NCBI RefSeq assembly: GCF_040215725.1
Contig: NZ_CP157967.1
Span: forward strand, 2,542,001-2,606,000
Length of the DNA stretch: 64,000 nucleotides
Direction of reading: 5' to 3'
Source: Rhizobium sp. ZPR4
GTDB lineage: Bacteria; Pseudomonadota; Alphaproteobacteria; Rhizobiales; Rhizobiaceae
Within the stretch, counting starts at the first letter, position 1, and each line of letters opens with the position of its first letter. Both the position numbers and the translations under genes were made by a program. The notes below the pieces were generated by a model. It was not told the DNA's origin, ran no database searches, and saw only the letters and a list, made by a program, of their open reading frames with translations. Below are positions 1-64,000 of the stretch, in pieces.

Positions 1-1227
1 CGCGCCACCGAACAGGTGGCGCGCCAATCCTACGGCAAGCTGATCGCCTTTCTCGCCACGCGCTCGCATGATGTGCCGGCGGCGGAAGACGCCTTGTCCG
101 AGGCGATTGCGGCAGCGCTGCGCAGCTGGCCGGAGCGCGGTATTCCCGATAGCCCTGAAGCCTGGCTGCTCGTCGCCGCTCGGCGAAATCTGCTTCGCGG
201 CGTCAGACATGAAGCCGTCAAAGCCGCAGGCCGCGCCAGGATAGCAATGGCGATGGAAGAGGCTGAAGAGCGCATGAATGCGGATCATTCGACCTTTCCG
301 GACGAACGCCTGAAGCTGCTCTTTGCCTGCACCCATCCTGCCATCGACGTCTCTGTTCACGCGGCATTGATGCTGCAAACCGTGCTCGCCATCGACGCGG
401 CGACGATAGCAAAGGCTTTCATCCTGTCACCGGAGGCGATGAGCCAGCGGCTTGTACGGGCAAAGATCAAAATTCGCGAAGCGCGCATTCCGTTCAGCGT
501 GCCGGAGAAGCCAATGCTACCGGAGCGGCTGTCAGGCGTGCTCGCTGCCATCTACGCCGCCTATGGTCTCGGCTGGGAGGGGCTCGGAGAAAACGAAAAG
601 CAAGGTTCTCTTGCGGACGAAGCCATCTGGCTCGGGCGTGCGCTGCATGCGACCCTGCCCGAGGAGCCGGAGGCAATAGGCCTGCTGTCGCTTATGCTCT
701 ATAGCCATTCCCGCCACGGCGCGCGCCGGAATGCGAGCGGAGACTATGTACCTCTCGACGAGCAGCAGACTGGCCTCTGGAATGCCGAAATGATCATCGA
801 GGCCGACAGGCTGCTGCGAAAAGCCGGTGCATTCGGCCGCTTCGGGCCGTTCCAGTGCCAGGCCGCAATTCAATCCGTGCACGCCGAACGACGTCGTTCC
901 GGCGCGACAGACTGGCCGGCGCTTGCCAAGCTTTACGAGGCGCTCCTGATGATGAAGCCGACGACCGGCGCGCGCATCAGCCACGCCGCTGTCATTGCCA
1001 AGGTAAAAGGCGCTGCTGCGGGGCTGGATCTCCTCAATGGGATGGCCGAACGTGATATCGCCAGCTACCAACCCTATTGGGCCGTTCGTGCGCATCTACT
1101 CGTCGAAGCCGGCAATACGGAGCAAGCGAGCAGCGCCTATCGTTCCGCGGTCGGATTGAGCAGCAGCGAGGCCGTGCGGCAATTTCTGCTCCGGCGCCTC
1201 GACTCCATTTCACCAGGGAATGGCTGA
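1..1227 (+). CDS. ECF42-type RNA polymerase sigma factor, 5' end outside window
   Basis: The reading frame is open from base 1, so the first codons lie upstream; an in-frame GTG at 16 is probably not the true start. 408 residues are visible. Sigma region 2 (about residues 6-65, with PEAWLLVAARRNLL) is followed by region 4 (about 100-160, with LKLLFACTHPAID and LSPEAMSQRLVRAK) and a long C-terminal helical domain (AIYAAYGLGWEGLG, then LPEEPEAIGLLSLML, then TDWPALAKLYEALL). That layout is typical of the ECF42 (DUF6596) group. Family members direct RNA polymerase to a few promoters and usually sit next to a DGPF/YciI-type protein. That partner would have to be upstream of this window. About 10-15 N-terminal residues appear to be missing. 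Family assignment is strong; the regulon is unknown. Confidence 0.9.
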   Translation, partial: RATEQVARQSYGKLIAFLATRSHDVPAAEDALSEAIAAALRSWPERGIPDSPEAWLLVAARRNLLRGVRHEAVKAAGRARIAMAMEEAEERMNADHSTFPDERLKLLFACTHPAIDVSVHAALMLQTVLAIDAATIAKAFILSPEAMSQRLVRAKIKIREARIPFSVPEKPMLPERLSGVLAAIYAAYGLGWEGLGENEKQGSLADEAIWLGRALHATLPEEPEAIGLLSLMLYSHSRHGARRNASGDYVPLDEQQTGLWNAEMIIEADRLLRKAGAFGRFGPFQCQAAIQSVHAERRRSGATDWPALAKLYEALLMMKPTTGARISHAAVIAKVKGAAAGLDLLNGMAERDIASYQPYWAVRAHLLVEAGNTEQASSAYRSAVGLSSSEAVRQFLLRRLDSISPGNG

Positions 1228-1247
1228 CCGATTATTTTTCGGTCAGC
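1223..1247. repeat. Convergent hairpin covering both stop codons
   Basis: Nine-base perfect arms (GCTGACCGA at 1223-1231 and TCGGTCAGC at 1239-1247) flank a 7-base AT loop. The hairpin contains the TGA of the sigma factor gene and the TAA of the convergent OmpA-family gene, which are only four bases apart. There is no T-run on either side, so a terminator role is only inferred. Confidence 0.45.
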
Positions 1248-2263
1248 TTCAGCTCGATACGGCGGTTGGTAGCGCGGGCGTCTGGCGTATCGCCGGGCGC
1301 GATCGGCTGGAATTCGCCGAAGCCGGCGGCAACGAGCCTGTCGGCAGGAACGCCCTGTGAGATCAGGAACTTGACGACGGCGATGGCGCGCGCGGACGAG
1401 AGTGCCCAGTTATCCGGATAACGGCCACTGCCTGAGAGCGGTACATTATCCGTATGACCGTCGACGCGCAGTACCCAATTGATCTCGGGCGGAATTTCCT
1501 TGGCGAGATCGATGAGAGCTGCCGCGAGCTTCGTCATCTCCGCCTGCCCTGCCGGATTGAGATCGGCAGCGCCGGACGGGAACAACACTTCGGACTGGAA
1601 CACGAAGCGGTCACCGACGATGCGGATATTGTCACGGTCCGAGAGGATTTCACGCAAGCGGCCGAAGAAGTCGGAACGATAGCGGTTCAGCTCCTGCACG
1701 CGCTGCGCCAGCGCCACGTTCAGCCGGCGGCCGAGATCGGCGATCTTGACCTGAGACGACTGGTCCTTGGATTCCGATGCTTGCAGTGCGGCTTCGACGG
1801 CTGCGATCTGGCTGCGCAAGGCGGCAATCTGCTGATTGAGGAGTTCGACCTGGCTCAGCGCCCGCGCGCTCACCTGCTTCTGCTCGTCGAGTTCCTGCGA
1901 AAGCGAGCCGGCGCGCTGCTCTGCGGCCTGGCTGTTGCCGGAACCGGCAGCCAGCAGAGCCTGCAGCCGCGAGCGTTCGCTTTCCGCCGATGACAGCGAT
2001 GCCTGCAGATTGGCGACGGCATCTTCCAGATCCTGCTTGCCGCTCTTTTCCAGCGCCAGCTGCTGCACGAGATCGTTGATGCGGCTGTTGAGACGATTGA
2101 GCACCTCGTCACGCCCGGAAATCTCACGGCTGAGGATGAACTGCCCGACGACGAATACCGTCAGCAGGAACATGATCGCCATGAGCAGCGTGGACAGCGC
2201 ATCGACGAAGCCGGGCCAATAGTCGACGCTTCTCTGGTGCCGTCGGTTTCGGGCGAGCGCCAT
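1232..2263 (-). CDS. MotB-like OmpA-family peptidoglycan-binding protein
   Basis: 343 aa. One N-terminal membrane helix (about 20-42) begins with FVDALSTLLMAIMF; its Asp sits where the proton-carrying Asp of MotB/ExbD proteins lies. A long coiled coil follows (about 50-200, rich in L, Q, E, A and S). The C-terminal OmpA-like domain (about 225-343) carries VDGHTDN, NWALSSARA and NRRIELKL, the peptidoglycan-binding signature. It begins 3 bases after the stop of the MotA-like gene, with GGGAG upstream, so the two are almost surely co-transcribed. Inference: stator-type inner-membrane proton channel anchored to the wall. No flagellar genes are nearby, so it is probably not the flagellar MotB. Energy coupling or envelope tethering is possible. 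Confidence 0.85.
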   Translation of the reverse strand: MALARNRRHQRSVDYWPGFVDALSTLLMAIMFLLTVFVVGQFILSREISGRDEVLNRLNSRINDLVQQLALEKSGKQDLEDAVANLQASLSSAESERSRLQALLAAGSGNSQAAEQRAGSLSQELDEQKQVSARALSQVELLNQQIAALRSQIAAVEAALQASESKDQSSQVKIADLGRRLNVALAQRVQELNRYRSDFFGRLREILSDRDNIRIVGDRFVFQSEVLFPSGAADLNPAGQAEMTKLAAALIDLAKEIPPEINWVLRVDGHTDNVPLSGSGRYPDNWALSSARAIAVVKFLISQGVPADRLVAAGFGEFQPIAPGDTPDARATNRRIELKLTEK

Positions 2264-2266
2264 GGC

Positions 2267-3310
2267 TTACTTGCTCCCGGTCTTCTCGGTGTGGCTGATC
2301 CGGTCGGCGAGACGATCGAGCGTGCGCCGCATCGATTTGGCCTCCTCCTGCTGCGCCTCGATCCAGTCGCGCAGCATCTGCTGCTCGTTGCGCATGTTCT
2401 TGACCAGCCCCTGAATGCCTTCGGCAAGGTTCGCCATGGCCGTCACCGAGCGCTGGCCGCCGCCCTCGTCGGCAATCTTGCGCAGATAGTCCGACAATGC
2501 CCGCACGTCTTCCGAGGAGGCGCCCACCGTGCCTTCAATGACCGGGGCGATGTCGGAACCGACATCCGTCACCGAGGATAGCCAGTTTTCAAGCTCGGTA
2601 TAGAAGCGATTCTGCGCACGGCCGGCCTGCAGATCGAGGAAGCCGAGGATCAGCGAGCCGGACAGACCGAGCAGCGAGGACGAGAAGGCCGTGCCCATAC
2701 CGACCAGCGGCCCTGAGAGGCCTGATTTCAGGGCGCTCAGAATATCGCCGCTGTCACCGGTGCCGGCATCGAGGCCCTGGATGACGTCATTGATCGAGCC
2801 GATCGTGCCGATCAGGCCCCAGAAGGTGCCGAGCAGGCCGAGAAAGACGAGGAGGCCGATAAGATAGCGCGAGGTATCGCGCGATTCGTCGAGACGCGTG
2901 GCAATCGAGTCGAGGATCGAGCGCAGCGTCGCCGTGGAAAGCTGCATGGCACGGCGGTTGCCGAGCAGCGCCCGCATCGGCGCCAGCAGCCGCGGATTGC
3001 GGCCAACCTTGTCGGCATTGCCGACTGCGCGGAAATGATTGAACCAGCGAACCTCCGGCCTCAGCATCAGCACATGGTTGAAGACGAGCAGGATACCGAC
3101 GACCAGAACACCGACGATCAGGCCATTGAGACCGGGATTGTGCAGGAAGGCGACCTGAGCCTGCCGAAAAAGGATCGCCACGATGAAGCCGACGATGACC
3201 AGGAAAAGAATCATCGTCCAGAAGAAGGCCATCGGACTTGAAAGCTTGTAGGCGTAATTTCCCGATACGTTGTCGGTCGATCCGAGATCCGACAGATTCA
3301 CATTTTCCAT
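2267..3310 (-). CDS. MotA/TolQ/ExbB-like proton channel protein
   Basis: 347 aa from the ATG at 3310, which has GGAG six bases upstream; an in-frame GTG at 3325 is less likely. Hydrophobic segments lie at about 27-50, 62-85, 150-172 and 200-230. The stretch LVFLGLLGTFWGLIGTI followed by LSGPLVGMGTAFSSSLLG is the core MotA/TolQ/ExbB signature. The C-terminal 80 residues are hydrophilic and helical (LVKNMRNEQQMLRDWIEAQQ), probably a cytoplasmic coiled coil. First gene of a two-gene operon with the MotB-like protein. Known for the family: pentameric channel subunit that couples proton flow to movement of a partner. The process driven here is not known to me. It could be compared with ZorA of Zorya defence systems, but no ZorC/ZorD genes are present. 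Confidence 0.85.
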   Translation of the reverse strand: MENVNLSDLGSTDNVSGNYAYKLSSPMAFFWTMILFLVIVGFIVAILFRQAQVAFLHNPGLNGLIVGVLVVGILLVFNHVLMLRPEVRWFNHFRAVGNADKVGRNPRLLAPMRALLGNRRAMQLSTATLRSILDSIATRLDESRDTSRYLIGLLVFLGLLGTFWGLIGTIGSINDVIQGLDAGTGDSGDILSALKSGLSGPLVGMGTAFSSSLLGLSGSLILGFLDLQAGRAQNRFYTELENWLSSVTDVGSDIAPVIEGTVGASSEDVRALSDYLRKIADEGGGQRSVTAMANLAEGIQGLVKNMRNEQQMLRDWIEAQQEEAKSMRRTLDRLADRISHTEKTGSK

Positions 3311-3385
3311 CACACGCTCCGACACCGCATCTTCCGCAGGCGGAGACTAGAGCAACATTGTGCCGAATTGAAGAGACGGAAAGCA

Positions 3386-3416
3386 CAAAACAGTCCGTTG
3401 GCAACAGACTGTTTTG
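3386..3416 (-). terminator. Hairpin terminator after suhB
   Basis: Perfect 10-base arms CAAAACAGTC and GACTGTTTTG enclose an 11-base loop that can pair further (GTTGGCAAC). It lies 30 bases after the suhB stop on the minus strand. The TTTT of the distal arm gives a short U tract. Confidence 0.65.
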
Positions 3417-3445
3417 TCATTCGAAAAAGCGAACGGAGGAATGGC

Positions 3446-4246
3446 TTACTTCGTCGGGATCGGTCGCTTAACCACTTCGGCGAGTGCCTTCTGGATATGC
3501 TCGTTGCCGCAGATGATCGAATTGGTGCCAAGCATGTCGGTGCCGCCGTGGAAATCGGAGACGAAACCGCCGGCTTCGCGGATCAGCAGAATGCCGGCTG
3601 CGATGTCCCAGGGAGACAGGCCCGTTTCCCAGAAGCCGTCGAAGCGGCCCGCAGCAACATAGGCAAGATCGAGCGATGCGGAGCCGAGCCGACGGACACC
3701 GGCAACCTCGCCCATGACATGGCGCAGCTCAATGAGGAACTTGCCGTGATTGCCGCGGCCGAGATGCGGAACGCCGCAGCCAATGACGCTGTCCGACAGC
3801 ACGCGGCGCGAGGCAACGCGCAGGCGGCGATCGTTGAGGAATGCACCGCCGCCGCGTTCGGTCGTATAGAGTTCATCAGTCGCCGGATTGAAGATGACAC
3901 CGGCAACGATCTCGTCGTTGCGCTCGAGCGCGATCGAGACGGAAAACAGCGGAATGCCGTGCAGGAAGTTGGTGGTGCCATCAAGCGGATCGACGATCCA
4001 GCGATGAGCGCCGTCCGTGCCCTTGACCTCTTCGCCTTCCTCACCGAGGAAACCGTAAGTCGGGCGTGCCTTCAACAGCTCGTCGCGGATGATCTTCTGC
4101 GCCTTTAGATCCGCCTGGCTGACGAAATCGCCGGGTCCCTTCACCGAAACCTGCAGGTTCTGCACTTCGCCGAAATCGCGGCTGAGCGACTTGCCTGCCT
4201 TGAGGGCAGCCTGAACCATGACATTGAGAAGAGCAGAACGGGCCAT
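3446..4246 (-). CDS. suhB: Inositol monophosphatase family protein
   Basis: 266 aa from the ATG at 4246, preceded by AAGGAAA. A longer frame up to 4369 has no homology-like sequence and is rejected as the start. Family motifs are all present: GEEGEE (metal-binding Glu), WIVDPLDGTTNF (the DPLDGT metal site) and WDIAAGILLIREAGG. The protein should be a Mg-dependent, Li-sensitive phosphatase acting on inositol monophosphate or related sugar phosphates. In many bacteria SuhB also assists rRNA transcription antitermination. Length is normal. The gene stands alone between the MotA/B pair and the Sel1 gene. Confidence 0.92.
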   Translation of the reverse strand: MARSALLNVMVQAALKAGKSLSRDFGEVQNLQVSVKGPGDFVSQADLKAQKIIRDELLKARPTYGFLGEEGEEVKGTDGAHRWIVDPLDGTTNFLHGIPLFSVSIALERNDEIVAGVIFNPATDELYTTERGGGAFLNDRRLRVASRRVLSDSVIGCGVPHLGRGNHGKFLIELRHVMGEVAGVRRLGSASLDLAYVAAGRFDGFWETGLSPWDIAAGILLIREAGGFVSDFHGGTDMLGTNSIICGNEHIQKALAEVVKRPIPTK

Positions 4247-4280
4247 CGGGTTTCCTTGGGTAATGCAGAAAGCGCTGATC

Positions 4281-4298
4281 GGGCCTGAAAGCAGGCCC
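4281..4298. other. GC hairpin in the suhB leader region
   Basis: Perfect 7-base stem GGGCCTG/CAGGCCC with a 4-base loop, 35-52 bases before the suhB ATG. It lies in the 193-base gap between suhB and the Sel1 gene. A conserved alphaproteobacterial RNA named the suhB motif is known near this gene, but I cannot confirm a match by eye. Confidence 0.35.
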
Positions 4299-4439
4299 CG
4301 ACGGAGCGGGAGCGTCAGCGGAAATAAAAGATTGGCGGCCTCAAGACCATAAAATCGGGGGAATTTCAAGTGGTGAGACTATGGCGCATACAAACTGGTG
4401 TCACATCAGGCCCGATAAGGCCGAATTCGACACCCCTTA

Positions 4440-5660
4440 TTACTGCGCGCGCCGATACTTGTTGGCAGCGTCGATGGCCGCCTTCTGCTGATAGTCCTCG
4501 ATGCCCTGATAGAAATCCTCAAGCTCGGGATCCTTCAGGCCGGCGCGACGGGAAATGACATACCAGGTGGCGGCAGCCACCGGATCCTGCTTCGTACCGA
4601 TGGCATTGATATAAAGGTGCGCCAGCTTGTTTTGCGCGACGACATTGCCGCGATAGGCGGCAACCCGCATCCAGTTGAAGCCGTTTTCGAGATCCTGCGT
4701 GCCGCCGGTGCCGTTGATCAGCCAGATGCCCATGTCGAGCTGCGCGGTGTCGAAGCCGGCATTGGCGGCACGCGACAGCCACTCCCGCGCGCGAGCTTTC
4801 TTTTCCGGCGGCAGGTCGGGAAGGTTCAGATAGAGCTGCGACACGGCGTACTGCGCGTCGGCGATGCCCTGCGCGGCGGATTTCTCATAATAGGGAAGCG
4901 CCATCTGCAGGCCCTTAGGACCGGGATTTTCGGCCGTCAGCATCTGGGCTACGTTGAATTCCGCGGAAGGCTGCCCGGCTTCGGCCGCCTTCTTCATCCA
5001 TTCATCGGCCTTCTTCTGGTCGCGGGGCACATCGCGCCCTTCCATCAGGATCAGCGCGTATTTGAACATCGAAGTCGGATCGCCGCCCTCGGCCGCCTTG
5101 CTGTACCAGAAGGCTGCATCCTTGGTGTCGCGCTTGACCCCCAGCCCTTGCGCCATCAGCTCGGCAATCAGGGTCTGCGCGGCCGGATCGCCAAGCTGCG
5201 CCCGCGGCAATGCCCTCTGAAAAGCGGTCAGGTAATAGCCGCGTTGGAAGGCGCCATAGGCATCGTCCACCTTGCCGGTGAAGGGCTTTTCCGGCGGCAA
5301 GTCAGGCAAGTTCGCCCCCATGCGCTCGAAAACGCCGACACCCTGGGACGGCTTGATGTCACTATCGGCTTTCGGCTCCGCGCCCGGCTGGATCTTTTCG
5401 GTCTTGAAGGTGCCGACATCGGCCCCCAGAGGCCGCGTCATCACATTGTCGCTGTGCTGCGGTGCATCCGGCACGGTTGTGTCATCATCGGGCTGTGCGT
5501 TGTCATCAGGCCGCGCGCCCTTGTCCGCCGGCTGCGAAACACCCGGCAACGACGTATCGCCATTGCCCGATTGCGCTGCAGCCAGCAATGGAAATGCCAC
5601 AAACCCGGTTGCGAGCACGGCAAGGAAAGATCGATGGCGGAATCGAGGCGTTGACGACAT
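4440..5660 (-). CDS. Exported Sel1-repeat (TPR-like) protein
   Basis: 406 aa with a signal peptide (FLAVLATGFVAFPLLAAAQS, about 12-31). A Pro/Asp-rich low-complexity region follows (about 32-110). Five or six Sel1 repeats run from about 160 to 375, for example AAFWYSKAAEGGDPTSMFKY, ADEWMKKAAEAGQPSAEFN and YYEKSAAQGIADAQYAVS. Sel1 proteins are usually periplasmic or envelope adaptors in signalling or cell-wall processes. Start 10 bases after the ThiE-like gene suggests one transcript. The octapeptide LPDLPPEK occurs twice, once before the repeats and once between repeats. Function is not assigned. Confidence 0.8.
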   Translation of the reverse strand: MSSTPRFRHRSFLAVLATGFVAFPLLAAAQSGNGDTSLPGVSQPADKGARPDDNAQPDDDTTVPDAPQHSDNVMTRPLGADVGTFKTEKIQPGAEPKADSDIKPSQGVGVFERMGANLPDLPPEKPFTGKVDDAYGAFQRGYYLTAFQRALPRAQLGDPAAQTLIAELMAQGLGVKRDTKDAAFWYSKAAEGGDPTSMFKYALILMEGRDVPRDQKKADEWMKKAAEAGQPSAEFNVAQMLTAENPGPKGLQMALPYYEKSAAQGIADAQYAVSQLYLNLPDLPPEKKARAREWLSRAANAGFDTAQLDMGIWLINGTGGTQDLENGFNWMRVAAYRGNVVAQNKLAHLYINAIGTKQDPVAAATWYVISRRAGLKDPELEDFYQGIEDYQQKAAIDAANKYRRAQ

Positions 5661-5669
5661 GAATCGCTA

Positions 5670-6350
5670 TCAATCCTCAAACCGTGGCGCTTTTTCGTCC
5701 AGAAGCGCATTCACTTCCGCAACGATCGAAGGGGCTGCCGCAGGATCGGCAAAGACCGCCTTATGCAACGCGACGAACTCGGCACCCGTCAGGGCCACGT
5801 CCAGCGCCGACTTCGGATCGGTGCCACCCATGACGATGCAGGGAATTTCGATCATCGAAGCCCACCATTCGCCGAGCGCCAGGTTTTTCGGATGCGCCTC
5901 CGGCTTGATATCGCCATCGAGCTTGCCGAAGAATATATAGTCTGGCCGCAGCTCGCCGACCTCCAGCGCGCTATGCCTGTCGGCTGCGCTGCCGCCGCCG
6001 ACGATCAGCTTCGGCACGAATTTTTCCACGGCTTCGGTAAGCTCGGTGATATTGCCGGCAATATGCAACCCGTCGGCCTTGGCGCGGCCCGCCACGCGGC
6101 TGTCGCCGGCAATGAGCGCCGCTGCACCTGCGGCCTGAATAGCCGGCACCAGCTTTTCCGCATGTTTCTGGAAGGTAGCGTCATCGAGCCCATATTGCGG
6201 AAGGATCACCGAGGCGACGTCTCCGCCCCTCAAGGCATCGGCAACCGCCTTCGCCCGCTGCTCGATATCGGCAATGTCGGGAACGATGAGAACGAGGCGG
6301 CAACGATCTTCGGGCACGGTCATGCGAGCTTCCATGGTTTCGGCTTCCAT
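5670..6350 (-). CDS. Thiamine phosphate synthase-like (ThiE superfamily) protein
   Basis: 226 aa from the ATG at 6350. An ATG at 6323 with GGAAG upstream may be the real start (217 aa). The sequence has the TIM-barrel pattern of ThiE: ALIAGDSRVAGRAKADGLHI, then DYIFFGKLDGDI, then PCIVMGGTDPKSALDVALTG. ThiE joins HMP-PP and thiazole phosphate to make thiamine phosphate. Several ThiE residues look altered here and no other thi gene or TPP riboswitch-like leader is present. It may therefore be a paralog with another role. It is followed closely by the Sel1 gene. Confidence 0.65.
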   Translation of the reverse strand: MEAETMEARMTVPEDRCRLVLIVPDIADIEQRAKAVADALRGGDVASVILPQYGLDDATFQKHAEKLVPAIQAAGAAALIAGDSRVAGRAKADGLHIAGNITELTEAVEKFVPKLIVGGGSAADRHSALEVGELRPDYIFFGKLDGDIKPEAHPKNLALGEWWASMIEIPCIVMGGTDPKSALDVALTGAEFVALHKAVFADPAAAPSIVAEVNALLDEKAPRFED

Positions 6351-6545
6351 CGTCAGCGATGGCGCACCGGTTCAATAGTCGTGAGTAAATCCGTTAGCTC
6401 TCTCTGACAAGGGGCAGCGGCGGAAACCGGCAGTTCGCAGCAGAGGACAGCGCCGCGCGAACCTTCGCAAGCGACCATTCTCACAATATATCATGCAGCG
6501 CACAATTAACTTGCCGCCCTTTGGCGTTTGACGTAGCTTTCCGCC

Positions 6546-6806
6546 ATGTCGACCATGGACCCTTTCGCAGCCATCGCGGACCCGAACCGGCGTCATCTGC
6601 TGGAGGAATTGCGCCGCGCACCCAAGACGGTCAACGAACTGGCGCAGGGCCTGCCGATCAGCCGCCCGGCCGTCTCGCAGCATCTCAAGGCGCTGCTCGA
6701 CAGCAACCTCGTTTCCGTCACCAACGAAGGCACGAAGCGCATCTACGCGGTCAACAGCCGCGGCTTTGACAAGCTGAATTTATGGCTGGATCAGTTCTGG
6801 TCCTGA
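6546..6806 (+). CDS. ArsR-family winged-helix transcriptional regulator
   Basis: 86 aa, short even for ArsR proteins. The helix-turn-helix is clear: ADPNRRHLLEELRR, then TVNELAQGLPISRPAVSQHL, then LLDSNLVSVTNEGTKRIYAV. No metal-binding Cys pair is visible, so it is probably not a metal sensor. It resembles the non-metal SdpR-like branch. It is divergent from the ThiE-like gene across 195 bases and may control it and itself. A 7-base inverted repeat (TCCTGAA at 6801, TTCAGGA at 6816) overlaps its stop codon. Confidence 0.82.
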   Translation: MSTMDPFAAIADPNRRHLLEELRRAPKTVNELAQGLPISRPAVSQHLKALLDSNLVSVTNEGTKRIYAVNSRGFDKLNLWLDQFWS

Positions 6807-6978
6807 AGACGTTATTTCAGGAAAATTGCGCCAACCTCTACTTTCGACGCTATGACGCTGGCGCATCCGTTTTGACGGAAATGCTCATCGATCCTGGCCG
6901 GAAAATTGCCTTGAGACCTTTCGATCCGCCTCTCTTGCCCCCAAGATCGATGGCTTTTTGAACTTTGGAAGCGTTGCC

Positions 6979-7152
6979 TCAGTGAACGGAGGAACGCAGA
7001 CGCTGGATTTCGTCCTTGACACGCAGTTTCCTGCGTTTGATGTCGGCTATTTCCGTATCATTGCTAGAGGGAGATGACATTGCCAGATGCAGCGCCTCCT
7101 CGAGCGCGACATGTTTCTTTTCGAGCGATTCAAGATGAGCTTGAACAGTCAT
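6979..7152 (-). CDS. Small DUF465 (YdcH/SlyX-like) protein
   Basis: 57 aa, ATG at 7150-7152, stop at 6979-6981. The translation is a short helical hairpin (ESLEKKHVALEEALHLAM, then ADIKRRKLRVKDEIQRLRS). This is the pattern of the DUF465/YdcH family, with a basic KRRKLRVKDEI second helix. AAGGAAGGG lies just upstream on the coding strand. Function of the family is unknown. It diverges from a second DUF465 gene at 7384. Confidence 0.7.
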   Translation of the reverse strand: MTVQAHLESLEKKHVALEEALHLAMSSPSSNDTEIADIKRRKLRVKDEIQRLRSSVH

Positions 7153-7383
7153 ATGACCCTTCCTTCCTCTTTAAGGGCCCTGACCATCCATTCGCCAAGG
7201 CCCTAGGTGTCAACCCTCCCACTGTGCCATAATATCCGGCCGTTGTCGAAGGCGAAAACGTGGCCTATAGGCGGCAAATTCGTGATGAAGGATAACTTCC
7301 CGTTACCGTCATTTGGTGATAGGAGCTTGCGGGATTCAGGAGGCGGAACGAATACGATTCCGCGATATGCTGGGGAAATGAAC

Positions 7384-7587
7384 ATGGCCGATCAGGAACA
7401 GGCGGAAATCAGGCTGATCGTGGCGCGGCTGCGCCAGGAACACGAGGATTATGATGCCGCAATCAATGCCATGATCCAGACGGGCTGCGACGCCCTCCGT
7501 ATCCAGCGCATGAAGAAGAAGAAGCTCGTCATCAAGGACAAGCTGACCAAGCTGGAAGATCAGATCATCCCCGATATCATAGCCTGA
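7384..7587 (+). CDS. Small DUF465 (YdcH-like) protein upstream of purE
   Basis: 67 aa from the ATG at 7384, with GGGGA seven bases upstream; an ATG at 7378 would add two residues. Two helices ([20 protein letters not shown] and [20 protein letters not shown]) match DUF465, including the basic [11 protein letters not shown] segment. purE begins 16 bases after the stop, so the two are likely co-transcribed. The family has no established function. Confidence 0.82.
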
Positions 7588-7603
7588 GGAGTACAAAGCA
7601 ACG

Positions 7604-8101
7604 ATGATGACCGAAAGACCGCCTGTCGCCATCATCATGGGAAGCCAGTCCGACTGGGAAACCATGAAGAATGCCGCGGACACCTTGGAAGCGCTGGAAA
7701 TCACCTATGATGCGCGCATCATTTCCGCTCATCGTACGCCGGACAGGCTGGTGAACTTCGCCAAGGGCGCGAGGGACGAGGGCTTCAAGGTCATCATCGC
7801 CGGCGCCGGCGGCGCGGCACACCTGCCGGGCATGGCAGCGTCCATGACGCCGCTGCCGGTCTTCGGCGTGCCAGTGCAATCCCGCGCGCTCTCCGGGCAG
7901 GACAGTCTTCTCTCGATCGTGCAGATGCCAGCCGGCATTCCTGTCGGCACGCTCGCGATCGGCAAGGCCGGCGCGGTCAATGCCGCCCTTCTTGCCGCTG
8001 CCGTCCTCGCCCTCGGCGACGAAGAGATCGCCGACCGGCTCGACGAATGGCGAGCGCGCCAGAGCGCGGCGGTCGCCGAATATCCAATGGACGACCTATG
8101 A
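7604..8101 (+). CDS. purE: N5-carboxyaminoimidazole ribonucleotide mutase
   Basis: 165 aa with AGGAG 14 bases before the ATG. The class I PurE signature is present: [12 protein letters not shown] (about 10-21), SAHRTPDR (about 41-48, with the catalytic His) and [12 protein letters not shown]. The enzyme converts N5-CAIR to CAIR in de novo purine synthesis. Its stop overlaps the purK start (ATGA), indicating translational coupling. Length and motifs are normal. Confidence 0.96.
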
Positions 8102-9156
8102 ACGTGAAGACGATCGGCATTATCGGCGGCGGCCAGCTCGGCCGCATGCTGGCCATGGCGGCTGCACGCCTGAATTTCCGCACCATCATCCTCGAACCGC
8201 AGGCCGATTGCCCGGCCGCCCATGTCGCCAACGCGCAGATTGCCGCTGCCTATGACGATGCGGCCGCGCTTGCCGAACTGGCGAAGCGCTGCGATGTCGT
8301 GACCTATGAATTCGAAAACGTCCCCGTGACCGCCGCCGAGGATCTTGCCTTGCAGGTAACGGTCTATCCGCCGCCCAAGGCGCTGGAAATGGCGCAGGAC
8401 CGGCTGACCGAAAAGAGCTTCATCAATGGCTGCGGCATTCCGACGGCCCGCTTCCATGCCGTCGACAGCCAGGCCGATCTCGAAAAGGCGCTTGCCGATT
8501 TCGGTGGGCAAGGCGTGCTGAAGACCCGCCGTCTCGGCTATGACGGCAAGGGACAGCGCGTCTATCGCTCCGTCGCCGACAGCGCCGAAGGCGGCTATGC
8601 AGCCTTGGGCAACGTGCCCCTTATTCTCGAAAGCTTCGTATCCTTCGAGCGCGAAATCTCGATCATCGCTGCTCGCGGAAGCGACGGAAAAGTCGCCTGC
8701 TACGATCCGGCGGAGAACGTCCATCGCAACGGCATTCTTCACACATCGACACTGCCGGCGAGCATTTCGGAAGAGACGGCCGCGGCTGCCCGCGAGGCTG
8801 CGGAGAAGATACTGACGGCGCTCGGCTATGTCGGTGTCATCGGCATCGAGTTCTTCGTACTGGCCGATGGCAGCCTGATTGCCAATGAAATGGCGCCGCG
8901 CGTCCACAATTCCGGTCACTGGACGGAGGCTGCCTGCGTCATCTCGCAATTCGAGCAGCATATCCGCGCCGTCGCCGGCCTGCCGCTCGGAAATCCTGAT
9001 CGCCATTCGGACTGCGTCATGACGAATCTGATCGGCGACGACATCCTGGCGCTGCCGGAATGGCTGCGGCTTGACGACACGCTGGTGCATCTTTACGGCA
9101 AGACAGAAGCACGGCCGGGCCGCAAGATGGGCCATGTCACACAGCTTCTCCGCTAA
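8098..9156 (+). CDS. purK: N5-carboxyaminoimidazole ribonucleotide synthase
   Basis: 352 aa from the ATG that overlaps the purE stop; a longer in-frame start at 8047 lies inside purE and is rejected. The N-terminus [20 protein letters not shown] is the PurK nucleotide-binding start. ATP-grasp motifs follow: [33 protein letters not shown] and [15 protein letters not shown]. It makes N5-CAIR from AIR, bicarbonate and ATP, feeding PurE. A hairpin terminator lies 72 bases downstream. Confidence 0.96.
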
Positions 9157-9183
9157 GAGGAGCGGGAAAAAGCCCTGACATGG

Positions 9184-9212
9184 TTGACAGCGCACGGTCG
9201 ACAGGGTATTTG
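9184..9212 (+). promoter_or_regulatory. Possible sigma-70 promoter before rpmJ
   Basis: TTGACA at 9184-9189 is followed after 17 bases by TATTTG at 9207-9212. The -35 matches consensus and the -10 is weaker. The purK terminator hairpin lies between this site and rpmJ, so the promoter would have to read through it, or it is not used. Confidence 0.35.
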
Positions 9213-9225
9213 CTCCCCACCCTAA

Positions 9226-9249
9226 AGAGCGCGCCCTGAGCGCGCTTTT
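9226..9249 (+). terminator. Terminator after purEK
   Basis: Seven-base perfect arms AGCGCGC (9228-9234) and GCGCGCT (9240-9246) with loop CCTGA, followed by a run of four T (9246-9249). Rho-independent form, 72 bases after the purK stop. Confidence 0.8.
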
Positions 9250-9307
9250 GATTGTTAAAGACCCGGGCGAATGTGACATTCCCCCTCAGAGATCGCGGAT
9301 CAGAAAA

Positions 9308-9433
9308 ATGAAGATCAAGAATTCGCTCAAGTCGCTCAAGGCGCGCCACCGTGACAACCGTCTCGTCCGCCGCAAGGGCCGCATCTACATCATCAACAAG
9401 CTGAACCCGCGCTACAAGGCTCGTCAGGGCTGA
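9308..9433 (+). CDS. rpmJ: 50S ribosomal protein L36 (YkgO type)
   Basis: 41 aa, highly basic, beginning [18 protein letters not shown] and ending [10 protein letters not shown]. This is the zinc-free (Cys-lacking) L36 type found as the usual L36 in alphaproteobacteria. It is a small subunit of the large ribosomal particle. The ATG at 9308 is chosen over upstream in-frame codons because the family starts exactly here. Confidence 0.95.
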
Positions 9434-9523
9434 TATAGCGCGCGGCTCAGGTCCTATGGATCGGGCCTCAGTTTTAGTTGATCGCATCAAATTTGTTTTG
9501 ATCTTCGACATTGGCGGGCTACT

Positions 9524-10153
9524 ATGCCCGCCATGCGCGTTTTTGCTTTGACATATTTTGCCCTGCCGATTCTGCTTGCTCTGACTGCCTCTGCACCCCA
9601 TGCGGCGCTGGCTGATGAACCGAACCCTGTGGAAAAGCAGAATCCCGGCGATTCCTCCGGCACCCTGTCGCCCAAGCAGCAGCTCGACAATCTGTTCACA
9701 GCGCTGAAGCGGCAACGCGATCCCGATCAGGCAAGCTTGATTGCGGACCAGATCAATGCCGAGCTCGGCGATTCCGGCAGCGCTACCATCAATCTCCTGA
9801 TGCAATGGGCCGACAAGGCCATTCAGGACAAGCGCAATGGCGCTGCCATGGATTATCTGGATCAGGTGATCTCGCTGAAGCCCGACTATGTCGAAGGTTG
9901 GAACCGGCGCGCCACACTCAATTTTGCGATCGGCGACTATCGCAAGTCGATGGAAGACATCAATCAGGTCCTGCGCATCGAGCCGCGCCATTTCGGCGCG
10001 CTGGCCGGTTTGGCGGCGATCCTGAGCGAAGGCGGCAACGACGCACAGGCTCTCAGGGTCTGGGACCGCTTTCTGGAAGTCTACCCGGCGAATCGATCCG
10101 CCCAGGAAGAAGCGAATAAGCTTTCGGAAAAACTTGCCGGCAGCCGCACCTGA
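9524..10153 (+). CDS. Exported TPR protein
   Basis: 209 aa. A signal peptide (about 1-30: RVFALTYFALPILLALTASA, then APHAALADE) is followed by a tetratricopeptide domain (about 95-200: AMDYLDQVISLKPDYVEGWN, RATLNFAIGDYRKSMEDINQ and GLAAILSEGGNDAQALRVWD). Such rhizobial proteins are predicted periplasmic scaffolds; no enzymatic motif is seen. ATGs at 9524 and 9533 are both possible starts. Partner unknown. Confidence 0.8.
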   Translation: MPAMRVFALTYFALPILLALTASAPHAALADEPNPVEKQNPGDSSGTLSPKQQLDNLFTALKRQRDPDQASLIADQINAELGDSGSATINLLMQWADKAIQDKRNGAAMDYLDQVISLKPDYVEGWNRRATLNFAIGDYRKSMEDINQVLRIEPRHFGALAGLAAILSEGGNDAQALRVWDRFLEVYPANRSAQEEANKLSEKLAGSRT

Positions 10154-10253
10154 TTTTATGCCGCAGTCTTCCCCGCGGAAATCGCATTCGAAGGGATGAA
10201 AAGCCGCAATATCGCGCTAGATTAGCGTCTTAAGATATTTAATCCGTGCCGCA

Positions 10254-11303
10254 ATGATCGATTCTCTGTTCGCCGTCATCATTCTCCTTGTCGTTCTCGC
10301 CGCAGGTTTTTCCGCCTACAAGACTCATGCCATCGAACAGGCCTATCCCAATGTTGGCGAGCTTACCGACATCGGCGGCTATCGCCTCAACGCTGTGCAT
10401 CTGCCGCACCCCACGACCGCGGATCTACCTGCGCTGGTTTTCATCCATGGTGCCAGCGGCAATCTGCGCGATCAGCTCGCAGCCTTCGCAGCGCCTTTAA
10501 GCGGCCGCGCCGAGATGCTGTTCGTCGATCGTCCCGGTCACGGCTATTCCGAACGTGGCTCTGCCGAAAACGCCCTGCCCTCCGGTCAGGCCGACGCCAT
10601 TGCCCGGCTGATGGACAAGCGTGGCATCAAGAGCGCCATTATCATCGGCCACTCCTTTGGCGGCGCGATCGCCGCCGCCTTCGGCATGCGCCATCCCGAC
10701 AAGACCAAGGGCCTGCTTTTCCTTGCTCCGGCGACTCACCCCTGGCCCGGTGGCGTCGACTGGTACTATACGCTCGCCGCCATGCCGGTCTTCGGCTGGC
10801 TCTTCACCCAGCTCTTCGTCATCCCGCTCGGCTTGCGCCGGGTCGAGACCGGCACGCTCAGCATCTTCCGCCCGAATGCGCGACCGGCCGACTATATCAT
10901 GAAGACAGCACCTGAGCTGGTGCTGCGGCCGCAGACCTTCCGCAACAACGCAATCGATGTGGTCAATCTCTTTGCCTATGTCTCCGCCCATGCGCCGCGC
11001 TACAGCGAGATCAAGGCACCCACCGTCATCATCACCGGCGACAGCGACGAGGTCGTGCTGGAGGAATTGCATTCACGCGGGCTTGCGCGGGATATTGCAG
11101 ACGCCGAGCTCGTCACCATCCGCAATCTCGGCCACAAGCCGGATTATGTGACGACGGATGTGGCGATCGCCGCCATGGAGCGGCTGGCAGGCCAGCCGCG
11201 TGACCTTTATGAGTTGGCTGCGCAGGCCGAAATCCGCATCGCCAGCCTGACGGGGGAAACTTCGCAGTCCGGCGCCATATCTCAGGCTGTCACGACATCG
11301 TAG
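10254..11303 (+). CDS. Membrane-anchored alpha/beta hydrolase
   Basis: 349 aa. An N-terminal hydrophobic helix (about 5-22) precedes an alpha/beta-hydrolase fold. The oxyanion/HG motif is FIHGASGN. The nucleophile elbow GHSFGG places Ser at about 134, the acid is in TGDSDEVV and the His in NLGHKPD. All three catalytic residues are therefore present. The substrate is unknown; family members are esterases, lipases or C-C hydrolases. The 3' end overlaps the convergent LysR gene by 22 bases. Confidence 0.85.
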   Translation: MIDSLFAVIILLVVLAAGFSAYKTHAIEQAYPNVGELTDIGGYRLNAVHLPHPTTADLPALVFIHGASGNLRDQLAAFAAPLSGRAEMLFVDRPGHGYSERGSAENALPSGQADAIARLMDKRGIKSAIIIGHSFGGAIAAAFGMRHPDKTKGLLFLAPATHPWPGGVDWYYTLAAMPVFGWLFTQLFVIPLGLRRVETGTLSIFRPNARPADYIMKTAPELVLRPQTFRNNAIDVVNLFAYVSAHAPRYSEIKAPTVIITGDSDEVVLEELHSRGLARDIADAELVTIRNLGHKPDYVTTDVAIAAMERLAGQPRDLYELAAQAEIRIASLTGETSQSGAISQAVTTS

Positions 11304-12223
11304 TCAGGCACATCCTCGAAGACCCGGCTCTGCGGCACGGCCTCAATCGTCTGCCGCACCGCCTGCAGCATGATCGAAGCCAAGCGCTCCGTCGCCGGGC
11401 TTGCCACCGCCTCGGCACGATGCAGCACGAGATCGAGCTTCGGCAAAGCCGGCAGACCGGCCTCGCCCGACGTCAATTGCCGTACCTTTGGCGGTAGGCC
11501 GAGCGGCGTTCGCAGCGCCAGGCCGAGGCCAGCGGCCGTCGCCGCCCAAAGCCCTCCGAGGCTCGGGCTGACAAAAGATATCCGCCAGCCGATGCCAGCG
11601 CGATCGAGCGTTTTCGTGGCGATGTTGCGCAGCAGACATGGTGCCTCCAGCGAGGCAAGCGGCATGACCTCTCCGCCATCAGCGTGCCATTGCACCGCGC
11701 CATTCGCCGGACCGACCCAGCAGAGCGGCACTTCGGCGATACGGTCTGTATGTTCAGTGCGAAAACCGTCACTCCAGGCAAGCGCAAGATCGAGTTTGCC
11801 TGACGTCACCCGCTCCACAAGCTCCACATTGCGCACCACGCGCGCCTCGATACGCACCTTGGGATGCGCGCGGGCGAAGCGGCCCAATACTTCCGGCAGC
11901 AGCGTTTCGCCGAAATCCTCCTGCAAGCCGAGCCGCACCCAACCTTCCAGCTCGGTCCCATGCAGCGCCGTGGCCGCCTCGTCGTTCAGGTCCAGCAGCC
12001 GCCTGGCATAGCCAAGCATCGTTTCGCCGGCCTCCGTCAGTGCCAGCCCCCGCCCCGCCTTGCGGAAAATCGGCGTACCCGCCTGCTCCTCAAGCTTCTT
12101 CAGCTGGGCGCTGATGGCAGAAGTAGAACGCCCGAGCCTGTCGGCCGCCTTGGCATAGCTGCCAAGATCCATGCCGGTGACGAAGCTGCGCAGCACATCG
12201 AGATCGAAGATGACCTTTCGCAT
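11282..12223 (-). CDS. LysR-family regulator divergent from tautomerase operon
   Basis: 313 aa. The N-terminal winged helix is clear (DLDVLRSFVTGMDLGSYAKA, then ADRLGRSTSAISAQLKKLEE). A LysR substrate-binding domain follows, about 90-295. It is divergent from the tautomerase-cupin-DUF4865 operon with 111 bases between starts. This is the classic arrangement for a LysR protein that controls its neighbour. An inverted repeat at 12254-12279 is a candidate binding site. The inducer is unknown. Confidence 0.9.
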   Translation of the reverse strand: MRKVIFDLDVLRSFVTGMDLGSYAKAADRLGRSTSAISAQLKKLEEQAGTPIFRKAGRGLALTEAGETMLGYARRLLDLNDEAATALHGTELEGWVRLGLQEDFGETLLPEVLGRFARAHPKVRIEARVVRNVELVERVTSGKLDLALAWSDGFRTEHTDRIAEVPLCWVGPANGAVQWHADGGEVMPLASLEAPCLLRNIATKTLDRAGIGWRISFVSPSLGGLWAATAAGLGLALRTPLGLPPKVRQLTSGEAGLPALPKLDLVLHRAEAVASPATERLASIMLQAVRQTIEAVPQSRVFEDVPDYDVVTA

Positions 12224-12253
12224 GGATAATAGTCCATATTTTTGGGATTATTT

Positions 12254-12279
12254 ATCCTGAATTATCTGATTTTCAGGAT
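12254..12279. promoter_or_regulatory. Candidate LysR operator (inverted repeat)
   Basis: Perfect 8-base arms ATCCTGAA (12254-12261) and TTCAGGAT (12272-12279), spaced by 10 bases. It lies in the AT-rich divergent region between the LysR gene and the tautomerase gene. GGATAA (12224) and TTATCC (12252) form another dyad in the same region. Function as operator is inferred from position. Confidence 0.5.
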
Positions 12280-12334
12280 GATTATCTGCTGGCATTCTAT
12301 GATCGTCAAGAGACACGGAAACAGGAGCAATCCC

Positions 12335-12727
12335 ATGCCATTCACCCGTATCACCCTTCTGCGCGGCAAGTCGCCGGAACATCTGAAGGCACTGTCCGAT
12401 AATTTCCATCGCGCCCTGGTCGAAGCCTTCGAGGTGCCGCCGACCGATCGCTTCCAGTCCATTCATCAGCTGGAGTCGCATGAACTCATCTTCGATCGCA
12501 CCTATTTCGCCAGCAAGCCGCGTTCGGACGATTACGTCTTCTTCGATGTAACGATCGGCAAGCCGCGCAGCACGGAGGTCAAGAAGGCCTTCTATCGCCG
12601 CGTTGCCGAGCTTCTTGCAGACGCCCCCGGTATCCGCCCCGAAGACATCATGATTACCATCACGACGGCAACGCGCGAAGATTGGTCCTTTGCCGACGGC
12701 CGCGCGCAGATGATCGAGCAGGTCTGA
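12335..12727 (+). CDS. Tautomerase family protein
   Basis: 130 aa from the ATG at 12335. Starting there exposes Pro2 (MPFTRITLLRGKS), the catalytic base of this superfamily; an in-frame start at 12242 would bury it. The body (FDVTIGKPRSTEVKKAFYRR, then GIRPEDIMITITTATREDWS) matches the Tautomerase_2 family, two fused 4-OT-like units. Such enzymes do keto-enol tautomerisation or dehalogenation. First gene of a tight operon with the cupin (5-base gap) and DUF4865 gene (3-base gap). Substrate unknown. Confidence 0.88.
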   Translation: MPFTRITLLRGKSPEHLKALSDNFHRALVEAFEVPPTDRFQSIHQLESHELIFDRTYFASKPRSDDYVFFDVTIGKPRSTEVKKAFYRRVAELLADAPGIRPEDIMITITTATREDWSFADGRAQMIEQV

Positions 12728-12732
12728 GAGCG

Positions 12733-13128
12733 ATGCCGCAGACCACATCGACCCAAACGCCCGCCATTCATCGCGCCGGCACGAATATGCGGCCATCGCC
12801 CGAGGGCATCGCGACCGCCCCTTTCCTGGTGGAGTCGCTCTTGGAGAACGCCGAGAACGGCGGCCTCACAGCCATGCGCTGTGCCCTTGAGCCCGGCGTG
12901 ATGACGCGCTGGCATAGGCATCCGCATGGACAGATTCTCTATGTTCTATCCGGTGTCGGACTTGCCGAACGCTTCGGCGGCCCGGCCGAGGAACTACGTG
13001 CCGGCGACTGCATCAGTTTCGCACCGAACGAGCGCCATCGGCACGGTGCTGCGCCGGAAAATGCCTTTTCCTATATCAGCATCCAGGCGGCGCAGGATGG
13101 AAGCGCCGTAACCTGGCTGGAGGAATGA
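12733..13128 (+). CDS. Cupin-domain protein
   Basis: 131 aa from the ATG at 12733. A single cupin barrel carries the metal-site motif WHRHPHGQ and a second motif NERHRHGAAP. The sequence resembles small bacterial cupins annotated as (R)-mandelonitrile lyase-like, but that activity cannot be inferred. It probably binds a divalent metal. Middle gene of the tautomerase operon, so it likely acts on the same small-molecule pathway. Confidence 0.85.
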   Translation: MPQTTSTQTPAIHRAGTNMRPSPEGIATAPFLVESLLENAENGGLTAMRCALEPGVMTRWHRHPHGQILYVLSGVGLAERFGGPAEELRAGDCISFAPNERHRHGAAPENAFSYISIQAAQDGSAVTWLEE

Positions 13129-13131
13129 CCG

Positions 13132-13704
13132 ATGATCGCTATGCAATATAATTTCTCCCTCCCCGCGGATTACGACATGGCAATCATCGATCGCCGCATC
13201 CGCGAAAAAGGCCCGCTGCTCGACAATCTCCCGGGCCTGAAGTTCAAGGCGTACCTGACGGCAAGAAAGGGCGACGCCGTCACAGGGAGCCGGCAGAATT
13301 TCTACTCCCCCTTCTACGTCTGGCAGCAGGAGGAGGGCTTGAGCGACTTCCTCTGCGGCCCCGGCTTCCTCGCCCTGACCGAGAATTTCGGCCGCCCTCA
13401 GATCAATACGTGGGTCGCCTGGCACGCGGAAACATCAGCCGACATTCGCCGCGCCGAATTCGCCACGCGCGAGGTGGTCGCAATCGATACCGAAACATCG
13501 CTTGCCGAACTCCGCGCAAAGGAGATCGAGGCAGCGGCGCAGGCAATTTCGAACAGCGAAGCGCTCGCCTCCGTTGTCGCCTTCGAGCCGACCCACTGGA
13601 CGCTGGTGCGCTTCCGTCTACTGGCCGAGCCGCCGAAAGATCCGGCCCGATCCGGTCTGCAAACCTACAATGTCGGGCACCTCTCGCTGCCAGGCGTCGC
13701 CTGA
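13132..13704 (+). CDS. DUF4865 family protein
   Basis: 190 aa, ATG three bases after the cupin stop region. The opening MQYNFSLPADYDMAIIDRRI and the GLKFKAYLTARKGD, SPFYVWQQEEGLSDFL and VAWHAE segments match the DUF4865 family. Family members commonly follow a tautomerase and a LysR regulator. Function is unknown; the compact dimeric-barrel-like look suggests a small-molecule enzyme or binding protein. Last gene of the tight operon; the next gene starts 89 bases later. Confidence 0.8.
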   Translation: MIAMQYNFSLPADYDMAIIDRRIREKGPLLDNLPGLKFKAYLTARKGDAVTGSRQNFYSPFYVWQQEEGLSDFLCGPGFLALTENFGRPQINTWVAWHAETSADIRRAEFATREVVAIDTETSLAELRAKEIEAAAQAISNSEALASVVAFEPTHWTLVRFRLLAEPPKDPARSGLQTYNVGHLSLPGVA

Positions 13705-13793
13705 AGTGTCACAGAGACAATCTCCTTGTTTTAAAGGACAGGCGGGCGCCTTATGGATGGAAGGTCTTTCTAAATCCAAAGAGTGATCCCCCA

Positions 13794-14765
13794 ATGGTCG
13801 ATATCGCAATGATCGAAGCCGCCCGCACTCGCCTCGGCGGCCGGGCGCGACGCACACCGCTGCTCTACTCGCCCTTTCTCGATGAGATCGCCGGGCGCCG
13901 CCTGTTCGTGAAGGCCGAATGCCTGCAGCATTCCGGCTCCTTCAAGTTTCGCGGCGGCTGGTCTGCGGTCTCGGCGCTGGAGCCGACCGTGCGCTCCAGA
14001 GGCGTCATCGCCTTTTCGTCCGGCAATCACGCGCAGGGCGTGGCATTAGCGGCAAAGCTGCACGGCGTCCCCTCAGTCATCATCATGCCGACGGACGCGC
14101 CGAAGCTGAAGATCGCCAATACCCGCGCCTTCGGCGCCGAAGTCGTGCTCTATGACCGCATCAAGGAAGATCGCGATGAGATTGGTGCCCGTATTTCCAA
14201 CGAGCGGGGCCTGACGCTCATCAAGCCCTTCGATGAGCCGCAAGTCATCGCCGGCCAGGGAACGACCGGGCTGGAAATCGCCGAACAGGCGGCCGAAGAA
14301 GGCATTACGGCCGCAAGCGTCCTCGTCCCCTGCGGCGGCGGCGGCCTGACCTCGGGTATTGCTCTCGCGCTCGAATCCCGCGCTCCGGGTCTCAAGGCGC
14401 GCCCGTGCGAGCCGGAAAATTTCGACGACACCACCCGCTCGCTGGCCTCTGGCAAGATCGAGCGCAATGCCGCACTGCAAGGCTCGATCTGCGACGCCAT
14501 CATCACGCCGCAGCCGGGCAACATTACCTTCCCGATCCTGAAGCGCCTCTGCGGCCCAGGCCTCGTCGTGACCGATGAGGAGGCACAAAAGGCCATGGCG
14601 CTCGCCTTCACCCGGCTGAAGATCGTCGTGGAGCCCGGCGGTGCCGTCGCGCTGGCGGCCGCACTCTTCCACGGCAAGGATATCGATGGCGATACCGTGA
14701 TCGCCGTCACCTCAGGCGGCAATGTCGACAGGGAAGTTTTCGAGGCGGCACTGAGCCGGCAATAA
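13794..14765 (+). CDS. Threonine/serine dehydratase, PLP fold type II
   Basis: 323 aa from the ATG at 13794; a much longer frame from 13410 overlaps DUF4865 and is rejected. PLP Lys51 lies in SGSFKFRG. The phosphate loop is PCGGGGLTSG and the Ser/Thr-binding SSGNHAQGVA is present. There is no C-terminal ACT domain, so it is the short catabolic type that deaminates threonine or serine to a keto acid and ammonia without feedback control. It may be part of the upstream LysR-controlled cluster or separate (89-base gap). Confidence 0.88.
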   Translation: MVDIAMIEAARTRLGGRARRTPLLYSPFLDEIAGRRLFVKAECLQHSGSFKFRGGWSAVSALEPTVRSRGVIAFSSGNHAQGVALAAKLHGVPSVIIMPTDAPKLKIANTRAFGAEVVLYDRIKEDRDEIGARISNERGLTLIKPFDEPQVIAGQGTTGLEIAEQAAEEGITAASVLVPCGGGGLTSGIALALESRAPGLKARPCEPENFDDTTRSLASGKIERNAALQGSICDAIITPQPGNITFPILKRLCGPGLVVTDEEAQKAMALAFTRLKIVVEPGGAVALAAALFHGKDIDGDTVIAVTSGGNVDREVFEAALSRQ

Positions 14766-14766
14766 A

Positions 14767-14810
14767 GCAATTCCAGGAAAAGTGTGACGCGGTTTTCCGT
14801 CCGGAATTGC
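14767..14810. repeat. Rhizobial-type palindromic intergenic repeat
   Basis: GCAATTCC (14767-14774) and GGAATTGC (14803-14810) are perfect outer arms. Inside them, GGAAAA pairs with TTTTCC around a short GC core. It lies right after the dehydratase stop and before the convergent LysE gene. The sequence looks like a short repeat I associate with rhizobial intergenic regions; it may also act as a terminator. Confidence 0.6.
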
Positions 14811-14848
14811 GCGAAAACAGATGAGCGGAGTGGATTATCCGCTTCGCC

Positions 14849-15484
14849 TCAATTCACGGCGCGACGATAGAGCGCCAGCGACCCGGCAAGAGCCAAAAGC
14901 GCGCCGCCACAAGCGCGCTCGAGCCATTTTGCCCCTTCCGACTTCAAGACACGAACGGCCTGCGAGCCGAAGACCGCATAGCCGAACATGATCATGAAAT
15001 CGAGCCCGGCGAAGATCGCGCCGAGCACGATATATTGCTGCATCTGCGGCGCCGAGGGATCGATGAACTGCGGCAGGAAGGCCGAGAAGAAGAGATAGCC
15101 CTTGGGATTGGTGACAGCCACCATGAAGCTCTTCAGGCCGATGGCAAAGGCTGTTCCCTTCGGCTGGCTCGCGCTCGCCTGCAGGGCACCGTCAATCGTT
15201 CCCTTCGACCGCAGCATCATGATGCCGAGAAAGGCAAGATAGGCCGCACCCACCCACTTCAGGGCCGAGAACCAGAACTCGGAGGTGGCCAACAGAGCGC
15301 CAAGACCGATGGCGACGGCGCTGATCAGAACCGCATCGGAAAGAACGGCACCGACCATGCCCGGCAAGGCGCGCCTGACGCCGAAGCGCGAGCCATTGGT
15401 GAGCGCCAGAAGCACGGTTGGCCCCGGCGTCGCGATGCCGATGAAGGAAACGGCGGCGAAGGCGAGCAACGTGGTGAGATGCAT
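14849..15484 (-). CDS. LysE/RhtB-family amino-acid exporter
   Basis: 211 aa with about six hydrophobic segments. The N-terminus (LLAFAAVSFIGIATPGPTVL) with TPGPTVLLAL and the early GSRFGVRRALPGMVGA are hallmarks of the LysE family. NPKGYLFFSAFLPQF is the second conserved motif. The family exports amino acids and derivatives. It converges on the threonine dehydratase gene. A role in threonine or homoserine export is only a guess. Confidence 0.88.
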   Translation of the reverse strand: MHLTTLLAFAAVSFIGIATPGPTVLLALTNGSRFGVRRALPGMVGAVLSDAVLISAVAIGLGALLATSEFWFSALKWVGAAYLAFLGIMMLRSKGTIDGALQASASQPKGTAFAIGLKSFMVAVTNPKGYLFFSAFLPQFIDPSAPQMQQYIVLGAIFAGLDFMIMFGYAVFGSQAVRVLKSEGAKWLERACGGALLALAGSLALYRRAVN

Positions 15485-15573
15485 GGGGTCCCTCCTCTGG
15501 AAGGGAGGAAGGTTGCATGTGGGGCGGTGGTTAGCAAGGGGGCTTTCTTCCAGTCTGCCGCACCTCTGATACC

Positions 15574-15601
15574 CCCCTCTGTCGCGACAGCGACAGAGGG
15601 G
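15574..15601. repeat. Perfect 12-bp stem hairpin
   Basis: Arms CCCCTCTGTCGC (15574-15585) and GCGACAGAGGGG (15590-15601) enclose loop GACA. It lies in the 168-base gap between the LysE gene and the next gene on the minus strand. There is no T-run. It resembles the CCCCTCTGTCG-type short repeats of rhizobial genomes. Confidence 0.6.
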
Positions 15602-15652
15602 CGCGCACTCTCCATCAGCTTGATCGGCGATAATTACACCACAGCCCCCGCG

Positions 15653-16534
15653 CTACCCCTCCAGCCCCGCATCCTTGGCCGCCAGCGCGCCAATCGCCGA
15701 CCAATCCAGCTCTTCGCCGCCATGCGCCATCAGGTTGAGGAACCGATCCCGCAGCAGGCTCGCCAGCGGCAACGGTACGTTCAGCGCCTCGCCGGCAGCC
15801 AGCGCGAGCCGAATGTCCTTCTGGCCGAGCGGCGCGGTAAAGCCCGCCGGCTGGAACTTGCGGCCCGCGATCAACCCACCATAGGTCTTGTAGACAGGCG
15901 CGTTGAACAGTGTCGAGGTCAAGAGATCGAGATAGGCATGGCGGTCGACACCACCCTTCTCGACCAGCGCCATCGCCTCGCCAAGCGACTCGATCACCGA
16001 AGCAATAAGAAAATTGCCGCTGAGCTTGACGAGATTGGCGGACTTCGGCTCCTCCCCGAGCACGAAGGTTCGCTGACCGATGGCGTCGAAGAGCGGCATA
16101 ACCAACCGGATGGCATCGGGCGCACCTGCCGCGGCAACAAAGAGCTTCGCCGCAACCGCAGCTTCCGGACGGCCAAAGACGGGTGCGGCAACGAAAAGCT
16201 GACCTGACGCGGCATGTTCCCGCGTCAACCTTTCGGACATGGCGACGCTGATCGTGCTTGCCGAGATATGAAGCGCACCCTTGCCGAGGCTGTCGAGAAC
16301 GCCGCCATCGCCATGCACGACCGCCGACAGCGCATCGTCATGGGCGAGCATGGTGAAGACGGCCTCGCCGCCGCAAGCGTCCGCCACCGTTGCGGCAACC
16401 TTCGCGCCCTCGCCGGCCAAGGCTTCCGCCTTGTCACGCGAGCGATTGTAGACGGTCACTTCATGTCCTGCCTTGATGAGATTGACGGCCATGGCGCTGC
16501 CCATCTGGCCCAATCCGATAAATCCGACTTTCAT
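15653..16534 (-). CDS. Beta-hydroxyacid dehydrogenase (3-hydroxyisobutyrate type)
   Basis: 293 aa. The ATG at 16534 has AGGAG eight bases upstream; an ATG at 16540 is too close to it. The N-terminal Rossmann motif is GFIGLGQMGSAMAVNLIKAG. The catalytic-domain signature (AAPVFGRPEAA, then KSANLVKLSGNFLIAS with the catalytic Lys) is present. Enzymes of this family oxidise 3-hydroxyisobutyrate, tartronate semialdehyde or related acids with NAD(P). The exact substrate is not evident. A second family member lies at 21566-22492 but differs widely. Confidence 0.85.
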   Translation of the reverse strand: MKVGFIGLGQMGSAMAVNLIKAGHEVTVYNRSRDKAEALAGEGAKVAATVADACGGEAVFTMLAHDDALSAVVHGDGGVLDSLGKGALHISASTISVAMSERLTREHAASGQLFVAAPVFGRPEAAVAAKLFVAAAGAPDAIRLVMPLFDAIGQRTFVLGEEPKSANLVKLSGNFLIASVIESLGEAMALVEKGGVDRHAYLDLLTSTLFNAPVYKTYGGLIAGRKFQPAGFTAPLGQKDIRLALAAGEALNVPLPLASLLRDRFLNLMAHGGEELDWSAIGALAAKDAGLEG

Positions 16535-16590
16535 TGGCATATCTCCTTCTCAATCCGCCTGCTTGGGGGATCGCAGGCGCTTCGCTTCAA

Positions 16591-16622
16591 GAAAAAACCC
16601 GCCGTCTTTCGACAGCGGGTTT
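16591..16622 (-). terminator. Terminator after pyruvate kinase
   Basis: On the minus strand AAACCCGC and GCGGGTTT arms enclose an inner GTC-GAAA-GAC hairpin and are followed by a run of T (16592-16597). Strong rho-independent form, 40 bases after the pyk stop. Confidence 0.88.
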
Positions 16623-16661
16623 CGGATATTTCAGGGTGCTGCCGCAGTCAGATGTCGGCAA

Positions 16662-18104
16662 TCACACGCCAGACTGGCCGTCCGAACCGATATAGGCAAT
16701 GCGCAGCATATTGGTGGCGCCCGGCGTACCGAGCGGAACGCCTGCCGAAATGATGATGCGATCGCCCGGCTTGCCGAAGCCTTCCTCGGCAACGATGCGG
16801 CAGGCATTGTTGACCATATCGTCAAGATCGGTCGCATCGTGCGTGACGACACAGTGCATGCCCCAGACGACGGACAGACGGCGCGCCGTCTGGATGATCG
16901 GCGACAGCGCCAGGATCGGAACCTGCGGACGCTCGCGCGAGGCGCGCAGACCGGTGGTGCCGGAAGAGGTGTAGCAGACGATGGCGGCAAGCTTCAGCGT
17001 CTCGGCGATCTGGCGGGCGGCGAGCGAAATCGCGTCGGCGCCAGTTGCCTCAGGCAAAGCGCGCTGAGCATAGATGATGCCCGGATAGTGCGGCTCGCGC
17101 TCGATCGTGCCGGCGATCGAGGCCATCATGGAAACGGCCTCAACCGGATAGTCGCCGGATGCGGATTCTGCGGAGAGCATGACGGCATCGGCGCCTTCGA
17201 AGACGGCGGTCGCGACGTCGGAGACTTCTGCGCGGGTCGGAACCGGCGCGGAGATCATCGATTCCAGCATCTGCGTGGCGACGACCACCGGCTTACCGGA
17301 ACGGCGGCAGGCACGGATCAGCTGCTTCTGGATGCCGGGAACCGCTTCCAGCGGCATTTCCACGCCGAGGTCGCCACGGGCCACCATCAGCGCGTCGGAA
17401 AGCTCGATGATTTCCTCGATGCGCTCGACAGCCTGCGGCTTTTCGATCTTCGACATCAGGCCGACGCGGCCGTGCGAAATCTTGCGAACTTCCGTCAGGT
17501 CTTCCGGGCGCTGGATAAAGGAGAGCGCGACCCAGTCGACTTCGTTGGTGGCGAGAACGGCATCGAGGTCGACGCGATCCTTGTCGGTCAGCGCACCGAC
17601 GCCGAGCAGCGTATCGGGCAGGCTGACACCCTTGCGGTCGGAAATCTTCGTGCCGGAAATGACTGTTGTGACGATGCTCTTGCCGTCGCACTTTTCGGCA
17701 CGCAGCGCCAGCTTGCCATCATCGATCAGCAGGCGATGGCCAGGCTGAACCGATTCCAGGATCTCCGGATGCGGCAGGAAAACGCGCGTGTTGTCGCCGG
17801 GGATATCCTGATTGTCGAGCGTGAAAGTCTGGCCGGGCTTCAAATCGACCTTGGTTTCAGCAAACTTGCCGACACGCAGCTTGGGACCCTGCAAGTCGGC
17901 GAGAATGCCGATCGGACGACCACAGCGAGCTTCGACGGCGCGAATGCGCTGGATCAGCGTGCGCATCACGTCATGGCTGGCATGGCTCATATTGATGCGG
18001 AACAGGTCCGCCCCGGCCTCATGGAGCTTCTGGATCATTTCCTCCGAAGAGGAAGCGGGACCGAGCGTTGCGAGGATTTTGACTTTTCTGTTGCGTCTCA
18101 TCAA
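16662..18104 (-). CDS. pyk: Pyruvate kinase
   Basis: 480 aa. Typical features: KILATLGPASSS at the N-terminus, FRINMSHASHD, ADLQGPKLRVGKF, the catalytic MSKIEKPQAVERIEEI, VARGDLGVEMPLE and the C-terminal regulatory-type domain with SSGTTGLRASRERP. It converts phosphoenolpyruvate and ADP to pyruvate and ATP at the end of glycolysis/Entner-Doudoroff. Its start overlaps the stop of the upstream DUF1036 gene by four bases (ATGA), so translation is probably coupled. A good terminator follows. Confidence 0.97.
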   Translation of the reverse strand: MMRRNRKVKILATLGPASSSEEMIQKLHEAGADLFRINMSHASHDVMRTLIQRIRAVEARCGRPIGILADLQGPKLRVGKFAETKVDLKPGQTFTLDNQDIPGDNTRVFLPHPEILESVQPGHRLLIDDGKLALRAEKCDGKSIVTTVISGTKISDRKGVSLPDTLLGVGALTDKDRVDLDAVLATNEVDWVALSFIQRPEDLTEVRKISHGRVGLMSKIEKPQAVERIEEIIELSDALMVARGDLGVEMPLEAVPGIQKQLIRACRRSGKPVVVATQMLESMISAPVPTRAEVSDVATAVFEGADAVMLSAESASGDYPVEAVSMMASIAGTIEREPHYPGIIYAQRALPEATGADAISLAARQIAETLKLAAIVCYTSSGTTGLRASRERPQVPILALSPIIQTARRLSVVWGMHCVVTHDATDLDDMVNNACRIVAEEGFGKPGDRIIISAGVPLGTPGATNMLRIAYIGSDGQSGV

Positions 18105-18646
18105 TTCTGGCTTTCTTGGCTGCCCGAGGGCTCGGAAAGCTGAACCATCCAGCTCGCCTGGCGCCCGGTGTCGTATTCCTTGAATCCCATCTTCTGATAG
18201 CCACGAGCGTAGCAGTCTTTGACACCTGGGATTTTGAATTCATTTTCCGCCACGCACATTTCGACGTCGCCCGTCCAGCGGCCGCCGCGGGCCGCATCTT
18301 CTGCGTAGAGGTAATAATAGCGGGATTGAAGCGGTCCCTCGATCAAAGTGGCGCAGGTATTGGCCGGAATCTGCCACCAGCCCTCCGTCACCCAGCCGTC
18401 CTTTCCGCGATAACCGACCGCCACACCGACGAGATTCTGCGTGCCGTTGCACGTTCGGAAATCGGCATGAGCCGCATTCGGCATGAAGAAGAACGGCGCT
18501 GCTGCAGCGAGGATGAGGAAGGCGATTCGGGCGAGCGGGCCTGACCGCTTAACGAAACGTGGCGCGACTTGGCTGGACACGGCTTCCAATTGGCTCCCGG
18601 TTATTCGTTGTTGCGTCTTCTTGCGCCGCCATCCCATGAATGTCAA
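18101..18646 (-). CDS. DUF1036 exported protein
   Basis: Up to 181 aa. From the ATG at 18646 the signal segment (PLARIAFLILAAAAPFFFMP, then NAAHA) would sit after 37 residues; a GTG at 18580 with GGAAG upstream gives a more normal signal peptide. The mature part, DFRTCNGTQNLVGVAVGYRG then EGWWQIPANTCATLI and YYYLYAEDAARGGRWTGD, is the DUF1036 family with several conserved Cys and Trp. It is presumably periplasmic. Its 3' end overlaps pyk. Function is unknown. Confidence 0.82.
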   Translation of the reverse strand: MTFMGWRRKKTQQRITGSQLEAVSSQVAPRFVKRSGPLARIAFLILAAAAPFFFMPNAAHADFRTCNGTQNLVGVAVGYRGKDGWVTEGWWQIPANTCATLIEGPLQSRYYYLYAEDAARGGRWTGDVEMCVAENEFKIPGVKDCYARGYQKMGFKEYDTGRQASWMVQLSEPSGSQESQN

Positions 18647-18793
18647 CGCAACTCTAATCGATTATATTTTCTTCACGGGATGCTGACGGCACCATGCGCC
18701 GTTCGTCATCCGATCGAAGTTGCGAACCTTGCACCTTCCATCCGCACATGCAATCAAACAAAGAGTTGAAAATTTCAATAACCGACAATCCGC

Positions 18794-19588
18794 ATGATCG
18801 ATTTCAGACCGTTTGAATTCATACCCGGCAATCGTGACAAAGGCATGGTCATTCTCGGCGACCACGCCATGCGGCACCTGCCCGCACGCTATGGCAGCTT
18901 AGGTCTGCCGGAGGCCGCGTTTTCCCGCCATATCGCCTATGACATCGGCATCGAAAGTCTCTGCCGCCATCTCTGCGCCCGGCTGGGCGTACCGGGCGTA
19001 CTCGGCGGCTTCTCCCGCCTGCTGATCGACCCGAACCGCGGCGAAGACGACCCGACGCTCATCATGAAGATCTCGGACGGCGCGATCATACCGGGCAATC
19101 ACCCGATCACGGATGAAGAATGGAACCGCCGTATCGAAGCCTTCCACCGGCCCTATCATAGGGCAGTCGACGAGACGATTTCCGCGGTCGCCGCGGCGAC
19201 GGGCAAGGCACCGCTGATCTTCTCGATGCACTCCTTCACGCCGGCGTGGAAGGGTGTACCCCGCCCCTGGCACGCGAGCGTGCTCTGGGACAGCGACGAA
19301 CGTGCCGTCGTGCCGCTTCTTGCAAAGCTCGGCGCCGATCCCGATCTGGTTATCGGAGACAACGAGCCCTATGACGGCGCCCTGCGCAACGACACGATGT
19401 TCCGCCATTGCATGATGAAGGGCATCCCGCACGCGCTGCTGGAGGTCCGGCAGGATCTGATCGGTGATGAGGCCGGCATTGTCGAATGGGCCGACCGGCT
19501 GGCACCGATCTTCGCCGAGATCAATGCCGATCCGGCGCTGCATGAATATAAGCGATATCCTTCGCGCACCGGCCCTTATGAGGCGTGA
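18794..19588 (+). CDS. N-formylglutamate amidohydrolase family protein
   Basis: 264 aa. The motifs IPGNRDKGMVILGDHAMRHL, RLLIDPNR, MKISDGAIIPGN, HRPYHRAVD and IFSMHSFTP are those of the FGase family. FGase hydrolyses N-formylglutamate, the last step of one histidine-degradation route. No hut genes are nearby, so the physiological substrate may differ. DUF1244 follows 27 bases later and probably shares its transcript. Confidence 0.88.
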   Translation: MIDFRPFEFIPGNRDKGMVILGDHAMRHLPARYGSLGLPEAAFSRHIAYDIGIESLCRHLCARLGVPGVLGGFSRLLIDPNRGEDDPTLIMKISDGAIIPGNHPITDEEWNRRIEAFHRPYHRAVDETISAVAAATGKAPLIFSMHSFTPAWKGVPRPWHASVLWDSDERAVVPLLAKLGADPDLVIGDNEPYDGALRNDTMFRHCMMKGIPHALLEVRQDLIGDEAGIVEWADRLAPIFAEINADPALHEYKRYPSRTGPYEA

Positions 19589-19615
19589 GCCGAAAAGCGA
19601 ATTAAGGAGAAAGAG

Positions 19616-19921
19616 ATGACCACGCTCACCCGGGAACAAGAGACCGAACTTGAAGCCGCCGCGTTCCGACGCCTCGTCGCGCATCTGCGCGAACGCAGCG
19701 ACGTTCAGAACATCGACCTGATGAATCTCGCCGGCTTCTGTCGCAACTGCCTCTCCAACTGGTATCGCGAAGCGGCCGAAGAGGCTGGCCTGCCTGTCAG
19801 CAAGGACGAGTCCCGCGAAATGATCTACGGCATGCCCTACGAGGATTGGAAAAACCTGCATCAGAAAGAAGCCTCGCCTGTGCAAAAAGCCGCTTTCGAG
19901 CAGAACAAGCCGAAAGATTAA
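19616..19921 (+). CDS. DUF1244 family protein
   Basis: 101 aa with AAGGAGAAAGAG before the ATG. The conserved core LVAHLRERSDVQNIDLMNLA, GFCRNCLSNWYREA and MIYGMPYEDWKNLHQ is the DUF1244 signature, including a Cys-x-x-Cys. It is a small soluble protein of unknown function, widespread in alphaproteobacteria. It likely forms an operon with the N-formylglutamate amidohydrolase gene. Confidence 0.85.
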   Translation: MTTLTREQETELEAAAFRRLVAHLRERSDVQNIDLMNLAGFCRNCLSNWYREAAEEAGLPVSKDESREMIYGMPYEDWKNLHQKEASPVQKAAFEQNKPKD

Positions 19922-20093
19922 CGCTCCCTTCACCAATTCGGCTTGACCTTGCGCGCCATTCGCGGCACGTCAACTGCCCGATCGAATTCGAAATACCGCG
20001 CAAGCCAGGAAGCGATGTGCCGTATCGGTGACTGGCCGATCTCATCTGCGACGGGCTGCAAGCGACCCCTTTAAGACCCTTTAGGAGAAGTGC

Positions 20094-20345
20094 ATGGAAG
20101 AGAACAGCGTCGAGAACGTGGCCGCGGCGGAACTCCGTCAATTCATCGAGCGCATCGAGCGCCTCGAAGAAGAAAAGGCCGCGATTGGAAGCGACATCAA
20201 GGACGTCATGGGCGAAGCCAAGGGCCGTGGCTACGACACCAAGGCGATCCGCACCATCATCCGCCTTCGCAAGAAGGACGCGAACGAACGCCTGGAAGAA
20301 GAATCCATCCTGCAGACCTATATGGCCGCACTCGGCATGGAATAA
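20094..20345 (+). CDS. gapR: GapR-like nucleoid-associated protein (DUF2312)
   Basis: 83 aa with AGGAG before the ATG. The sequence ([20 protein letters not shown], then [20 protein letters not shown], then IIRLRKKD and the acidic [14 protein letters not shown]) is the DUF2312 family. Its Caulobacter member GapR binds AT-rich, overtwisted DNA as a clamp and assists replication and chromosome structure. The gene is monocistronic and followed by a strong terminator. Confidence 0.92.
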
Positions 20346-20377
20346 TCAAGGCTCTCATCGGCCTTGCGAGATGATCG

Positions 20378-20405
20378 GGAGCCGGCTTGCCGGCTCCTTT
20401 CTTTT
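20378..20405 (+). terminator. Terminator after gapR
   Basis: Perfect stem GGAGCCGG (20378-20385) and CCGGCTCC (20390-20397) with loop CTTG, followed by TTTCTTTTT. It may also help the convergent nitronate monooxygenase gene, which ends at 20417. Confidence 0.9.
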
Positions 20406-20416
20406 TGAGCGCATGA

Positions 20417-21466
20417 TCAGGCGAAAAGGCGAGCGATCAATTCGGCAGCACTGCCCTGCCAGAGTTCGCCCTTGCCGGTTCCCGACCAGAGAGACAGGAA
20501 ATCCGGCGATCCCTTCGCCGTCGATGCGCCGCGCATGTCCCGGGTGAACTTGTTCTGCGCCGGAAAGGGAAGAATGGCGTCCGGCTTTCCATCCATCTCA
20601 TCCATGAAACGGTTCTCGATGCCGCGTGCGAAGCGGCCCGAAAAGGCGCGCGTCGTCCGCGTATTACGGTCCGGCGTCTCAAGCAGCTTTTTGCGATAAG
20701 GCGCCGATGTCCCGGCTTCAGAGCAAGCAAGGAAAGCCGTGCCCATCTGGACGGCCTGTGCGCCGGCCTGAAGTGCCGCCCGGATATCGCCTGTGGTCAT
20801 GATGCCGCCAGCCGCGATCAGCGGCACCCGAATGATACCGACACATTGATCAAGCAAATCGCGAAGGCCGATTTCCGGATCTGCCGCCCTGGCATCGAAA
20901 ATGCCGCGATGACCGCCGGCTTCGAAGCCTTGCAGCACGACCGCATCCATGCCGCTCCCTTCCAGCGCCCTCGCCTCCTCGAGCGTCGTCGCCGTGCCGA
21001 TCAGCGGAATGCCGGCCTTCTTCGCCTCTCGTACATGATCGGCTGGCAACAGGCCGAAGACGAAGCTGAGGCAGGCCGGCTTGAGGCGCAGAGCGGCCTC
21101 GAACTGCGTATCGAAATCCTCTTCATAGGGAGGAGCAAGCTGCGGCGAAGCCAGTTCCAATTCCTGGCGGTACCGCGCGGTCGCCTCCGCCGCTTGCTCA
21201 ACCCGATCGGCGGCGACCTCCGGGATCGAATGCGGAATGAAGAGATTGATCGAAAACGGCTTGTCGGTTCGCTGCCGCACCTGAGCTGCAAAGGCTTCGA
21301 TGGCCGCGGCGTTGTAATAGGCGCCGCCCATTGCGCCGAGCGCGCCTGCCGCCGATGTCGCCGCCACGAGTTCCGCCGACGAGGGGCCGCCGGCCATCGG
21401 CGCGACGATCAAGGGATGCTTCAGACCAAGCTGCTGAAAAAGATTGCTGTCCGTAGGGGCAGACAT
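20417..21466 (-). CDS. Nitronate monooxygenase family protein
   Basis: 349 aa FMN-dependent TIM barrel. Visible motifs are HPLIVAPMAGGPSSAELVAA at the N-terminus, KAGIPLIGTATTLEEARALE, MDAVVLQGFEAGGHRG and LIAAGGIMTTGDIRAALQAG. The family oxidises nitronates (propionate-3-nitronate and nitroalkanes) using flavin and oxygen. Length is typical. It stands alone on the minus strand. Confidence 0.9.
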   Translation of the reverse strand: MSAPTDSNLFQQLGLKHPLIVAPMAGGPSSAELVAATSAAGALGAMGGAYYNAAAIEAFAAQVRQRTDKPFSINLFIPHSIPEVAADRVEQAAEATARYRQELELASPQLAPPYEEDFDTQFEAALRLKPACLSFVFGLLPADHVREAKKAGIPLIGTATTLEEARALEGSGMDAVVLQGFEAGGHRGIFDARAADPEIGLRDLLDQCVGIIRVPLIAAGGIMTTGDIRAALQAGAQAVQMGTAFLACSEAGTSAPYRKKLLETPDRNTRTTRAFSGRFARGIENRFMDEMDGKPDAILPFPAQNKFTRDMRGASTAKGSPDFLSLWSGTGKGELWQGSAAELIARLFA

Positions 21467-21565
21467 GTCCGTTTTCCTTTCAGGAAAGTCTGTTCAGGTC
21501 TTCATGCAACATAGGTGCCGCACGGCTGCTTCCCAAGCATAAGCTTGGGGAAATTTATACTTCCA

Positions 21566-22492
21566 TCAGTTCCGTCTGAGCGCCGCGGTGCGGACCTCGA
21601 TCGCCTTGACGACCGACACCATGTCTAGCCGGCCATTGCCGAGTTCGACGCTTTCCCCATAGAGAGCGCTGCAGAGATCGAGAACCGGCGACGCCATATT
21701 CGCGGCGCGGGCCGCCTCGGCAATCAGTTTCGTGCTGTTGAAGGCATCAGCCGTTGCCGCCTGCACTGAAAAATCCTGTGCGATAAGCTTCGGAATTTTC
21801 ACGCGCGTCAGATCGCTGGCCATGGGACCGGAATCGATCGCAGCCTGGAACGTCTTGAGATCGAGCCCATTGCTCTCGGCAAAATGCGCCGCTTCGGCAA
21901 GCCCCGCCAGCATCGTGCAAAGATAGAGATTGACGGTCAGCTTCATCAATAGCGCATTGCCGACCGGGCCGCACAGGATCGTTTCGCGGCACATGGGCGC
22001 AAGCAACGGCCGCACCTCGGAAACCGCCTCCGGATCGCCGCCAAGCAAGGCCACAAGCTGCCCCATCTCGGCAGGCTTCCGCGAGCCAGAAACCGGGGCT
22101 TCCACATAGCGTCCACCGGCAGCGAGAATATCGGCGGCAAGCCCACGCGAATAGTCAGGTGGATTGGAGCCCATCGACACGACGATGTGGCCGGAGACCA
22201 GCTTGGCAAAGTCCGGTGTCCCGCGCCGAAGCACCTCGTCCAACACCATTTCGTTGACAAGCATGAGGATGACGATGCGGGCGCGCTCGAACACGTCCTC
22301 GACGCTTACCGCAACAGTCGCGCCTGCCTCGCGCAGCGGGTCGCCGGCGGCGGGCGAGCGGTTCCAGACCACGAGCCTCGTGCCGGCCTTCGCCAGATTG
22401 AGGGCCATCGGCTGGCCCATGACGCCGAGACCGACAAAGCCGATCTCCTCGCCCGGCGCGGCGCCGGGACGTTCGCTGACGTTGGTCATCAT
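21566..22492 (-). CDS. Beta-hydroxyacid dehydrogenase family oxidoreductase
   Basis: 308 aa from the double ATG at 22492/22489, with GGAG five bases upstream; an in-frame codon at 22555 is rejected. The Rossmann motif is IGFVGLGVMGQPMALNLAKA. The substrate-binding motif VEAPVSGSRKPAE and the catalytic LLMKLTVNLYLC (Lys) are conserved. It is an NAD(P)-dependent short-chain hydroxyacid dehydrogenase of the HIBADH/tartronate-semialdehyde or GLYR type. Substrate not determined. Confidence 0.83.
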   Translation of the reverse strand: MMTNVSERPGAAPGEEIGFVGLGVMGQPMALNLAKAGTRLVVWNRSPAAGDPLREAGATVAVSVEDVFERARIVILMLVNEMVLDEVLRRGTPDFAKLVSGHIVVSMGSNPPDYSRGLAADILAAGGRYVEAPVSGSRKPAEMGQLVALLGGDPEAVSEVRPLLAPMCRETILCGPVGNALLMKLTVNLYLCTMLAGLAEAAHFAESNGLDLKTFQAAIDSGPMASDLTRVKIPKLIAQDFSVQAATADAFNSTKLIAEAARAANMASPVLDLCSALYGESVELGNGRLDMVSVVKAIEVRTAALRRN

Positions 22493-22590
22493 AACAACTC
22501 CGATAGTTCGGGTGACTATGCGATCTCTCGTGTCAGAGCCGGCGGGAGAGCTCACATGCCTCTCTCGCCGGATATCGGGTCATGGTCCGT

Positions 22591-23688
22591 TTAGAACAGG
22601 CGGTCCAGCCAATCATTCTTGTCCGGCGCACGGCCAAACTGGATGTCGGTCAGCGCGGCCTTCAAGCGAAGGGTCGTAGGACCAGCTTCACCATTACCGA
22701 TGGTGAAGCCGTGTTTGTGGCCCTTCAGCTTGCCGATCGGCGTCACGACAGCTGCCGTGCCGCAAGCAAAGGCTTCGCTAAGGCGCCCGCTCTCGGCATC
22801 GGCCCGCCATTGCTCGATCGAATAGGGCTCTTCGCGAACGGTCAGGCCCATGTCGCGCCCGAGCTTGATCAGCGAGTCGCGGGTGATGCCCGGCAGGATC
22901 GTGCCCGTCAGCGGCGGTGTCTGGAGTGAGCCATCCTTGAAGACGAAGAAGATGTTCATGCCGCCAAGCTCTTCGATCCAGCGCTTTTCGACCGCATCGA
23001 GGAAGACGACCTGATCGCAACCTTCACGCTGGCCTTCGGCAAGCGCGGAAAGGCTTGCGGCATAATTGCCGCCGCACTTGGCAGCACCAGTGCCACCGGG
23101 AGCCGCACGCGTGTAGTTCTCGGAAAGCCAAAGCGTAACGGCCGACCCACCGCCCTTGAAGAAGGAAGCAACGGGAGAGGCGATGACACAGAAGACGTAA
23201 TCGGTCGCAGGCCTCGTGCCGAGTGCGACTTCCGTACCGATCATGAATGGCCGCAGATAGAGCGATGAACCCTCGGCGGTCGGAATCCATTCGCGATCGA
23301 TCTTGACCAGCTCGCGAACCGACTCGACGAACATATTCTCAGGCAGGGTTGGCATCGCCAGCCGCTCGGCCGAATTGTGGAAACGGCGCGCATTGGCGCT
23401 GGGGCGGAAAAGGGCCGCCCCGCCGTCGGGCAGATGATAGGCCTTCATGCCCTCGAAGATTTCCTGGGCATAGTGAAGCACGACAGTAGCCGGATCGAGA
23501 GCAAGCGCCTTGCGCGGCTCGATCTTGGGGCTGTGCCAACCGCGATCCTGCGAATAGCGGATCGTCACCATGTGGTCGGTGAAGATGCGGCCGAAGCCCG
23601 GGTTCTGCAGCAGCGCTTCCCGCTCGCTTGCCGTCGCGGGATTGGGGTTTTTCTGGATGTCGAAGGTTAATGTTTCGCCGTTGCTCAT
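22591..23688 (-). CDS. ilvE: Branched-chain amino-acid aminotransferase
   Basis: 365 aa from the ATG at 23688, with a strong GGAGGAG; an in-frame extension to 23796 is rejected. PLP fold type IV: Lys204 in GTGAAKCGGNYAAS. Other motifs are YAQEIFEGMKAYH, LYLRPFMIGTE, FLDAVEKRWIEELGGMN and the acceptor-side GRLSEAFACGTAAVVTPIG. It transfers the amino group between Leu, Ile or Val and glutamate. An 8-base inverted repeat lies 61-84 bases upstream of the ATG. Confidence 0.95.
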   Translation of the reverse strand: MSNGETLTFDIQKNPNPATASEREALLQNPGFGRIFTDHMVTIRYSQDRGWHSPKIEPRKALALDPATVVLHYAQEIFEGMKAYHLPDGGAALFRPSANARRFHNSAERLAMPTLPENMFVESVRELVKIDREWIPTAEGSSLYLRPFMIGTEVALGTRPATDYVFCVIASPVASFFKGGGSAVTLWLSENYTRAAPGGTGAAKCGGNYAASLSALAEGQREGCDQVVFLDAVEKRWIEELGGMNIFFVFKDGSLQTPPLTGTILPGITRDSLIKLGRDMGLTVREEPYSIEQWRADAESGRLSEAFACGTAAVVTPIGKLKGHKHGFTIGNGEAGPTTLRLKAALTDIQFGRAPDKNDWLDRLF

Positions 23689-23748
23689 GGCTCCTCCAAT
23701 GCTTCTTTTGTCACGGCTTTCGCCGCCCATCTCCCGAAGGATGGTGTA

Positions 23749-23772
23749 AATCAAATCGGGTGGTATTTGATT
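23749..23772. promoter_or_regulatory. Inverted repeat upstream of ilvE
   Basis: AATCAAAT (23749-23756) and ATTTGATT (23765-23772) are perfect 8-base arms with an 8-base spacer. A second nested dyad (AGCGATT at 23804, AATCGCT at 23830) lies further upstream. Either may bind a regulator of ilvE. I cannot assign them to a known box. Confidence 0.45.
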
Positions 23773-23879
23773 GCGTTTACGCCTGTTCTCACGCAAGTTT
23801 AAGAGCGATTTGCATAAAATTATGAGGCGAATCGCTATTTCTCGCCTGGAAGCCGACTATCGGTCTCATCGGGCTGCCA

Positions 23880-25142
23880 TCAGAGCACTTTCGCAATGGC
23901 TTCGGCGGCCGCAGCGCCGGTTTCATAGGCGCCGTGCGCGGTAGAATAGCGCGCCCTCGAGCAGGCTTCTCCGGCAAAGAACAAGCGCCCGTCGCGGGGA
24001 GCGGCCAGGACGCCGCGGAGATCGGAAGCACCGGGCGTCGCATAGGAATAGGAGCCGCCGAAGAAAGGCTCTCCCGCCCAGGCTGACGCAGCCAAGGGCG
24101 ACAGTTTCCTGCCCACATCGGCGCCGAAGGTGCGCTTCAGCTGCTCCACCGAAAAATCAAACATCGCATCGATGCCCTGCCGCTCCAGATCGAGCGCAAG
24201 ATCGGCAGCGAAATAGGCTTCGATGACCGGCATGCCGAATGGCTTCAACTGATAGGCACCCGTACGCCGGCTGTGCTGCGATCCCATCACATGCGTATCG
24301 TCCGGAAACATCGCCGGTTCGGCAACGCGAAGGAAAAGCTTGTTTGCCAGGCCGAGCGGCAGGCGCGCTGCTGCGTCGATTTTCTCCGGCAAGGGCGGCC
24401 AGAAGGCGATGCGTTCGGCCGCAAGCACATTGGTGGAAACTGTGACAATGACGGCCTTTGCCCGCAGCTCACCCTTGCTCGTCGAAACAACGATATGATC
24501 GGCGCCGCTGTGGTCGATGCGGCTGACCTCGGCTCCGAGAACGGTCGGCACCGGCAAGCCGTAGGTCGCAACCAAAGTGCCGTAGCCCTGTCGCACGCGC
24601 CAGTCGGGACCGGGCCCGGGATCGTAGCGGCCGAGATCGATCACCGAGGACTTGTCGAGCTCTCCTCCGGTCATGAAGGCGCCGACGGCGTAAATCCTTT
24701 CACTCCACGGATCGTCGGGAGACAGCATGGTCGAAAGATCCGCGTCTTCATCGCCCTCGTAGTCATCGACACGCTCGAAAAAGTCGTTGATGGCAGCGCC
24801 TGCGGCCATTGCGCCCGGATCGTTTTGCTCCAGCCGATGGCCACCGTCGCTCCAGGGGGCGGGCGTGCGATCGACGATCAGGCCCACTTCCCCGGCAATC
24901 CCGGTCCAGGCGTTAGTACGCGCGCCATGCAGCCAGCCACAGCCGAGATCGAGCGCAGCCGCATCGGTCCCGAACGGATGGATCGAGCGGGCGCGCCCGC
25001 CGACCCGATCGGACGCTTCGAGCAGGACGATCGAGAGATCCGGCCGAAGCGATTGCAGCTGCCGGGCAGCGCTCACTCCTGCCGCTCCAGCACCGATCAC
25101 GGCAACGTCGACCTCGCCGCCTCTCCAGGATTCGATGGGCAT
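23880..25142 (-). CDS. FAD-dependent amine oxidase family protein
   Basis: 420 aa from the ATG at 25142, with AAGGA ten bases upstream; the upstream frame to 25385 has no homology-like sequence. The FAD dinucleotide fold is VAVIGAGAAGVSAARQLQSL with the second motif VLLEASDRVGGRARS. The C-terminus carries GRLFFAGEACSRARYSTAHG then AYETGAAAAEAI, the amine-oxidase FAD-binding signature. Likely a flavin monoamine oxidase or related oxidoreductase (PF01593 type). Substrate unknown. It is divergent from the DUF2946 gene. Confidence 0.88.
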   Translation of the reverse strand: MPIESWRGGEVDVAVIGAGAAGVSAARQLQSLRPDLSIVLLEASDRVGGRARSIHPFGTDAAALDLGCGWLHGARTNAWTGIAGEVGLIVDRTPAPWSDGGHRLEQNDPGAMAAGAAINDFFERVDDYEGDEDADLSTMLSPDDPWSERIYAVGAFMTGGELDKSSVIDLGRYDPGPGPDWRVRQGYGTLVATYGLPVPTVLGAEVSRIDHSGADHIVVSTSKGELRAKAVIVTVSTNVLAAERIAFWPPLPEKIDAAARLPLGLANKLFLRVAEPAMFPDDTHVMGSQHSRRTGAYQLKPFGMPVIEAYFAADLALDLERQGIDAMFDFSVEQLKRTFGADVGRKLSPLAASAWAGEPFFGGSYSYATPGASDLRGVLAAPRDGRLFFAGEACSRARYSTAHGAYETGAAAAEAIAKVL

Positions 25143-25360
25143 TCCAATTCCTTTTCGCGCAAACGCCGGAGAATAATCCAGCCGCACGACTTGGTGATAT
25201 GAGGCTCGCCAATCCGCCGACGCGAACCCCTGCGACCATCTGTAGCCGACCTCGGCGCGGCCTGTAAACGGGCGCAGCGGCCGGGATACCAAATTGCCGC
25301 ATTGAGCTGAAACGGCGAATGTCGTACGTGCTTCAGCCAGGCAGATAGTGAGGAAAGATC

Positions 25361-25765
25361 GTGCAGAAGCGGATCTTCGCAACAACGCAAGGACTGATGC
25401 GTATTTTATGCGCGGTCGCGTTGATGTCGATCGGTTTTGCGCATCATCCGGCTGTTGCCAGCGCCGCCGAACTACCTCCGCTGGAACTTGCGCAGTACCG
25501 CTTGCCGGATGGAAGCCTGCCCATCATCTGCACCACCGAAAAGACGGCTGACGGCAAGCAGCACGGCAAGACCCATATGGTGGGCTGCGAGGCCTGCCGG
25601 ATTTCTGCCGCAGCGCTCCTGCCCCACCCACCGGCTGAAGTGTGCGACCATCTTGCGCTTGTGCGCCAGGATATGGTCGAACCCGAAACCGCGACATACC
25701 GTCGGCAGCTCCATCCGCCTAATTGCGGACCACGCGCCCCGCCAGCCTTCCAAACGCTTGCCTGA
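25361..25765 (+). CDS. DUF2946-like exported protein
   Basis: 134 aa from a GTG at 25361 preceded by AGGAAAG; an ATG at 25397 would drop a basic N-region. A signal peptide (about 12-35, LMRILCAVALMSIG) is followed by the Cys-containing LPIICTTEK and CEACRISAAALLPHPP and a C-terminal NCGPRAPP. This is the layout of DUF2946 proteins, often found beside copper-handling genes. It is followed by an SCO-like fragment and copC, which supports a copper-related role. Function unproven. Confidence 0.65.
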   Translation: MQKRIFATTQGLMRILCAVALMSIGFAHHPAVASAAELPPLELAQYRLPDGSLPIICTTEKTADGKQHGKTHMVGCEACRISAAALLPHPPAEVCDHLALVRQDMVEPETATYRRQLHPPNCGPRAPPAFQTLA

Positions 25766-26025
25766 GCCTGTGCTGCGGCCGATGCCGCAGTCGCCTGGCC
25801 GGCAGCCTTCCTGTCGACGGCGGTTTCCCCTCCCCGTCACGCGGGCAAGCACCTTGCCATAAAATGCCTCGCGGGCAGCATCTGCCACGAGGCGCAGAAC
25901 TCTCCCAAGGAAACTGATCATGATCCGATTGATATGCCATCGCGCAGCCTTCGGCCCCCACCCCGCCGAGACGACCGATGTCCACACCCTTGTTCCGACA
26001 GAGACGCACAGCCTTGGAGGCGACC

Positions 26026-26289
26026 ATGCCGACGCAACTCAATAAGACGGCGGCCGGACGCCGCGCCTCTTTCAAGTCTCGTCGGCAAACGCCGATGTTT
26101 ACAAAGGAGTGGTCGATTCCGGCGATTCTCACCGTCTTCCTGCTGGGTGTCTGCGGTCTGATCGCCTATTTCACCTGGACGCTCATGCCGTCGGCGGCGA
26201 CGGTACAGAATCACGTCGGTGGCCCCTTCACACTCAGCGACGGCAATGGTCACCCGGCTGCCGATCCCGCGTCGAAAAAGCAGCCATAA
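26026..26289 (+). CDS. Truncated SCO1/SenC-like membrane protein
   Basis: 87 aa with GGAGG five bases before the ATG. After a basic N-terminus comes one membrane helix (IPAILTVFLLGVCGLIAYFT), then HVGGPFTLSDGNGHP. That segment matches the start of the thioredoxin-like domain of SCO proteins. The frame then stops at PASKKQP, so the CxxxC and the copper-binding His are absent. Full SCO proteins are about 200 aa and deliver copper to cytochrome oxidase. This is either a remnant or a small membrane protein kept for another use. Strong RBS argues for expression; copC follows 38 bases later. Confidence 0.6.
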   Translation: MPTQLNKTAAGRRASFKSRRQTPMFTKEWSIPAILTVFLLGVCGLIAYFTWTLMPSAATVQNHVGGPFTLSDGNGHPAADPASKKQP

Positions 26290-26327
26290 CTGCAGTCGCA
26301 GCCGACAAAGCTGAAAGGGAAACGAAA

Positions 26328-26696
26328 ATGCCTCGGATGAAGACGCTGCTTCTTGCCACAGCCACGATGACTATCGCTCTTGCAGGTCAGGCCGTTGCAC
26401 ACGCTCACCTGAAAACTTCCACGCCTGCCGCCGATAGCATCGTCAAGCAGGCACCTTCGGTGCTCGATCTCAGCTTCACCGAAAGCCTCAATCTGAAATT
26501 CAGCGGCGCGACGGTCATCGGACCGGAGAAGAAGACGATCAAGACTGGTAGCGCCACACTGGCGGACAGCGACAAAACGCTGACAATACCTGTGAGCGAC
26601 AAGCTCGCGCCTGGCAAATACACCGTCAAATGGCGGGTGCTTTCCAACGACGGCCACAAGACCAACGGCAGCTACAGCTTTACGGTCGCACCCTGA
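26328..26696 (+). CDS. copC: CopC-type periplasmic copper-binding protein
   Basis: 122 aa. Signal peptide (TLLLATATMTIALAGQAVA) ends just before HAHLKTSTPAADS; a His at the mature N-terminus is a known CopC copper ligand. The domain ends with RVLSNDGHKTNGSYSFTV, which carries the second His. CopC proteins bind Cu(II) in the periplasm and usually work with CopD. No copD follows here; the next gene is convergent. AAGGGA precedes the ATG at 26328. Confidence 0.88.
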   Translation: MPRMKTLLLATATMTIALAGQAVAHAHLKTSTPAADSIVKQAPSVLDLSFTESLNLKFSGATVIGPEKKTIKTGSATLADSDKTLTIPVSDKLAPGKYTVKWRVLSNDGHKTNGSYSFTVAP

Positions 26697-26713
26697 TCAC
26701 AAGGGCTGGCCGG

Positions 26714-27415
26714 CTATCCGACGACGCACTTCTTGACGAAATGCAGCCAGCTGTCGTTGCGCCGGATGGTCGCACGCGGCAGGCCGAACGGATCGTCGCC
26801 CGGCCGTGCCCGACCGCGGCGTGTCGTCGTCGCGGCGCTGTAACCGGCTTCATAGGCAAGCACGCGATCGAGTGGCGTTTCGTCGCCATAGGGAAAGCAG
26901 AAGGACGAAACGCCCTCATCAAGCAAATCTTCGAGCAGCTCGCGCGAATGCGTGATCTGACGGCGCGCCTCTTCCATGGGTAGTTGCGGCAGGCGAACGT
27001 GGTCAAGCGTATGCGACCCCACCTCATGCCCCAGGCTGTGCCAAGCCTTCAGCTGTTCGACCGACATGCAAGACGCATGCGCCACGCCAAGGGGGGCATC
27101 CCAGACATTACCGCCGCCGATCTGGTTTGCCACAACGAAATTCGTGGCGGTGAAGCCGAATTCCTGCAGCACGGGCAAGGCATTCTCATAAACATTGGCG
27201 TAGCTGTCATCGAAGGTGATGGCAGCGACTTTACCGGTCTTCTCGCCCCGGATGTAAGGCATTGCCTCACGCAGCGATACGCCCTGAATTCCAAGCTTCT
27301 TCAGCCATTCCATCTGACGACGGAACGCTTCGGGATGGACGACCATGCTTCTGAACGGCGCCTTGCGCGACGGCGGCGCCGCAATCTGATGATATGCGAG
27401 GATCGGAACAGCCAC
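26714..27415 (-). CDS. Polysaccharide deacetylase (NodB-homology domain)
   Basis: 233 aa. It starts PILAYHQIA. The NodB-homology motifs are AAITFDDSYANVYENA (metal-binding Asp pair) and EVGSHTLDHVRL (HxxxH metal site), followed by FCFPYG. These residues indicate a metal-dependent de-N-acetylase or related carbohydrate esterase (CE4). There is no signal peptide. Last in a minus-strand row after GT25 (11-base gap), so it probably modifies the same surface glycan. Confidence 0.88.
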   Translation of the reverse strand: MAVPILAYHQIAAPPSRKAPFRSMVVHPEAFRRQMEWLKKLGIQGVSLREAMPYIRGEKTGKVAAITFDDSYANVYENALPVLQEFGFTATNFVVANQIGGGNVWDAPLGVAHASCMSVEQLKAWHSLGHEVGSHTLDHVRLPQLPMEEARRQITHSRELLEDLLDEGVSSFCFPYGDETPLDRVLAYEAGYSAATTTRRGRARPGDDPFGLPRATIRRNDSWLHFVKKCVVG

Positions 27416-27426
27416 GATGGATCGTC

Positions 27427-28290
27427 TCAGATGATGCGGCGCGAGCGAAGTGCGATCTTCGCACGATAGAGCGGCCGCAACACCTCTCTGGAGAGCCTCT
27501 CAACCAGCGTCTTGTGGCTTTTGATCGTGCTGCCGCCGAGCTGGGGAGAAATCTCACGCACGCCGCCCGGCAGGACCGAGAGCGGAGATACGCGGGTAAA
27601 CCAGCTCATCTGCACAGTGGTATCGACAGGCCTGTCGAAGACGGAGGTCGCTTCCAGCAGACGGATGGCGGCATCGCGGCTGACGAGCTGGGCTACCATG
27701 CCGAGACCGATCCGTGTCGGCTGAATGACATTAGTCTCTCCCTGGGAAAGAACACATCTGCCATGCTCCTTGCCCATACGAAATGGAAAGCGAATGAAAG
27801 AGCCCGGCTTCAGACAGGCCTTCGCGGCAGCAAAAGCCGCATGGAACGCATCGTCGATCTCGACATCGTCCTCGAAGATGAGACCTGCGTCGATATCCTG
27901 CTCGACGATGGCAGCCCAAGCCTTGCGATGCGACAGAAAGCAGGCGATCTCGCCCATGCTCATGGCAAACGGATAATACGGCTTCTGCAGCCGAGGACGG
28001 TAGACGCTGTCGATCTCGGCGGCACTCAGAGTGCGGCCATCGACTGCGTCGATAATCTCGCTTTGCACCGGAAGCTTCGCAGCAAGCCTTTCGACCTGTG
28101 GCATGCGATCACGGGCGCGAGCCAGATGGATGATGAAGCCGCGAATGACAGGCTGGTCCGGCGTGTCCCGAACAACACCGACCGGATTGGACGCAGGAGC
28201 GAACTCGAATCCCGTATGAGATCTTTCGAGCGGCATCGCCGAAGACGGGTTGAATTCGTGGGCTTGCATGAATGGATACCTCGAGGTCAT
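27427..28290 (-). CDS. Glycosyltransferase family 25 protein
   Basis: 287 aa. After about 45 poorly structured residues it has GFIIHLARARDRMPQVERLA, then PFAMSMGEIACFLSHRKAW and LIFEDDVEID. These are the family 25 (LPS galactosyltransferase) motifs, with the EDDV metal/nucleotide-sugar site. It lies 11 bases upstream of the deacetylase gene and downstream of the GT29-like gene. Likely adds a sugar to lipopolysaccharide or another surface glycan. Acceptor unknown. Confidence 0.85.
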   Translation of the reverse strand: MTSRYPFMQAHEFNPSSAMPLERSHTGFEFAPASNPVGVVRDTPDQPVIRGFIIHLARARDRMPQVERLAAKLPVQSEIIDAVDGRTLSAAEIDSVYRPRLQKPYYPFAMSMGEIACFLSHRKAWAAIVEQDIDAGLIFEDDVEIDDAFHAAFAAAKACLKPGSFIRFPFRMGKEHGRCVLSQGETNVIQPTRIGLGMVAQLVSRDAAIRLLEATSVFDRPVDTTVQMSWFTRVSPLSVLPGGVREISPQLGGSTIKSHKTLVERLSREVLRPLYRAKIALRSRRII

Positions 28291-28393
28291 ATTTCGCGAG
28301 GCTCTAGCAATCCTGAATGAAAGCGAGCTTAGGCAAACCTGAGGCGAAACTGAAAATGGTTGTTTTCAACTGGTCTGAACAACTGAAAGAAGG

Positions 28394-29011
28394 CTAAACG
28401 AGCACGCTGATGCGGCCGCTCGCCATTTTGTCTTCAACCCAACGGCGTTCATCCAGCCAGGCATGGCGTTTCCACCCTTCCCAGCTGAAACCGCACAGCT
28501 TCACGTTCCATTCGTCGGCGGGCAATCGTGACAGCACATATCGGATGCCGAAGAAGCCGGTACTCGGGAAGAGCTGGTGCATCCGGCATTGGGTTACGCC
28601 GAGTTCCCTGCAGCCCTCGATGTAGAACTGCGGCGGCATGATGCGGATTTCCTTGCCGGCAGCACCGACCAATTCGATCGTCCGCATGGTCCAATCGCTT
28701 CGTCTGCCTTTCAGGCGCGAGAGAAGATTGGGCTTGGGGTGATATTTGCGGATAATGTCGGGATGATAGGCAAGCACGACCTCTTTGGCTGCCGTGAACG
28801 TCGCACTGGTCAGGAAGGTCGGGTCCGTCAATCGGCGCTGCATCGGCTTGCTGGAAGCTGCAAGCATAAGAATATCGGTGCGTGAACCGCTCATGCCGAT
28901 CGAGGCCTTCGGCTCGTTGAAACGCATTGCAAATTCTGCATTGTCCACGACCTCCGAGAGGTCGCGCTGCAGCTCGCCATTGCCAATGATGATTGCCGTC
29001 TTACGGGTCAA
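28394..29011 (-). CDS. GT29-like (sialyltransferase-fold) protein
   Basis: 205 aa, probably starting at the TTG at 29011; no ATG or GTG lies between an upstream TAG and this codon. AIIIGNGELQRDL, AMRFNEPKA, SGSRTDILMLAA and the later STGFFGIRYVLSRLP resemble the L and S motifs of family 29 glycosyltransferases. Rhizobial relatives are also called 'urease operon accessory protein', a name without functional support here. The context of GT25 and a polysaccharide deacetylase argues for a surface-glycan enzyme. Confidence 0.6.
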   Translation of the reverse strand: MTRKTAIIIGNGELQRDLSEVVDNAEFAMRFNEPKASIGMSGSRTDILMLAASSKPMQRRLTDPTFLTSATFTAAKEVVLAYHPDIIRKYHPKPNLLSRLKGRRSDWTMRTIELVGAAGKEIRIMPPQFYIEGCRELGVTQCRMHQLFPSTGFFGIRYVLSRLPADEWNVKLCGFSWEGWKRHAWLDERRWVEDKMASGRISVLV

Positions 29012-29242
29012 ATATGAATATCCATCAGGTCTGAAATCGCCGACCTAATGGAGCCAAATGAAGCCAAACTGAATGACGGATCAGGGAAGGATGCATAAAT
29101 CCTGACACGAACCTGAAAGCCGTCACAATGTCACTTGCAAGCAACAGCAGTGCCTGAAAACCGCGCTTCAGCTCAAATTTGCACGCAGCCTCTAGGCCGC
29201 GCAAACCCGATTTCGATCGCAAACGAGTAGAACTTGCCGAAT

Positions 29243-29267
29243 CAAAAAAGGAGCCCAAACGGGCTCC
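29243..29267 (-). terminator. Terminator after the DUF882 gene
   Basis: On the minus strand GGAGCCC-GTTT-GGGCTCC is followed by six T. Textbook rho-independent terminator, 30 bases after the stop. Confidence 0.93.
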
Positions 29268-29296
29268 CCGAAGCTATACTGATGTTTATATCTGGC

Positions 29297-31246
29297 CTAT
29301 TCGACCGAATTGAACTTCTTCACCTGAAGGAAATTCACTGCCGAACCGCTGAAGCGTTCGGGATCGATCGATGCCGTCTGCACCTTGAAACCATCCGTGT
29401 AAACGGCAGTCGGCTGGGCACGGAGCGTCGGGCTCACGAAGCGCGGTGCCTTGACCGGGCGGTTCACAATCTCGACCCGGGCCTTTGCGATCGCCCATTG
29501 CGAGATCATCTTCTCCGTCAGCGTCGGCGCAGTCGTCACAGTTGCTCGGCCTGAATCGGCATCGACGGCATCCTGTTTGTTTGGCCGGCCGCCCTTGGTC
29601 GCAATACCAGCGGCAATCGGACGTTCCTGCGGCGTTGTCGGCTCGAAGCCGTCGTTGAAGCGACGGTTACTGGCTTTAACTTCGCTGCGGATCGGCGCGA
29701 GCGCGGCCACTTGCATCGGCATTTGCTGAGCCGGTCTCTGCTGCGGCAGAACGGCGGCGATTGCCTGCGCCGCGTCATTACCGTTGCTTGCGGGCGCCAG
29801 CTGATCCTTCGACGCGACGTTGTTTGACGGCTGTGCCACCGGAACCGCACTATTGGCATCCGATCGATCGGGACGGCTTTGCTCCAGAGCCGCAATGACC
29901 GAAGGCGAAAGTGCGCCTGCATCAGCCTGGTCGTCGGCAGCCTCCTGATCGGCATCGGCTGATGCCAGGAGGCTTTCCGCCAGTTCCGGACGCTGCGCCG
30001 GCACCGGAACGGCTGCCAGCTGGCCTTTCATGTCAGCTTCGGCCGATGCCACTTCCGCATCACCAGGCGAACGCCGATCAAGCAAGGATGGTACGGGCAC
30101 ATGATAGGAGCGAAGATCGGCATATTGCGGCTGATCGCCCGTATCCGGCATGGCGGCGGCAAGCGCATCCTGAGCAGCGTTACGAGACGGCGAGACGAGA
30201 GCGGAAGCCACATCGCTGCCGGCAGGCTGATTGCCAAATGCCGGGCGAACCTGCGGAACAGGCGCGTTTACGCTGGCGACCTGAACCTGGGCCGGGGCTG
30301 GGGCCGGAGCGGCGCCATCGTCACCATCATCACTGGCAACCGGAGCCGGCTGACCCTTGCGGGCAGCCGAGGCGACAGCCACCGGTGCCGCCGTCGTTCC
30401 GGTATCCGCATTGTCCTCTTCCTCATCCGCACCGCCGCCGCCACCAAACAGGCGAGCGAAGAAACCGCGGCGCGGCGAAGAGGAACTGGCGATCTGGATA
30501 TCGTCGGACGACATGCGGCGCTTATAATCGGCAACCGCCTGCTGGTAGCCAGGCAACGGCTTGCCGTCGGCCGGAATATGCATCGTCTTGCCATCCGGGA
30601 AGAGGCGGACGAGGTCCTGGCGATCCATGCGCGGCCATGCGCGCACACCACCGACGTCCATATGCACGAAGGGCGATCCCGAGGTCGGATAATAGCCGAC
30701 GCCGCCGACCTGCAGCTTCATGCCGATTTCGCGCAGCTTGGTGAGCTTGACGTCGGGAATATAGAAGTCCATCGCGTTGCCGAGCATATGCTGGCTCTTC
30801 TTGGCAACGCCGGTATGGGCGTTGCGCGTGCGCAGCATCTCGTTGGTGCCTGGCGAACGGAAACCGCAGATCACGTAGATGAATTCATGTGAACCGCTTT
30901 CGCGGTAGACTTCCCAGATCAGGTCGAACAGGCGCGGATTCATCTTGGTCGGCTGATTCTTGCGCCAGTCGCGCAGGATGCGATTCAGCTTCTCCAGGCC
31001 GTCCGGATCGAACTTGCCATTGCGCTTGTAAGTGATGACGGCCTTTTCGCCGGTGTGGACATAATAGATCTTCAGGCTGCGGGTTTCACCGCCAGCCTGC
31101 GAGGGAGTGCCAACGAAAACAGGGGTAGAAACGGCCAAAGCAAGGAGGCCAACGGCTACGACCTTGGCCACCTTGCTAAATAGGTTAGAGCACGCAGAAT
31201 GCCAGCTCAAGCTATTAGGCTTGGTATTTGCACTCAAATTCGGCAA
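29297..31246 (-). CDS. DUF882/YcbK-like peptidase-fold protein with long repeat-poor tail
   Basis: 649 aa, probably from the TTG at 31246 with GGGGA just upstream. A signal/anchor segment (about 27-50, VVAVGLLALAVSTPVFVG) precedes the DUF882 domain (about 55-240). That domain carries CGFRSPGTNEMLR, KKSQHMLGNAMDFYIPD and SPFVHMDVGGVRAWPR, the His/Asp metal site of the M15 peptidase-like fold. The last 400 residues are Ala/Pro/Gln-rich low complexity with a short conserved C-terminus. YcbK-type proteins act on peptidoglycan cross-links or are associated with them. A good terminator follows. Confidence 0.85.
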   Translation of the reverse strand: MPNLSANTKPNSLSWHSACSNLFSKVAKVVAVGLLALAVSTPVFVGTPSQAGGETRSLKIYYVHTGEKAVITYKRNGKFDPDGLEKLNRILRDWRKNQPTKMNPRLFDLIWEVYRESGSHEFIYVICGFRSPGTNEMLRTRNAHTGVAKKSQHMLGNAMDFYIPDVKLTKLREIGMKLQVGGVGYYPTSGSPFVHMDVGGVRAWPRMDRQDLVRLFPDGKTMHIPADGKPLPGYQQAVADYKRRMSSDDIQIASSSSPRRGFFARLFGGGGGADEEEDNADTGTTAAPVAVASAARKGQPAPVASDDGDDGAAPAPAPAQVQVASVNAPVPQVRPAFGNQPAGSDVASALVSPSRNAAQDALAAAMPDTGDQPQYADLRSYHVPVPSLLDRRSPGDAEVASAEADMKGQLAAVPVPAQRPELAESLLASADADQEAADDQADAGALSPSVIAALEQSRPDRSDANSAVPVAQPSNNVASKDQLAPASNGNDAAQAIAAVLPQQRPAQQMPMQVAALAPIRSEVKASNRRFNDGFEPTTPQERPIAAGIATKGGRPNKQDAVDADSGRATVTTAPTLTEKMISQWAIAKARVEIVNRPVKAPRFVSPTLRAQPTAVYTDGFKVQTASIDPERFSGSAVNFLQVKKFNSVE

Positions 31247-31421
31247 TTCGATCCCCGTCCGACAGACAATGTCGCATCGTGTTCCAAATGGCTGTCAATT
31301 GCGGTGACACGATGGCAAAAATGCCACACATGATCGACCCCTTCATACATGGTGAACGATGCACTAACAAGTGCTTTACGACGGGTAACAAAATATGCTT
31401 GCCTAAACGTTAAGCTTTCCT

Positions 31422-33002
<1,581 letters not shown>

Positions 33003-33222
33003 TGGTGCCTCACTTCATGCGAAACCTGACACGGACATTCGCAGAAAGGCTTGAACATGAAGTTTTGCCAAAACCTCGCATTTTAATCATTGTGACGAAT
33101 GTAACGCCGTCCATGATTCAACCTTCGGTGCAGGAAAATCAGGCCTTGCAGCAGGCTTTCCAGCCGAATAGACACGAACGGATCGGACGATCCGAAAAAT
33201 AAAAGCAGAGGAAATTTCGCCC

Positions 33223-35088
33223 ATGAGCCCGACCTCGCTCCACTCCCTCATTAATTTCTCGGCCATTAAATTCTCAGCGGGCCAGGCGACCGGCCAGGCA
33301 CTTGGAGACCTGCCGGCCTGGAAGCTAAGCGATCTCTATCCTTCCTCCACGTCCCCCGAATTCATCGGCGATATGGAAAAGGCCGGCAAGATGGCCATTG
33401 CCTTCGAGGAAAAGTGGAAGGGCAAGCTTACCGATGCAGCGGCCAAAACGGGCGACGCCGGCATCGGCGCAGCCATCAAGGAGTATGAGGCGCTTGACGA
33501 TATCATGGGGCGCCTCGGCTCGTATGCCGGGCTCACCTATTTTTCCAACACCATCGATCCCGCCAACGGCAAGCTCTATGGCGACGTTCAGGCAAAGCTG
33601 ACCGACTATGCCGCACATCTGCTGTTTTTCCCGCTGGAACTGAACCGCATCGACGACGCTGTGATGGATGCCTGCATGGCGAACGACGCCACCGCCGGCC
33701 ACTATCGCCCCTGGATCGTCGACCTGCGCAAGGACAAGCCGCATCAGCTCGACGACAAGCTCGAGCAGCTGTTCCTGGAGAAGTCGATGACCAGCGCCGC
33801 TGCCTTCAACCGGCTGTTCGACGAGACGATGGCGGAGCTGCGCTTCGAGATCGACGGCGAGAAGCAGCCGCTGGAAGTCGCCTTGAACATGCTGCAGGAA
33901 CAGGATCCGGAAGCACGCCGCAAGGCGGCCATGGCACTTGCCGAAACCTTCAAGGCCAATCTGCGCACCTTCACGCTGATCACCAATACGCTCGCCAAGG
34001 ACAAGGAAATCGCTGACCGCTGGCGCGGCTTCGAGGACATCGCCGATTCGAGGCATCTGGCCAACCGCGTTGAGCGCGAGGTGGTGGATGCACTCGCAGC
34101 CGCTGTGCGCGACGCCTATCCGCGCCTGTCGCATCGCTATTATAAGATGAAGGCCAAGTGGCTCGGCATGGACCAGATGAACTTCTGGGACCGCAATGCG
34201 CCGCTGCCGGAAACGCCCAATGCGCTGATCCCCTGGACCGATGCGAAAGACACGGTTCTTTCGGCCTACGGCAATTTCGCGCCGGAGATGGCTGCGATCG
34301 CCAAGCGCTTCTTCGACGAGGAATGGATCGACGCGCCGGTGCGTCCCGGCAAGGCGCCGGGGGCCTTTGCGCATCCGACCGTGCCGTCAGCCCATCCTTA
34401 TGTGCTGGTCAACTATATGGGCAAGCCGCGCGATGTCATGACGCTGGCCCATGAACTCGGCCATGGCGTGCATCAGGTACTGGCCGGCGGCCAGGGCGCG
34501 CTGATGTGCCAGACACCTTTGACTCTTGCCGAGACCGCATCCGTCTTCGGCGAAATGCTGACCTTCCGCGCGCTGCTCGACAAGACCACGGACAAGCGCG
34601 AACGCAAGGCGATGCTCGCCCAGAAGGTCGAGGACATGATCAACACGGTCGTGCGCCAGATCGCCTTCTACGAATTCGAGCGCAAGGTGCACACCGCCCG
34701 CAAGAATGGTGAACTGACATCGGACAATATCGGCGAGCTGTGGCTCTCCGTGCAGGAGGAAAGCTTAGGCCCGGCGATCAAGATCTCCGAGGGTTACGAG
34801 ACCTATTGGGCCTATATCCCCCATTTCATCCACTCGCCCTTCTACGTTTACGCCTATGCCTTCGGCGATTGCCTGGTGAACTCGCTCTATGCCGTCTACC
34901 GCAACGCCGAGAAGGGCTTCCAGGAGAAGTATTTCGAGCTCCTGAAGGCCGGCGGCACCAAGCATCATTCCGAACTCCTGAAGCCTTTCGGCCTCGACGC
35001 CACCGATCCGTCGTTCTGGAGCAAGGGTTTGTCGATGATCGAAGGGCTGATCGACGAGCTGGAAGCGTTAGATTTAGATAAGGACTGA
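33223..35088 (+). CDS. pepF: Oligoendopeptidase F family metallopeptidase
   Basis: 621 aa. The zinc motif HELGHGVHQ (His410, Glu411, His414) defines an M3 peptidase, with downstream Glu in LAETASVFGEML. Other M3B features are the N-terminal helical region and YVYAYAFGDCLVNSLYAVYR near the end. It should hydrolyse cytosolic oligopeptides. GAGGAAA precedes the ATG. Length fits the M3B family. It is followed by an intergenic palindromic element rather than a terminator. Confidence 0.95.
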   Translation: MSPTSLHSLINFSAIKFSAGQATGQALGDLPAWKLSDLYPSSTSPEFIGDMEKAGKMAIAFEEKWKGKLTDAAAKTGDAGIGAAIKEYEALDDIMGRLGSYAGLTYFSNTIDPANGKLYGDVQAKLTDYAAHLLFFPLELNRIDDAVMDACMANDATAGHYRPWIVDLRKDKPHQLDDKLEQLFLEKSMTSAAAFNRLFDETMAELRFEIDGEKQPLEVALNMLQEQDPEARRKAAMALAETFKANLRTFTLITNTLAKDKEIADRWRGFEDIADSRHLANRVEREVVDALAAAVRDAYPRLSHRYYKMKAKWLGMDQMNFWDRNAPLPETPNALIPWTDAKDTVLSAYGNFAPEMAAIAKRFFDEEWIDAPVRPGKAPGAFAHPTVPSAHPYVLVNYMGKPRDVMTLAHELGHGVHQVLAGGQGALMCQTPLTLAETASVFGEMLTFRALLDKTTDKRERKAMLAQKVEDMINTVVRQIAFYEFERKVHTARKNGELTSDNIGELWLSVQEESLGPAIKISEGYETYWAYIPHFIHSPFYVYAYAFGDCLVNSLYAVYRNAEKGFQEKYFELLKAGGTKHHSELLKPFGLDATDPSFWSKGLSMIEGLIDELEALDLDKD

Positions 35089-35155
35089 GATCTCTCGCTT
35101 GCTCGCAGGAGTGGCAGGTCAGGCACGTCTGCCATCGCTGCATCCTCGCGCATGA

Positions 35156-35297
35156 CCCCTCACCCCGACCCTCTCCCCGCCAATGTGGGGAGAGGGAGAT
35201 ACGGCAGCAATATTTGCATCATTTGGGCAAGAATGGTGCGGTAAACGCCGGATCGGTTCCCTCTCCCCACGAGCGGGGAGAGGGCAAGGGTGAGGGG
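35156..35297. repeat. Nested inverted-repeat element, about 142 bp
   Basis: Outer arms (35156-35179 and 35274-35297) are 24 bases with about two mismatches and start CCCCTCACCC. Inside, two smaller hairpins occur: CCCTCTCCCC...GGGGAGAGGG at 35169-35196 and again at 35259-35284. It fills most of the pepF-pabB gap. It looks like a short mobile or palindromic repeat (rhizobial intergenic mosaic type); no coding capacity is seen. Confidence 0.75.
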
Positions 35298-35365
35298 CCA
35301 AGCGTAACGGCACCTGCAATCATGCCTGGGATCGACTGAACGAAACACTGGATCGAAATCCGCGC

Positions 35366-36526
35366 ATGGCCGACGCCATACCCTACGTCCTCTTCAGGGA
35401 CGACAGCACCGCACAGGTGATGATCTTTGCCGAACCGGCCGAGATCATCATCGCCCATACGCGCGAGCAATTCTTCGATGCCCTCGATCGAATGGAAGAC
35501 GCCAGGCGGCAGGGAAAGTGGCTTGCCGGCTACATCGCCTATGAGGCCGGCCATCTCTTCGAGGAAAAACTCGCGCCCTTCGCCGAGGAAAACAGGGAAA
35601 CGCCCCTGCTTTGCTTCGGCGTTTTCGACGCCCCGGCGGCGGATGACCATCCGCTTGCTCAGCCCGCACAGCGGCAGGAAAACCAGGAGTTCCTGACGGA
35701 GCCGAAAGCTACCTGGGATTTCGAGACCTATCGGGAGCGCTTCGACAGGCTGCATCAGCATCTACGCCTGGGCGATTGCTATCAGGCAAATCTCACCATG
35801 CCGATCCATGCGCGCTGGAACGGCGATCCCCGCGCCGCCTTCTGGTCGCTGATCGAGCGGCAACCCGTCAAATACGGCGCGCTCGTCGATCTCGGCGGTC
35901 CTATCATCCTGTCACGCTCGCCGGAGCTTTTCTTCCGCACGGACAAGAACGGCTGGATCGAGACGCATCCGATGAAGGGCACAGCCAAGCGCGGCGCAAA
36001 TGCCGCGGAGGACGACGCGATCGTCGCCGCCATGCTCGCCGATGAGAAGACGCAGGCCGAAAACCGCATGATCGTCGACCTGCTGCGCAACGATATCTCG
36101 CGCATCACGCAAGTCGGCACGCTGGACGTCCCCAAGCTCTTCGAAATCGAGACCTACCCTACCCTGCACCAGATGGTCAGCCATGTGCAGGCCAAGCTGC
36201 TGCCTGATATATCGATCCGCGGCATCCTTGCCGCGCTCTTCCCCTGCGGCTCGATCACCGGCGCGCCGAAAATGCGGGCGATGGAAATCCTGCATGACCT
36301 CGAAGACGGCCCCCGCGATGCCTATTGCGGCGCGATCGGCATGATCTCGCCCACAGGCGCCATGCGTTTTTCGGTGGCGATCCGCACGATCTCGCTTTTC
36401 GAAGACGGCCGCGCAGTGTTCAATGTCGGCGGAGGCATCGTCTTCGATTCGACGGCGGAAGCGGAATATGAGGAATGCCTCCTCAAGGCGCGCTTCGCCG
36501 TGGGGGACCGATGGATCGACCGGTAG
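35366..36526 (+). CDS. pabB: Aminodeoxychorismate synthase component I
   Basis: 386 aa. Chorismate-binding motifs: IILSRSPELFF, THPMKGTAKRG (the Lys-containing site), AENRMIVDLLRNDISRI, CGSITGAPKMRAMEI and FNVGGGIVFDS. It makes 4-amino-4-deoxychorismate, a folate precursor. The C-terminal 16 bases overlap the next gene, a PabC-like lyase. This pairing strongly supports the PabB rather than the TrpE assignment. Confidence 0.93.
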   Translation: MADAIPYVLFRDDSTAQVMIFAEPAEIIIAHTREQFFDALDRMEDARRQGKWLAGYIAYEAGHLFEEKLAPFAEENRETPLLCFGVFDAPAADDHPLAQPAQRQENQEFLTEPKATWDFETYRERFDRLHQHLRLGDCYQANLTMPIHARWNGDPRAAFWSLIERQPVKYGALVDLGGPIILSRSPELFFRTDKNGWIETHPMKGTAKRGANAAEDDAIVAAMLADEKTQAENRMIVDLLRNDISRITQVGTLDVPKLFEIETYPTLHQMVSHVQAKLLPDISIRGILAALFPCGSITGAPKMRAMEILHDLEDGPRDAYCGAIGMISPTGAMRFSVAIRTISLFEDGRAVFNVGGGIVFDSTAEAEYEECLLKARFAVGDRWIDR

Positions 36527-37152
36527 AGGATTTTTCCCTGATCGAGACGCTGCGCTACGAGCCGGAAACCGGCTTCATCCGCCTGCGCCTGCATCTCGCC
36601 CGGCTGCAGCGCTCCGCCCGCCGCCTCGGCTTTTCTGCTCCCAGGAACGTGCTCGGAAACCTGGAACAGGCGGTCGCCGGTGCTGGCGTACCGTTAAGGG
36701 TCCGGCTGACACTGGATCGCGACGGGCAGACCGAAGTGACGACGACACCGTTTGTCCCGCTGCTGCCCGACACCGTCTGGCGCGTGCGCATTGCCACAAC
36801 CCGGCTCGATTCCGCCGACAAGCTGCTGCGCGTCAAGACTACGCGCCGCACGGTCTATGAAGCGGCCCGCGCGGAGTATCGGCCCGATGAAGCGGATGAA
36901 GTGCTGCTGCTCAATGAGAAGAATGAGGTGTGCGAGGGGACGATCACCTCAATCTTCCTTGAGGATGATCCAGACACCTTACGCACCCCGCCGATATCCT
37001 CCGGTCTCCTCGCCGGCGTCCTGCGCACCGAACTCATCTGTCAGCGCAAGGCCCGTGTCGGTCGCATCCAGCTCGACGACCTGAAAGATCGCACCCTTTA
37101 CGTTGGAAACTCCCTGCGTGGCCTGATCCGTGCACAACTTCTATGGAATTGA
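36511..37152 (+). CDS. pabC: Aminotransferase class IV protein, probable 4-amino-4-deoxychorismate lyase
   Basis: 213 aa from the ATG at 36511 with GGGGA upstream, overlapping pabB by 16 bases. PLP fold type IV: the likely Lys is in LLRVKTTRRTVYEAA, followed by EVLLLNEKNEVCEGTITSIF and a closing ISSGLLAGVLR. It is shorter than most class IV enzymes. Released 4-aminobenzoate would feed folate synthesis. A YciI-family gene starts 3 bases after its stop. Confidence 0.85.
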   Translation: MDRPVEDFSLIETLRYEPETGFIRLRLHLARLQRSARRLGFSAPRNVLGNLEQAVAGAGVPLRVRLTLDRDGQTEVTTTPFVPLLPDTVWRVRIATTRLDSADKLLRVKTTRRTVYEAARAEYRPDEADEVLLLNEKNEVCEGTITSIFLEDDPDTLRTPPISSGLLAGVLRTELICQRKARVGRIQLDDLKDRTLYVGNSLRGLIRAQLLWN

Positions 37153-37155
37153 TTG

Positions 37156-37440
37156 ATGTTCATTCTCTCGCTCACCTACCTCAAGGGCAATGACGAAGCC
37201 GACAAGCACATGGAGCCGCATATGGCCTGGGTGAAAGAGGGCTATGCGAAGGGCTGGTTCCTTGCCTCCGGCCGCAAGGTGCCACGCACCGGCGGCGTCA
37301 TCTTCGCCCGCGGCGAGAGGACCGAACTGGAGGCCTACGTCGCCGCCGACCCCTTCACCATCCATGGCGTCGCCGCCTACGAGGTCCAGGAAATTGCACT
37401 CACCACGGTCACCGATGGTCTGGAAACCTTGAAGGGGTGA
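37156..37440 (+). CDS. YciI-like (DGPF-fold) protein
   Basis: 94 aa from the ATG at 37156. MFILSLTYLKGNDEADKHME, then HMAWVKEGYAKGWFLASGRK and FTIHGVAAYEVQEI match the YciI ferredoxin-like fold, with a conserved His in the opening third. Function unknown; often encoded beside other enzymes. It is translationally coupled to pabC (3-base gap). Confidence 0.85.
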   Translation: MFILSLTYLKGNDEADKHMEPHMAWVKEGYAKGWFLASGRKVPRTGGVIFARGERTELEAYVAADPFTIHGVAAYEVQEIALTTVTDGLETLKG

Positions 37441-37616
37441 TGATCGGCGGGAGATCGCGGCCAACACGCAACATTCCGCTTATGTCAGCGAAAACCAACC
37501 TTGAAGGCAACAAACCCGTCGCATAAGGCGTGTATGTTGGCCGTCACTTGACTTTGCCCGGCTAACCCTGAACAGCTCTTTATTGTGACATCAAATTATG
37601 ATTAGAGCCGCTCACC

Positions 37617-37660
37617 CAGCGTTTTCGCGCAAACTCTGCCAGCGCTTTCGCGCAAACTCT
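37617..37660. repeat. 23-bp tandem direct repeat upstream of hss
   Basis: Two copies of a 23-base unit start at 37617 and 37640 (CAGCGTTTTCGCGCAAACTC then CAGCGCTTTCGCGCAAACTC), differing at one base. The repeat ends about 50 bases before the hss ATG. Likely a doubled regulatory site or a replication-slippage product. Confidence 0.75.
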
Positions 37661-37710
37661 AACTAGATTTCGTGAACCGAACGGCGTCCTGCCTTTCGAA
37701 GGAGAAAAGA

Positions 37711-39162
37711 ATGACGAAACACAACTATCCGGTATATGCCGAAATTACCGGTCCGATCGTGATGATCGGCTTTGGCTCCATCGGCCGTGGCACCCTGCCC
37801 CTGATCGAGCGCCATTTCAAATTCGACAAGAGCCGGATGGTCGTCATCGACCCGCGTGAAGAGCCAGCCGATATGGAAATCCTGGCGAAGCACGGCGTCC
37901 GCCACATCAAGGCATATGTCACCAAGGACAATTACAAGGAACTCCTGAAGCCGCTCCTGACGGAAGGCGGCGGCCAGGGCTTCTGCGTCAACCTCTCGGT
38001 CGACACCGGCTCGCTCGATCTGGTCAAGCTCTGCCGCAAGCTCGACGTGCTCTACATCGACACCGTCGTCGAACCCTGGCTCGGCTTCTATTTCGACAAG
38101 AATCTGAAGAACGCCGACCGCACCAACTATGCCCTGCGCGAAACCATGCGCAAGGAGAAGGAAAAGAACCCGGGCGGCACGACGGCGGTTTCCACCTGCG
38201 GCGCCAATCCGGGCATGGTCTCCTGGTTCGTCAAGCAGGCGCTCGTCAACCTCGCCAAGGATATCGGCCTGAAGTTCGAAGAGCCGGATCAGCATGACCG
38301 CGAAGGCTGGGCCAAGCTGATGAAGAAGGTCGGCGTCAAGGGCGTCCACATTGCCGAGCGCGACACCCAGCGCACCAAGCATCCGAAGCCGCTCAACGTC
38401 TTCTGGAACACTTGGTCGGTCGAAGGTTTCATCTCCGAAGGTCTGCAGCCGGCCGAGCTTGGCTGGGGCACCCATGAAGAGTGGATGCCGAAGAACGCCA
38501 AGAAGCACAAGAAGGGCTGCAAGGCTGCCATCTATCTGGAACAGCCGGGCGCGAACACCCGCGTCCGTACCTGGTGCCCGACCCCCGGCCCGCAATACGG
38601 TTTCCTGGTGACCCACAACGAGTCGATCTCGATCGCCGACTATTTCACCGTGCGCGACAAGGACGGCGAAGTCACCTTCCGCCCGACCTGCCACTACGCC
38701 TATCATCCGGCCAACGACGCCGTGCTCTCGCTGCATGAGATGTTCGGCAACGGCGGCACCCCGCAGCCGGTTCACCACGTTCTTGACGAGCATGAACTGG
38801 AAGACGGCGTCGACGAACTCGGCGTGCTGCTTTACGGCCATGCCAAGAACGCCTACTGGTACGGCTCGCGCCTGTCTCTCGAAGAGACCCGCCGCATCGC
38901 CCCCTACCAGAACGCCACCGGTCTGCAGGTAACGTCTGCCGTTCTCGCCGGCATGGTCTGGGCACTGGAAAATCCGAAGGCCGGCATCGTCGAAGCCGAC
39001 GAAGTCGACTACAAGCGCTGCCTCGAAGTGCAGCTGCCCTATCTCGGCCCGGTCGAAGGTCACTACACCGACTGGACCCCGCTCGATGGCCGCCCGGGCC
39101 TCTTCCCGGAAGACATCGACACCAAGGATCCGTGGCAGTTCCGGAACATTCTGGTTCGCTAA
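37711..39162 (+). CDS. hss: Homospermidine synthase
   Basis: 483 aa from the ATG at 37711 with GAAGGAG upstream; an in-frame extension to 37672 is rejected. The N-terminal NAD fold is VMIGFGSIGRGTLPLIERHF. Conserved later segments include VDTGSLDLVKLCRKL, AVSTCGANPGMVSWFVKQAL and GTHEEWMP. The enzyme makes homospermidine from putrescine (NAD-dependent), the main long polyamine of rhizobia. A strong terminator follows. Confidence 0.95.
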   Translation: MTKHNYPVYAEITGPIVMIGFGSIGRGTLPLIERHFKFDKSRMVVIDPREEPADMEILAKHGVRHIKAYVTKDNYKELLKPLLTEGGGQGFCVNLSVDTGSLDLVKLCRKLDVLYIDTVVEPWLGFYFDKNLKNADRTNYALRETMRKEKEKNPGGTTAVSTCGANPGMVSWFVKQALVNLAKDIGLKFEEPDQHDREGWAKLMKKVGVKGVHIAERDTQRTKHPKPLNVFWNTWSVEGFISEGLQPAELGWGTHEEWMPKNAKKHKKGCKAAIYLEQPGANTRVRTWCPTPGPQYGFLVTHNESISIADYFTVRDKDGEVTFRPTCHYAYHPANDAVLSLHEMFGNGGTPQPVHHVLDEHELEDGVDELGVLLYGHAKNAYWYGSRLSLEETRRIAPYQNATGLQVTSAVLAGMVWALENPKAGIVEADEVDYKRCLEVQLPYLGPVEGHYTDWTPLDGRPGLFPEDIDTKDPWQFRNILVR

Positions 39163-39192
39163 GAGTATAGCGTTAACCCGATGCAAGGCTCG

Positions 39193-39223
39193 AATGCCCG
39201 CACAGGTCGTGCGGGCATTTTTG
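39193..39223 (+). terminator. Terminator after hss
   Basis: AATGCCCGCAC (39193-39203) pairs with GTGCGGGCATT (39209-39219) around AGGTC, followed by a T-run. Strong rho-independent form. Confidence 0.93.
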
Positions 39224-39342
39224 TTACGCAAGCCAGATAAATCAAGCAGATCGCCTGTGACATCTTGCTTTAGCTCGATGGTCGCGCCATCTTCCTTGCA
39301 ACCGATACGCCTTTAGACCGCCCCTATTCGCGGGAGATATTT

Positions 39343-39732
39343 ATGAAGATGAGAACCGCTCTTGCCCTCCTCGCTGCTGCGGCAGCTTTATCTGCCTGCG
39401 TCGATTTCGGCGGCTCCAGACCGCCGCCGATGGCAATGAACCCTGGCGGCTCCCAGCCGCGCATGAATTCAGTGGAAGGAAGCTGGGCAGATTCGAACGG
39501 CCTGAATTCGACCTTCAACGCCGGCCGATTCGAAACGCACACGACGGATGGCACGAACCAGCAGATGGCTTCGGGAACCTATACGACCGATCCGTCGGGC
39601 GTCATTCAGATCAATCTCTATTCGAATATCAAGCGCACCTCTTCGAAGGTCAATTGCTTCCTGGCCAATCCGGGCCAGCTCAACTGCACGTCCGAAACCG
39701 GCGGGCATTTCTCGCTTAATCGCCAGGGCTGA
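39343..39732 (+). CDS. omp10: Omp10-like outer-membrane lipoprotein
   Basis: 129 aa. The lipobox LSAC places the lipidated Cys at residue 19. The mature part (EGSWADSNGLNSTFNAGRFE, then SKVNCFLANPGQLNCTSETG, then FSLNR) closely follows the pattern of Brucella Omp10, including the two Cys in SKVNC and QLNC. Omp10 is an abundant small lipoprotein of the Rhizobiales envelope. Length agrees (about 126 aa in Brucella). GGGAGA precedes the ATG. Confidence 0.9.
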   Translation: MKMRTALALLAAAAALSACVDFGGSRPPPMAMNPGGSQPRMNSVEGSWADSNGLNSTFNAGRFETHTTDGTNQQMASGTYTTDPSGVIQINLYSNIKRTSSKVNCFLANPGQLNCTSETGGHFSLNRQG

Positions 39733-39760
39733 TAGAAGCTGGATGAACGGATAGGCCGCG

Positions 39761-40084
39761 ATGCGCGCGATGATGATTCTCTACCTGGCTCTCATCGCCG
39801 CGCTTCCGCTGGCCATCCTGGCGACCATTACCCCCGTCAACACTTATCGCGCTCAAGGCTTCGAAGCCCTTGATTGTGACGGCCCGGCAAGCGTCCTCCT
39901 TTTTGCCGTACCGGCTTTGCTCATCTATGGCGCCGGCACTATCCTGCTCTACCGAAAGCGGAATCGGCGCCTTCATCTTGTCGCCTTCCTCTGTTGTGCG
40001 CTCGTCTTCTGCTCTGTCGGCTGGAATGCCGCAGCAGCGCTGCGCGAATCCTATGGCGCTGCCTCCGTCGAGGCCTGTGCCTGA
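39761..40084 (+). CDS. Small hydrophobic membrane protein
   Basis: 107 aa with three hydrophobic segments (MMILYLALIAALPLAILATI; ASVLLFAVPALLIYGAGTIL; LHLVAFLCCALVFCSVGWNA). No family recognised. It lies 28 bases after omp10 and may share its transcript. Function unknown. Confidence 0.6.
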   Translation: MRAMMILYLALIAALPLAILATITPVNTYRAQGFEALDCDGPASVLLFAVPALLIYGAGTILLYRKRNRRLHLVAFLCCALVFCSVGWNAAAALRESYGAASVEACA

Positions 40085-40231
40085 TCCGGCGCTCCAATCC
40101 GCCGCTTTGTAAAATCCTAATGAAGCCAACAGCTTTTGCTTGCGCTCGCTCCGCCGTGATGAAAACATCGGCGTGGGGGACCGCCTCGGGGCATTGGCGG
40201 GCCGGATTGCAATGACCAACAGGAGAGACAG

Positions 40232-42334
40232 ATGAAGCAGCCCTTCGGAGTGGGTCTTTTGGCCGCCACGCTGCTGGCGCTGAGCACCAGCGCCGCCTTC
40301 GCGGACTATCAACTCAACATCCTGCACTTCAACGATTTCCATTCGCGCGTTGAATCGATCAACAAGTTCGACGCCACCTGCTCTGCAGCCGAAGAAGCCA
40401 AGAACGAGTGCTTCGGCGGTGCAGCACGGCTGAAAGCCGCCATCGACCAGAGACGTGCCGCCCTTGCCGGCCAGAACGTAGTCGTCCTCGATGCCGGCGA
40501 CAATTTCCAGGGCTCCCTGTTCTATACGACCTACAAGGGTGCGGCCGAAGGCGAATTCCTCAACGACATGAAGATCGACGCCATGACGGTCGGCAACCAC
40601 GAATTCGACGATGGCGAAGGCCCGCTTGCAGCCTTCCTCGACAAGGCGCAGTTCCCGGTCGTGACGGCCAATCTGGTGGTCGACGACCAATCGAAGCTCG
40701 GCAACCGCATCAAGAAGTCGATCGTGCTCGATATCGGCGGCCAGAAGATCGGCATCGTCGGCGCGGTGACGACCGAAACGCCTGAGCTTGCCTCTCCCGG
40801 CCCCCATGTGAAGATCACCGACGATGCCGCCGCCATCAGTGCCGAAGTCGATGCGCTGAAATCGCAAGGCGTCAACAAGATCATCGCGCTCACCCATGTC
40901 GGCTATCCGCGCGATGTCGAGAAGATCGCCAAGATCGCCGGCGTCAGCGTCGTCGTCGGCGGTCACTCGCATACGCTCCTGTCGAATACCGACCCGAAGG
41001 CAGCCGGCCCCTACCCGACCATGGTCGACAATCCGGCCGGCTATAAGGTCCCCGTCGTCCAGGCCGCGTCCTATAGCAAATATCTTGGCGATCTCGTCAT
41101 CACCTTCGACGACAACGGCGCTGTCAAGGACGCCAAGGGCGATCCGATCCTGCTCGATGCCTCCATCAAGCCCGATCCGACGATCCTCGCACGCGTGCAG
41201 GAGATGGCAAAACCGATCGAGGAACTACGCAGGAAGATCATCGGCAATTCGCAAGGGCCGATCGAAGGCGCACGTGAAATCTGCCGCGTTCAGGAATGCT
41301 CAATGGGCAATCTTGTCGCCGACGCGATGCTCGACCGCACCAAGGCGCAGGGCATTTCCATCGCCATCCAGAACGGCGGCGGCCTGCGTGCCTCGATCGC
41401 CGCCGGTGATGTCAGCATGGGCGACGTGCTGACCGTGCTGCCATTCCAGAACACGGTTGCGACCTTTCAGCTGACCGGCGCCGACGTCAAGGCGGCGCTC
41501 GAAAACGGGCTCAGCCAGATCGATGACGGCGCTGGCCGCTTCCCCCAGGTAGCCGGCCTCAAATACAGCTTCGACAAATCGAAGCCCCCGGGCAGCCGCC
41601 TCGTCTCCGTCGACGTGCAGGAAGGCACCGAATTCAAGCCGATCGACCCGGAAAAGACCTATGGCGTCGTCAGCAACAACTATATGCGCGCCGGCGGCGA
41701 CGGCTATACCGTCTTCGCCAAGGACGGCAAGAACGCCTACGATTTCGGCCCCAATCTGGAATCGGTGGTCGCCGATTATCTTGGCGCGCACAATCCCTAT
41801 AAACCCTATACGGATGGCCGCATAACCCAGGTTGCCGCAACGGCGACAACCGCTCAGCCGGAGCCGGCGAAGCCCGCCGCAACGGCACCGCAGGCAGCAC
41901 CGGAGCAGAAACCGGCAGCTTCTGCTACCGATAACGGCACCGCCTCGCCCACGACAACACCGCCGGCCTCTTCCGCCCCGACGGTGACGACGCCGAGCAC
42001 GACGACCCCGGTCAACCCGACGCCCACGCCGACCGTTCCGGCAAATTCGGATCCGGCAGCCTCGACACCCGCCGCCTCGGCTCCAGCGGCGCAAACTCCG
42101 GCCACCTCCGCACCCGCGACCACGGCTCCGGCAACGGCAGCGCCCGAGGCCAAGGCAAGCGAACCGCCGAAGACACCGACGACCCACGTCGTCATCGCCG
42201 GCGACACGCTGTGGGATATTGCCAAGACCTACTACGGCAACGCCAAGCAATGGCACAAACTCGTGGCCGCCAACCACAACATCAAGCCGCATCACCTGAC
42301 GGTCGGCGAAAAGTTGAGGATTCCGGCCAAGTAA
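40232..42334 (+). CDS. Periplasmic 5'-nucleotidase/UDP-sugar hydrolase with C-terminal LysM
   Basis: 700 aa. Signal peptide 1-24. The metallophosphatase domain (about 25-310) carries ILHFNDFHSR, DAGDNFQGS, GNHEFD and VVGGHSHTLL. The 5'-nucleotidase C-terminal domain (about 345-520) has QNGGGLRASI and NNYMRAGGDGY. A Pro/Ala/Thr-rich linker (about 535-645) leads to a LysM domain (THVVIAGDTLWDIAKTYYGN, then LTVGEKLRIPAK). The enzyme should dephosphorylate nucleotides in the periplasm; LysM would tether it to peptidoglycan. A terminator follows. Confidence 0.93.
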   Translation: MKQPFGVGLLAATLLALSTSAAFADYQLNILHFNDFHSRVESINKFDATCSAAEEAKNECFGGAARLKAAIDQRRAALAGQNVVVLDAGDNFQGSLFYTTYKGAAEGEFLNDMKIDAMTVGNHEFDDGEGPLAAFLDKAQFPVVTANLVVDDQSKLGNRIKKSIVLDIGGQKIGIVGAVTTETPELASPGPHVKITDDAAAISAEVDALKSQGVNKIIALTHVGYPRDVEKIAKIAGVSVVVGGHSHTLLSNTDPKAAGPYPTMVDNPAGYKVPVVQAASYSKYLGDLVITFDDNGAVKDAKGDPILLDASIKPDPTILARVQEMAKPIEELRRKIIGNSQGPIEGAREICRVQECSMGNLVADAMLDRTKAQGISIAIQNGGGLRASIAAGDVSMGDVLTVLPFQNTVATFQLTGADVKAALENGLSQIDDGAGRFPQVAGLKYSFDKSKPPGSRLVSVDVQEGTEFKPIDPEKTYGVVSNNYMRAGGDGYTVFAKDGKNAYDFGPNLESVVADYLGAHNPYKPYTDGRITQVAATATTAQPEPAKPAATAPQAAPEQKPAASATDNGTASPTTTPPASSAPTVTTPSTTTPVNPTPTPTVPANSDPAASTPAASAPAAQTPATSAPATTAPATAAPEAKASEPPKTPTTHVVIAGDTLWDIAKTYYGNAKQWHKLVAANHNIKPHHLTVGEKLRIPAK

Positions 42335-42357
42335 GGACGATTTGTCTCGCTTACACC

Positions 42358-42388
42358 AGCCGGTCCGGGCTTCCCCGAACCGGCTTTT
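42358..42388 (+). terminator. Terminator after the 5'-nucleotidase gene
   Basis: AGCCGGTCCGGG (42358-42369) pairs with CCCGAACCGGCT (42374-42385), one mismatch, loop CTTC, followed by TTTTGTTCTT. Confidence 0.87.
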
Positions 42389-42431
42389 GTTCTTATGTGA
42401 AGTGCTTCGTATCTTGAGAGGAATTCGATCG

Positions 42432-43466
42432 ATGACAGCAGACCTGACCGCGCTTGCGCCCAATCACCCGAGCGTGAAATACGGCAAGGTCGGCGTGCTG
42501 CTCGTCAATCTCGGAACACCCGACAGCACCGACTACTCCTCGATGCGTCGCTATCTGAAAGAATTCCTGACCGACCGCCGCGTCATCGAATGGTCGCGCT
42601 GGAAATGGTATCCGATCCTGTTCGGCATCGTGCTCAACACTCGTCCGGGGAAAGTCGGCAAGGCCTATGCAACGATCTGGAACAAGGAGAAGGACGAAAG
42701 CTATCTGCGCACCTATACCCGCAACCAGTCCGACCTGATGGCCGAGCGGCTGCGCGATCTGCCCAACGTCAAGGTCGACTGGGCCATGCGCTATGGCCAG
42801 CCGTCAATCGCCGATCGCATCCAGGCACTAAAGGACGGTGGCTGCGAGCGCATCGTGCTCTTTCCGCTCTATCCGCAATATGCGGCGGCCACGACGGCTA
42901 CCGTCAACGACAAGGCGTTCGAGAAGCTCCAGAAGATGCGCTGGCAGCCGGCCATCCGCACCGTCCCGCAATATCACGACGACGAGACCTATATCGAGGC
43001 GCTCGCCAATTCGGTCACCCGGCACCTGTCGACGCTGGACTGGCAGCCGGAAAAGATCATCGCGTCCTTCCACGGCATTCCCATGTCTTACTTCAAGCTC
43101 GGCGACCCCTATTACTGCTTCTGTCAGAAGACCGGCCGGCTGCTGCGCGAGAAGCTTGGCCTATCCGAAGATCAGTTCATGGTCACCTTCCAGTCCCGCT
43201 TCGGACCGGAGGAATGGCTGCAGCCCTATACCGACAAGACGGTGGAAGAGCTTGCAAAGAATGGCACCAAGCGGATCGCCGTGCTCAATCCCGGCTTCGT
43301 CTCGGACTGCCTCGAGACGCTCGAAGAGATCGCCGAGCAGGCGGCGGAATCCTTCCATCACAACGGTGGCGACAAATTCACCCACATTCCCTGTCTCAAC
43401 GACAGCGAAGACGGCATGAACGTGCTGGAAAAGGTCGTGCGGCGGGAGCTGCTCGGCTGGGCGTGA
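42432..43466 (+). CDS. hemH: Ferrochelatase
   Basis: 344 aa from the ATG at 42432, preceded by GAGAGGAA; an in-frame start at 42342 lies in the terminator region. Key motifs: GVLLVNLGTPDS, the catalytic SFHGIPMSYFK (His about 214), GDPYYCFCQKTGRLL and CLETLEEIAEQA. It inserts ferrous iron into protoporphyrin IX to make heme. Length is normal. A 7-base hairpin follows in the short gap before the convergent gene. Confidence 0.96.
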   Translation: MTADLTALAPNHPSVKYGKVGVLLVNLGTPDSTDYSSMRRYLKEFLTDRRVIEWSRWKWYPILFGIVLNTRPGKVGKAYATIWNKEKDESYLRTYTRNQSDLMAERLRDLPNVKVDWAMRYGQPSIADRIQALKDGGCERIVLFPLYPQYAAATTATVNDKAFEKLQKMRWQPAIRTVPQYHDDETYIEALANSVTRHLSTLDWQPEKIIASFHGIPMSYFKLGDPYYCFCQKTGRLLREKLGLSEDQFMVTFQSRFGPEEWLQPYTDKTVEELAKNGTKRIAVLNPGFVSDCLETLEEIAEQAAESFHHNGGDKFTHIPCLNDSEDGMNVLEKVVRRELLGWA

Positions 43467-43472
43467 CAGACC

Positions 43473-43490
43473 GCCGGCAGCGATGCCGGC
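43473..43490. terminator. Short hairpin between hemH and the HtrA-like gene
   Basis: GCCGGCA/TGCCGGC with a 4-base loop in the 33-base convergent gap. No T-run, so it is a weak candidate bidirectional terminator. Confidence 0.4.
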
Positions 43491-43499
43491 GACACGGCT

Positions 43500-44408
43500 C
43501 TATTGCAGCTGCGGCTTTCTGAGGAAACTGCCGCGATCGGCGGATTTGACACGCAGCCAGGCTTCGCGGCCGTCGCGCAGCACACGCATGGGGATCTCGG
43601 AGCCGGCTGGACCGCTCTGCCAGATCTTGCGATAGAAATCAGCGAGCCCGTCGACCTCGCCATCGCGGATTTCAGAAATGACATCGCCCCGGCGCAAGCC
43701 CGCCTTGGCAGCCGGGCCGCCCTCGGTGACGCTCATGACGACGACTTCGCCATTGCTTTCGGCAGAGAAGGCGCCAAGCCAGGGTCGCGGCGGCTTGTTG
43801 ACATGGCCGCGCTTGATGAGATCGTCCAGGATCGGCATCAAAAGATTGATCGGCACGATCATGTTGATATCAGCGCTGTCACCATTCTGGGTTGCCATCT
43901 GCAGGTGCAGCGAACCGATGCCGAGAAGTTTGCCTTTTTCGTCGACAAGTGCCGCTCCGCCCCAAGAGGGATGGGCCGGTGCCGTGAAGATCGCTTCGTC
44001 GAGCAGATATTCCCAATAGCCGGCGAACTCCTGCTTGGCGACGATCTTCGCCTCGACGAACTGGCCGATCCCGTCGGCGATGACAACTTCATCGCCGATC
44101 TCGGCCTTGTTGGTATCGCCGAATTCGAGGGCGGGCACATCGAGAGGCCCGAGCGCCTGCACGAGCCCGAATCCCGTTTCCTGATCGTAGGCGAGCGCAT
44201 GGCCGGGCACGACGCGGCCACTATTGGTCGTGAGCCAGACCTCGTCGGCTTCGGTGATGAGATAACCGATCGTCAATACCAGGCCGTTTCCGCGGATGAC
44301 GACGCCACTCCCTTCTCTGCGGGTGCCGAGCGTTGCCGCCGTGAAGGCGTCTTCCGGAATTGAAGCGTGCACGGCCACAACCGACCGCAAGGTCCTATCT
44401 AAGTTCAT
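43500..44408 (-). CDS. HtrA/DegP-like protein lacking catalytic residues (pseudoprotease)
   Basis: 302 aa from the ATG at 44408; the upstream frame to 44567 lacks homology-like sequence. The trypsin-like fold (about 1-195) starts with GSGVVIRGNGLVLTIGYLI, but the segment that normally reads TNNHVV has no His. The usual GNSGGPL serine site reads PSWGGAAL, so Ser is replaced by Trp. A PDZ domain (about 205-295) with GAFSAESNGEV, VMSVTEGGPAAKAGLRRGDV and VDGLADFYRKI is intact. There is no signal peptide. It is therefore probably a non-proteolytic chaperone or adaptor rather than a protease. Confidence 0.82.
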   Translation of the reverse strand: MNLDRTLRSVVAVHASIPEDAFTAATLGTRREGSGVVIRGNGLVLTIGYLITEADEVWLTTNSGRVVPGHALAYDQETGFGLVQALGPLDVPALEFGDTNKAEIGDEVVIADGIGQFVEAKIVAKQEFAGYWEYLLDEAIFTAPAHPSWGGAALVDEKGKLLGIGSLHLQMATQNGDSADINMIVPINLLMPILDDLIKRGHVNKPPRPWLGAFSAESNGEVVVMSVTEGGPAAKAGLRRGDVISEIRDGEVDGLADFYRKIWQSGPAGSEIPMRVLRDGREAWLRVKSADRGSFLRKPQLQ

Positions 44409-44708
44409 GGCTTCACCCTGATGATGCGCGATGGCTTGCCCCGAAAGGCTGCTTGGCAGCGGAGCTGGAAGTTCATGTAATAAAGTATGAACATCAATCG
44501 CCGGGCGCAAGACCCAGACGGCGATTGGTTGATCGGCCGCGTAGCGAAACGCCTGCTGCGGCCCCATTCCTCACTTGCCGAGAACATGCTAACCCACCAC
44601 ATCTGATTGAGCTGCCGCCTCATGAGCTCGACCGAGCATAGGAGGCCGAACGGTAGCGGTTTACGCGACGCGAGCCTGTTCAGGCAGGCGCGTCCATGGA
44701 GGAGTTCG

Positions 44709-45725
44709 ATGGTCGTCGGTGGTTTCAGCATCGTTGTGATTGCCCTGGTTGTCTTGGTCATTCTGGTGCTGTTTGCAGGCATCAAGACCGTGCCGCAGGG
44801 CTATCGGTACACGGTCCAGCGCTTCGGCCGCTATATCCGCACGCTGGAGCCGGGGCTCAATCTGATCGTGCCCTTCATCGAAACGGTCGGCGCTCGCATG
44901 AATGTGATGGAACAGGTCCTCGCCGTGCCGACCCAGGAGGTCATCACCAAGGACAATGCCAGCATCTCGGCCGATGCGGTCGCCTTTTTCCAGGTGCTGA
45001 ATGCTGCCCAGGCCGCCTATCAGATCACCAATCTCGAAAGCGCGATCCTCAATCTCACCAAGACCAACATCCGCTCCGTCATGGGCTCGATGGATCTCGA
45101 TGAGCTGCTGTCGAACCGCGACGCCATCAACGAGCGGCTGCTACGCGTCGTCGACGAGGCGGCCGAGCCCTGGGGCATCAAGGTGACGCGCGTCGAAATC
45201 AAGGACATCCAGCCGCCGAAGGATCTCGTCGACGCCATGGCGCGGCAGATGAAGGCGGAGCGCGAAAAGCGTGCTCAGGTTCTGGAGGCGGAAGGCATGC
45301 GCAACGCGCAGATTCTGCGCGCTGAAGGCGCCAAGCAGGCCGCTGTGCTCCAGGCAGAAGGTCAGCGTGAGGCAGCCTTCCGCAATGCCGAGGCTCGCGA
45401 GCGCCTGGCCGAGGCCGAGGCGAAGGCGACCCGTGTGGTGTCCGAGGCGATTGCCGAAGGCAATGTCCAGGCGATCAACTACTTCATCGCGCAGAAGTAT
45501 ACCGAAGCCCTGACCGCGATCGGCTCTGCCGGCAATTCGAAGATCGTGCTGATGCCGATGGAGGCAAGCTCGATCATCGGTTCGCTCGGCGGCATCGGTG
45601 CGATCGCCCGCGAGGTCTTCGGCGACAATGGCGACGGCAATGGCGCGCCGCAGCAGCCTCGCCCGCGTCCAGGCCCCGCGCGCACGACGCCAGCGATCAA
45701 TCCGCTGACACCGAAGGAGAGCTGA
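44709..45725 (+). CDS. SPFH/Band 7 (stomatin-like, paraslipin) protein
   Basis: 338 aa from the ATG at 44709 with GGAG six bases upstream; an in-frame start at 44607 is rejected. One N-terminal membrane helix (about 6-25) is followed by the Band 7 domain (TVPQGYRYTVQRFGRYIRTL, then EVITKDNASISADAVAFFQV and RVEIKDIQPPKDL). A long Ala/Glu coiled coil with EGQREAAFRNAEARERLAEA follows. It probably forms inner-membrane microdomains. NfeD is encoded 1 base later, the standard pairing. Confidence 0.92.
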   Translation: MVVGGFSIVVIALVVLVILVLFAGIKTVPQGYRYTVQRFGRYIRTLEPGLNLIVPFIETVGARMNVMEQVLAVPTQEVITKDNASISADAVAFFQVLNAAQAAYQITNLESAILNLTKTNIRSVMGSMDLDELLSNRDAINERLLRVVDEAAEPWGIKVTRVEIKDIQPPKDLVDAMARQMKAEREKRAQVLEAEGMRNAQILRAEGAKQAAVLQAEGQREAAFRNAEARERLAEAEAKATRVVSEAIAEGNVQAINYFIAQKYTEALTAIGSAGNSKIVLMPMEASSIIGSLGGIGAIAREVFGDNGDGNGAPQQPRPRPGPARTTPAINPLTPKES

Positions 45726-45726
45726 C

Positions 45727-46185
45727 ATGTTCGACAACCTCATCGTCGAACTCGGCCCCTGGAGCTGGTGGCTCGTCGGTCTGGTCTTGCTTGCCGCCGA
45801 GCTGATCCTGCCGGGCTTCTTCCTGGTGTGGATCGGGCTCGCCGGCATCATCGTCGGCGCCCTGTCGCTCCTCTTCTGGGAGCACAGCTTCTGGGTCTGG
45901 CAGGTGCAGGGATTGGTCTTTGCGGCAACGGCTGTGATCGTCACCCTCATCGGCCGCCGCTATCTCTACAACAACAACCAGGTGACCGATGAGCCTTTCC
46001 TGAACCAGCGCAGCGCTAGCCTGGTCGGGCGCACGGCAACCCTCGACCAACCGATCGCCGAAGGCCGCGGGCGCATTCGCCTGAACGATACCTATTGGAC
46101 GGTCAACGGGCCGGACCTGCCTGTTGGCACCCGCGTCAAAGTGGTCGCCAGCAATGGTCGCGAGCTCACGGTCGAACCGGTCTGA
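45727..46185 (+). CDS. NfeD family membrane protein
   Basis: 152 aa. Three or four membrane segments (WSWWLVGLVLLAAELILPGF, FLVWIGLAGIIVGALSLLFW and VWQVQGLVFAATAVIVTLIG) are followed by the C-terminal OB-fold (GRTATLDQPIAEGRGRIRLN, then TYWTVNGPDLPVGTRVKVV). NfeD partners with SPFH proteins in membrane organisation. It starts 1 base after the SPFH stop and ends right against the convergent KpsF gene. Confidence 0.92.
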   Translation: MFDNLIVELGPWSWWLVGLVLLAAELILPGFFLVWIGLAGIIVGALSLLFWEHSFWVWQVQGLVFAATAVIVTLIGRRYLYNNNQVTDEPFLNQRSASLVGRTATLDQPIAEGRGRIRLNDTYWTVNGPDLPVGTRVKVVASNGRELTVEPV

Positions 46186-47181
46186 TCAGGCGACGCCGAT
46201 CCGCAGCAGATCATGAAAATGCACGACGCCGATCGGCCGGCGCGCTTCGTCGATGACCATCAGAGCCGAGATATTGTGACGGTTGAGCGCGGCCATGGCG
46301 CTCGTCGCCAGCGTCGTCTCCTTCACCGTCTTCGGGTTGCGGGTCATCACCTCGTCCACCAGCTTCTCCGCGAGGCTGGCGCCGAGATTGCGGGCGATAT
46401 CGCCATCGGTGACGATACCGCACAGGCAACCATCGTCATCGATCACGCCGACGCAGCCGAAACGCATCTTCGCTAGCGTCATCGCCGCCTCCGGCATGCC
46501 CGTTCCGAGTTTGACCAGCGGCACACGGTCGCCCTTGTGCATGATGTCGGCGACATGAGAAAGGCTAGCCCCCAGCTTGCCGCCTGGATGAAAGGTACGG
46601 AAATCCTCGGCCGTAAAGCCCCGCGCTTCCAGCAAGGCGACGGTCAGCGCATCGCCGATCGCAAGCTGCAGCAGCGTCGATGTCGTCGGCGCGAGCCCGT
46701 GCGGGCAGGCCTCCTGCTCCTTGGGGAGCAACAGCACTACGTCCGATTCGCGAGCAAGCGTAGAAGTTTCGCCTGATGTAATGGCGATCATCGGGATCGA
46801 GAAGCGGCGGGAATAGCTGATGATGCCGCGCAGTTCAGCACTCTCGCCGCCCCAAGAGATGGCGATGATGACGTCAGCCTGCGTGATCATGCCGAGATCG
46901 CCATGATTGGCTTCGACCGGATGGACGAAGAAAGCCGGCGTACCCGTGGAAGCCAGGCTTGCGGCGAGCTTGTTGCCGATATGGCCGCTCTTGCCAACAC
47001 CGGTGATGACGACGCGCCCACTGATATCGCCGATGAGTTCCACCGCGCGGCTGAAGGGCTCGGCCAGACCATTGGTCAGTGCGCGTTCCAGCGCCTCCAT
47101 GCCCCGTCTCTCGGTCTCAATCGTCCTTATTGCAGATTCGATCGCACCGTTCTCGATGAGTCTTACAGCTCTCTTATTCAT
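46186..47181 (-). CDS. kpsF: KpsF/GutQ-family sugar isomerase (arabinose-5-phosphate isomerase type)
   Basis: 331 aa. SIS domain about 35-165: RVVITGVGKSGHIGNKLAAS, FFVHPVEANHGDLGM, ISWGGESAEL and AITSGETSTLA. Two CBS motifs about 205-325 (DIMHKGDRVPLV; DEVMTRNPKTVK). It should interconvert ribulose- and arabinose-5-phosphate, the first step of Kdo synthesis for LPS. Divergent from the beta-barrel gene across 198 bases with a long-spaced inverted repeat. Confidence 0.9.
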   Translation of the reverse strand: MNKRAVRLIENGAIESAIRTIETERRGMEALERALTNGLAEPFSRAVELIGDISGRVVITGVGKSGHIGNKLAASLASTGTPAFFVHPVEANHGDLGMITQADVIIAISWGGESAELRGIISYSRRFSIPMIAITSGETSTLARESDVVLLLPKEQEACPHGLAPTTSTLLQLAIGDALTVALLEARGFTAEDFRTFHPGGKLGASLSHVADIMHKGDRVPLVKLGTGMPEAAMTLAKMRFGCVGVIDDDGCLCGIVTDGDIARNLGASLAEKLVDEVMTRNPKTVKETTLATSAMAALNRHNISALMVIDEARRPIGVVHFHDLLRIGVA

Positions 47182-47232
47182 GAGCGAGGCCTAACGCTTT
47201 TCTGCAAATCTGTCCACTAAAGATCGACTTAT

Positions 47233-47299
47233 AGTGATGGCGGCAGCCTGCAACGCCCTCCCGACAAATATTATCGAACCCTTTCTTGTCGCCATCACT
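47233..47299. promoter_or_regulatory. Widely spaced 10-bp inverted repeat between kpsF and the OMP gene
   Basis: AGTGATGGCG (47233-47242) and CGCCATCACT (47290-47299) are exact complements separated by 47 bases. The pair sits in the divergent promoter region. It could be paired half-sites or a long stem-loop in the OMP mRNA leader. Confidence 0.45.
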
Positions 47300-47379
47300 T
47301 GGCAACCAAGCGTTAACCACGCGGCTTTACACTTGGGTAAGAATTTAGGTCATTTCCAGCAGGGTCAGATATAAACAAC

Positions 47380-48903
47380 ATGGGCATCGGCAAGGACAAG
47401 GCGGGTCATGGTGCCTTCCGGCTGGCGGCATGGGCGACCTCCGCCGTGCTCGGCTGGGGCATCGCATTCGCCGTAGCGGCGCCGGCCAATGCGCAATCGC
47501 TGTCACCCGATCAGAACCTCGACGACACGTTGCCTGCTTCGGCATCGGCATCGGCATCCCCGACCGATCCGAATGCCGCGACCGCGGCCGATAGCCAGAC
47601 AGCTGCACCGGCAAACCAGACATCGGCCTCCGGCGACGCGCCGTTGAACGCGCCGCTGCGCCTCACCGGCATCGACCCCACAGCCACCGGCTCGACGCTG
47701 GATAACGATCTGCGCCGTGTGAACCAGCGGGAGCCCGCCGTCGACGGTCTGAAGGCCCGCCAGTATCCGGATCGAGCAGATGTCCAGGGCATACCGCTCG
47801 GCACCTTCACCCTGCGCCCTTCGGTCAACCAGTCGATCAACATCGAGCGGGATCGCACCGGCGACGTCAAGGACAACCGCACCTTCCTGCAGACCGATCT
47901 GCGCAGTACCCTGACATCGGATTGGGATCGGCACGCCCTGACCATCACCGGCGAAGGCGTCTGGCAGAAGAACGTCAGCGGCGCGGGCGAAGAGAAGCCA
48001 ACCGTCAATCTGAATGCCGACCTGCGTCTGGATCTTCCCGCCGATACCACCGCGCATGTCACCGCCGGCTATCAATTCTACCGCGAAGACACGAGCGACC
48101 CGAATGCGATCGCCGGCGCCTCGAAGCAATCCGCCGTCAACCAGTACACGGCCGGGCTCTCGCTGGAACGCGATTTCGGCCTGCTGCGCGGCACGACGGC
48201 CGTAGCGCTGACACGCAGCGTATATTCCGATGCCGTCCTATCTGACGGGACGACGGTCACCCTCAGCGACCGTAACCAGACGGCCGGAACCTGGCGCGGG
48301 CGCATCGGCTACGAGCTATCGCCTGCCATCATTCCCTTCGTTGAAGTCACCCTCGGCCGCGCCGTCTACGATGAGACGCGCGACGGCAACGGCTATGCCC
48401 GCTCGAACCAGAGCTATGGCGGCAAGGGCGGCGTCGAGTTCGACCTCGGTGAAAAATTCAAGGGCGAGCTCGGCTTCGGCTACCAGCACACGCAATTCGA
48501 CGATTCGCGCCTCGCCTCGGTCGATTCGCCGACGATCGACGGCAGTCTCGCCTGGTCGCCACAGCGCGGCACGGATATCAGCGTCGGCCTTTCGACCACG
48601 GTCCAGCCCTCCACTACGGCCGGTCTCAGCGGCTACACCGCCTACCAGCTCACGAGCACCGTAAGCCATCAGCTGCGCGACGACCTCACCGCCAAGCTGA
48701 CGGGAGGCCCGACCTGGCGCAATTACCCATCCAATGGCGGTGCCTCCGACGAGGTCGAATACGACGCCGCTTTCGGGCTAACCTGGGGGATCAACCGTTA
48801 CCTCGATCTCACCAGCAATGTCGGCTATCAGCTGACGACGAGAGATGTGGGCGACAACACCCGGCAATTCCAGGCCGGCCTGGGCCTGACCGTAAAACGC
48901 TGA
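47380..48903 (+). CDS. Outer-membrane beta-barrel protein
   Basis: 507 aa. A signal peptide (about 10-38, TSAVLGWGIAFAVAAPANAQ) is followed by an Ala/Ser/Pro-rich region (to about 110). Then come many alternating strands such as HALTITGEGVWQKN, TTAHVTAGYQFYRED, LGEKFKGELGFGYQHTQF and TSNVGYQLTTRD, ending in a strand with basic C-terminus. This matches the rhizobial beta-barrel (BBP2-like) families. Substrate or partner is unknown. It is preceded by kpsF and followed by a terminator and galU. Confidence 0.8.
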   Translation: MGIGKDKAGHGAFRLAAWATSAVLGWGIAFAVAAPANAQSLSPDQNLDDTLPASASASASPTDPNAATAADSQTAAPANQTSASGDAPLNAPLRLTGIDPTATGSTLDNDLRRVNQREPAVDGLKARQYPDRADVQGIPLGTFTLRPSVNQSINIERDRTGDVKDNRTFLQTDLRSTLTSDWDRHALTITGEGVWQKNVSGAGEEKPTVNLNADLRLDLPADTTAHVTAGYQFYREDTSDPNAIAGASKQSAVNQYTAGLSLERDFGLLRGTTAVALTRSVYSDAVLSDGTTVTLSDRNQTAGTWRGRIGYELSPAIIPFVEVTLGRAVYDETRDGNGYARSNQSYGGKGGVEFDLGEKFKGELGFGYQHTQFDDSRLASVDSPTIDGSLAWSPQRGTDISVGLSTTVQPSTTAGLSGYTAYQLTSTVSHQLRDDLTAKLTGGPTWRNYPSNGGASDEVEYDAAFGLTWGINRYLDLTSNVGYQLTTRDVGDNTRQFQAGLGLTVKR

Positions 48904-48948
48904 ACACCGCCTTCGCTCAACTCCAATCCACCCGCTCAAATGAATTGA

Positions 48949-48979
48949 GGCCCGGCATATGCCAGGCCCCAAGATTTTT
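48949..48979 (+). terminator. Terminator after the beta-barrel gene
   Basis: GGCCCGGCAT (48949-48958) pairs with ATGCCAGGCC (48959-48968), one mismatch and a very tight turn, followed by five T (48975-48979). It may also serve convergent galU weakly. Confidence 0.6.
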
Positions 48980-48996
48980 CCCAAAAGGTCGACCCC

Positions 48997-49884
48997 TTAT
49001 TTCAGGGCCGCAATCAATGCCTTGAACTCGTCCTCGATGGTCGGGCGAATATCGTCGCGCGCCAGGGCGAAGGCGACGTTGGCGAGGATGAAGCCATCCT
49101 TTGCACCGCAGTCGAAGGTCTGACCCTGAAAGTGATAGCCGGCGAAATCCTGCGTCTTGGCAAGCTTCAGCATACCGTCCGTCAGCTGGATCTCGTTGCC
49201 GGCACCACGCTCCTGGCTTTCCAGGATACGGAAGATTTCCGGCTGCAGGATGTAACGGCCGTTGATGAAGAAGTTGGACGGAGCCGTGCCCTTGGCCGGC
49301 TTTTCGACCATTTCCGTGATGCGGAAGCCGCTGCCGATCGTCTCGCCGACGCCGACGATGCCGTATTTATGGGTCTGATCCGGCGCACATTCCTCGACGG
49401 CGATGACGTTGCCGCCGCTATGCTCGTAAAGTTCGATCATGCCCTTCATACAGCCCTTTTCGGCGCGCATGACCATGTCGGGCAGCAAAAGCGCGAAGGG
49501 CTCGTCGCCGACGATCTCGCGGGCGCACCAGACGGCGTGACCGAGGCCGAGTGGCTCCTGCTGGCGCGTGAAGCTCGCCGTGCCCGCCTTCGGCAGCAGG
49601 CCGTTCAGCAGCGACAGCTCGGCGTTCTTGTTGCGCTGGCGCAGCGTCTGCTCAAGCTCGAACTGAATATCGAAATAGTCTTCGATGACGTGCTTGCTAC
49701 GGCCCGTGACGAACACGAAATGCTCGATGCCCGCTTCCATCGCCTCGTCGACGACATACTGGATCACCGGCTTGTCCACGACGGTCAGCATCTCCTTCGG
49801 CACCGCCTTGGTCGCCGGCAAGAACCGCGTCCCTAGTCCGGCAACCGGAAATACTGCCTTACGAACCTTCTTATGCTGTCCCAC
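48997..49884 (-). CDS. galU: UTP--glucose-1-phosphate uridylyltransferase
   Basis: 295 aa. [20 protein letters not shown] is the nucleotide-sugar pyrophosphorylase signature. [32 protein letters not shown] and [15 protein letters not shown] follow. It makes UDP-glucose, precursor of exopolysaccharide and LPS cores; rhizobial relatives are also called ExoN. GGAGG precedes the ATG. Length is normal. Confidence 0.95.
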
Positions 49885-50087
49885 TCATACCTCCTGGGCA
49901 TTAAATCAGTTGGCACCAAGCCATTCTAAAGGTCAGTAGATTAAATTTGCTACTGTTTTGCAAATAATGACTGACCGGAACTTCCATGGTAAAGAATTTG
50001 TTGACTTCGTTCGTTTAGCGTCACGCATGGGCCGATGCTATGTGCATCGCCGCACCGAAATCCAACGATTGATGGACAAGGCTGTAG

Positions 50088-51311
50088 ATGACCGTAAACC
50101 GCAAACACTCCCTTCGTGGTCTCGCTTTGGCGCTCGCGCTCGGCGCCTTGGCGGGATTCCTTCCCGTTAACGCCAATGCTGACCCTGGGTTCCAAAAATG
50201 GATCGCGGGCTTCTATACGACCGCCGCAAAGAGCGGCATTACGCAATCGACCTACCGCAATGCATTTGCCGGTGTGACGGACCCAGACCCCACGGTCCTC
50301 GAAAAGGCGCAGTACCAACCGGAATTCAAGTCCCAAGTCTGGGATTACCTCGACTCCCGTGTCAATCCCTATACGGTCGATATTGGCCGCAAGATGGCGG
50401 TCAAGTACGGGTCCACACTGCGCACGCTCGAACAGCACTTCGGCGTCGACCGCAATATCATGCTGGCCATCTGGTCGATGGAATCGAATTACGGCGAGGT
50501 TCTGGCCAAGAACGATCGGCTGCACTACGTGCCCCGCGCGCTGGCGACGCTTGCCTATGCCGATCCGAAGCGGGCGAATTATGCCAAGAAGCAGCTCATC
50601 GCCGCGCTGAAGATCCTGCAGAAGGGCGATATCTCGCGCAAGGATCTGAACGGCTCCTGGGCCGGTGCCATGGGCCATACGCAGTTCATCCCGACCAGCT
50701 ACCTGCTCTATGCTGTCGATGCCGATGGCAGCGGCCATGCCGATATCTGGAATTCCGTTCCGGACGCATTGGCGACGACAGCCAATCTTCTCGCCAAGAA
50801 CGGCTGGGATACCGGCCGTACCTGGGGTTATGAAGTCACCGTGCCGCCCGGTGGCGGCGCCCAGGCTGGCAAGACGCACACGATTGCGCAATGGGCGGCT
50901 CTCGGCTTCGTGCGCCCCAACGGCAAGGGCTTCCGCACGACCTCCGACCGCGCACAGCTGAAGATGCCCGGCGGTCCGAACGGCCCAGGCTTCCTGATGA
51001 CCGGCAACTTCTTCACCATCAAGCGCTACAACGCCTCCGACAGCTATGCGCTCGCCGTCGGTCTGCTCGCGGACCAGATCGCCGGCTATGGCGGCATGCA
51101 GCAATCCTGGCCCCGCCCGAGCGGCGCGCTCGACGTCAAGCAGAAATTCGAGCTGCAGACGCGCCTGAAGGAACTCGGCTATTATGACGGCGTCGTCGAC
51201 GGCAATTTCGGCTCGGGCTCCAAGGCTGCCATCAGCGCCGTCCAGGAACGCATGGGCATGGATGCGGATGGCGAGCCCTCGATGAGCCTGCTGAAGGCAT
51301 TGCGCAAGTAA
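50088..51311 (+). CDS. Membrane-bound lytic murein transglycosylase B family protein
   Basis: 407 aa. A signal peptide (about 8-31) precedes an MltB-type domain. Catalytic Glu132 lies in IWSMESNYG, with WAGAMGHTQFIPTSY and DGSGHADIWNSVPDALA following. A C-terminal peptidoglycan-binding domain (about 345-405: LKELGYYDGVVDGNFGSGSK) is present. It cleaves glycan strands of peptidoglycan. The next gene, an SGNH protein, starts 80 bases later. Confidence 0.93.
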   Translation: MTVNRKHSLRGLALALALGALAGFLPVNANADPGFQKWIAGFYTTAAKSGITQSTYRNAFAGVTDPDPTVLEKAQYQPEFKSQVWDYLDSRVNPYTVDIGRKMAVKYGSTLRTLEQHFGVDRNIMLAIWSMESNYGEVLAKNDRLHYVPRALATLAYADPKRANYAKKQLIAALKILQKGDISRKDLNGSWAGAMGHTQFIPTSYLLYAVDADGSGHADIWNSVPDALATTANLLAKNGWDTGRTWGYEVTVPPGGGAQAGKTHTIAQWAALGFVRPNGKGFRTTSDRAQLKMPGGPNGPGFLMTGNFFTIKRYNASDSYALAVGLLADQIAGYGGMQQSWPRPSGALDVKQKFELQTRLKELGYYDGVVDGNFGSGSKAAISAVQERMGMDADGEPSMSLLKALRK

Positions 51312-51391
51312 GCCGCCTCAAGCGAATCCGGGATCGCCGGACGATGAAATCGTCCTTATGCGACCACGGAGTCGTGAGCGGAAGAGAAGCT

Positions 51392-52582
51392 ATGATGAAA
51401 CACTCTGCCCGCGCGACCATGGTGACCTTGAAGGTGGTTCTGACAGCGTTCCTCTCCGCCGTCATCGCCTTTGGTTGCCTGCCGAACATCGCCGAGGCGC
51501 AGGAGCGGCCGCGGCGAAACCTGCTCGACATGCTGTTCGGCACCCGCGAGCCCGACTACCCGGACCAGCCGGCCGAGCAACCACCGCCGCGGCGCAAGGT
51601 GCAGCCGAAAAAGCGGCCGACCCCGCCGCCACGCCAGCAGGTCGCGCAGCCGGAAACGCCGCCACCGGCGGAAAAGCTTCCCGACGCCAAGACCATCCTC
51701 GTCGTCGGCGACTTTCTGGCGAGCGGCTTGGCCACCGGACTGGAGGATGCCTTCTCCACCTCCCCCGGCGTGGTCGTCCAGTCACGCGGCAACGTCGCCT
51801 CCGGTCTCGTGCGGCAGGATTATTACAACTGGCCGCAGCAATTGCCCGGGATGATCGACCAGCTGAAACCGGCCATGGTCGTTGTCATGATCGGCGCCAA
51901 TGATCGCCAGCAGATGATCGGCGACGGGCTGAACGAGAAATACGGTACCGACCCCTGGTTCCTTGCCTATGAAGAGCGTGTGCAGCAATTCGGCAAACTT
52001 GTGACGAGCCGCCATATCCCACTGCTCTGGGTCGGCCTGCCCTCCTTCGGCTCGGACCAGCTGACCGCCAGCGCGGTCAAGCTCAATCAGATCTATCAAA
52101 GCCAGGTGACCAGCGTCGGCGGCGAATTCATCGACATCTGGGACGGATTTACCGACCAGAACGGCGAATTCATCGTCACCGGTTCGGATATCAACGGCCA
52201 GCAGGTCCGGTTAAGGACGGCGGACGGCGTCAACCTGACGGCTGCCGGCAAGCGCAAGGTCGCCTTCTATCTCGAGAAATCCGCACGCCGGATCTTGGGC
52301 GATCAGGCAAGCCCCGACATCACGCGCCTGGACACGGGCAATCCGCTGCCGGCGCAACAGGCCAATCTTCCCGGCGCGGAACCGGAGAAGATCACCCGCA
52401 CGCAGCCGATGAGCCTCTCGGATCCCGATCTCGACGGCGGCTCTCAGCTTCTGGGCAGCAGCCCTGCGCCAGCCGTAGCGACCTCATCACCACGCGATCT
52501 TCTGGTCGAGAAGGGTCTGATGGACCCGGCGCCGGTCGGCCGCGTCGACGACTACAGATTGCCGGGATCGGTCGCACGCTAG
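51392..52582 (+). CDS. DUF459 SGNH/GDSL-hydrolase-like protein
   Basis: 396 aa from the ATG at 51392 with GGAAGAGAAG upstream. A signal segment (VVLTAFLSAVIAFGCLPNIA) is followed by a Pro/Arg-rich linker and the SGNH-like domain. In that domain ILVVGDFLASGLATGL carries an Asp where the GDSL Ser would be expected, then VVMIGANDRQ (the N block) and DGVNLTAAGKRKV. The altered first block (GDFLA) may mean reduced or lost hydrolase activity. DUF459 relatives are linked to O-acetylation of surface polysaccharide in some bacteria; here the role is unknown. Confidence 0.82.
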   Translation: MMKHSARATMVTLKVVLTAFLSAVIAFGCLPNIAEAQERPRRNLLDMLFGTREPDYPDQPAEQPPPRRKVQPKKRPTPPPRQQVAQPETPPPAEKLPDAKTILVVGDFLASGLATGLEDAFSTSPGVVVQSRGNVASGLVRQDYYNWPQQLPGMIDQLKPAMVVVMIGANDRQQMIGDGLNEKYGTDPWFLAYEERVQQFGKLVTSRHIPLLWVGLPSFGSDQLTASAVKLNQIYQSQVTSVGGEFIDIWDGFTDQNGEFIVTGSDINGQQVRLRTADGVNLTAAGKRKVAFYLEKSARRILGDQASPDITRLDTGNPLPAQQANLPGAEPEKITRTQPMSLSDPDLDGGSQLLGSSPAPAVATSSPRDLLVEKGLMDPAPVGRVDDYRLPGSVAR

Positions 52583-52820
52583 GCGGCACGGATGCGGTTT
52601 GACAAGGCCCCGCCCCGCCAATAAAAGAACCGCATGAGCACCAAAAGCGCAGATCAATTCGATCGTTACCGCACCTGCCCGCAGGCTGCGATTGTGCGCG
52701 CTTTCTCCGGCCGAGGTCTCCGCGTCCAGTCGTGACAGCCGGAGGCATTGATGCGTCCGGCGGCTGCTGGACGTAAAGCCCTCACCTCAGAACATCAACG
52801 TTGCCCATGGAGAATGGCAC

Positions 52821-53570
52821 GTGCTCAATATCTATAACGTCAATTCGCTCGTTCATTGGGAAGAGCGGGACATCCGGCTACGCGACGACTTCATCCGCTT
52901 CTTTTCCGACGAAGTCGCAAACTTCCTGCGATCGGCAAATCCCGCCTGGGATATGCGTAGGGTCGAGGCCCCGACCCTGGTGCCGCGAAACCTCGTCTCG
53001 GACGCCTATTCCAACACGGACATATGGGTACAGGAGCGAATGTCGGACACCGAGGCCGAACTCGCGCTGCGCCCCGAAACGACACCGTCTACCTATGTCT
53101 ACATGCAGCATCTTCTCGGAAATCATTCGAAAACAAGGTTGCCCTTATGCGTCTGGCAGGCCGGGAAATCCTATCGCCGCGAACAGGATCAACCGAGCAA
53201 GCATGTGCGGCTCAAGGAATTCTGGCAGCTCGAATTCCAATGCGCTTTCACCGCAGACAGCGGTAACGACTACCATGCCGCCTCGCTGGAACCGGTTCGC
53301 CGGATGATCGCCTCGGTCATCCATCTGCCAACGCGGATCGTGCCGTCCGATCGCGTTCCGGCCTATTCTGAGATCACCATGGATATCGAGGTCGACAACG
53401 GCGACAAATGGATGGAGGTCTGCTCGATTTCAAAACGCACGGACTTCCCTCAGCGCTACCGCAGCCAGCCGAAGAAAGGGCCTGCGATAGACCACGAGGT
53501 TGCAGTGCTGGAAATCGCCATCGGCCTCGACCGCTGCATCTACAACTGGAACGTCGCCGCAAGCCGATAA
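52821..53570 (+). CDS. Stand-alone class II aminoacyl-tRNA-synthetase-like core (GlyRS type)
   Basis: 249 aa from a GTG at 52821 with GGAG nine bases upstream. Motif 1 region: RRVEAPTLVPRN (46-57). LRPETTPSTYVYM (83-95) resembles the LRPETAQG segment of GlyRS. Motif 2: QAGKSYRREQDQPSKHVRLK (113-132) then EFWQLEF. MEVCSISKRTDF (198-209) resembles the GlyRS EIxGIAxRTD segment. Motif 3: IAIGLDRCIYN with Arg238. ATP-binding Arg of motifs 2 and 3 are kept, so amino-acid activation is plausible. There is no anticodon-binding or editing domain. Rhizobia normally use the unrelated two-subunit GlyRS, so this is not the housekeeping enzyme. Target unknown. It is monocistronic. Confidence 0.75.
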   Translation: MLNIYNVNSLVHWEERDIRLRDDFIRFFSDEVANFLRSANPAWDMRRVEAPTLVPRNLVSDAYSNTDIWVQERMSDTEAELALRPETTPSTYVYMQHLLGNHSKTRLPLCVWQAGKSYRREQDQPSKHVRLKEFWQLEFQCAFTADSGNDYHAASLEPVRRMIASVIHLPTRIVPSDRVPAYSEITMDIEVDNGDKWMEVCSISKRTDFPQRYRSQPKKGPAIDHEVAVLEIAIGLDRCIYNWNVAASR

Positions 53571-53591
53571 CGACACAAGCCGATAACGACA
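53560..53591. repeat. Perfect 16-bp tandem repeat spanning a stop codon
   Basis: CAAGCCGATAACGACA occurs twice head to tail (53560-53575, 53576-53591). The first copy contains the last codons and TAA stop of the aaRS-like gene. Confidence 0.85.
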
Positions 53592-53620
53592 AAGGCCGGG
53601 TTCATTACGAACCCGACCTT
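53592..53620 (-). terminator. Hairpin after gltD
   Basis: AAGGCCGGGTTC and GAACCCGACCTT (12 bases, one mismatch) with loop ATTAC, 30 bases after the gltD stop. Only a short T-run on the minus strand (TTT). Confidence 0.6.
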
Positions 53621-53649
53621 CGATCATTGCAGGAAAATAGCGGTAAAGC

Positions 53650-55104
53650 TCAGTTCGGCAGAACCGTCGAACCCATCAGAGCCTCATCGATGGCGCGGGC
53701 GGCCTGGCGGCCCTCGCGGATCGCCCAGACCACCAGCGACTGGCCGCGGCGAATGTCGCCGGCGGTCCAGAGCTTGTCGACCGAGGTCTTGTAGTCCTTG
53801 TCGTTGGCAACGACGTTGGTCGAGCCGCGGCGGTCGGTATTCACAGTCAGCTTGCCGTCGAGTTCCTTGAGCACGCTGTCGGTGAACGGGCCGCGGAAGC
53901 CGATGGCGATGAAGGCGAGATCGGCGCGGATGACGAATTCCGTGCCGGCAATCGGCTTGCGGCGCTCATCCACTTCGCAGCACTTCACGCCGGTCAACAC
54001 GCCGTCTTCGCCGATGAATTCAAGTGTCGCAACCTGGAATTCGCGGACGGCACCTTCGGCCTGCGAGGAAGAGGTGCGCATCTTCGTCGCCCAGAACGGC
54101 CATACGGCGAGCTTGTCTTCCTTTTCCGGCGGCTGCGGACGAATGTCGAGCTGCGTCACCTTCACCGCACCCTGGCGGAATGCCGTGCCGACGCAGTCGG
54201 ACGCCGTATCGCCACCGCCGACGACGACGATGTGCTTGCCACCGGCAAGGATCGGATCGGCAGGCCAGCCGACGCTGTCGATGCTTTCGCGGCCGACGCG
54301 GCGATTCTGCTGCACGAGATAAGGCATGGCATCATGGACGCCTGCGAGCGTCGTGCCGGGAATGCCGGCTTCGCGCGGGGTTTCCGAGCCGCCGCAATAG
54401 AGCACGGCATCATAGTCTGCCAGAAGCTGCTCCATCTTCACGTCAACGCCGACATTGACGCCGCAATGGAAGGTGACGCCCTCGCCCTTCATCTGCTCGA
54501 CGCGGCGGTCGATGAAGTTCTTCTCCATCTTAAAGTCCGGAATGCCGTAGCGCAGCAGGCCGCCGGCCTTGCTTTCGCGCTCGTAGAGATGAACGTCGTG
54601 ACCTGCGCGGCCGAGCTGTTGAGCCGCTGCCATGCCGGCAGGACCGGAGCCAATGATCGCGACTTTCTTGCCCGTATGCACGGTTGCCGGCTGCGGCCGG
54701 ATGAAGCCGAGCTCATACGCCTTGTCGGCGATCGCCTGCTCCACGGTCTTGATGGCGACCGGTGCATCTTCCAGGTTCAGCGTGCAGGCTTCCTCGCAAG
54801 GGGCGGGGCAAACACGGCCGGTGAATTCCGGGAAGTTGTTGGTCGAATGCAGGTTGTGGATCGCCTGTTCCCAGTTGTTGTTGTAAACGAGGTCGTTCCA
54901 ATCGGGGATCTGATTGTGCACCGGGCAGCCGGTCGGGCCGTGGCAATAGGGAATGCCACAGTCCATGCAGCGGGCTGCCTGTTTCTGCACTTCCGGGTCC
55001 GACATGGGGATCGTGAATTCACGGAAATGCCGGATGCGATCCGACGCCGGCTGATACTTCGCCACCTGCCGATCGATCTCCAAGAAGCCTGTTACCTTGC
55101 CCAT
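53650..55104 (-). CDS. gltD: Glutamate synthase (NADPH) small subunit
   Basis: 484 aa. N-terminal Cys clusters (ARCMDCGIPYCHGPTGCPVH, then CPAPCEEACTL) bind iron-sulfur centres. FAD fold VAIIGSGPAGMAAAQQLGRA and NADPH fold VVVGGGDTASDCVGTA follow. It passes electrons from NADPH to GltB. It lies 177 bases after gltB on the same strand; that gap has GCGATCGC motifs and a small hairpin followed by TCTTTT, so partial termination between the two genes is possible. Confidence 0.96.
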   Translation of the reverse strand: MGKVTGFLEIDRQVAKYQPASDRIRHFREFTIPMSDPEVQKQAARCMDCGIPYCHGPTGCPVHNQIPDWNDLVYNNNWEQAIHNLHSTNNFPEFTGRVCPAPCEEACTLNLEDAPVAIKTVEQAIADKAYELGFIRPQPATVHTGKKVAIIGSGPAGMAAAQQLGRAGHDVHLYERESKAGGLLRYGIPDFKMEKNFIDRRVEQMKGEGVTFHCGVNVGVDVKMEQLLADYDAVLYCGGSETPREAGIPGTTLAGVHDAMPYLVQQNRRVGRESIDSVGWPADPILAGGKHIVVVGGGDTASDCVGTAFRQGAVKVTQLDIRPQPPEKEDKLAVWPFWATKMRTSSSQAEGAVREFQVATLEFIGEDGVLTGVKCCEVDERRKPIAGTEFVIRADLAFIAIGFRGPFTDSVLKELDGKLTVNTDRRGSTNVVANDKDYKTSVDKLWTAGDIRRGQSLVVWAIREGRQAARAIDEALMGSTVLPN

Positions 55105-55281
55105 GCTTTCGTTTCCTCACTCTAAAAGAGGAGCTCATGGCTCCCGTGCCTGAGGGTCATCTCGGTTTCCCTGTCCGGCACTTTAATTCAAATCCGATTC
55201 CGCTGTTCGACAGTCGCGATCGCTATGACGGCGATCGCAATGCGAGGCGAAACCCTCGACTGGTTTGAGAACCGGGGCGGA

Positions 55282-60006
<4,725 letters not shown>

Positions 60007-60574
60007 GGTCTTCCCTCCGATAAGGCCCGCGTCGCGGGCGCTCCTTCGTCCCGCGCGGTCCGTTTCCGGGGCCGACGCGCGACAGCGCTGTTGCATTGTG
60101 AAGATCCGGCCGCGAACCGTGGCCCCATTGAGTGGAACCCGTCGTCAGCGTTTCGCGCCCTGCTATTCCACCGCCGCATTGCCCGCCGCCTCGAAAGACT
60201 GGAAAGGGCATGCTCCCGGTAACTATAGCTCGAAATCCCGACATCGTCAGGACCCTCTAGCGCATCTTCGGCCTTGGCGGCCAAAATAGGACAGCAACAC
60301 TGTCCTAATTCATCAGCTCTATGCCAGAAAGCTTAAGCCTTCGCAAGAGCAAAACGGCAAAATTTCGTCAACGAAAGACGGAAGATTGCCTTTGTTGCAT
60401 AAATCGAGCAATAAAGTTTCGCTGCGGCGCATCATTTTATTTGTTGATTGCGCCAATCAATTTCTGTGATGCATTCTTCAAACTCACGCTCTTGATAGGT
60501 TTTTGCATTGGCGTAATGTCCGGCCAACCCTATCTAGTCTAGCCGCAATTCAATCCTTCATCTGGTGCATTTCC
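60007..60574. other. 568-base divergent gap between gltB and the aldolase gene
   Basis: No convincing gene. The half nearest the aldolase (60300-60540) is clearly AT-richer than its surroundings. It contains an 8-base palindromic pair at 60287-60307 and a possible promoter (TTGATA at 60492, TAATGT at 60514, 16-base spacer) facing the aldolase gene. The half nearest gltB is its leader. Nothing resembling a riboswitch was recognised. Confidence 0.6.
60287..60307. promoter_or_regulatory. Palindrome TAGGACAG-N5-CTGTCCTA
   Basis: Perfect 8-base arms with a 5-base spacer, 281 bases upstream of gltB and 268 upstream of the aldolase gene. Symmetry and size fit a dimeric regulator site. I cannot name the regulator. 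Confidence 0.5.
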
Positions 60575-61621
60575 ATGTTCTTTGCTTCCGATAACTGGGC
60601 CGGCGCCCATTCCAAAGTCGCCGAACGTCTGCTCGCTGAGTCCAGTGGCTTTGCCTCCGCTTACGGCACAAGCGAGCTCGACCAGCGTGTCGAAGCCAAG
60701 TTCGCTGACATTTTCGAGCGCGAGGTCGCCGTCTTCTTCGTTGCAACGGGTACGGCCGCCAATTCGCTGTCGCTTGCCAGCGTCCAGAAGCCTGGTGGCA
60801 TCAGCTTCTGCCATACCGAGGCGCATGTCGCCGAAGACGAGTGCGGTGCGCCCGATTTCTTCAGCGGCGCGCGTCTTGCGACCGTCGACGGTGCTCTCGG
60901 CAAGATCGATCCCAAGGCGCTCGCCACCAAGATCGCCCGCTTCCCGCAGGATGCCGTGCATCATGGCCGCGCTGCCGCGGTGACGATCACGCAGGCAACG
61001 GAAATCGGCACGGTCTATTCGCTGGATGAGATCGACGCCATCGCCTCTATCACCAAGGCGAACGATCTGCCGCTGCATATGGATGGCGCGCGTTTCGCCA
61101 ACGCGCTGGTCGCACTTGGCGCAAGCCCGGCCGAGATGACGTGGAAGCGCGGCGTCGACATCCTCTCTTTCGGCGGCACGAAGAACGGCTGCTGGTGCGC
61201 CGAGGCGATCGTCTTCTTCGATCCGGAGAAGGCCAAGGAGATGCACTTCATCCGCAAGCGCGCCGCCCAGCTTTTCTCCAAATCGCGCTTCATCGCCGCC
61301 CAGTTCGACGGCTATTTCCAGGACGGCCTCTGGCTCGACCTTGCCCGCCATTCCAACAGCATGGCCGGTCGGCTGCGCGCCGGCCTTGAAAAGACCCGCG
61401 GCGCTCGTCTCGCCTGGCCGACGGTTTCGAACGAGATCTTCGCGATCATACCAAAGTCCTCCGCCAAGACAGCGGAGGACAAGGGCGCGAAGTTCTACGA
61501 ATGGCCGATCCCGGAATCGCAGCCGGATCTCGTCGGCAACGATGAGGCGCTGATCCGCCTTGTCACCAGCTTCGCCACGACCGAGGCCGATGTGGCAAAT
61601 TTCCTCGCCTGCCTGGCTTAA
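60575..61621 (+). CDS. ltaE: Low-specificity L-threonine aldolase
   Basis: 348 aa from the ATG at 60575. MFFASDNWAG at the start, FFVATGTAANSLSLAS, ICHTEAH-like SFCHTEAHVAEDE, the substrate-binding LPLHMDGARFANAL and PLP Lys203 in SFGGTKNGCWC are all family features. It cleaves threonine or related beta-hydroxy amino acids to glycine and an aldehyde. Together with the threonine dehydratase elsewhere in the window it gives two threonine-degrading routes. A hairpin follows, but oriented for the other strand. Confidence 0.93.
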   Translation: MFFASDNWAGAHSKVAERLLAESSGFASAYGTSELDQRVEAKFADIFEREVAVFFVATGTAANSLSLASVQKPGGISFCHTEAHVAEDECGAPDFFSGARLATVDGALGKIDPKALATKIARFPQDAVHHGRAAAVTITQATEIGTVYSLDEIDAIASITKANDLPLHMDGARFANALVALGASPAEMTWKRGVDILSFGGTKNGCWCAEAIVFFDPEKAKEMHFIRKRAAQLFSKSRFIAAQFDGYFQDGLWLDLARHSNSMAGRLRAGLEKTRGARLAWPTVSNEIFAIIPKSSAKTAEDKGAKFYEWPIPESQPDLVGNDEALIRLVTSFATTEADVANFLACLA

Positions 61622-61629
61622 CCCAAATG

Positions 61630-61670
61630 AAAAAGCGAGCGCCGGAGCCGGTTGCAGCCGGACGGCGCTC
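61630..61670 (-). terminator. Minus-strand terminator facing the small ORF
   Basis: On the minus strand GAGCGCCG (61670-61663) pairs with CGGCGCTC (61644-61637), with CCGGC/GCCGG inside, followed by GCTTTTT (61636-61630). The T-run is on the minus side only, so it fits transcription from 61694-61825, not the aldolase gene. Confidence 0.7.
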
Positions 61671-61693
61671 TCAATAGCGGCAAGGGGTCAGTT

Positions 61694-61825
61694 TTAATTC
61701 CGATGGGCGATTATTGCGAAGTTTGATAGATCGTCGCGATCGGACGCTGGTGCATGATGTACGATCATCGTCATTGCCACGACGCAGGCGACAAGTCCGG
61801 AAATGAAGATGGCACCATATGTCAT
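61694..61825 (-). CDS. Possible small single-span membrane protein
   Basis: 43 aa from the ATG at 61825: MTYGAIFISGLVACVVAMTM, then IVHHAPASDRDDLSNFAIIA, then HRN. One clear membrane helix followed by a polar tail. A G-rich stretch lies 12 bases upstream. An in-frame ATG at 61879 would add 18 residues. A terminator facing it starts 24 bases after the stop. No family recognised. Confidence is moderate because the ORF is so short. Confidence 0.4.
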   Translation of the reverse strand: MTYGAIFISGLVACVVAMTMIVHHAPASDRDDLSNFAIIAHRN

Positions 61826-62002
61826 CGGAACGACTATCCCCCCGCAATTCACCCATCGCCACCGGAGATAGCAGAACAAGCTGACTTCCGCCTGAAATCG
61901 AGTGCAGCGGAAAAAGAGAAATGGCAGCCGGCAAAATAAATTCCGATCTCATCCACATGATCGGAAAAGAATTTTAACGATGCCTGATAGACGACTTCGT
62001 CG

Positions 62003-62860
62003 TTAACTTGATCGCGGCCCCCTGACCTTCGCGAGTATATCGTCCGAGAGCGCCTTGACCAAAAGCTGGTCCGCACCTTTGCGCGGCACAAGGACGAATT
62101 CCACATCTTCGAGGATAGGCAGCCAACCCGACGCGATCTCCATCAGTCCGGCTGGCGCTGTACTCTTCGGTTGCACAAGGACGCCCATGCCGGCACGCGC
62201 CGCCGCCGTCAAACCGCTGAGGCTGCCGCAGGTGCAGACAATCCGCCACGGCATCTGCTGCCGGCGGAGCGCCTCCAGCGCCACCGCGCGGGTAACGCTC
62301 GGCGTGGGAAAGGCGATCAGCGGCAGCGGCCCTGCCAGCTTGCGAATGCGCTCCGGATCGCGCGCCAGCCAGACCAGCGGCTCGCGGTAGACGAGCTTGC
62401 CCCTGACATCCCCGAGCCGGCGCTTGGCAAGCACGAGATCCAGATCACCATTGTCCTGCATTTCATAAAGCACGCCGCTGAGCGCGACCGTCAGCTCGAG
62501 ATCGACGGACGGATGCGAGCGAACGAATTCCTCAAGAACGTCCGGAAGCTGGCTGGTGACGAAATCCTCGGAAACGCCGAGACGAAGGCTGCCGCGCAGG
62601 CTATTGCCGGCAAAGAGCTGCCGCACCTCCCCCTCGATCGACAGCATCTGGCGCGCATGACCGAGCAATGCCTCGCCGTCGCCGGTCAGGACGACGCGAT
62701 GCGTATCGCGCGCCAAAAGCTTGCGCCCGAGTTCGGCTTCCAGCCGCTGTATATGCTGGCTGACGGTCGATTGCCCAAGCCCGAGACGCTCCGCCGCCAG
62801 CGTGAAGCTACCCATCTGCTCGACGGCGACGAAGCTGCGCAACTGCGTGAGATCCAGCAC
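62003..62860 (-). CDS. LysR-family regulator divergent from a symporter
   Basis: 285 aa. The winged helix is LTQLRSFVAVEQMGSFTLAA, then ERLGLGQSTVSQHIQRLEAE. The effector domain is about 85-275. It is 108 bases from, and divergent to, the bile-acid/sodium-type symporter gene, whose expression it likely controls. A dyad at 62872-62912 just upstream of its own ATG is a candidate site. Effector unknown. Confidence 0.9.
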   Translation of the reverse strand: MLDLTQLRSFVAVEQMGSFTLAAERLGLGQSTVSQHIQRLEAELGRKLLARDTHRVVLTGDGEALLGHARQMLSIEGEVRQLFAGNSLRGSLRLGVSEDFVTSQLPDVLEEFVRSHPSVDLELTVALSGVLYEMQDNGDLDLVLAKRRLGDVRGKLVYREPLVWLARDPERIRKLAGPLPLIAFPTPSVTRAVALEALRRQQMPWRIVCTCGSLSGLTAAARAGMGVLVQPKSTAPAGLMEIASGWLPILEDVEFVLVPRKGADQLLVKALSDDILAKVRGPRSS

Positions 62861-62871
62861 GGCTTATCCTA

Positions 62872-62912
62872 TATTGTGATAACTGTTATTCCTTGCATCG
62901 TGGATCACAATA
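62872..62912. promoter_or_regulatory. Candidate LysR operator region
   Basis: TATTGTGAT (62872-62880) and ATCACAATA (62904-62912) are perfect 9-base arms with a 23-base spacer. Within the spacer edge lies ATAACTGTTAT (62879-62889), itself a perfect palindrome of LysR-box type. It is 12 bases upstream of the LysR ATG and 57 upstream of the symporter ATG. Confidence 0.55.
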
Positions 62913-62968
62913 GGTCTATCTGCAAGGAGTAATCATCAAGACTTGCAAATGCGATTGGGGTAGGCACG

Positions 62969-63994
62969 ATGCGCCGCTTTCTTCCAGACACCTTCACCAT
63001 GCTGCTGGTGCTCACCGTTCTGACGGCATCCTTCTTTCCGGTGCAGGGGGCAAGCGCTCACTATTTCGGCATTGCCACCAACTTCGCCATTGGCCTTTTG
63101 TTCTTCCTGCATGGCGCGCGCCTCTCGCGCGATGTCGTCATCGCCGGCATGCTGCACTGGCGGCTGCATCTCGTCATCCTGTTGACGACCTTCGGCATCT
63201 TTCCCCTCCTGGTGCTGGCCATGGGCCATATCGTCCCGAACAGCATCCTGCCCGTATCGCTCTATACCGGCATGCTGTTTTTGAGCGTGCTGCCCTCGAC
63301 CGTGCAGTCCTCGATCGCCTTCACCTCAATCGCCGGCGGCAATGTGCCGGCCGCGATCTGCTCCGCGTCGGCCTCTAATATCTTCGGCATGTTCCTGACG
63401 CCGCTGCTCGTCGGCATCCTTTTTTCGGTCGGCGGCCAGGGCGGTGGTTTTTCCTGGGATGTTCTGTGGCAGATCATGCTGCAGTTGCTCGCCCCCTTCA
63501 TCGCCGGCCAGCTGCTGCAGCCGTGGATCGGCGACTGGATTCGCTCGAAGAAGAAGATCCTGATGCCGGTCGATCGCGGCTCGATCCTCATGGTCGTCTA
63601 TTCCGCCTTCAGCGAAGCCGTGGTCGAAGGGCTGTGGCACACATTTTCGGTACTCGACATCGCCACCGTGATCGTCGCCAACATGGTGCTTCTGGCGATG
63701 GTAATCTGCATCACCATGTTCGGCAGCCGTGCTCTCGGTTTCGAAAAAGCCGATGAGATCACCATCACCTTCTGCGGCTCGAAGAAATCGCTGGCAAGCG
63801 GCGTGCCGATGGCCAATGTCATCTTCGCCGGCCAGGGTATCGGCGCCATCGTGCTGCCGCTCATGCTGTTCCATCAGATCCAGCTGATGACATGCGCCGT
63901 GCTTGCCCAGAAATATGCCGATGCCGCCAAGCGGCGCGAGGCTGCGAAGGCACAGGCGGGGACGAAAACGGGCGAAGCGACAAACGCAGCCTAA
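62969..63994 (+). CDS. Bile acid:sodium symporter family transporter
   Basis: 341 aa, complete (stop at 63992-63994). About nine or ten hydrophobic helices; FAIGLLFFLHGARLSRDVVI, LPSTVQSSIAFTSIAGGNVP and FCGSKKSLASGVPMANVIFA are the SBF/ASBT-like (YfeH branch) motifs, including the sodium-site SSIAF segment. It likely imports an organic acid with sodium. Substrate is not known; bile acids are unlikely in a soil bacterium. Controlled presumably by the divergent LysR gene. Confidence 0.88.
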   Translation: MRRFLPDTFTMLLVLTVLTASFFPVQGASAHYFGIATNFAIGLLFFLHGARLSRDVVIAGMLHWRLHLVILLTTFGIFPLLVLAMGHIVPNSILPVSLYTGMLFLSVLPSTVQSSIAFTSIAGGNVPAAICSASASNIFGMFLTPLLVGILFSVGGQGGGFSWDVLWQIMLQLLAPFIAGQLLQPWIGDWIRSKKKILMPVDRGSILMVVYSAFSEAVVEGLWHTFSVLDIATVIVANMVLLAMVICITMFGSRALGFEKADEITITFCGSKKSLASGVPMANVIFAGQGIGAIVLPLMLFHQIQLMTCAVLAQKYADAAKRREAAKAQAGTKTGEATNAA

Positions 63995-64000
63995 GCTCCG

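Follow-up and report, generated by a model that had tools for sequence, protein, structure and literature searches.

The genome of Rhizobium sp. ZPR4 carries a single copy of a gene for a free-standing catalytic core that resembles glycyl-tRNA synthetase (GlyRS), has relatives in jumbo phages and, in bacteria, is preceded by an attenuator-like leader. The gene, here called the ligase gene, lies at 52821..53570 on the forward strand of the window, by which we mean the whole 64,000-nucleotide stretch analysed. Judged from alignments and trees, it belongs to a family of GlyRS catalytic cores that jumbo phages carry and that bacteria acquired, probably on two occasions or more. The fullest reading, possible but rather doubtful when taken as a whole, is that an anticodon-blind GlyRS core carried by jumbo phages, and acquired by bacteria on at least two occasions, glycylates tRNA at the acceptor end and in bacteria is governed by a previously undescribed attenuator that reads CGA GGT, being switched on when glycine decoding fails. 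The family is common to jumbo phages and soil and plant bacteria, with 1393 homologues at E <= 1e-3, and among the best 120 of these the matches listed are named ‘aminoacyl--tRNA ligase-related protein’, ‘glycyl-tRNA synthetase’ or hypothetical. Family libraries (Pfam, NCBIfam, PHROG, PADLOC) and the literature searched, outside which lie most subscription journals, gave no role for the family, and that literature held no description of it or of its leader. The GlyRS paralogs in the available part of a synthetase review are a yeast stress isozyme and carrier-protein ligases, this family not being among them (PMC9437257), and it is not described in the available parts of a jumbo-phage overview (PMC7824862) or of PMC4431377 and PMC5852040. 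New chemistry has been found time and again in free-standing synthetase cores, and here the leader offers a clue, written in the sequence, to the conditions under which the cell needs the enzyme, something that is usually missing for orphan enzymes.

The window gene is an intact ORF with a GTG start, encoding 249 amino acids, and GGAGA at 52809..52813 (forward strand), of a type found in the aligned upstream regions, is its likely ribosome-binding site. Its product matches PF00587 (E 2.9e-11; 44.2 bits against a cut-off of 29.3), and its best NCBIfam match is the GlyRS model PRK04173 (58.8 bits, cut-off 312), which is matched at E <= 0.01 by 68 of 68 aligned family members. The initial annotation, which had called the protein a free-standing GlyRS-like class II core, is thus upheld, and the strings it quoted are all present: LRPET (residues 83-87), QAGKSYRRE (113-121), ISKRTD (203-208) and GLDR (235-238). 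It had also placed all three class II motifs within residues 83-238; the motifs are there, but LRPET is not motif 1, a motif 1-like stretch, RRVEAPTLVPR, lies upstream of it at about residues 46-56, and the motifs together cover about residues 46-238. The protein stops directly after motif 3, so that the anticodon-binding domain is absent, as had been stated. Profile matches and structure comparison give mycobacterial and Thermus enzymes as the closest structures, and the fold is predicted with confidence to be class II and nearest dimeric GlyRS. The earlier label ‘eukaryote/archaeon-type’ is therefore too narrow, both because of these nearest structures and because, according to the available part of PMC7373986, some bacteria have this type as well.

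Among the residues invariant in 66 aligned members are R119 and E121 of motif 2, E138, S204, R206, D208, E231, G235, D237 and R238, while E86 and R130 are nearly so. The profile alignment puts E86 in LRPET, has E138 close motif 2 and places E231 ahead of motif 3; these three are the acidic glycine-pocket positions of dimeric GlyRS. By sequence alignment, then, the acidic pocket is present in the ligase and conserved in its family. Dimeric GlyRS recognizes glycine by three acidic residues and excludes larger amino acids by one serine, as described in the available part of PMC7373986; the serine position is Ala233 in the ligase, and Ala is also found there in the mycobacterial GlyRS 8t5n. Glycine is accordingly the likeliest substrate on sequence grounds. 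Compared with dimeric (alpha2, class IIa) GlyRS, the ligase shares the class II motifs, the closest fold and the acidic pocket, but differs in its 249-residue length, its missing anticodon-binding domain, its PRK04173 score below the cut-off and the presence of glyQ in its host. Codon comparison of 18 orthologues, hand-picked from the R. tropici group, gave a median dN/dS of 0.07 over 153 pairs and shows the gene to be under purifying selection.

The gene is patchily distributed. It was matched in 61 of the 120 Rhizobium genomes drawn, so half of the genus lives without it, and four of the 61 matched copies (G280, G221, G286, G290) are broken or partial, G290 having one in-frame TAG. In a further genome (G284), which gave no match in the 120-genome gene search, the leader and both ends of the gene are kept around an internal deletion. 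Broken and partial copies, low dN/dS and patchy spread together make the gene look old in Rhizobium, constrained and repeatedly lost. Across the order it was found in two of 199 genomes, ZPR4 being one of them, and across the Burkholderiaceae in one of 398, a Paraburkholderia (L084). A scan of genome contigs yielded 79 loci, partial copies such as L083 and L088 included, that come mostly from Rhizobium and otherwise from Shinella, Mesorhizobium, Pleomorphomonas, Devosia, Phenylobacterium and the one Paraburkholderia. Two family members searched against PADLOC and six against PHROG gave no match.

The chromosomal site of the gene varies between bacterial groups, and a rough ORF comparison revealed no protein-coding neighbour conserved across them; around the window gene lie genes for a lytic transglycosylase (SLT_2) and a DUF459 protein, together with gltD and gltB. 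The claim that the gene has no operon partner therefore stands for proteins, but it overlooked the conserved leader upstream. As had been expected, the genome also has glyQ of the other GlyRS, at G000:C1:435344-436216, and glyQ was found in all eight carriers tested (ZPR4 and seven more), so that the ligase is not the housekeeping GlyRS. A model without the class II fold, loss of the motif 2 or 3 arginine and a genome lacking glyQS had been named as grounds against the annotation; the fold is confidently class II, both arginines are kept in the 66 members, and glyQ is present.

Relatives of the gene are found in large phages. By tblastn, 20 phage records match the ligase. In 19 of them the match covers at least 80% of the query; these are jumbo phages that infect Sinorhizobium, Xanthomonas, Brevundimonas or Caulobacter, together with two uncultured phages of ~635 kb, and the twentieth record is a 4-kb fragment. 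A scan of IMG/VR viral contigs gave 77 loci on contigs of up to 561 kb. In a tree of 77 rows the bacteria form two groups among the phages. One consists of 25 alphaproteobacterial rows (97/77), to which phages L089 and L094 attach (100/99); in the other, Paraburkholderia L084 groups with phages L095, L096 and XbC2 (93/94). Well-supported branches force two changes of label between phage and bacterium. Two transfers from phage to bacterium are the favoured interpretation of this topology, favoured rather than proven because the root is a midpoint root and L084 is a long branch. In Sinorhizobium phage Phosso (L003, 5070-10744) an RNA ligase, an R2K ATP-grasp protein, CysRS and a CUA tRNA are followed by the GlyRS-like core, and similar ORFs occur in L090, L091 and L092, the RNA ligase being named as such for Phosso; this neighbourhood is possibly a functional set.

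A conserved stretch of about 200 bases lies upstream of the bacterial gene and accompanies it at its different sites. Its upstream border in the window is TTGACA (52599..52604, forward strand), a possible -35 element; TTGAC occurs in 17 of 17 aligned bacterial upstream regions, and a consensus promoter scan reported no promoter at the window leader. Within the stretch is a leader ORF of 33 codons and a stop (52634..52735, forward strand; MSTKSADQFDRYRTCPQAAIVRAFSGRGLRVQS) whose frame and C-terminal end are kept across genera. The N-terminal part is unrelated in other genera, and the peptide ends, directly before the stop, in GGRGLRV(S/F)G in Phenylobacterium and in GRRG(I/M)GVF(G/R) in Devosia and Mesorhizobium soli. 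Near the end stand the putative control codons CGA GGT (Arg-Gly; 52712..52717, forward strand): CGAGGT occurs within 400 bases upstream in 77 of the 78 loci that keep the 5' end of the gene. The lone exception, R. tropici SARCC-755 (L023), has TGAGGT and hence a stop in the leader, which we regard as decay in progress. CGA is rare in four window genes (three of 183 Arg codons), though it accounts for four of 23 in the ligase gene, and GGT makes up 39 of 275 Gly codons.

Among 18 species, selected so that the leader has 33 codons in all of them, leader dN was 0.110 and dS 0.102, both well below the enzyme dS of 0.45-1.41 in the 17 pairs printed. This near-equality at a low level points to constraint on the nucleotide sequence with an open frame kept, rather than on the peptide. 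We considered the leader peptide as a substrate of the enzyme and dropped the idea, since the close values of leader dN and dS, and the change of amino acids from one lineage to another, speak against it. The leader alignment (A3) consists of 47 rows hand-chosen from 74 leaders with CGAGGT and a downstream GACGT motif, and the presence of both codons in 47 of 47 rows is by construction, because rows were chosen for CGAGGT.

A model built from this alignment (R1) is closely tied to the gene. It gave 61 matches at E <= 5.5e-11 in 60 of the 120 Rhizobium genomes, 60 of them directly upstream of the ligase gene at a distance of about 33-41 bases (125-130 in two cases), the broken copy of G280 included, and the 61st preceding the deleted copy of G284. 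Across 385 genomes of the class only ZPR4 had a strong match; 33 others had weak ones (best E 0.001), and those in G662, G233 and G227 proved on reading to have no leader ORF. These E-values are rough, and stricter filters were applied. As many of the matched species supplied rows to the model, the informative part of this result is the absence of strong matches elsewhere.

Trp-type attenuation combines a leader ORF, control codons and alternative hairpins, and the leader RNA has candidates for all of these. Region 2 (52723..52730), inside the last leader codons, pairs as a 5' arm with region 4 (52766..52773; the GGACG end of GGACGTAAAG), whose alternative partner is region 3 (52754..52761; CGTCCGGC), the two forming a local hairpin in some folds and not in others; all three are on the forward strand. 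In the alignment 97.1% of cells in the 2:4 helix are paired and 52 cells are changed on both sides, and its covariation is 0.436; shuffles gave 0.153, none of 500 reaching the observed value, and slid controls did not exceed 0.186; a plain count of pairs with changes on both sides was four, a value reached by 464 of 500 shuffles. A helix involving the last leader codons is thus conserved, with compensatory changes. The window leader folds with a z of -2.56. The minimum-energy fold of the full leader contains 2:4 in three cases (L010, L067, L065) and 3:4 in the other two (L077, L034). With the stretch removed that a ribosome stalled at GGT would cover, 3:4 forms in two of the five (L010, L077) and not in L067, L034 or L065. 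Mutual exclusion of 2:4 and 3:4 in the alphaproteobacteria is plausible on this evidence. The alphaproteobacterial form has no T-run, a scan of the forward strand found no intrinsic terminator in the window leader, and no Rfam family exceeded its gathering score at window 51500-54500.

The Paraburkholderia leader (L084) shows the textbook trp-type form, with a clear, mutually exclusive second hairpin. Its leader ORF (MDAMRHWVNQRGFGGT, then a stop) also has CGA GGT, and the codons CGA GGT TTT GGC GGC extend into region 1. A hairpin over the stop codon (-10.7 kcal/mol) competes with a pairing (-14.4) between the 3' arm of that hairpin and the 5' arm of an intrinsic terminator at 9903-9923 (-14.7, eight T). 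Out of 20000 mononucleotide shuffles of the sequence upstream of the L084 gene, 221 likewise produce such a leader ORF, so that the resemblance alone is worth about 1%. Because L084 belongs to the separate bacterial group, its leader reflects either convergence or a shared leader lost in the phages; among 81 phage loci, those with fewer than 150 upstream bases being skipped, a single one has CGAGGT upstream, outside a small ORF. The bacterial leaders thus share with trp-type attenuators of amino acid and synthetase genes the leader ORF, the candidate control codons near its end and, clearly in L084 and plausibly in the alphaproteobacteria, the alternative hairpins, and L084 shares the terminator with its T8 as well, but the control codons are Arg-Gly, the alphaproteobacterial form is without a T-run and the gene presumed to be controlled encodes an unassigned ligase.

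We tentatively propose that the ligase is a phage-derived, glycine-activating core that is made at stalled Gly (or Arg) codons and perhaps glycylates a tRNA acceptor end; the gene may encode a translation-stress enzyme. The enzyme would very probably activate glycine as glycyl-AMP, given its pocket. The leader is probably an attenuator that responds to stalling: when a ribosome stops at CGA GGT or at one of the Gly codons beside it, one arm of a hairpin would be masked, and the enzyme would be made whenever decoding of Gly (or Arg) codons fails. With the leader freely translated, the downstream helices would form and expression of the ligase gene would stay low; under stalling at these codons the ribosome would cover region 2, change the fold and raise ligase expression. 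The weakest step, a fair conjecture that we lean slightly against, is that the ligase glycylates tRNA(Gly) or a related RNA via the acceptor end with the anticodon unread; in bacteria it would then supplement GlyQS under stress or against toxins, and in phages it would aid translation. A glycine enzyme made at stalled Gly codons would most simply serve to supply glycyl-tRNA, although modification of another RNA or a protein is nearly as likely. Against sensing of Gly in particular stands the Arg control codon, which is just as invariant and, being CGA, the rarer of the two. If the proposal is true, the enzyme would appear, for example, after toxin or phage attack on tRNA or GlyRS; should it prove to charge tRNA without using the anticodon, it would represent a minimal glycyl-tRNA synthetase found in nature.

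Searches for a dedicated tRNA partner (ARAGORN on 165 loci, an Rfam tRNA search of the ZPR4 genome, and the CUA pattern) found none that fits the bacterial gene, and most bacterial copies have no tRNA nearby. Outside the window, at G000:C1:1035442-1035586 (L205), lies a pair of neighbouring tRNA-like genes: ARAGORN could not assign one of them, whose anticodon loop is abnormal, and the other is a divergent Arg(CCT); this pair was rejected as a partner, as strong matches occur in seven of 120 congeners (six with the gene) against 61 of 120 for the gene itself. Phages are rich in tRNAs: the 18 records searched have 11-69 matches each, and the fetched flanks of 33 of 81 phage loci hold 252 tRNA genes, 248 of them on the strand of the ligase gene. 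A tRNA lies within 200 bp of the gene in 11 of 31 tRNA-bearing phage loci, where random placement would give 7.5, and tRNAs of many kinds are found nearest to the gene; as this is not clearly above chance within such loci, adjacency was rejected as functional proof. Gly tRNAs account for five of the 17 tRNAs that lie within 150 bp and for 31 of all 252, an excess that is suggestive only, its count being inflated because L116 and L122 encode identical proteins. The host and phage Gly tRNAs examined have in common the acceptor start GCGG and U73, which could in principle suffice for acceptor-only recognition; Gly minihelices can be charged.

The alternative that survives best is that the enzyme, induced by stalling, glycylates something other than a tRNA 3' end, either a tRNA base, the kind of target to which GluQ-RS attaches glutamate, or a protein of translation, in the manner of EpmA, which acts on EF-P; we consider this possible though on balance unlikely. 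It fits an enzyme without an anticodon-binding domain, and also the absence of a conserved partner gene in bacteria, which suggests that the target is probably a general cell component, but the Gly/Arg leader codons fit tRNA charging more directly and no matching, co-localized modification gene was seen. According to the available part of a review, stand-alone cores without a tRNA-binding domain often act in this way (PMC9437257). GluQ-RS (YadB) and EpmA (PoxA) are likewise free-standing cores outside normal charging (PMC9437257 and PMC7373986, as far as available), but they derive from GluRS and LysRS and use other amino acids, whereas the ligase derives from GlyRS and has a leader.

That the leader instead senses arginine, through the rare CGA, or a ribosome-acting drug by nascent-chain arrest, with the enzyme serving in resistance or an arginine response, seems improbable to us. 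CGA is rare in the four window genes and as invariant as GGT, and the conserved part of the leader lies directly before the stop codon; yet the amino acids at the leader end vary (GRGLR, GRRGIG, RGFGG) while the codons CGA GGT stay, leader dN is close to dS, and the enzyme's pocket is that of GlyRS.

Quite improbable is the reading as an amino acid:[carrier protein] ligase, with glycine being attached to a phosphopantetheine carrier, as is done by the Bradyrhizobium and Agrobacterium enzymes; no observation speaks for a carrier-protein role. Such ligases (Bradyrhizobium Bll0957 and relatives) are also stand-alone class II cores without a tRNA-binding domain, and one is glycine-specific by the title of 4h2s, but 15 GlyRS rows outscore this kind in the structure comparison and none is among the PDB matches of the profile at E <= 0.01. 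No carrier-protein gene adjoins the window gene and, by the rough ORF comparison, no neighbour is conserved across the bacterial groups; the leader, moreover, would be left unexplained. The default assumption of the initial annotation, modification of a protein or carrier protein rather than tRNA, is accordingly not supported, there being no adjoining carrier gene in the window and a leader that points to Gly/Arg decoding.

We give very little credence to a phage-type synthetase with its own unusual tRNA (e.g. CUA), like the PylRS pair. CUA-anticodon tRNAs do lie within 500 bp of the gene in L003, L090, L091 and L092, and there is weak similarity to PylRS. However, none of the 45 Rfam tRNA matches in the ZPR4 genome (150 of 164 candidates scored) is CUA, most bacterial copies lack a nearby tRNA, the two CUA tRNAs examined have G73 where the Gly tRNAs shown have U73, and jumbo phage CUA suppressor tRNAs serve stop-codon recoding, by the available part of PMC13037316. 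Least likely of all is that the core is catalytically inactive and regulatory, as HisZ is; inactive stand-alone class II cores such as HisZ do exist (PMC9437257, available part), but the catalytic arginines of motifs 2 and 3 and the pocket acids are invariant or nearly so.

Several features of individual loci may be recorded. Between the ligase gene and gltD, at window 53585-53686, is a strong palindrome (AAAGGCCGGGTTC..GAACCCGACCTT) that is likely a transcription terminator and that Rfam ar35 matches weakly, below its gathering score. In R. hainanense (L020, 10001-10750) an otherwise full-length ligase gene is decaying through an in-frame TAG. On a Devosia neptuniae plasmid (L007, 10001-12724) the genes next to it encode a HipA-domain protein and an HTH protein; a synthetase is the target of HipA toxins, and this neighbourhood, a single case, may be due to chance. 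Finally, Rhizobium sp. SL86 (L063, L064) and Rhizobium sp. BK313 (L065, L066) each have two copies of the gene at different places in the genome, and each copy has its own leader.
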